A DNA stretch of 21,642 nt from a virus, in IMG/VR virus record IMGVR_UViG_3300032271_000759, positions 1 through 21,642 of that record. One strand, 5' to 3'. Numbering within the stretch: position 1 is the first letter of the stretch; the number at the start of each line of letters is the position of its first letter. The translations under genes and the position numbers were made by a program. Below the pieces are notes generated by a model. It saw only the letters and a list, made by a program, of their open reading frames with translations, made no database searches and was not told where the DNA came from. Shown one piece after another: positions 1 through 21,642 of this stretch.

Positions 1-2007
1 AAACACCACAAGTTTCTTGTCGTTGCCCAAGAAGTTTTCAATCCACTCACGGGCCGCCTTCATCTTGGCTTTGGCGCTGAGTTGCTTTAGGGTGCTGATG
101 GCGACAAGTTGTTCTGCCGCCCTTGCACGAATAGCCTTCTGCCACGCAGCCGCCTGAGCCTCTTTGGTGTCCGCTCCGCTCTCTAGCGCAATCTGGCGTG
201 CCAACTCTGCGAGGTAGTGAACAATGTCGGCTTCAGCCTTGCGATACTCTGCCATCGTCTTGGGGTCACCTTCGACAATAACTTGGTTCCACATTTTTGG
301 CGGCAACTCGGTAAGCACCTCAACCTTACGCCTACGGACATAACAGGTTGCTCGTAGTTTGCGATTGAGCGCCGCTAAGTTTCGGTTGGTTGCTCGCCCA
401 TAGACACTACGGAATCGTGTAGCCCCCTCAAAATCGTCTAGGCGGTTGATAACACGAAGTTGGGTGATTATCTCCGTTGGAGTGTTTACAATGGCTGTGC
501 CGGACAGACAGACACGAATACCGCCTTCGACAACTCGGTTCGACAGTTGTATGCAAGCCTTAGAACGATTTGCTGAACCATTCTTGATGTAGTGGCTTTC
601 GTCAAGCACAATACCACGCAAGTCGGGGAACTTATCAATCCAATGGGTGAGAATGTCGTAGTTGATGATGTAGAGGTCGGCCTCTGGCAAGACACCTGAT
701 GTTCCATTCACCACCGCAACGCTGGCGTGGGGAATCCAACGCTTTGCCTCTCGTTGCCAGTTGAGTTTCAGGCTTGCTGGCACAACCACTACGGCAGGGA
801 AGGCGTTGGCGGCTTGGATAAGCGCCAAGCCCTGCGGCGTTTTTCCTAATCCCATTTCGTCACCGATAAGAACGCCACCGATGTTTGGTTCGGTCTGCTC
901 CCATTCACCATCGCCTTTGTATTCATAGCCCATCGCTCGCATGGCGTAGGCGACACCGGCTCGTTGGAATGGGAACAGTTGGAACTGCTCGTCACCAAAT
1001 CCCTTGATGCTGATTTCCGCATCTTTGGCGGCTGAGGCTTCGATGATGTGGCGAACTTCATCGGCATCTTTGATGAGTTCTTTCGCCTCACGGCTAAGGC
1101 GTGCCTTGTGCCTCTCGGCAAACTTGATGACCTCATCTACGCTCTCAATGGGAACAAGCCAACAACGGTTCGATGCTGACCACTCTGAGCCGGGCATCTG
1201 GCGCACTTCGGCAATCATGTTGGCTTCGTAATCGAACAACACGGCGAAGTTGCGGTCGAGGACAAGAATCTTTGGGGTGTTGTCAATCTTGACATCTTTG
1301 AGCGCACGAACATCGTTACTCATGTAGATGTTGTATTCCTCACACATCTTGCGAACGATGCTGATTGATTCCTTAGGAACAGTCCAAGTCTTTTCCTCGG
1401 CGTTCCAACGGCGACCCGAAATGGTGCGAATGGCATCTACAACTCTTGGGTTGTAGTCGAACCTGATGACGATGCCTTCTTTTTCTAAGACGGCTTCGCC
1501 CTTCCACTCAATCTGTCCCGATGTTTCTGCTTGACCAAGAATACTGTAGGCACGCTCGCTAACAAGGACATGATTACGCCTTGCCCACGCAAGAACCGAA
1601 CCATGCTTCGATGTCGGAACCACCCATGCTTTGATGTCACGGTTCCAAGTGGCGTTGAGGTCACCTTTGGCGTAGGTGGGGTCACCCCAAGGGATAAAGA
1701 CTACGACCTTGCCTTGACGAACATCTACGGCCTTGATGCCTCGGTTGGGTTTGTTTGCAACCGGCTTGGTAATGTCCATGTATTTGATGCCGTGGCGTGA
1801 CAACTGTGCTGAATACTTGTCCAGCATTTTGTATGCCTCTAACGCAACCTCGGGCGACCATGCCTCTTGTGGCAACAGCGCAAGGGCGTTACCAAACTTA
1901 GTATCAGGCCCGTTAAAGCCTTGGGAATCTTTGGCTACGGCTCCGTCATCTACTGATGCGAGCGCACGAACGGCTAGTACAAGAAGAGGGTCAGTATCAG
2001 TTGGCAT
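1..2007 (-). CDS. SNF2/SMARCAL1-like DNA-dependent ATPase (helicase), C-terminus cut by window edge
   Basis: The reading frame is open for 669 codons from ATG at 2007 to base 1, so the C-terminal RecA lobe is missing. The ATPase core is plain: Walker A GDEMGLGKT (residues 382-390), DESH box (469-472) and an SGTA motif III about 40 residues later. This is the order of the SNF2 family. Before the core lie three related ~40-50-residue segments (about 95-132, 180-215 and 246-288). Each has a beta-rich stretch ending in W-x-V/L-V/T-V/P-P; the middle one (NPRVVDAIRTISGRRWN...TWTVP) looks like the HARP domain of SMARCAL1. SMARCAL1-type enzymes reanneal ssDNA and remodel forks, so a role in phage replication or recombination is inferred. 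A promoter (TTTACT-17-TATCAT) sits so close to the ATG that the leader would be about 2 nt. The upstream HTH gene ends 42 nt away. Confidence 0.9.
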   Translation of the reverse strand, partial: MPTDTDPLLVLAVRALASVDDGAVAKDSQGFNGPDTKFGNALALLPQEAWSPEVALEAYKMLDKYSAQLSRHGIKYMDITKPVANKPNRGIKAVDVRQGKVVVFIPWGDPTYAKGDLNATWNRDIKAWVVPTSKHGSVLAWARRNHVLVSERAYSILGQAETSGQIEWKGEAVLEKEGIVIRFDYNPRVVDAIRTISGRRWNAEEKTWTVPKESISIVRKMCEEYNIYMSNDVRALKDVKIDNTPKILVLDRNFAVLFDYEANMIAEVRQMPGSEWSASNRCWLVPIESVDEVIKFAERHKARLSREAKELIKDADEVRHIIEASAAKDAEISIKGFGDEQFQLFPFQRAGVAYAMRAMGYEYKGDGEWEQTEPNIGGVLIGDEMGLGKTPQGLALIQAANAFPAVVVVPASLKLNWQREAKRWIPHASVAVVNGTSGVLPEADLYIINYDILTHWIDKFPDLRGIVLDESHYIKNGSANRSKACIQLSNRVVEGGIRVCLSGTAIVNTPTEIITQLRVINRLDDFEGATRFRSVYGRATNRNLAALNRKLRATCYVRRRKVEVLTELPPKMWNQVIVEGDPKTMAEYRKAEADIVHYLAELARQIALESGADTKEAQAAAWQKAIRARAAEQLVAISTLKQLSAKAKMKAAREWIENFLGNDKKLVVF

Positions 2008-2015
2008 ATGCCCAC

Positions 2016-2044
2016 ATGATACTACGGTTTAGCAACCAAGTAAA
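2016..2044 (-). promoter_or_regulatory. promoter of the SNF2-like helicase gene
   Basis: On the minus strand a -35 box TTTACT (2044-2039) and a -10 box TATCAT (2021-2016) are separated by 17 nt. The expected start of transcription is near 2009, two bases before the ATG at 2007, and no Shine-Dalgarno sequence can fit. This suggests an almost leaderless mRNA. Found by eye; not tested. Confidence 0.5.
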
Positions 2045-2049
2045 GGAGA

Positions 2050-2316
2050 CTACTTGCTCTCTCTGTTGTGGTGTTTGTAGAGGGCTTGGTCTGTCGTGCC
2101 AGCCCACTCCGCAATCTTGCGCCAAGTTACTCCGTGGTCACGAAGGCGGGTGACAGTTTGGCGACGCTCTTTGCCAAGGGCGATGACTTTTTGCTCGTGG
2201 TCACGCATCTGGGCGCAAATGTCTTTGATGTGCTGAAGCAATGAGGCGACCTCGGGCGAGAAGTTGAGGTCGGCTTCCTTGCGCTCGGGAAGTGGGTCGG
2301 TGAAATCGTTAGCCAT
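2050..2316 (-). CDS. small helix-turn-helix protein
   Basis: 88 residues. An acidic N-terminus is followed by a long helix rich in charged residues (about 22-60), then a C-terminal helix-turn-helix of the form RLRDHGVTWRKIAEWAGTT, close to the 'GVSWREIAEALG' type in small actinobacterial and phage DNA-binding proteins. The ATG is preceded by a good AAGGAG Shine-Dalgarno sequence. The 174-base gap upstream holds a pair of direct repeats that could be its operator. A small DNA-binding regulator or accessory protein is likely; its target is unknown. It lies between the resolvase and the helicase, which has its own promoter. Confidence 0.7.
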   Translation of the reverse strand: MANDFTDPLPERKEADLNFSPEVASLLQHIKDICAQMRDHEQKVIALGKERRQTVTRLRDHGVTWRKIAEWAGTTDQALYKHHNRESK

Positions 2317-2425
2317 GATGTGTCTCTCCTTGTAAGGGACAGTCTAGTGGGGTTTCCAAAGTTGGGTGGTCTATCGGGGGTTTAGTGAAATAAAGGGAGG
2401 GTGGGCAGATGGGAAAGTGGGTTAT

Positions 2426-2443
2426 TTCTCATATTTTCTCATA
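2426..2443. repeat. tandem direct repeat TTCTCATA x2, candidate operator
   Basis: TTCTCATA occurs at 2426-2433 and again at 2436-2443, exactly 10 bp apart. This puts both copies on the same DNA face. It lies about 110 bp upstream of the HTH gene start in the only sizeable gap of this region, so an operator or promoter element is possible. The rest of the gap (2317-2490) also has a purine-rich run and no gene. Confidence 0.4.
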
Positions 2444-2467
2444 CGAATCCTAGAAAAGACCATCAAC

Positions 2468-2486
2468 TCCCCTTGCCGAAATAGGG
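2468..2486 (-). terminator. weak hairpin after the RusA-like gene
   Basis: Just after the stop codon at 2491 the minus strand reads CCCCT-(9 nt)-AGGGG. A TCTTTTC stretch follows about 10 nt later. The stem is short and the T-run is neither long nor adjacent, so this is at most a weak or partial terminator. Confidence 0.3.
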
Positions 2487-2490
2487 GTGG

Positions 2491-2856
2491 CTAGCACTCC
2501 GTGATGGTCAGTTCTAAAGCATCCTTGCCGTACTGCGGGGCCAAGAAGGTCAGTTTCACCACAATGTTGGCATTGTCGTCAATGAGAACACCGGCATCTA
2601 CCAGCCCGTCTACTGCCGCCTTGACCTGTGGGAAGCAGGCTCCAACATCTTGTCGGAAGCGGGCATTTAGGACATACGGCTGAACGATGACTTCGATGCG
2701 CTCCATGGCTGGCATCATGGCGTCCTTGGCGAGTTCGCAGAAAGCCGCTCTCCATTCCTTAACAACCTTGGCCCGAACCATGTGGTGAACCGTTCGCTCC
2801 TTATTGAGCGTGAAGTCTGGGCGTTCTTCGTAGGTGAGGGTGTAGGAGTTGGACAT
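2491..2856 (-). CDS. RusA-like Holliday junction resolvase
   Basis: 121 residues from ATG at 2856, about the length of E. coli RusA (120). The C-terminal half has the RusA pattern: an early Asp (D70), a helix ending VDGLVDAGVLIDD (D83, D87, D93-D94) and a final hydrophobic strand. Acidic residues in these places bind the catalytic metal in RusA. The family cuts four-way DNA junctions, which fits the neighbouring recombination genes. I chose ATG 2856 over a TTG at 2895 because the TTG is itself part of a -35 box (TTGACT) and would add an N-terminus unlike the family. There is no clear Shine-Dalgarno sequence, and the mapped promoter would leave a leader of about 4 nt. Confidence 0.75.
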   Translation of the reverse strand: MSNSYTLTYEERPDFTLNKERTVHHMVRAKVVKEWRAAFCELAKDAMMPAMERIEVIVQPYVLNARFRQDVGACFPQVKAAVDGLVDAGVLIDDNANIVVKLTFLAPQYGKDALELTITEC

Positions 2857-2866
2857 TACTAACGAA

Positions 2867-2895
2867 ACTCTAACAAACCGCACTACAGTAGTCAA
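2867..2895 (-). promoter_or_regulatory. promoter of the RusA-like gene
   Basis: Minus strand: -35 TTGACT (2895-2890), 17-nt spacer, -10 TAGAGT (2872-2867). Transcription would begin near 2860, four bases before the ATG at 2856. The box lies immediately after the stop codon of the upstream Ntn-hydrolase gene. Confidence 0.5.
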
Positions 2896-2898
2896 GTT

Positions 2899-3387
2899 TT
2901 ATAGTGAAATCACTTTGATCGGCGGGCGGGCGTGAGTTGTGTGGTTCACCACAGCCTTGATGACTGTCTCCATTCGGACTTTGGAATTGATGGTGATGTT
3001 GCCTTCCAAAGCAAACAGGGCTGACAAAGCAGATTGCGCACCGGCTCCAACTGCGCCGTAGTTCTCTTTTGATTTCACCACTGCAAAGTCTGAACCGATT
3101 TCATAGATGCCCGCTTTTGTTGCCACAAGTACAGACCACTCATCGTTTGGAAAGCCAGCCTCACTCGTCTTGCTGATAAGAAAGTCACGAATTTTGTGGG
3201 GGTCAGAAATGCCAGAGTTGCGGAGCAAATCCATAATGCGAAACGAACCGGAAACCCCAACGAGGCTCCCTTGTGTTTTCCAAACCTTTGGCTCTGCTGA
3301 AATAACCACCGTCGAGTCGTCAAAAGCGCCACTATCGCCAGCAATCCACACCTGCTTCTTGTCTTTCCATGCGGCTATGACGGTCAT
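2899..3387 (-). CDS. HslV/proteasome-beta-like Ntn hydrolase (threonine peptidase fold)
   Basis: 162 residues beginning Met-Thr-Val-Ile-Ala-Ala-Trp. If the initiator Met is removed, Thr becomes residue 1 and the conserved positions fall exactly as in proteasome beta subunits and HslV: T1, D17 (IAGDSGA) and K33 (EPKVW). A GVSGS turn follows at about 43-47, and a GAGAQSALSAL segment in the second half resembles the HslV 'GSGGxxA' region. HslV is about 175 residues and works as a double hexamer with the HslU unfoldase. No unfoldase or partner is visible here, and there is no propeptide. Cleavage of a host or phage protein, or self-assembly during morphogenesis, is inferred only. The start follows TAGCAT-GGGGTT-ATG, a leaderless-type arrangement with no Shine-Dalgarno sequence. 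Confidence 0.8.
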   Translation of the reverse strand: MTVIAAWKDKKQVWIAGDSGAFDDSTVVISAEPKVWKTQGSLVGVSGSFRIMDLLRNSGISDPHKIRDFLISKTSEAGFPNDEWSVLVATKAGIYEIGSDFAVVKSKENYGAVGAGAQSALSALFALEGNITINSKVRMETVIKAVVNHTTHARPPIKVISL

Positions 3388-3412
3388 AACCCCATGCTAC
3401 TAGGGGTATTTC

Positions 3413-4108
3413 TTAGCCCTTGGTCTGCCAAGAGGCCCAATGGAATGGGCTTTTTTCCTCTTCGGGGCGGTCTTCTGTGTAGTAGTAGAGGGCTAGTGAA
3501 AACCGCTTGCGGTTGGGCGGGCAGGCCAATGGTTCGGGCACACCGTGAAACGAAGTATCCGTAGTGCCGAATACCGCTAGCCGGTTGAGAATGGGGTCTA
3601 CGGTCTTTGCTGGGCGAGCCAAGTTATCCTTGTCGTAGAGTTCCAACTGTCCGTTCCACTCGGGTCGCCAGCCGCCATTGAGGAACAATAGGGCGTTGAC
3701 ACGGCGGTGAAGACCCGTCTCGGGATGAATGTTGAAGTCGGCGTGAATGTCCAACTTTCCACCTGTCATCGTGACATGAACGCCCCCACCAAGGTATGAC
3801 GGGTCGGCAATCAGGTTGGGAATTCCCGTCAGTTCCGAAAAAAAATCCAATGCGAGTTGCTGATTTAGTTCCCACAAAGCCATAGCCACATTCTCGGGCA
3901 AGTGGTTTAAGTCGGAGTTCCAAAACTTGTTGACCTGAAACTGAGACACATTGGGGTCGTAACTCCAATTGCTGAGGTCAGTTTCTTCAAGGGTTGCTGA
4001 AATGTCTGACGCCTCCACAAGGAAATCATCAATGATGAGGTGTGGGAATGGTTTGGCGTCTTTGTATTGCTCGTGAAGAGCAACGGGGTCAAGGTTCTCG
4101 TTAATCAT
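3413..4108 (-). CDS. 2-oxoglutarate/Fe(II) oxygenase, prolyl-hydroxylase-like
   Basis: 231 residues from ATG 4108. The jelly-roll signature is complete: H122-x-D124 (LDIHADFN), distal H188 (TSFHGVPE) and a 2-oxoglutarate-binding R202 (KRFSLALYYYT). The intervening motifs (HRRVNALLFLN, NRLAVFGTTD) are those of the P4Hc-type family. Such enzymes use 2-oxoglutarate, O2 and Fe(II) to hydroxylate a protein or small molecule. The substrate cannot be told from sequence. The ATG is 4 nt after the stop of the upstream gene (TAGTGAAATG), suggesting translational coupling. A longer frame to 4192 exists but would overlap the upstream gene, and its extra N-terminus does not resemble the family. Confidence 0.85.
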   Translation of the reverse strand: MINENLDPVALHEQYKDAKPFPHLIIDDFLVEASDISATLEETDLSNWSYDPNVSQFQVNKFWNSDLNHLPENVAMALWELNQQLALDFFSELTGIPNLIADPSYLGGGVHVTMTGGKLDIHADFNIHPETGLHRRVNALLFLNGGWRPEWNGQLELYDKDNLARPAKTVDPILNRLAVFGTTDTSFHGVPEPLACPPNRKRFSLALYYYTEDRPEEEKSPFHWASWQTKG

Positions 4109-4112
4109 TTCA

Positions 4113-4328
4113 CTACCCGTTCTCTTGGAGATGTTGCTGGATGGCTGCGTCGGCCTGACCCTGTTCAAAAAACCGGATTGGTTCCCAGCCACAGGAGCAA
4201 CTTGCCTCGAAGAGGGTGGTGTTGAATACCTTGGACTTGTATTCGCCTGTGGTGATTTCGTGTTCTGCGTTGCCGGATTGGGCCTTCTTGCGGGCCACTA
4301 AACGCCGTGCCTCTTGAACAGAACCCAT
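4113..4328 (-). CDS. small CxCGW protein, unknown function
   Basis: 71 residues. A basic N-terminus (ARRLVARKKA) is followed by a central segment with C44-x-C46-G-W and a C-terminal helix holding H66 (AAIQQH). Short actinophage proteins often carry this CxCGW ... A ... H arrangement, which may bind a metal, but there are only two Cys and the function is unknown. The ATG at 4328 overlaps the end of the upstream gene by 31 nt and has no clear Shine-Dalgarno sequence. A GTG at the upstream stop codon (TAGTG, about 4299) is an alternative start and would still contain the Cys motif. The next gene starts 4 nt after its stop. Confidence 0.6.
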   Translation of the reverse strand: MGSVQEARRLVARKKAQSGNAEHEITTGEYKSKVFNTTLFEASCSCGWEPIRFFEQGQADAAIQQHLQENG

Positions 4329-4633
4329 ACGGGGCCGTTTGTTGATTCCTCGATAATCCACTGGTCGTAACACCTATTGCGCTCGTGGTAAGCGTGGCAC
4401 TCGTAAATGGTTCCTACGGGCAGACTTTTGGAATCTGGCTTTATGCAATTTTGGGGGGTGTAGATGATTTCACCACGAAAGGCGATGATTTGCTCCACCA
4501 TTTTGTCTTGGTCTTCCAACATTTCGGGCCAGACAACTTCCCAAGGCTTGTCTCGGTTGTTTTTGTTCCACTTGTTGATGTATTGCTGACGCTCTGTGTT
4601 GCTTAATGCAACTGGCTTTTCTTTTCGGAACAT
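4298..4633 (-). CDS. hypothetical protein
   Basis: 111 residues, not recognised. The N-terminal third is a polar, charged helix (NTERQQYINKWNKNNRDK). The rest is predicted beta-rich, with GEIIYTPQN, GTIYECHAYH and WIIEEST...VWVLFK strands and two Cys. It could be a small beta-barrel binding domain, but nothing specific supports that. The start has a GGTGGA Shine-Dalgarno-like sequence 5 nt before the ATG. The 79-base gap upstream (4634-4712) contains no gene; a TACGGT box there might be a -10, without a good -35. Confidence 0.6.
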   Translation of the reverse strand: MFRKEKPVALSNTERQQYINKWNKNNRDKPWEVVWPEMLEDQDKMVEQIIAFRGEIIYTPQNCIKPDSKSLPVGTIYECHAYHERNRCYDQWIIEESTNGPVWVLFKRHGV

Positions 4634-4712
4634 TTTTCCACCAATCGTTCGGACTGCGCTGCGTTCGGTGGTTGTTACCGTAGCACAGTTGAGTAGTGGA
4701 ATGTTGAAATAC

Positions 4713-5144
4713 TTACTGCGTGACGAGGATGTCGGGCAGTTGGAGCGGAGTTACATTTGGAGCCGGTGGCTGGATTTCAGCATGAAAACCCGCTTGTTCC
4801 AAAGTGTTTTTGTATTCGGAAAGTTTGGCTTCTGCTTGGCTTCGCTCTTCGGGGGTGAACTCATGGGCATAGGTGACGCCACGCAAAGTGTGTTCAACGG
4901 TGGTTTTTCCACCATGGTTGTTGACCTTGAATCCGCCCGACTGCCAGTGACGACTGACTCGGCGGCTCTTGGGGCCAACAGACTGTTCGTGACCAGCACG
5001 ACCAAGCGCCCACCCCACTCGGGTATGTAATGGGAACCTGCTTTCACCATTGGATTCGTATTGGTTGCCATGAAACGAATGACCGGGCACATCTCCCTTG
5101 GTTATGGGATAAAGCAACTCGTTGGTGGAAAAGCCGGAAGACAT
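4713..5144 (-). CDS. GHxFxGNQ-motif protein (motif near N-terminus)
   Basis: 143 residues, not assigned to a known enzyme. The striking element is PGHSFHGNQY at residues 20-29, nearly the same as the C-terminal tail of the protein encoded two genes upstream. A GRAGHEQSVGPKSRR stretch with several His and basic residues follows. A charged helix (TPEERSQAEAKLSEYKNTLEQAG) and a Pro-rich tail complete the protein. To my knowledge GHxFxGNQ peptides recur in phage virion-associated proteins without an agreed function. The ATG at 5144 overlaps the upstream TGA (TGATG) with GGAG just before it, so the gene is coupled to the papain-like hydrolase gene. A GTG one codon earlier is possible. Confidence 0.7.
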   Translation of the reverse strand: MSSGFSTNELLYPITKGDVPGHSFHGNQYESNGESRFPLHTRVGWALGRAGHEQSVGPKSRRVSRHWQSGGFKVNNHGGKTTVEHTLRGVTYAHEFTPEERSQAEAKLSEYKNTLEQAGFHAEIQPPAPNVTPLQLPDILVTQ

Positions 5145-5689
5145 CACTCCACAATCCCCATGTAAATCTGAAGGCTGGTGGGAGACACCATGTAGATGTC
5201 AGGCGTGTCGTAGTAGATTCCAGCAAAACGCATGGCTTCGTGAGCCAACGCTGAGCAAATCCAAGTTCCTTCACGGCGACACTCAAAGAACCACGCAGGG
5301 GTCAAGATGTCTACAGCGATGCAGATGTCGGAGAGAATGCCGTATTTCTTGCCTTCTTGCTTTTCAGCAAAGAACGCCGCCTTTTCGGGGTCGCCACCCA
5401 AAGGTGTGATGTCATACATGGAGACAGCCGTGGAGCGGTTGATGAGGCTTGCCAGCGTTGTTCTTTCAGCACCGGCAGACAGGGCTTGGATAATCAAAAT
5501 GTCTTCGTAGGTTTCACCTTCGGAGATGACGGTGAAGCAGTGGTTGTACTTGTTCTTGCGCCAGCGAATCCACTCGCCAAAACGAATGACATAACCCATG
5601 AAACTTTTGGTGCGGGCAAATCCTGTCATGCCTCGCTTGATTTCACTGGGGGCAAGTTGCGTGATGCACGCTGGTTTGATTTTTTTCAT
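5144..5689 (-). CDS. permuted papain-like hydrolase (YiiX/NlpC-P60 superfamily)
   Basis: 181 residues. The order of catalytic motifs is that of circularly permuted NlpC/P60 enzymes: a His in a hydrophobic strand first (NHCFTVI, H50), a GxKY motif in the middle (EGKKYGILSD, about 112-121) and the Cys last (TWICSALAHEAMRF, C145) at the start of a helix. A G-rich segment before the His (RGMTGFARTKSFMGYVIRFG) is also typical. Members are amidases or thioesterases that act on cell-wall peptides, lipids or proteins. No signal peptide or wall-binding domain is seen. The gene overlaps its neighbours by 1 nt at both ends (TGATG), and both neighbours carry a GHxFxGNQ motif, so the three products probably work together. 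A lysis, entry or virion-maturation role is speculation. Confidence 0.7.
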   Translation of the reverse strand: MKKIKPACITQLAPSEIKRGMTGFARTKSFMGYVIRFGEWIRWRKNKYNHCFTVISEGETYEDILIIQALSAGAERTTLASLINRSTAVSMYDITPLGGDPEKAAFFAEKQEGKKYGILSDICIAVDILTPAWFFECRREGTWICSALAHEAMRFAGIYYDTPDIYMVSPTSLQIYMGIVE

Positions 5690-6318
5690 CAGTTTCCTGC
5701 GACGTGCTGGTTGCCGTAAAACGGGTGTCCCGGCTGAGCGCCGACTGTTCCGGTTCCCTTTGGAACAGAAACCCCAGCACTAGCCATCTGAGCCTCACGG
5801 CTTGCTGGCACTTTGAAACGCTCTTGTAGGTTTTTACCAATTTCTTTAAGATTGCTCTGTTCGTTCTTAATTTTTTCTACGGTTTTTTGCGCTTGTTGGG
5901 TGTGGTGTTCTGCCAAAAGGGAATGAACTTTGCTACCAAGCCCACCACCTGCTTTGGAGGCGTGGTTATTGGCTGCCTCAATGTGGTTTTGAAGTGAGCC
6001 TTTTAGAGATTGAATAGTGCGAACCGAGTTATCGTGAAAGTTTTTGAGTTCGCTTTGGGTGGCGAGGCGAGCGTGTGCGCCCACTCCGGCCCCCAAGGGG
6101 CTTTGTACGGTTATACCGTTTGGGTACGACTTTAGTTCCGAGTCAACCTTGCTGTTGTAAGCCTTTACCTCATCGCCCATTGCGCTAGTACCAGCGGCAC
6201 CGGCAACCGCAGCAGCGCCCTTTTTCACCTCAGCGTAGATACCTTGACCAGCGAGAAGTTCGTCGGGGTAGTTGCTGAGGGATTTCACTAAGTTGTGCGT
6301 TTCAAATCCTGAGTCCAT
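5689..6318 (-). CDS. helical protein with C-terminal GHxFxGNQ motif
   Basis: 209 residues, no recognised family. An Ala/Gly-rich segment (residues 33-46) could insert in or cross a membrane but is short. Residues about 90-170 are long, charged, Gln/His/Lys-rich helices that look like a coiled coil. A Pro/Gly/Val-rich linker leads to the extreme C-terminus PGHPFYGNQHVAGN. The nine-residue motif (197-205) matches the N-terminal motif of the protein encoded at 4713-5144. The start has no Shine-Dalgarno sequence but follows TAATAT-TTATTC-ATG, a leaderless-type spacing. The gene opens a three-gene coupled unit. A virion-associated or scaffold-like role is a guess. Confidence 0.7.
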   Translation of the reverse strand: MDSGFETHNLVKSLSNYPDELLAGQGIYAEVKKGAAAVAGAAGTSAMGDEVKAYNSKVDSELKSYPNGITVQSPLGAGVGAHARLATQSELKNFHDNSVRTIQSLKGSLQNHIEAANNHASKAGGGLGSKVHSLLAEHHTQQAQKTVEKIKNEQSNLKEIGKNLQERFKVPASREAQMASAGVSVPKGTGTVGAQPGHPFYGNQHVAGN

Positions 6319-6334
6319 GAATAAATATTAGACC

Positions 6335-6856
6335 CTAATCCCAAGAATGTTTGGTGAACCCTAATGAGTAGGCTTTTGATGGGTTGTCTTCTATCCAGCC
6401 ATTGAGCCAGTCGCAGATGGTGATAATGCCGTCCATATCGGTCAGGTTTTTGTCGCTCTGGCCTGAGCGTGAACGGCTGAGGATTTCGTGCCCGTGGATT
6501 CCACCAAAGCACCTGTGAGGCATGATGTCTTGACCCATGCACTTCCAAGTCTCACGCTTTCCGAACTTGGCAAGCATGGCTTCTTGGCGTTGCTGATTGA
6601 CGGTTTTACGCTTCTCGGACATAGGGTTCATCCGTGTGCGTTTCAGCACTGATGGCTTCCGTGCCATTGGCTTGCGTGCGAGGGATTTGGCTGGCTTTGC
6701 TCGCTGACGCTCTTGTGCCTCTTTGCGCTTGGTCTGCTCTTTGGCGTAACGACACGCTTGGCATTGAGGTAGAAACTTCTCTGGCTTATCCTTGCGTGAA
6801 ATGAAATCGGTGATGGGCAATATTTCCCGACATGACCCACACCGTTTCGTTTCCAT
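6335..6856 (-). CDS. HNH-type endonuclease with N-terminal zinc ribbon
   Basis: 173 residues. The N-terminus has two CxxC pairs (C6/C9 and C32/C35) forming a likely zinc ribbon. A very basic linker (45-85) could contact DNA. The C-terminal half has the HNH pattern HGHEILSRSRSG (H122/H124), N138-L, ITIC (C149) and WLNGWIEDNP (N153), followed by A..LGF, as in phage HNH enzymes where a final His is often Asn. C107 and C117 may form part of a structural zinc site. A role in DNA cleavage is expected, either homing-type or in recombination/packaging; it is far from any terminase in this window. A promoter (TTTACA-18-TATGGT) lies exactly 6 nt before the ATG. Confidence 0.7.
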   Translation of the reverse strand: METKRCGSCREILPITDFISRKDKPEKFLPQCQACRYAKEQTKRKEAQERQRAKPAKSLARKPMARKPSVLKRTRMNPMSEKRKTVNQQRQEAMLAKFGKRETWKCMGQDIMPHRCFGGIHGHEILSRSRSGQSDKNLTDMDGIITICDWLNGWIEDNPSKAYSLGFTKHSWD

Positions 6857-6862
6857 ACCGAC

Positions 6863-6892
6863 ACCATACTCGGGTTGAGTGGTGAATGTAAA
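6863..6892 (-). promoter_or_regulatory. leaderless-type promoter of the HNH gene
   Basis: Minus strand: -35 TTTACA (6892-6887), 18-nt spacer, -10 TATGGT (6868-6863), then GTCGGT and ATG at 6856. The A of the ATG falls where transcription should start, and there is no Shine-Dalgarno sequence. This is the best-formed of the leaderless-type starts in the window. Confidence 0.55.
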
Positions 6893-6894
6893 GA

Positions 6895-7476
6895 TTACTT
6901 CTGAGCGAGAAGCACAACTTTGGGAACTGTTGAGAGAACGGCCTTTGTGGTGACTGTAAATTGGGCGTCTGTAGTGGCGATGTCATTCTCAAATGCAGTC
7001 ATGGAGCCGCCACCGGCATACACCGCAATTCCGTCAGAAGACAACTGTTGAAGGTTTGTTGCCAAAGTGGTGACTTGAGTGTTGAGATTCTTGCTCTGGC
7101 TGTTTGCCAATTGCGTCAAATCGAGGGCGTCTGAGGCGAGGTTAGTGAAATCTGTTGAAGTTGCCGTGTTGTTGCTGAGCGACTTGACGATGATGGAGTA
7201 GTCGGCTTCACTCTTGGCGTAGACCGGCTTGAACTTTTTGTACCACGCTGACCACTCCAATTGTGCGGGCGTCAAGGGCTTGGGGGATGGCTTGACTGCT
7301 GAGGTAATGGCGAACACAAGCGAGCCAACCAGCACGATGCTAATAACCCCCACGACAACCGCCTGCAAAGGGCTGAGGCTACGGAAGAACTGCTTAATGG
7401 CTCCTGTGGTGTCCTTGATGCGGAGTTCGACCCAATCGGAACTCGTCGGGGTGGGGGTGTTGGTGGAATCAGACAT
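6895..7476 (-). CDS. single-pass membrane protein, unknown function
   Basis: 193 residues. A Ser/Thr-rich N-terminus is followed by an amphipathic basic stretch. One strong transmembrane helix covers residues 37-61 (LQAVVVGVISIVLVGSLVF...). After a Pro/Lys linker (KPSPKPLTP) comes a ~130-residue soluble part, predicted helical and rich in Asn, Ser, Thr, Leu and Ala, probably a bundle or coiled coil. No catalytic motif is seen. It is the third gene of a coupled run: its ATG overlaps the upstream TAA (TAATG). Being next to replication genes it could anchor replication to the membrane, or act in superinfection immunity; neither is shown by sequence. Confidence 0.7.
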   Translation of the reverse strand: MSDSTNTPTPTSSDWVELRIKDTTGAIKQFFRSLSPLQAVVVGVISIVLVGSLVFAITSAVKPSPKPLTPAQLEWSAWYKKFKPVYAKSEADYSIIVKSLSNNTATSTDFTNLASDALDLTQLANSQSKNLNTQVTTLATNLQQLSSDGIAVYAGGGSMTAFENDIATTDAQFTVTTKAVLSTVPKVVLLAQK

Positions 7477-8006
7477 TAGAAGGCGCTTTCGTAGGAGAGT
7501 GATGGTGTTTCTGACTTTACCATTGGAAGTTCGACGGCACCGGAACCCAATTGGAACCCGACGCTGCGGACGATTTCACTACGAGTGGGTTCGGCAAGTT
7601 CGTTATACATCTTGATGAACTGCGCACGAACGGTTGACGGGTTGTCGCTCTGGCAAATCTGCCACCAGCCAATTGCCCTAACGGTTCGGGTGATGGTTTC
7701 GCTTGACCAATCGGGTTTTCCACCATGAGAACCATACAGCGTAACTGCTTCGTGGACTTCTGCCCATGCTTCTGTGGCGGTCTTTGGCAATACGCCAGCG
7801 ATTTCAGCGCACTTCTTTCGGATGCCTGCGATGGTGGGGAATCGTTCGTCGGTGAGAATCCAATCTTGTGTCGCTCGCATGACGATTTCACTATCCAAAT
7901 CACCGAGCATCATGTGCCACATCTCAATGGTTTCGGAAGTTGCGCTCCATGCTGGAAATGACGCTTTCAGAAGAGCGCAGACTTGTGCCGTATCGCTTCG
8001 CTTCAC
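7476..8006 (-). CDS. G39P-type replicative helicase loader/inhibitor-like protein
   Basis: 176 residues. The first 70 residues follow the pattern of phage G39P proteins (Loader and inhibitor of phage G40P): a helix with ALLKASFPAW, a second with IEMWHMMLGDLD, EIVMRATQDWI and the closing RFPTIAGIRKKCAEI. SPP1 G39P binds the hexameric replicative helicase and hands it to the initiator at the origin. The long C-terminal part (about 95-176) is not typical of the short G39P proteins and may bind the initiator. The GTG start overlaps the initiator stop codon (TAGTG) and has a GGGGAG Shine-Dalgarno sequence. Its place directly after the initiator gene supports the call. Confidence 0.65.
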   Translation of the reverse strand: MKRSDTAQVCALLKASFPAWSATSETIEMWHMMLGDLDSEIVMRATQDWILTDERFPTIAGIRKKCAEIAGVLPKTATEAWAEVHEAVTLYGSHGGKPDWSSETITRTVRAIGWWQICQSDNPSTVRAQFIKMYNELAEPTRSEIVRSVGFQLGSGAVELPMVKSETPSLSYESAF

Positions 8007-8818
8007 TAATCGTCTCCCCTGCTCAGGAACTCGTTGATGGCGCTGAAAATCCGTGATGGCTTTGGCGCTTCATTCTCACGGATTGCTTGCCCGTTGTCAA
8101 GGTAGTCCTCGTAGCGCAGATTGGGGCCGTAGAAGGTTGCTGGGTGCATGGTGAAACTTGCTTCCTCGCCCACCCGAAGAGCAGCGTAGTTCTGGGTGGA
8201 TTCCAAAAGTTCGCTGAAGGGAGTGCCTGCTCGCAACCGAGCCACCACCCTGTCGTATGCCATTTTGCGTCCCACTTTGCGTGGGTAGATTGCCCATAGT
8301 TGCTGAAACTCAGAGGAAAAGGGTTTTTCTGCTTGTCCGTCAGCCGTTTTTACGGCTGATGAAGAATCATTCTTGTTTTTAGTACTTGCTTTATTCAGTA
8401 ATTGGTTATCTTCAGTACTTACTAGGTGGGGCACTTCACCGTTGACGGTAGAACCGTTCACGGTTTCACCGTTGACGGTAAACCCGCCCACGGTCTGACC
8501 TGAGGTTTTATGAATTGAAACTTCATGGACGATGCGTTCCGTGTGAGAAAAACGGCCTTTTTCACTATTGATACACTGTCCATTGTTCGTGATGTAACCG
8601 TTGATTTCCAACTCATTGAGAATGGTAAGCACCTTTTCCTTCTTGGCGTTGGGGCTTTCCTTCACAAGGTGATTGACCATGATGACCCAATCATCGGGCT
8701 TGGAGATGAGGTAGGCCAGCATTCCCTTTGCTTCCCATGACAGGTTGATGTCGTTGAGGGTGACATTGGGGACGATGGTGTATGACTGTCGGGTGACTGA
8801 TGGGCTTCGGCGTATCAA
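8006..8818 (-). CDS. phage replication initiator (winged-helix, contains origin iterons)
   Basis: 270 residues from TTG at 8818. Residues about 20-80 form a winged-helix domain (LSWEAKGMLAYLISKPDDW ... ILNELEINGYI) as in DnaD-like phage replisome organisers. Residues about 109-127 are four five-residue repeats TV(N/G)G(x), encoded by 15-bp iterons. The C-terminal domain (LWAIYPRKVGRKMAYDRVVARL ... YEDYL) is that of phage replication proteins. It should bind the iterons and recruit helicase via the G39P-like neighbour. I chose TTG 8818 because AAGGAG lies 5 nt upstream. A GTG at 8902 gives 28 more basic residues but has no Shine-Dalgarno sequence. A strong AAGGAGGGG at about 8887-8894 precedes no in-frame start, only a possible six-codon TTG peptide. 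Confidence 0.75.
   Translation of the reverse strand: MIRRSPSVTRQSYTIVPNVTLNDINLSWEAKGMLAYLISKPDDWVIMVNHLVKESPNAKKEKVLTILNELEINGYITNNGQCINSEKGRFSHTERIVHEVSIHKTSGQTVGGFTVNGETVNGSTVNGEVPHLVSTEDNQLLNKASTKNKNDSSSAVKTADGQAEKPFSSEFQQLWAIYPRKVGRKMAYDRVVARLRAGTPFSELLESTQNYAALRVGEEASFTMHPATFYGPNLRYEDYLDNGQAIRENEAPKPSRIFSAINEFLSRGDD
8340..8359. repeat. perfect 8-bp inverted repeat beside the iterons
   Basis: TCAGCCGT (8340-8347), loop TTTT, ACGGCTGA (8352-8359). It lies within the initiator gene, at the far side of an AT-rich stretch from the iterons, and could be an origin structural element (primer or unwinding site). It is not followed by a T-run on either strand that would make it a terminator. 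Confidence 0.5.
8360..8494. other. putative replication origin: four 15-bp iterons plus AT-rich region
   Basis: Four copies of a partly palindromic 12-mer ACCGTTGACGGT occur at 8438, 8453, 8468 and 8483 with an exact 15-bp period. The first three are perfect or have one change; the fourth is CCCGCCCACGGT. Next to them, about 8360-8430, lies an AT-rich stretch with AGTACTT repeated, bounded by the hairpin at 8340-8359. Iterons inside the initiator gene followed by an AT-rich unwinding region are the architecture of lambda ori within gene O. The period equals five codons and gives the TVNG-type protein repeat. Confidence 0.65.
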
Positions 8819-9006
8819 GGTCGCTCCTTGGCTTTTTCGTTTGGTAAGGGGCGTGACCTTACATGGTTTGAGCGACCAACGGAAACCCCTCCTTTTTCCC
8901 ACCAGATGTGGTGATGCACTTTAGAGGTAGACACAAGATGTTGTGGTTGAGTGGGGTTGAGTTGTGTCGGGGTTGGTGAACGATGCTCCACAAAGCCTTG
9001 TAACGC

Positions 9007-9048
9007 AAAAACCCCCCGAACCCTAGGTCGTGTAGGGTCAGGGGGTTT
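9007..9048 (-). terminator. rho-independent terminator after the Sak4-like gene
   Basis: Reading the minus strand: AAACCCCC, internal loop, ACCCTA, loop, TAGGGT, internal loop, GGGGG(G)TTTTT. The outer stem is 8 bp and the inner one 5-6 bp, ending in five T. It lies between the stop of the Sak4-like gene (9084) and the initiator gene. The rest of 8819-9083 holds a tandem GGTTGAGT(G/T) repeat (about 8944-8961) and no gene. Confidence 0.8.
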
Positions 9049-9083
9049 GAGCGCCTTAGAGAGGCTTACAGGGGGTCTGAGGA

Positions 9084-9998
9084 CTACTCAGGCACTACTT
9101 CAGCGATAGCCTCATCGTCCTCTAGGGTGGCGACATTGACGATTAGCGCCTGAGCCTCGGTCAAGCGAGCCTTCGTCAAGTTGTTCATCTTGGGCAGACC
9201 AGCATCGCCCCACGCCTTCGCCAGCACACGGCGCTGAGATGGAGTGAAGGTGCGGATACGATAATCAAGAGCGTCACGCTCGGTGTCGCTGATTACAGGG
9301 TCGCCGGACTTTAGCCAGTTGCTGAAAATACCTGCCGCCTCGGTTCCCTTGTTTGATGCGAACACCTTGTCTGCGAGAGACTCGCAACGAGTCTTGCCGA
9401 TGATGGTGCGGTGGTCGGTGTCCATCTCGACTACGAGGGTGAACTCATACTCGATACCGTCACGTTGAATTGGAGCCATGCCGACCTTGCGAGGTGCGGT
9501 GCGACCACGGTCGTCCTTCTCCAATGTGTATTCCGTCTTGGAGCGCATGGTGCTGATGATGTGACCGTTGAATGACAACATCGTGTCCACCATTCTTTGC
9601 TGAATGGGAGTTGCAACCTTCCAACCTGCGAACCCGTTACCGTTCGCCTTCGCTCCTGCGAGGTCAACGATTTCCAACAAGCCACCTTGCCCGTTGTAGA
9701 AGTGGGTCAGGCTGTCAATGACAACTACTGCGTATCCCTCGTCCTCTGCCGCCTTCAGCACCTCAACCAAACGGTCGGGGTGATAGGGAGCCGACATGGA
9801 GAGGGTGTCGAAATCGAAACGGTCGGCGTACAACTTTGCGCTGTCACGCTCGGTGTCAATCACGGCAATCTTTCCGCCATCGGCAAGTTCGGTAGCCCAC
9901 GCCAATGCGGAGTAGGTCTTACCGGAACCCGATGGGCCGGTTACTGCGATGCGGGCCTTGGCTTGCGCCTTGGTTGCCTTGGTGAATAAGGAACTCAT
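9084..9998 (-). CDS. Sak4-like RecA-fold ATPase (phage recombination)
   Basis: 304 residues. Walker A is GPSGSGKT (21-28), Walker B is AVVVIDSL with D95, and a VIDTERDSAKLYADRF segment (46-61) follows the first helix, as in the AAA_24/Sak4 type of phage NTP-binding proteins. HIISTMRSKTEY and KVGMAPIQRDGIEYEFTLV are further family blocks. About 80 C-terminal residues (SDTERDALDYRIRTFTPSQRRVLAKAWGDAG) look like a helical domain with an acidic tail that might bind SSB or another partner. Sak4 proteins act as single-strand annealing or RecA-like recombinases. A promoter (TGGACA-17-TAAGGT) lies upstream, the start context is AGAGAG...AACTGATATG, and a terminator follows. Confidence 0.85.
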   Translation of the reverse strand: MSSLFTKATKAQAKARIAVTGPSGSGKTYSALAWATELADGGKIAVIDTERDSAKLYADRFDFDTLSMSAPYHPDRLVEVLKAAEDEGYAVVVIDSLTHFYNGQGGLLEIVDLAGAKANGNGFAGWKVATPIQQRMVDTMLSFNGHIISTMRSKTEYTLEKDDRGRTAPRKVGMAPIQRDGIEYEFTLVVEMDTDHRTIIGKTRCESLADKVFASNKGTEAAGIFSNWLKSGDPVISDTERDALDYRIRTFTPSQRRVLAKAWGDAGLPKMNNLTKARLTEAQALIVNVATLEDDEAIAEVVPE

Positions 9999-10047
9999 AT
10001 CAGTTTCTCTCTTTCTGTTGTCTTACACACGACTACTCGAAACCCCA

Positions 10048-10076
10048 ACCTTAGTCGCTTACTACACCCCTGTCCA
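10048..10076 (-). promoter_or_regulatory. leftward promoter for the Sak4-like gene
   Basis: Minus strand: -35 TGGACA (10076-10071), 17-nt spacer, -10 TAAGGT (10053-10048). The leader would be about 42 nt and contains an AGAGAG Shine-Dalgarno sequence. It is divergent from the rightward promoter at 10116-10147, about 40 bp away, so one regulator could control both. Confidence 0.55.
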
Positions 10077-10115
10077 CCCCATACAAAACAATACTTTCGT
10101 AAGTTTTTGTCAGGG

Positions 10116-10147
10116 TTGTCACAAGTGTCACTAAACCCTGCTACACT
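10116..10147 (+). promoter_or_regulatory. rightward promoter P1 with TGTCAC element
   Basis: -10 TACACT (10142-10147). TGTCAC starts at 10126, exactly 16 nt before the -10, the same spacing as in P2 and P3. Possible -35 boxes are TTGTCA (20-nt spacer) or TCACAA (17-nt). TGTCA occurs three times here at about 9-10 bp steps (10108, 10117, 10126), including the palindrome TTGTCACAA. The 5' leader contains TAGGTAAGGAAATCCAACTGAT, almost the same as after P2. Confidence 0.55.
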
Positions 10148-10188
10148 AGGTAGGTAAGGAAATCCAACTGATGAAAGAAGGAAACAAA

Positions 10189-10542
10189 ATGAGTATCACT
10201 GCTTTCAGGGGAATCGGAACTCCAGAGATGTCAGTAGCCCAACAGAACGGCTACATCGTGGTCAAGGTAAGCATGGGCGAGGACTACGCCGAGATTGGCG
10301 GGTTCACTTCTGTCGCACAGGCTGAAGAAGCCATCTTTATCGCACAGCGTTCGCTTGACGCAATCATGCTTGTCCCCCATTCATCGCAGACGTACAACTT
10401 TGTGGTTGGTCTGCTGAACTTCTTTGCCTCGCAAGGCTGGGTCATGCAAGGGCCTGAGATGTCCGATGATGACGCTGAGGTTCTCGCTGAGATGTATGAC
10501 GAGGATTCGGCGGTTGAGGAATACTACATGGGGCGTGACTAA
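10189..10542 (+). CDS. acidic hypothetical protein, first gene of rightward cassette
   Basis: 117 residues from ATG 10189, not recognised. The N-terminal half looks like a small alpha/beta fold (GYIVVKVSMGEDYAEIGGFTSVAQAEEAIFIAQRSLDA). A hydrophobic-aromatic helix follows (YNFVVGLLNFFASQGWV). The tail is very acidic (EMSDDDAEVLAEMYDEDSAVEEYY), as in DNA mimics and small phage inhibitors, but this is only a composition argument. I chose 10189 because AAGGAA lies 7 nt before it. An in-frame ATG at 10171 sits inside the leader element AACTGAT shared by the other genes of the cassette. The stop overlaps the next start (TAATG). Confidence 0.65.
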   Translation: MSITAFRGIGTPEMSVAQQNGYIVVKVSMGEDYAEIGGFTSVAQAEEAIFIAQRSLDAIMLVPHSSQTYNFVVGLLNFFASQGWVMQGPEMSDDDAEVLAEMYDEDSAVEEYYMGRD

Positions 10543-10904
10543 TGTCCCTGTCCATCGTGAACACCACGACAGGAGACGAGGTATGGAGTTCGTCTTACGC
10601 AGAGTTCCACACTTTTTGCGATGCGCTTCGCATTCTCGGTGCTGTTCAGTTGGGCGACTACATGAAAATGATGGACTACGCCAAGTCACGAGGTCTTTGG
10701 GAAATCACACCTGACGAACCCCTGCTTGTGTTGTTACTACACAGCGATAGCAACGGCTACATTTTTCCCGAGCAGGCTGGCGTATTGGCAGAACGCATTG
10801 ATAGCCTCATGCATTTACTCCAAATGTGGCAAGAGGACGCTTCCGTGTTTGTTGATGGCTTGCGTTTTGCCTACGCTTACGAGCAAATCCTGAAGTTCAC
10901 CTAA
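10542..10904 (+). CDS. hypothetical protein, second gene of rightward cassette
   Basis: 120 residues, not recognised. It is mostly helical with many Leu and aromatic residues (FHTFCDALRILGAVQLGDYMKMMDYA, LLVLLLHSD, IDSLMHLLQMWQ, LRFAYAYEQIL). No metal site, Walker box or transmembrane helix is evident; the Leu stretch is too short to cross a membrane. The ATG overlaps the stop of the preceding gene (TAATG), so the two are translated together. P2 begins 8 nt after its stop. Confidence 0.65.
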   Translation: MSLSIVNTTTGDEVWSSSYAEFHTFCDALRILGAVQLGDYMKMMDYAKSRGLWEITPDEPLLVLLLHSDSNGYIFPEQAGVLAERIDSLMHLLQMWQEDASVFVDGLRFAYAYEQILKFT

Positions 10905-10911
10905 TCGGTAT

Positions 10912-10940
10912 TTGTGTTTGTCACACCCCATTGGTAAGAT
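10912..10940 (+). promoter_or_regulatory. rightward promoter P2 with TGTCAC element
   Basis: -35 TTGTGT (10912-10917), 17-nt spacer, -10 TAAGAT (10935-10940). TGTCACA starts at 10919, 16 nt before the -10 box. The leader carries TTAGGTAAGGAAATGTCCAACTGAT before the AGGAGA Shine-Dalgarno sequence. TGTCACACCC.(.)TTGGTA is shared with P3. Confidence 0.6.
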
Positions 10941-10978
10941 GGTTAGGTAAGGAAATGTCCAACTGATAGGAGATACAA

Positions 10979-11497
10979 ATGAACGGATACGAAAAGAGTT
11001 GCCGGTGCGGTGCGACCAAACCATACAACTGTAGAGACAGGGGTGGTTGTGACGAGTTTTGGGAAGAAATGCGAGAAGCGAAGTCTCGTAGTGAGAAGCC
11101 TCGTTCATACACCGCCAGCGAGAAGCAGTTGAACTTTATGAAGTCGCTCGTTGCCAAGAAACAACTCACTGATGAGAAGTTGATTGAGAGCGTCGCCAAG
11201 ATTGAGGCTCTGCTCGCAGAAGGCAAGGGTATCAACGGCGTAGTGGTCAGCAAGATTATTGACCACGCCAAGACTTGCGCCGACAAAGCAACCACTCCCA
11301 AAGCGACTGTTGCCAAGAGTGACGACACGGTGGCTACCGGAAAACAGCGTGGCTTCATCAAGTCGCTTGTCGCCAAGAAGGAAGTTCCTTCTGAGGTGAT
11401 GGCACAGGTTGAGGGTGCGCTTGCTTCCAAAGAGTTGGCTTCCAAGTTGATTGGTGTTCTCGTGGCCCTTCCCGACAAGGTGATGACATCGGCTTGA
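10979..11497 (+). CDS. Cys-cluster protein with duplicated KQxxFxKSLVAKK domain
   Basis: 172 residues. The N-terminus has four Cys in a short span (C8, C10, C18, C24), a likely zinc site. Two related segments follow: SEKQLNFMKSLVAKKQLTDE (about 47-66) and TGKQRGFIKSLVAKKEVPSE (about 120-139), each followed by two helices, separated by a Lys/Ala/Thr linker. Domains of the form (T/S)xKQxxFIxxLxxxx are frequent in actinobacterial phage and plasmid proteins, often next to zinc fingers, and probably mediate binding to DNA or a protein; the precise role is unknown. AGGAGA lies 8 nt before the ATG. P2 lies just upstream and P3 overlaps its stop codon. Confidence 0.7.
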   Translation: MNGYEKSCRCGATKPYNCRDRGGCDEFWEEMREAKSRSEKPRSYTASEKQLNFMKSLVAKKQLTDEKLIESVAKIEALLAEGKGINGVVVSKIIDHAKTCADKATTPKATVAKSDDTVATGKQRGFIKSLVAKKEVPSEVMAQVEGALASKELASKLIGVLVALPDKVMTSA

Positions 11498-11523
11498 TAG
11501 GTGTCACACCCTGTTGGTAGGGT
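11494..11523 (+). promoter_or_regulatory. rightward promoter P3 with TGTCAC element
   Basis: -35 TTGATA (11494-11499), which contains the stop codon of the preceding gene, 18-nt spacer, -10 TAGGGT (11518-11523). TGTCAC starts at 11502, again 16 nt before the -10. Here it is the centre of a perfect 11-bp palindrome GGTGTCACACC (11500-11510). The leader ends AAAAGGAAACTGATATG. Confidence 0.6.
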
Positions 11524-11558
11524 GAGTGCTAGCAATACGAATAGAAAAGGAAACTGAT

Positions 11559-12182
11559 ATGACCATAGACAATGAATACGGAATCGTCGAAGTCGGTGAG
11601 GGTATGTCCCTTGCCGATTGGCTCATCGAGGACGGACAACCAGAATCCCTTGTGGGCTTTGAATCTGCCGAAGGCGAGCAGGCACAGGCTTATGCCATCA
11701 CCACCGATGACGAGGCTCTGTGGGCTATGCGCCGTCTTGCTCAGGCTCAGCGCCACATTGACCACATCAAGGCTCAGGCGCAGGCGGAGATTGACCGCAT
11801 CACCCGATGGGTTCAGGCATCAACGGCAAGTAACCATCGTGTCATCGAAAAGTGCGACCGCTTGCTTGGTGATTACCTCATGGTTGTCCGAGAGGACGAG
11901 ACTGACGGACGCAAGAAGTTAGAGTTCCCCGATGGCTCTGTGTCAAGTCGCATGACCCCACCTAGGGTTGCTGTTGAGGACGCTGAAGCGTTTATCGCTT
12001 GGGCGGAAGCCAACGGCAAGAGCGAGTGGGTTCGTGTCAAGCGTGAGGCTGACATCGCAACCATCAAGAAGGTTGCTGATTACCAAGGCGACCAAGTGAT
12101 TGACCCGATTACCGGAACGGTTGTTGAGGGCCTGTCACACACCGAGGGTGGCGTGTCCATCACGGTCAAGGTGGCTGAGTAG
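11559..12182 (+). CDS. Mu Gam-like host-nuclease inhibitor
   Basis: 207 residues from ATG 11559. The Gam-family core starts at about residue 49 with DDEALWAMRRLAQAQRHIDHI, a long helix with Ala/Gln/Arg repeats running to about 100, then RLLGDYLMV. The beta part follows: GRKKLEFPDGSVSSRMTPP, then AFIAWAEANGKSEWVRVKREADIATIKK. This is the order seen in the phage Gam family (PF07352). Mu Gam binds DNA ends and blocks exonucleases such as RecBCD. In an actinobacterial host the target would be AdnAB or RecBCD; that is inferred. ATG 11559 follows AAAAGGAAACTGAT; a GTG at 11526 would begin inside the leader. Its transcript ends at the 12300 terminator. Confidence 0.8.
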   Translation: MTIDNEYGIVEVGEGMSLADWLIEDGQPESLVGFESAEGEQAQAYAITTDDEALWAMRRLAQAQRHIDHIKAQAQAEIDRITRWVQASTASNHRVIEKCDRLLGDYLMVVREDETDGRKKLEFPDGSVSSRMTPPRVAVEDAEAFIAWAEANGKSEWVRVKREADIATIKKVADYQGDQVIDPITGTVVEGLSHTEGGVSITVKVAE

Positions 12183-12299
12183 CCAACAGTTCGTCACGGT
12201 GGACAGGGGGTGGGTTGTGAGGAAAAGTTCCTTATTTACCGAGCCTATTTGTCGTCACTTCTCGGGCCTACCTCTTGTCCGCCGTGGTGTTTTAGAAAA

Positions 12300-12345
12300 C
12301 ACAAAACCCCTAGGTCTGCGGAAGGACAGAACCTAGGGGTTTGTG
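12300..12345. terminator. bidirectional terminator between converging operons
   Basis: CACAAAACCCCTAGGT (12300-12315) pairs with ACCTAGGGGTTTGTG (12331-12345): a 15-bp stem with a one-base bulge and a 15-nt loop. On the plus strand a TTTTT run follows at 12354; on the minus strand GGGGTTTTGTGTTTT follows the stem directly. It stands between the Gam-like stop and the holin-like stop, so it ends both transcripts. The remaining sequence of 12183-12376 contains no gene I can support. Confidence 0.85.
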
Positions 12346-12376
12346 CTGTTCGCTTTTTGGGTAAGCGATGTATATG

Positions 12377-12724
12377 TTACTTGGTTGGCTGTGAGGTAGC
12401 CGGTGCGGGAACCACAATAGCGGCAACGGAAGGCCGTGTGGACTTGACACCGAGAAGGCGACCGAACTCGGGAACCTTCGTCTCCAACCAACGCACAATT
12501 ACATAGTAACCAGAAGTTACGAATGGGAAAATCTTGCTGTAAGCCTCGGCGGTGGTCATGTGAAAACCAGCCTTAGCGCCTGCGGTAATAAGCCAACCGG
12601 CAAGAACGGGGGTGATGAAGCGAACAATCTCGTGACCGTAGTGGTCAATTACGAGGTTGTTGGTCGTCTCCGTCTTGGTGACTGGTGTCGCCTCAGTCGT
12701 TGCGGGTGTCGTCGTTTCTGACAT
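12377..12724 (-). CDS. holin-like membrane protein
   Basis: 115 residues. The N-terminus is Thr/Glu-rich and soluble (1-25). Two hydrophobic helices follow: about 32-54 (EIVRFITPVLAGWLITAGAKAGF) and about 59-83 (SKIFPFVTSGYYVIVRWLE). Then come the motif VRWLETKVPEFGRLLGVKS and a Pro/Ala tail. Small actinophage membrane proteins near the lysis or tail genes end their last helix with this 'Y..VRxLE...P..G.LLG' pattern and are usually called holins. The ATG lies inside the end of the upstream gene (32-nt overlap) and has AAGGAG about 10 nt upstream. No endolysin is next to it, so the holin call rests on the pattern and position. Confidence 0.6.
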   Translation of the reverse strand: MSETTTPATTEATPVTKTETTNNLVIDHYGHEIVRFITPVLAGWLITAGAKAGFHMTTAEAYSKIFPFVTSGYYVIVRWLETKVPEFGRLLGVKSTRPSVAAIVVPAPATSQPTK

Positions 12725-13055
12725 CAGATGGTGTCTCCTTGGTAAGCATCTCTAGTAAGTGCATATCGGCTTGGTGAGTTCTGTGCCATCCGAGATGCCT
12801 CTCGACCTTATCCTCGATGCTGTCGAAGCGCAAGTCCATCTTGGCAAAATGGGTGTCAATCCGCTCAAAGCGTGTGTCGAATTGGTTAAGTTTTTCACCA
12901 ATCTGGCCTACCTGATGACTGACATCGTTGGCATCATTATGGCTTTCTTTGCGCCCTTTGTGGGTTGAATACCATGCCGCCAGCGCCGTAAGGGTCGCTG
13001 GAATAGCCGCAATCATGGCGGCCTGAACATAGGGTTGTGAAGTCAGTACCGCCAT
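12693..13055 (-). CDS. small membrane protein with coiled coil (DUF2746-like)
   Basis: 120 residues. One transmembrane helix at about 10-30 (VQAAMIAAIPATLTALAAWYS), then a basic patch (HKGRKE) and a coiled coil from about 45 to 90 (GQIGEKLNQFDTRFERIDTHFAKMDLRFDSIEDKVERHLGWH). The order resembles DUF2746-type membrane proteins found beside holin and tail genes of actinophages. It may assist the holin or be a second lysis protein. The start has no Shine-Dalgarno sequence but follows TAAAAT-CACCTC-ATG with a -35-like TTCAAC, so the lysis pair probably has its own leaderless promoter. Confidence 0.6.
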   Translation of the reverse strand: MAVLTSQPYVQAAMIAAIPATLTALAAWYSTHKGRKESHNDANDVSHQVGQIGEKLNQFDTRFERIDTHFAKMDLRFDSIEDKVERHLGWHRTHQADMHLLEMLTKETPSDVRNDDTRND

Positions 13056-13061
13056 GAGGTG

Positions 13062-13091
13062 ATTTTAGGTCAGAGTTTTGGAAACGTTGAA
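13062..13091 (-). promoter_or_regulatory. leaderless-type promoter of the membrane/lysis pair
   Basis: Minus strand: -35-like TTCAAC (13091-13086), 18-nt spacer, -10 TAAAAT (13067-13062), then CACCTC and ATG at 13055. The ATG falls at the expected transcription start. Confidence 0.5.
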
Positions 13092-13105
13092 TTATCAACT
13101 GGCCT

Positions 13106-13969
13106 CTACGAAGCCACGCCCATGTCGTAGATGGTCATTTGAACATTGTTGGGGTTGGTATCGCCGTTGATGGTGACGCTGAGAAGGCTACTGCTTCGCT
13201 TGATGCCTAGATACCAGTTGAAGTGATTGTCGGGATACTTTTTCGCCCACTGACCGGGTTTCAAGGGGGTAACTGGCTTGTCGGAGTCAATGACCGAACC
13301 GTTGATGGTGAAAAGCGTGTTGGCGGAGTTTGCGGCAACTTGCTTGCTTCCAAAAGACATCCAACCGTTTACGGGAGTCCAAATGCCTAGTGAAAAGTTC
13401 TGTGGAATGGAACTTGATGAGTTGGTTGCGATGACATTGACGGTGACTTCTGCCTTATACAAGCGGTTTGGAAGAATGGGTGGGTAGATAAAAGCGCCCG
13501 GAATCTGCTCGTATGAAGAGTTGATGTCTTTGAAAACCAACGGTTTGTTCTTGGTGCCAAGGCTGATTGTTTGGTGGGCAATAACCGATGCCATTCCACC
13601 AACGGCTGTGTGTACTGTTTTATTGGCAACACTTTGGGCGGTTTGCTGAATGCTTCCCGACAAGGAACCAAGAACATACGCATCGTTTCCGGTTTGGGTA
13701 ATGATGACCATTTCACCAATTTGGGGTGTGTAGTGGCTAGCAAAGCGACAACCCGGAGTGGGAACATTTGAACCAGCGATGTAGACGCTTACTGCTGGGT
13801 AAGAACCGCCATCGCCATCGCTGAATAGAGGGTCATAACCGGCGATGGTTCCCATGCGCTGAACATCAACGGGTGGAAGTGATGCGTGTCCATTTTGGGT
13901 AAGGGAATTGGCAAGTTCGTGAAAGTCAAACTTGGGCGGTAGATTAGTGCGATTTGGAATGAACTCCAT
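13106..13969 (-). CDS. minor tail/baseplate protein with OB-fold-like N-terminus
   Basis: 287 residues. Residues about 38-105 (RMGTIAGYDPLFSDGDGG..AVSVYIAGSNVPTPGCRFASHYTPQIGEMVIITQTGNDAYVLGSL) follow the gpV/gp27-type OB pattern: G-x-I, a value-carrying strand, a 'Y.P..GE.V' strand and 'D.YVLG.L'. A short helical linker (QQTAQSVANKTV) leads to a ~150-residue beta-sandwich-like C-terminus (YKAEVTVNVIATNSS, FSLGIWTPVNGW, NHFNWYLGIKRSSS) as in receptor-binding or carbohydrate-binding domains. It is probably a virion tail-tip protein. AGGA lies about 8 nt before the ATG; the gap to the upstream stop is 9 nt. Confidence 0.65.
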   Translation of the reverse strand: MEFIPNRTNLPPKFDFHELANSLTQNGHASLPPVDVQRMGTIAGYDPLFSDGDGGSYPAVSVYIAGSNVPTPGCRFASHYTPQIGEMVIITQTGNDAYVLGSLSGSIQQTAQSVANKTVHTAVGGMASVIAHQTISLGTKNKPLVFKDINSSYEQIPGAFIYPPILPNRLYKAEVTVNVIATNSSSSIPQNFSLGIWTPVNGWMSFGSKQVAANSANTLFTINGSVIDSDKPVTPLKPGQWAKKYPDNHFNWYLGIKRSSSLLSVTINGDTNPNNVQMTIYDMGVAS

Positions 13970-13978
13970 AGTGAAATC

Positions 13979-15652
13979 CTAACCCCCACTGGGATTGTCC
14001 TGTGAGTACTCTGCGATGCGAATGGCATCCTTGCGAGTACCAACCCGACGCTCACGAGCGGTAATGGACATAGCGGTGGAAAGGTCAAGGGGAATAACAA
14101 CCTTGTCAAGGTAGTAATTCACGGCCCCGCCGTTGCTTTGGATGTTGGGGTCATTGATGTTGGTAGATGCAACAAATGACGAAACCGCCTTGAAGGAATC
14201 AACATACAAAATCCGGTCACCCTTAGCAGCCGGTCGTGACACCGTGATGTTTTGGGTGATGTAGTCCGTATAGATAATCAAAGTATCCCCTGCTGAAATT
14301 GGTTTTAGAAGCGGGTCTACGGGAAGCGATGTGTAGTTCTGCCCTCGGTGAAGATTGGTACTCAGAGAAGCCACAACTGCGCTTGCATTAAAGATGCCTA
14401 GACGTTTGCGACGCACGGCAACAACATCGTTGACATCAAGGCAGGGATTCACCACACCCTCAATAGTCAGGCTCTCGTCTCCACCCGTGAACCACGAAAG
14501 GTATGTATTGGCGGCGTTCTGCACCTGTGCTTGGGTTTTCAGTAGTTTGCGACCCGGCTCATAGCCCACTACCCGACCAAAAGTTCCCGTGTAATTGGTT
14601 GGTGATGTTGGGTCGCTGTCCACCGCAATTGCTTTAAGGGGCGTTTTGGCGCTGGTGGCTTCGCCGGTGGCGATGACGTAGTTGATGGTTTTGTTGTCAG
14701 ACAAAACACGATTGACATTGGTAAGAAGACCGCCAGCCCCTTCACTATCTCCGTCTAAGAAGTTCCAAACTGGTGAAATGGCGCTTGGGTCGGGGATAGA
14801 AACGATTTGGAACACGCCTTCAGCGTTGACAAACAACTCGCCAGACCCGCTAGCGCCGCCAGAACCCAGTCCAGCCGCTAGTGCTGAAATGTCTGTCCAC
14901 GGCGAGTTAGAGCCAGAATTGGAAACATTGGTTGAACCCATAATGATGGGGGTGTGAATCGGGGCGTCCTGCACTGCGCTGAAATCAAACTGGGGTTTGC
15001 CGAACACGCCGGGGTGCGTGGGCCAACGGTCATTGATGAGGATTTTGATGGCTTCACCAATGGTTTGCGCTGTGTAGTTCTGTTCGTTGGTGGTATCGCT
15101 TTTTGCTACTGGCACATGGTAAGCGGAAGTGTAGACCGTTGTGGGGTTTGTCCAGTGGTTTTTACCAATGTTGTTACCGATGTCCGTGCCAGCAACTTCA
15201 ATGGCAACATCTCCGTCGGTGTCTTCAGTCAGGGTGACGGTGTTGATGCGGAATACTCCGATAGGCACAAGTTCATAAGCGCCGTTGGCGGGGCGAAGCC
15301 ACTTGTCCGTAAGGGGCGCTGCTGCTTCATACAGGCCCGGGTCAATGTTTTCGATATCCCAAACAATGCCACGGTAGGCGTAGAGGTGATTTCCATAGAT
15401 GTTGAGTGGGTCGGTGACTTTTCGAGGGACAAAATTAACTACCGTTCCATCTGCCTTTGTGATACTTGGAATATTGGTAGTGAAGGCAATGGAGCGACGG
15501 AACTGAGCCGAGGTGCGGTCAATGGTAACCGTGCCACTCACCACAGGAATGGTCGTGGTGGTTCCATTAATGCTACGAGCCTTGATAATCACCATGGGGC
15601 GGTGACTTTGCTTCAGGCTGTCCATAAACTTTTTTGTGGCCTTTTTATACAT
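13979..15652 (-). CDS. minor tail protein, DUF5047-like (baseplate hub type)
   Basis: 557 residues. The N-terminus has a basic helix (YKKATKKFMDSLKQSHRP), then MVIIKARSINGTTTTIPVVSGTVTIDRTSAQFRRSIAFTT and a VPIGVFRINTVTLTED segment. This series of strands is usual in actinophage minor tail proteins with a DUF5047-type N-terminus. The middle holds a Gly/Ser-rich insertion (GSGGASGSGELFV), then a conserved VVGYEPGRKLLKTQAQVQNAANTYL helix and a C-terminal beta domain. Such proteins form part of the tail tip. The ATG is 3 nt after the stop of the large tail gene with no Shine-Dalgarno sequence, so coupling is likely. Confidence 0.65.
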   Translation of the reverse strand: MYKKATKKFMDSLKQSHRPMVIIKARSINGTTTTIPVVSGTVTIDRTSAQFRRSIAFTTNIPSITKADGTVVNFVPRKVTDPLNIYGNHLYAYRGIVWDIENIDPGLYEAAAPLTDKWLRPANGAYELVPIGVFRINTVTLTEDTDGDVAIEVAGTDIGNNIGKNHWTNPTTVYTSAYHVPVAKSDTTNEQNYTAQTIGEAIKILINDRWPTHPGVFGKPQFDFSAVQDAPIHTPIIMGSTNVSNSGSNSPWTDISALAAGLGSGGASGSGELFVNAEGVFQIVSIPDPSAISPVWNFLDGDSEGAGGLLTNVNRVLSDNKTINYVIATGEATSAKTPLKAIAVDSDPTSPTNYTGTFGRVVGYEPGRKLLKTQAQVQNAANTYLSWFTGGDESLTIEGVVNPCLDVNDVVAVRRKRLGIFNASAVVASLSTNLHRGQNYTSLPVDPLLKPISAGDTLIIYTDYITQNITVSRPAAKGDRILYVDSFKAVSSFVASTNINDPNIQSNGGAVNYYLDKVVIPLDLSTAMSITARERRVGTRKDAIRIAEYSQDNPSGG

Positions 15653-15654
15653 GG

Positions 15655-18600
15655 TTAGGAGCCGTAGGTGTATCCGTATTGGGGCGGGGGGGCCTCGACA
15701 TAAGAGATTTGGACATTTCGATATGGCGAAGCCGATGCTTGGTGCGTGACCGTAACATCTTGGTCAATGGCGATGTATTTCTTGGTGTTCTCCACGGGGT
15801 CGGTGAGAATAAGGATTTCACCAAGGTTGAGCATACTGATGAAATTGTCCCAATTGGCAAGGTCTGTCCAAATGATGTTGATTTGAGCATCTCGGCCCTG
15901 AACCACACCATTGACAATGATGGGGCGACTGGCTCCGAGGGGGTAGAAAACGCCCACAGGGTGCTTCTGTGTTTCTGCGTAAGCGTTTTGCACATTGATG
16001 GGGAAACGAAGGTCGGGATTGGAAGTGCTTGCCAACCACCAAGAGTTGACCGTTAGGGTTCCCACGGTGATTCCAGCCAACGGCACACCAGCAATTGTGT
16101 TGGAGTGCTTGTCAATAAATGATGGTGTAATCCGATATGTTGCCGCCGTATTGGGGGTTACTTCGACATCGTAGACACTCTTGATTTTTGCTCCGTTGTA
16201 GTCCGTAACCGCAACGCCCGTGCTGTCAGCAGCAAGGTGGTTCTTTCCACTAACACCTTTGACATAAATGGGTGTGTAGGAACTTCCGCCGTTGTCGCTT
16301 CTCTCCACAAGGTAGCGATACGAGGTGTTGGGGGTGTTGATGTAGCCGTCGTTGTTCCAATTAAACACACCCACAAGCGTTCCTTGAGCCTGCGTGTAAG
16401 AAAGACCACCACTGACAATAGAACCAGCAGAACTACCGCCAAAATCAATTTCACGGGTTCCATTGCTGGCGTCTGGGTCAAACAAATAAATTGTGTTTTC
16501 ACCATTGGTGGGTGCATAAGTGGCAAACTGAACACTGTTGTTTCCGGCAGAGGCGGTAGCGGATATTGCTGGGAGTTTGGTGGAATAAGTGACATAGTTG
16601 CTTGACGGCAAGTAGGGCGTCAAGGCTTGAAACATTGGCCCCGAAAATATAACTGCATCTTTGCCTGTCATGTTGCTGATATTGATGCGAGTGTTGGCAA
16701 TAGCAGCGTTGGCAGGGGCCACGGCTGCGATGGCATTTGGAACCCAACCTGCATTAGCGCCCAAGGCGGTTTGGATTTGCACACCAAGACCCGCTTTGGT
16801 TCCAATGAGTGAAGCGCTTGTGGTGGAAACTGTTGCCGTAGAAGACATAACAATGGCGTTTGTGCCAGAAAACGAAGCCACATAGGTAAAGGCCGGAATT
16901 CCCGTTCCCGACAACTTGGAACCAACTACAAGTCCCGCCGTGCTGGAAACATTTGTGATTCCATAAGAACCCGATGTCACCGCTCCTGTGAAGTAGGAAA
17001 CATTGGCATTCCCCGTGGTCAAACTTGTGCTTCCATCTACAGTTGAGATAAAGTTCCCATTTGCGTCATACCAATCAATCAATAGTGAAAAGAACGAAGT
17101 GTTGTTACTGCTGTTGAGCGAACGACCCACAACGGCGAATCCATAAGTTTGGCTCGGATTGACGGGGACTGAGTTTTGATAGTTGAGCGCACCACTACTG
17201 CTGTAAATGGAGACATCTGATACCCCCGTGCCACTTGCCGTGACACGCATGGCAGATGTTCCAAACTTGGTGGGCGCATAGAATCGCACAGGGGTGTATT
17301 GAAGGAAGTTGGCAGAGGGCTTGATAGGGAGAATGGGAACACTCATCACAGGCAAAGTTCCGCTTGTTGCTGAAATCAAACCGAATCCCGGAGAGTGGAA
17401 ATCACCGCTAACGCCAGATACCGAGTAGGTGTTGGCTGTGGCGCAAGGCTGTACACCTTGTGTGGATGACCCAAGGGAAAGAACATAACCAGCGCCCAAA
17501 CCAATAACTGTGGTTGCTGATACCGAAGCAACAGTTGCGCCAACGGGAAGTCCGCTAAGAAGTGCTTGGAAACCAGCAAGGCTGGCTGTCAAGGTTTCTG
17601 TGGTGTTGCTAGTGGGATTGGGGCTTACGGTGATGGCGTTTGTTCCGCTAATGCTTGTGATGACTGCACCCGAAAGACCAGTGCCGGAAATGCTCATTCC
17701 CACGACAAGATTTGCTGTGCTGGAAACTCCCGTAATGGTTGGCGAACCGCTTGTCAGGGTTCCCGTGAAAGTTGGCTGGACGGTTGCATCGGTAGTGAAA
17801 AGAGCGTTGTAAATGCCGTTATTGACGCTTCCTGTTGCCGTAAGAGGGGTGAATGTAGAACCACTCAAATAGCCGAGGGTAAGGTTTTGGAACTTGGTGA
17901 TGGGGGCTTGATTGTAAGACAAAGCAAATGTCTGTGTTTTATCGTTCTGTTTGGGAACCGATGACTTTTCGTAGACACTGATTTGCTTGGTGGTTTGACC
18001 AGCCAAGATTTTTACTGGTGAACCGCCTGTGACTGCTTGCGATGAGTAGAGAACAGTTACGGGGTCGCCCTTATGTAACGACCAACCAGCCGTAGCACCC
18101 GTATTGATGGACTCAGTTAGGGTGACCTTGCGAACAAAGTTGATGGAGTTCACGATGGGGCTATATGTAGCAATGGTCATGCTTGCACCATTGGGAATAT
18201 AGAACCCATCTGTATTTGTTAGATTGTTGTGATAATGAAAATCACCGCCATAACCTTCGGGTTTAATTGCAAGGGCGGTAAAAACACTTGTTGATGGCCC
18301 CTGAACATAGGAATCTGCTCCAACAATCACCGTTAGTTCCCTATGCTTTGCTTTTAGGTTTATGTATTTGGTGACAGAATAAATTTTGTAGGGAACTTGA
18401 ATTGGGCCATCGTAGGAAATGGTTACCTGCGTTCCTGCTGGGACAAAAACGTATTTAACCTCTTCCCCCCACAGTTGCCAACCGTCTTTTGATTTCCCGA
18501 GGCCCGCATAGTTGCCCGACCAGTGAAATCCGATGCGATGAACCGTAGCACCACCAAACGCCGCCACCCCTGATTCCCCCGCCGTTGCTGCGCTGACGGT

Positions 18601-20385
18601 TCCAAGGTTGCTGTAGTTGGTTTGAATGGTTTGACCATTGTGACCGTTCCAATTTGAAGGAACACCCTGTACGGTTGCCACGGTAAAAGTTCGTGTTGCG
18701 CTGGAAACATACTTGGTAGTTTCTTTGGTAAGTACTTGAGTGCCCTGACCTTTTTTATTGGCTTTGTATGAGGTCTTGAATGTATCGTAGCCAATTTGTA
18801 GTTGGTCGCCCTTAGCGATGGTGAAATTAATGTCGTGAACCCAAATAGTCTTGCCGTCTGCACTTGTAAGTGCCCCTGTGCTGCTTTTGGCAATGTAACA
18901 ATTGGCTGCGTATTGGGTTCCGCCTCCGGTGGTGTAATAACCACCACTCGTTCTTGCGGGGATAACTTCAGTTTCCTTTTTGATGGTTGTTGAGGCCACC
19001 GAGTAGTCGTACTGCTGGATGATTTCACCGGCGTAACCCGTGTAAATGTCCTCTTGAAGGCCGTAGTAAACGGTTGCCCCACCGTTGTGTGATGTCGCCG
19101 TTGTGCCCAAGTATCCACGCTTAATAACCGTAAAGGTATCGCCCGTGTTATTGCCATCCATGTTGTTTTTCACTAGCAGGCGCTCGGAGTCAATCTGAAT
19201 CCAAAACTGACCGCTTCTGGGGAAACCGACCGCATCTGCGGCTGCGTAGTAGTTGGCGGTGATACGGCCCGAACTAATGGCGGATGTCGCTTTGGCTGAC
19301 AAGACCGCCGTGTAGTTTCCACCAACCACACGAAGGCTTTTGATGGTTGTTCCTGCTGGAATTCCATTTCCAAAAACCACCATGCCAACAATCAATTTGT
19401 TGTAAGACGTCGTGGTGGAAACAGTTAGGTTGACGCTTCCTTTGGAAATACTGCCCGTAAAAGCGACATGGCTTGCGCCCGTGACGCTGGTGGAACCGCT
19501 TACCTTAAAGGTTGTATCAGTGGAACTGATGTCGCCAACAAGACCGCCATACGCACCAATGGGCAAACTTGATACAACAGTGCCGGTGGAAAGTGGCGAA
19601 CGAAGTGTGGTTTGGACAAGGGCAAGGTCGGTGGTGCTTTGAGCCGTGTCAAGGGTGGCGTTGGTTGAATTCCAACCGCCTTTAGTTCCAACAAAATCGG
19701 CATTGTCTGCTGAAAACAAGTTGTCCGAAGTTTGGATAGCAAGTTCGTTACGAGCATTTACGCTGTCTACATACACTGCCAACAATGGCTGTTGAGGCTG
19801 AACAATGGTGACGGTGAATCCAACTGTCGTCCACTCGCCCTCGTAGCGTTGACTAGAAACTTCTTTGACCACCTTTACGGAGGCCCAGTACTGACCACCA
19901 TTCACATACCCATCATTGGCGTTCAAAGGGTAAGTGCTGGAATTGTCGGTTCCAATAAAGGATTTGAGGGCCAGCGAAGTATTCCCCGCCCACCACGAAG
20001 GGTTGTTATATGCGGCGTTGGTGAAAATGTTGACCATGTAACCGACTTGAGGCGTACCGTCGGGGTCGTAGTAATTCCAAAGCAGGGCGTAATCGCCGTC
20101 AGAAATGGCGGACTTAAAGTTGAACCTGATGTTGTTGTCGGGAACAACGCTGAGTAGGAGAATCTGGGGGTGAGCCGTAATGGTGGCATTAGCCACGGCG
20201 CTCTTGATGCTTACTTTTTGACCAGCCGGAACTTGTACGTCCACCTTGGCACCATGGTGACCCTTGTGGATTTTCTTGGGTTCCCACTTTTGTCCATTGG
20301 GGGCATTGTGTTTTTTTCCACCTGTGTGGACGGAATGATTGACCGTGCTTTTTGCGGTAGATGTTTTGCTCTTGGGCTTCGCCAC
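15655..20385 (-). CDS. large tail protein with repeated F-T-G...S-S-T-A-x-L-x-V-G domains
   Basis: 1576 residues, Ser/Thr/Gly/Ala-rich. The N-terminal 45 residues are very basic (Lys, His, Pro). Residues about 60-210 look like two FN3-like beta domains. Three copies of a ~63-residue repeat (F-T-G-x-(I/V)-T-x-G-S ... G-V-S-S-T-A-x-L-x-V-G-x-x-I-S-G-T-G-I-P) lie at about residues 310-380, 873-935 and 1132-1195; the first is divergent. The C-terminal ~110 residues (VVQGRDAQINIIWTDLANWDNF ... EILILTDPVENTKKYIAID) resemble the C-terminus of distal tail/hub proteins. A tail-tip protein exposed to the host is likely. GTG start with GGGAGA 5 nt upstream; a GTGAAATC-type 9-mer lies in the 60-base leader. 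Confidence 0.7.
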   Translation of the reverse strand: MAKPKSKTSTAKSTVNHSVHTGGKKHNAPNGQKWEPKKIHKGHHGAKVDVQVPAGQKVSIKSAVANATITAHPQILLLSVVPDNNIRFNFKSAISDGDYALLWNYYDPDGTPQVGYMVNIFTNAAYNNPSWWAGNTSLALKSFIGTDNSSTYPLNANDGYVNGGQYWASVKVVKEVSSQRYEGEWTTVGFTVTIVQPQQPLLAVYVDSVNARNELAIQTSDNLFSADNADFVGTKGGWNSTNATLDTAQSTTDLALVQTTLRSPLSTGTVVSSLPIGAYGGLVGDISSTDTTFKVSGSTSVTGASHVAFTGSISKGSVNLTVSTTTSYNKLIVGMVVFGNGIPAGTTIKSLRVVGGNYTAVLSAKATSAISSGRITANYYAAADAVGFPRSGQFWIQIDSERLLVKNNMDGNNTGDTFTVIKRGYLGTTATSHNGGATVYYGLQEDIYTGYAGEIIQQYDYSVASTTIKKETEVIPARTSGGYYTTGGGTQYAANCYIAKSSTGALTSADGKTIWVHDINFTIAKGDQLQIGYDTFKTSYKANKKGQGTQVLTKETTKYVSSATRTFTVATVQGVPSNWNGHNGQTIQTNYSNLGTVSAATAGESGVAAFGGATVHRIGFHWSGNYAGLGKSKDGWQLWGEEVKYVFVPAGTQVTISYDGPIQVPYKIYSVTKYINLKAKHRELTVIVGADSYVQGPSTSVFTALAIKPEGYGGDFHYHNNLTNTDGFYIPNGASMTIATYSPIVNSINFVRKVTLTESINTGATAGWSLHKGDPVTVLYSSQAVTGGSPVKILAGQTTKQISVYEKSSVPKQNDKTQTFALSYNQAPITKFQNLTLGYLSGSTFTPLTATGSVNNGIYNALFTTDATVQPTFTGTLTSGSPTITGVSSTANLVVGMSISGTGLSGAVITSISGTNAITVSPNPTSNTTETLTASLAGFQALLSGLPVGATVASVSATTVIGLGAGYVLSLGSSTQGVQPCATANTYSVSGVSGDFHSPGFGLISATSGTLPVMSVPILPIKPSANFLQYTPVRFYAPTKFGTSAMRVTASGTGVSDVSIYSSSGALNYQNSVPVNPSQTYGFAVVGRSLNSSNNTSFFSLLIDWYDANGNFISTVDGSTSLTTGNANVSYFTGAVTSGSYGITNVSSTAGLVVGSKLSGTGIPAFTYVASFSGTNAIVMSSTATVSTTSASLIGTKAGLGVQIQTALGANAGWVPNAIAAVAPANAAIANTRINISNMTGKDAVIFSGPMFQALTPYLPSSNYVTYSTKLPAISATASAGNNSVQFATYAPTNGENTIYLFDPDASNGTREIDFGGSSAGSIVSGGLSYTQAQGTLVGVFNWNNDGYINTPNTSYRYLVERSDNGGSSYTPIYVKGVSGKNHLAADSTGVAVTDYNGAKIKSVYDVEVTPNTAATYRITPSFIDKHSNTIAGVPLAGITVGTLTVNSWWLASTSNPDLRFPINVQNAYAETQKHPVGVFYPLGASRPIIVNGVVQGRDAQINIIWTDLANWDNFISMLNLGEILILTDPVENTKKYIAIDQDVTVTHQASASPYRNVQISYVEAPPPQYGYTYGS
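16803..16992 (-). repeat. tail repeat copy in the large tail gene
   Basis: Encodes FTGAVTSGSYGITNVSSTAG ... TGIPAFTYVASFSGTNAIVM. It matches the copies at 17580-17769, 21096-21282 and 21434-21618 in motif order. Confidence 0.75.
17580..17769 (-). repeat. tail repeat copy in the large tail gene
   Basis: Encodes FTGTLTSGSPTITGVSSTAN ... VGMSISGTGLSGAVITSISG. Intact, about 63 residues. Confidence 0.75.
19250..19461 (-). repeat. divergent tail repeat copy in the large tail gene
   Basis: Encodes FTGSISKGSVNLTVSTTTSY ... VGMVVFGNGIPAGTTIKSL. It keeps the F-T-G start and the VGM..G.GIPAGTTI core, but has lost SSTA and is longer. Confidence 0.55.
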
Positions 20386-20445
20386 GGTTCTCCCAGCAAT
20401 AAAAAGGCTTTCTTGTGGTGAAATCTTACCCCACTAAAGCGATTT

Positions 20446-21642
20446 CTAATAAGTAGGAGGCACCTGAGGGTTGATGTAGGTATCGGCTGGGCTGACATCT
20501 CCGGTGGAAAAATCAACAAGAGAGACAGAGACTTGACTGCCGTTATTTTGTGAAGCCTGCATACCCACCGTAACCGAAATATCTGAGATTTCAGCAGTAT
20601 TCCAACGGGTTCCGTCGTATACCTCAATACTGTTGGTGCTATTTACATACCGAGTATCGCCTGCACTGGGGGTTCCGGGAGGCGAGTAGTAGGAAATGTT
20701 GGTGTTGGCATCGTAGCCATTGACCGTGGGGGATGCGAGGGTGATGAGGTAGGTTCCATCGGCTTGGAGAACAGGGGTTGTATAAGGGTACACGATTTCA
20801 CTAAGGGTTTCATTCCCCAAAGTCAAGGCCACGGAAGTTGACAAGGTGGTTGGGTTTATGTTGAAAGTGGCCCCCGTCACCGTAGCGTCTGCGTATGCGT
20901 TGACTGTGATGGTGGAACCAGACACCGAGGAAACAAAAGCCGGAATTCCAAACACCGAGTAAGAACCTGTAAATGTTACGCTGGTTGCCGTTACCGTAGA
21001 AGCGTCATAAAGATTCACCACATTTGTTCCGCTAAATGAGTCAATAAATGATTCCAAGAAGCCGTTATCCAAAGTGCTGGGTGCTACTCCATTGGAACTG
21101 ATGGTTTCCGTAGCCGAAGTAGTTGCCACTGCGGACATAATCAAGGCTGTAGTGCCCGAGAACGAAGCGATGGTGGCGGTTGAGGGAATTCCCGTCCCAG
21201 AGATGCCTTCTCCCACAAACAAGTTCGCCGTGCTGGAAATGCCGGTAATTGTGGCGCTTCCGGTAGTGATGGTGCCCGTAAAGGAGACTGCGCTGGCAAT
21301 TTCCATACCAACCGCTAGACCTGCGGTGCTAGAAACCCCCGTAAGTGCCTTAGAACTTGCTGAGACGCTTGCTGTGAAGGTTGTGGTGGAACTGTTCGGA
21401 ATGAGTTGAGCGCCCAGCAGGGGGCCACCGGGCGTAATTGTGGCGGTTGCTGTAGCCGTGGCGTAGGCCGACATGACCAAAGCATTGGTTCCCGAGAAGG
21501 AGACAATGTAGGAGTTCAAGGGGATTCCGGTTGCCGAAAGAACTTGACCAGCAAACAGATTGGCGGTAGTGGAAACTCCCGTGATGAGGTTGTTTCCAGC
21601 CGTGATGTTTCCTGTGAAGGGCGAGGCGAGGGTGAAGGTGAT
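20446..21642 (-). CDS. repeat-rich tail/fibre-type protein, N-terminus cut by window edge
   Basis: The frame is open for 398 residues to base 21642, so the true start lies outside the window. It holds two full repeats of the F-T-G...S-S-T-A type (21434-21618 and 21096-21282), a half copy fused between them (21283-21378) and a decayed copy (about 20880-20970). The C-terminal ~110 residues contain PPGTPSAGDTRYVNSTNSIEVYDGTRW, a pattern of phage tail-fibre and collar proteins, then a beta-rich end. It ends 60 nt before the large tail gene and is probably part of the same late transcript. A tail fibre or tail-tip decoration is likely; the exact role is not resolved. Confidence 0.65.
   Translation of the reverse strand: MTFTLASPFTGNITAGNNLITGVSTTANLFAGQVLSATGIPLNSYIVSFSGTNALVMSAYATATATATITPGGPLLGAQLIPNSSTTTFTASVSASSKALTGVSSTAGLAVGMEIASAVSFTGTITTGSATITGISSTANLFVGEGISGTGIPSTATIASFSGTTALIMSAVATTSATETISSNGVAPSTLDNGFLESFIDSFSGTNVVNLYDASTVTATSVTFTGSYSVFGIPAFVSSVSGSTITVNAYADATVTGATFNINPTTLSTSVALTLGNETLSEIVYPYTTPVLQADGTYLITLASPTVNGYDANTNISYYSPPGTPSAGDTRYVNSTNSIEVYDGTRWNTAEISDISVTVGMQASQNNGSQVSVSLVDFSTGDVSPADTYINPQVPPTY
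21096..21378 (-). repeat. full tail repeat plus fused half copy
   Basis: The full copy (21096-21282) encodes FTGTITTGSATITGISSTAN ... SGTGIPSTATIASFSG. Immediately before it (21283-21378) lies a half unit ending VSSTAGLAVGMEIASAV that runs straight into the next F-T-G. This looks like an internal deletion between two repeats. Confidence 0.7.
21434..21618 (-). repeat. tail repeat copy near the window edge
   Basis: Encodes FTGNITAGNNLITGVSTTAN ... GIPLNSYIVSFSGTNALVM. It shows that the same array continues towards or beyond the right edge. Confidence 0.7.

Follow-up and report, generated by a model that had tools for sequence, protein, structure and literature searches.

Why should two genes on either side of a predicted hydrolase gene both encode the motif GHxFxGNQ? 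The window, a 21.6-kb viral record (21,642 nt) taken over its whole length, contains three genes on the minus strand, gA (5689..6318, 209 aa), gB (5144..5689, 181 aa) and gC (4713..5144, 143 aa from the ATG at 5144), of which gA and gC are the motif-bearing open reading frames and gB encodes a predicted hydrolase with a permuted papain-like fold (YaeF/YiiX, C92-like). As described in the initial annotation of this DNA, the genes overlap by 1 nt at both joints, where the stop codon TGA and the following ATG have one base in common (TGATG, at 5689 and 5144). The two motifs are real, with two matches in the window and none in 100 shuffles, and the DNA behind them is indeed similar, the corresponding 24-mers being identical at 18 of 24 bases (counted by hand).

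The protein gA consists of an N-terminal leader (MDSGFETHNLVKSLSNYPDELLAGQGIYAEVKKG, 6217..6318), a helical body and a C-terminal tag (VGAQPGHPFYGNQHVAGN, 5692..5745, with the core GHPFYGNQ at 5707-5730) that ends at the gA stop; leaders of the SNYP and GQGIY types also precede the tag in other proteins. Read from the ATG at 5144, gC begins MSSGFSTNELLYPITKGDVPGHSFHGNQYES, and an alternative GTG start at 5147, one codon earlier, would give 144 aa. Its LLYP-type leader (MSSGFSTNELLYPIT, 5100..5144) is present in 19 tag proteins and is followed by an N-terminal tag (KGDVPGHSFHGNQY, 5058..5099, core GHSFHGNQ at 5061-5084) and an orphan body. Thus, gA does end with PGHPFYGNQH, as originally read, whereas the motif of gC, which had been placed at the very start of the protein, lies 20 residues in, behind a conserved leader. 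That gA bears an N-terminal leader of the same kind had gone unremarked.

The genes belong to a conserved block which, in the relatives compared, runs in the order HNH, gA when present, gB, two small genes, zero to four tag genes, and an HslV-like gene. In the window, the HNH/endonuclease VII-like gene (6335..6856, minus strand, PHROG matches) lies upstream of gA; in relatives, it is syntenic and lies upstream of gA or gB. The two small minus-strand genes are located at 4298..4633 (found after gB in relatives, with homologs adjoining gB in L036, L089, L083, L058 and L035) and at 4113..4373 (homologs adjoining gB in L082, L058, L036, L083 and L089), and the block is closed by the HslV-like Ntn-hydrolase gene (2899..3387, minus strand; phrog_1040, E=8.5e-15), also syntenic in relatives. 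The slot that holds tag genes in relatives is occupied in the window by a 2OG-Fe(II) oxygenase gene (3413-4192; PF13640, E 4e-15). We considered this oxygenase as a modifier of the tag and dropped it, no homolog being present among the relatives compared.

A search of viral contigs for GHPFxGNQ yielded at least 119 stretches, and the flanking context read from their translations shows that GHxFxGNQ is the core of a tag of about 20 residues, [VIL]xKGDxxGH[PE]F[RH]GNQ[YW]TxG, followed by a Gly-rich linker. The matches listed comprise 285 unique copies of the tag. At the positions of G, H, F, G, N and Q, the full range of synonymous codons occurs, which indicates selection on the protein rather than the DNA and rules out a DNA-level element such as a repeat or a recombination site. 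Among the matches listed, the flanking tag residues are present in 92% of those from viruses versus 6% of those from bacterial genomes, and the reversed pattern does not occur in 29 whole records that carry up to 25 tags each; these contrasts, together with the shuffles, rule out a chance origin. The records with tags were chosen for carrying the motif and so give no estimate of its frequency across phages. The position of the tag in the protein varies, with N-terminal, internal and C-terminal copies, the last being conserved and lying only 2-6 residues from the stop. A variant, KGGPGSGAQPGHPFxGNQ, in which KGGPGSG stands in place of KGD, was observed in six loci (L017, L051, L076, L083, L085 and L087). 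A profile of the tag matched no chain in the PDB, and string searches of the literature, which are blind to degenerate motifs and to subscription papers, found no description of it; the tag is widespread in phages and apparently undescribed. Other short motifs recur in phages as well, namely HDQxxHG (20 matches, reversed 0; L016, L050, L116 and others), QPRxxxGxF/W (11 matches, reversed 0) and GHAGRPG (3 matches, reversed 0), and these are possibly parallel tag families.

The bodies to which the tag is attached are highly diverse. Homologs of gA in four loci (L272, L270, L279 and L036) share 37-55% identity with it overall and retain GHPFYGNQH unchanged; in the AF2 model of gA, the helical body is confident and both ends, with pLDDT below 50, are modelled as disordered. 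The body of gC is found again in L030, as one of the modules of a 1091-aa ORF with four tags (E=5e-15). Neither gA nor gC has a Pfam or NCBIfam family above cut-off, and neither protein, used whole in tblastn against INPHARED, gave a match. N-terminal tags are usually preceded by a leader of 15-25 residues, of the LLYP, SNYP, EILK or EIxxW type in the relatives of the window, and the bodies of the 64 proteins that follow this leader and tag scheme form 33 clusters between which no similarity was detected. In internal copies, the leader is lost and the tag kept; up to seven tags occur in one ORF of about 2,000 aa, at domain boundaries, and tags are also found after XkdF, MuF and portal domains. 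Judging by their sequences, gA and gC belong to an extensive, modular group of phage proteins that have a portable peptide in common.

Pfam domains detected in 91 carriers include Phage_Mu_F (6), ADPrib_exo_Tox (4), ART-PolyVal (3), XkdF (3), Portal_Mu (2), Zeta toxin (2), topoisomerase IB (2), GNAT (2) and PBECR1 (1), along with a Mu-I-like protease, kinase-like and pentapeptide domains; nucleases are also among the carriers, and the PHROGs families represented are head maturation protease, minor head protein and portal. The single true tag among the INPHARED tblastn matches is in the 'internal head protein' of Xanthomonas phage Rb1 (PQ569993), which contains InPase and DarA_N domains, that is, domains of the type found in polyvalent, probably injected proteins (PMC5512222). 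Two bacterial contigs, from Ideonella livida (L188:55-1272) and Rhodocyclaceae (L219:2-2773), encode Rb1-like proteins with DGDF[PK]GHPFRGNQYRKA followed by an Ala/His-rich helical stretch; these contigs are possibly prophages or phage-plasmids.

The tags are concentrated among head genes. In 17 of the 21 records where a portal, MuF or XkdF gene could be placed, such a gene has a tag at most 2 kb away (6.4 expected by rotation; 0 of 5000 rotations as high), and in the 11 records where both the portal and the phrog_1005 major capsid gene were located, 68 of 74 tags fall between the two (26.4 expected; 0 of 20,000 rotations as high). For instance, in the 85-kb G009, which is related to the window phage, the order is portal, XkdF-containing protein, fifteen tags, scaffold and capsid protein. 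A Dps/ferritin-like gene (L134:8139-8600) is located amid the tag genes of G009, between the protease and the scaffold and capsid genes, suggesting a packaged DNA-protecting protein. In G001, which has 25 tags, one tag is on a 1065-aa coiled-coil protein (L348:3244-6441) encoded directly upstream of a putative capsid gene (phrog_13692); this protein looks like a scaffold. The head proteins themselves vary among tag-bearing phages: the portals belong to phrog_113, phrog_776 or phrog_145, and the capsid protein is of the phrog_1005 type in 15 of 29 records, with a phrog_13692 protein at the major capsid position in G001, phrog_1014 annotated as the major capsid protein in Xanthomonas phage Rb1, and the PF05065 capsid present in only 2 of 37 records. 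The tag, by comparison, is nearly invariant.

The explanation that we favor, and to which we would give about an even chance, is that the tag serves as a peptide for docking or loading proteins that reside inside the head and are probably ejected. During head assembly, leader and tag would bring in proteins without other relationship to one another, both structural ones (MuF, portal, maturation protease) and effector-like ones (ADP-ribosyltransferase, Zeta toxin, nuclease, acetyltransferase, pentapeptide repeats), and this cargo would be held in the head and probably ejected together with the DNA. The position independence of the tag, the linker, the repeats, the types of carriers and the gene location all agree with such a function. 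The initial suggestion that the motif acts as a tag or docking peptide, as opposed to a substrate of the hydrolase, is supported by its portability, conservation at the protein level and concentration in head modules. We infer from these patterns the virion location, the binding partner, docking and ejection, as well as any role of gB. Several observations speak against docking: a near-invariant tag across differing portals and capsids would be odd if its reader were a head protein, given how fast these evolve; simple targeting would require neither the repeats at the inner boundaries of multi-domain proteins nor the tags on the portal and the protease themselves; and a similar motif, GHPFFGNQYT, occurs also in flavobacterial chromosomal proteins.

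Among known systems, the tag most likely works like a capsid-targeting signal of the T4/P1 kind, as judged by analogy. The capsid targeting sequence of phage T4 (IPI-III, Alt) is likewise a short peptide, found at the N-terminus of proteins that are unrelated in other respects and that are packaged and ejected, and ADP-ribosyltransferases are found both in that cargo and among the tag carriers; the tag, too, occurs near the N-terminus of unrelated proteins (33 clusters in 64 proteins) and in a head-gene setting (68 of 74). However, the two sequences differ, and the tag is also internal or C-terminal, repeated, and common to many unrelated phages. In phage P1, the 30 N-terminal residues of DarB are enough to bring a reporter into the capsid, and the same study reports no N-terminal consensus common to the Dar proteins (PMC9024508). 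The Rb1 tag protein shares the DarA_N domain with this system, but the tag has a strong consensus. Like polyvalent proteins and MuF polymorphic toxins, tag carriers include multi-domain predicted injected effectors, with ART, PBECR, InPase, MuF and portal fusions, and effector domains (ART-PolyVal, ADPrib_exo_Tox, PBECR1, Zeta toxin) are fused to, or encoded beside, head proteins; unlike them, many tag carriers are small single-domain proteins. The string GNQ had no text match in the paper on polyvalent proteins or in that on MuF polymorphic toxins. Encapsulin cargo-loading peptides are short terminal peptides on a flexible linker that bring cargo, including ferritin-like proteins, to a shell of the HK97 fold. 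By analogy, the tag resembles them in being a short peptide, terminal in many carriers, with a flexible linker, a shell of this fold and a ferritin-like gene nearby, but differs in sequence, in its phage setting, and in its repeated and internal copies.

What, then, is the part of the hydrolase? The permuted His50/Cys145 signature originally recognized in gB (minus-strand codons CAC at 5540-5542 and TGC at 5255-5257) holds up, with N49-H50 and C145 invariant in eight homologs. A search of viral contigs with the single gB sequence gave no match, whereas a profile search did find homologs; tblastn against INPHARED returned weak matches to Streptomyces-phage peptidases. The match to phrog_1128 is significant (E=3e-13), and that to PF05708 (E=0.011, 16.3 bits) is under the gathering cut-off of 27. 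The closest structures to the AF2 model of gB (pLDDT 80.6) are 3kw0 (Z 14.3 over 154 residues) and YiiX, 2if6 (Z 12.5 over 135 residues), followed by the PLAAT/H-REV107 group with Z near 9. The model thus suggests that gB resembles YaeF/YiiX (Peptidase C92) in fold and His-then-Cys order but, given the score under the Pfam cut-off, is only a distant relative.

That gB acts on the tag, with gA, gB and gC forming a dedicated enzyme-substrate unit, appears very unlikely to us, translational coupling of the trio notwithstanding. The initial annotation had pointed to a pairing of the motif with the hydrolase; among 33 records with tags, no gB was detectable in 22, some of them with as many as 25 and 18 tags, and 18 of 25 gB records carry no tag, a distribution that this annotation itself had named as speaking against specificity and that rules out the pairing as a general rule. 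A weak local linkage is retained, as tags do cluster beside gB where both occur: in 15 of 16 non-redundant gB loci containing tags, the closest one is no more than 1 kb away from gB (null mean 6.9; 0 of 20,000), and the median distance is less striking, with 1104 of 20,000 random placements as small. Of the trio as a unit, the gA-gB junction stands, with gA adjoining gB at nearly equal spacing in L270, L279 and L036 and lying nearby in L299, but the immediate gB-gC junction was observed in the window alone; the downstream tag genes of relatives come after two further small genes past gB, before the HslV-like gene. In keeping with docking, the phrog_1005 capsid is found in 6 of 7 gB records with tags versus 0 of 18 without, a result weakened by the tag-less records being mostly shorter, so that head genes may be missing. 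The association with the hydrolase is secondary: gB is most likely neither reader nor cutter of the tag and most likely is a predicted hydrolase of the same accessory block as the tag genes, perhaps itself virion cargo.

Cleavage of the tag by a prohead protease, which would separate effector domains, or detach them from a part anchored in the capsid, ahead of ejection, ranks second after docking and in itself seems unlikely. It would account for the tags at domain boundaries and after XkdF, MuF and portal domains and for the internal copies that lost the leader and kept the tag, and it has a precedent in P1 DdrB, which is reportedly processed before packaging (PMC5512222). We disfavor it because a cut in the conserved C-terminal copies would achieve little and because unrelated maturation proteases (XkdF, Mu-I-like, S78) accompany the same motif; about 13 constrained positions would also be long for a cleavage site. 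Still less probable is that the tag simply serves as a flexible connector, or is left over from gene fusion, having spread through the shuffling of modules and lacking a partner of its own. The Gly-rich linker, the shuffled bodies behind common leaders, the fusion of the gC body within a multi-tag ORF and the modelled disorder of the gA leader and tag would fit such an origin, but the invariant G, H, F, G, N and Q, despite free synonymous change, and the conserved C-termini indicate sequence-specific selection. That the tag is nearly invariant in phages whose portals and capsid proteins differ would allow for a partner not tied to one head family, and the tag might accordingly bind nucleic acid packaged in the head, other tags or a conserved factor of the host, which we consider, if anything, a little less probable again. 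Tag-like GHPFFGNQYT in RGG-rich flavobacterial proteins also points this way, but the tag is not strongly basic, and its strong concentration between portal and MCP genes indicates head assembly. The flavobacterial proteins are chromosomally encoded, RGG-rich, acidic and of low complexity, with EGHPFFGNQYTSG-like motifs (L181:1464-2324; also L186, L201 and L269); three of them have NQxRDSQGRF repeats beside the motif, and they lie outside recognizable phage genes.

If the tag, as under the docking explanation, marks virion cargo, a search for the motif would list candidate head-internal or ejected proteins in many uncultured phages, mostly of unknown function, and the tag would offer a signal that could be transferred to other proteins so as to load them into phage heads. 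Two odd motifs in one fragment would in this way lead to a testable general rule for the assembly of injected phage proteins. A further possibility, about as unlikely in our estimate as protease cleavage, is a peptide code for virion cargo common to unrelated tailed phages, in which a single near-invariant tag, placed on structural as well as effector proteins and often present many times per virion, would have a conserved non-capsid partner (packaged DNA, tag-tag contacts or a host factor); adding the tag would then let phages exchange effector modules freely.
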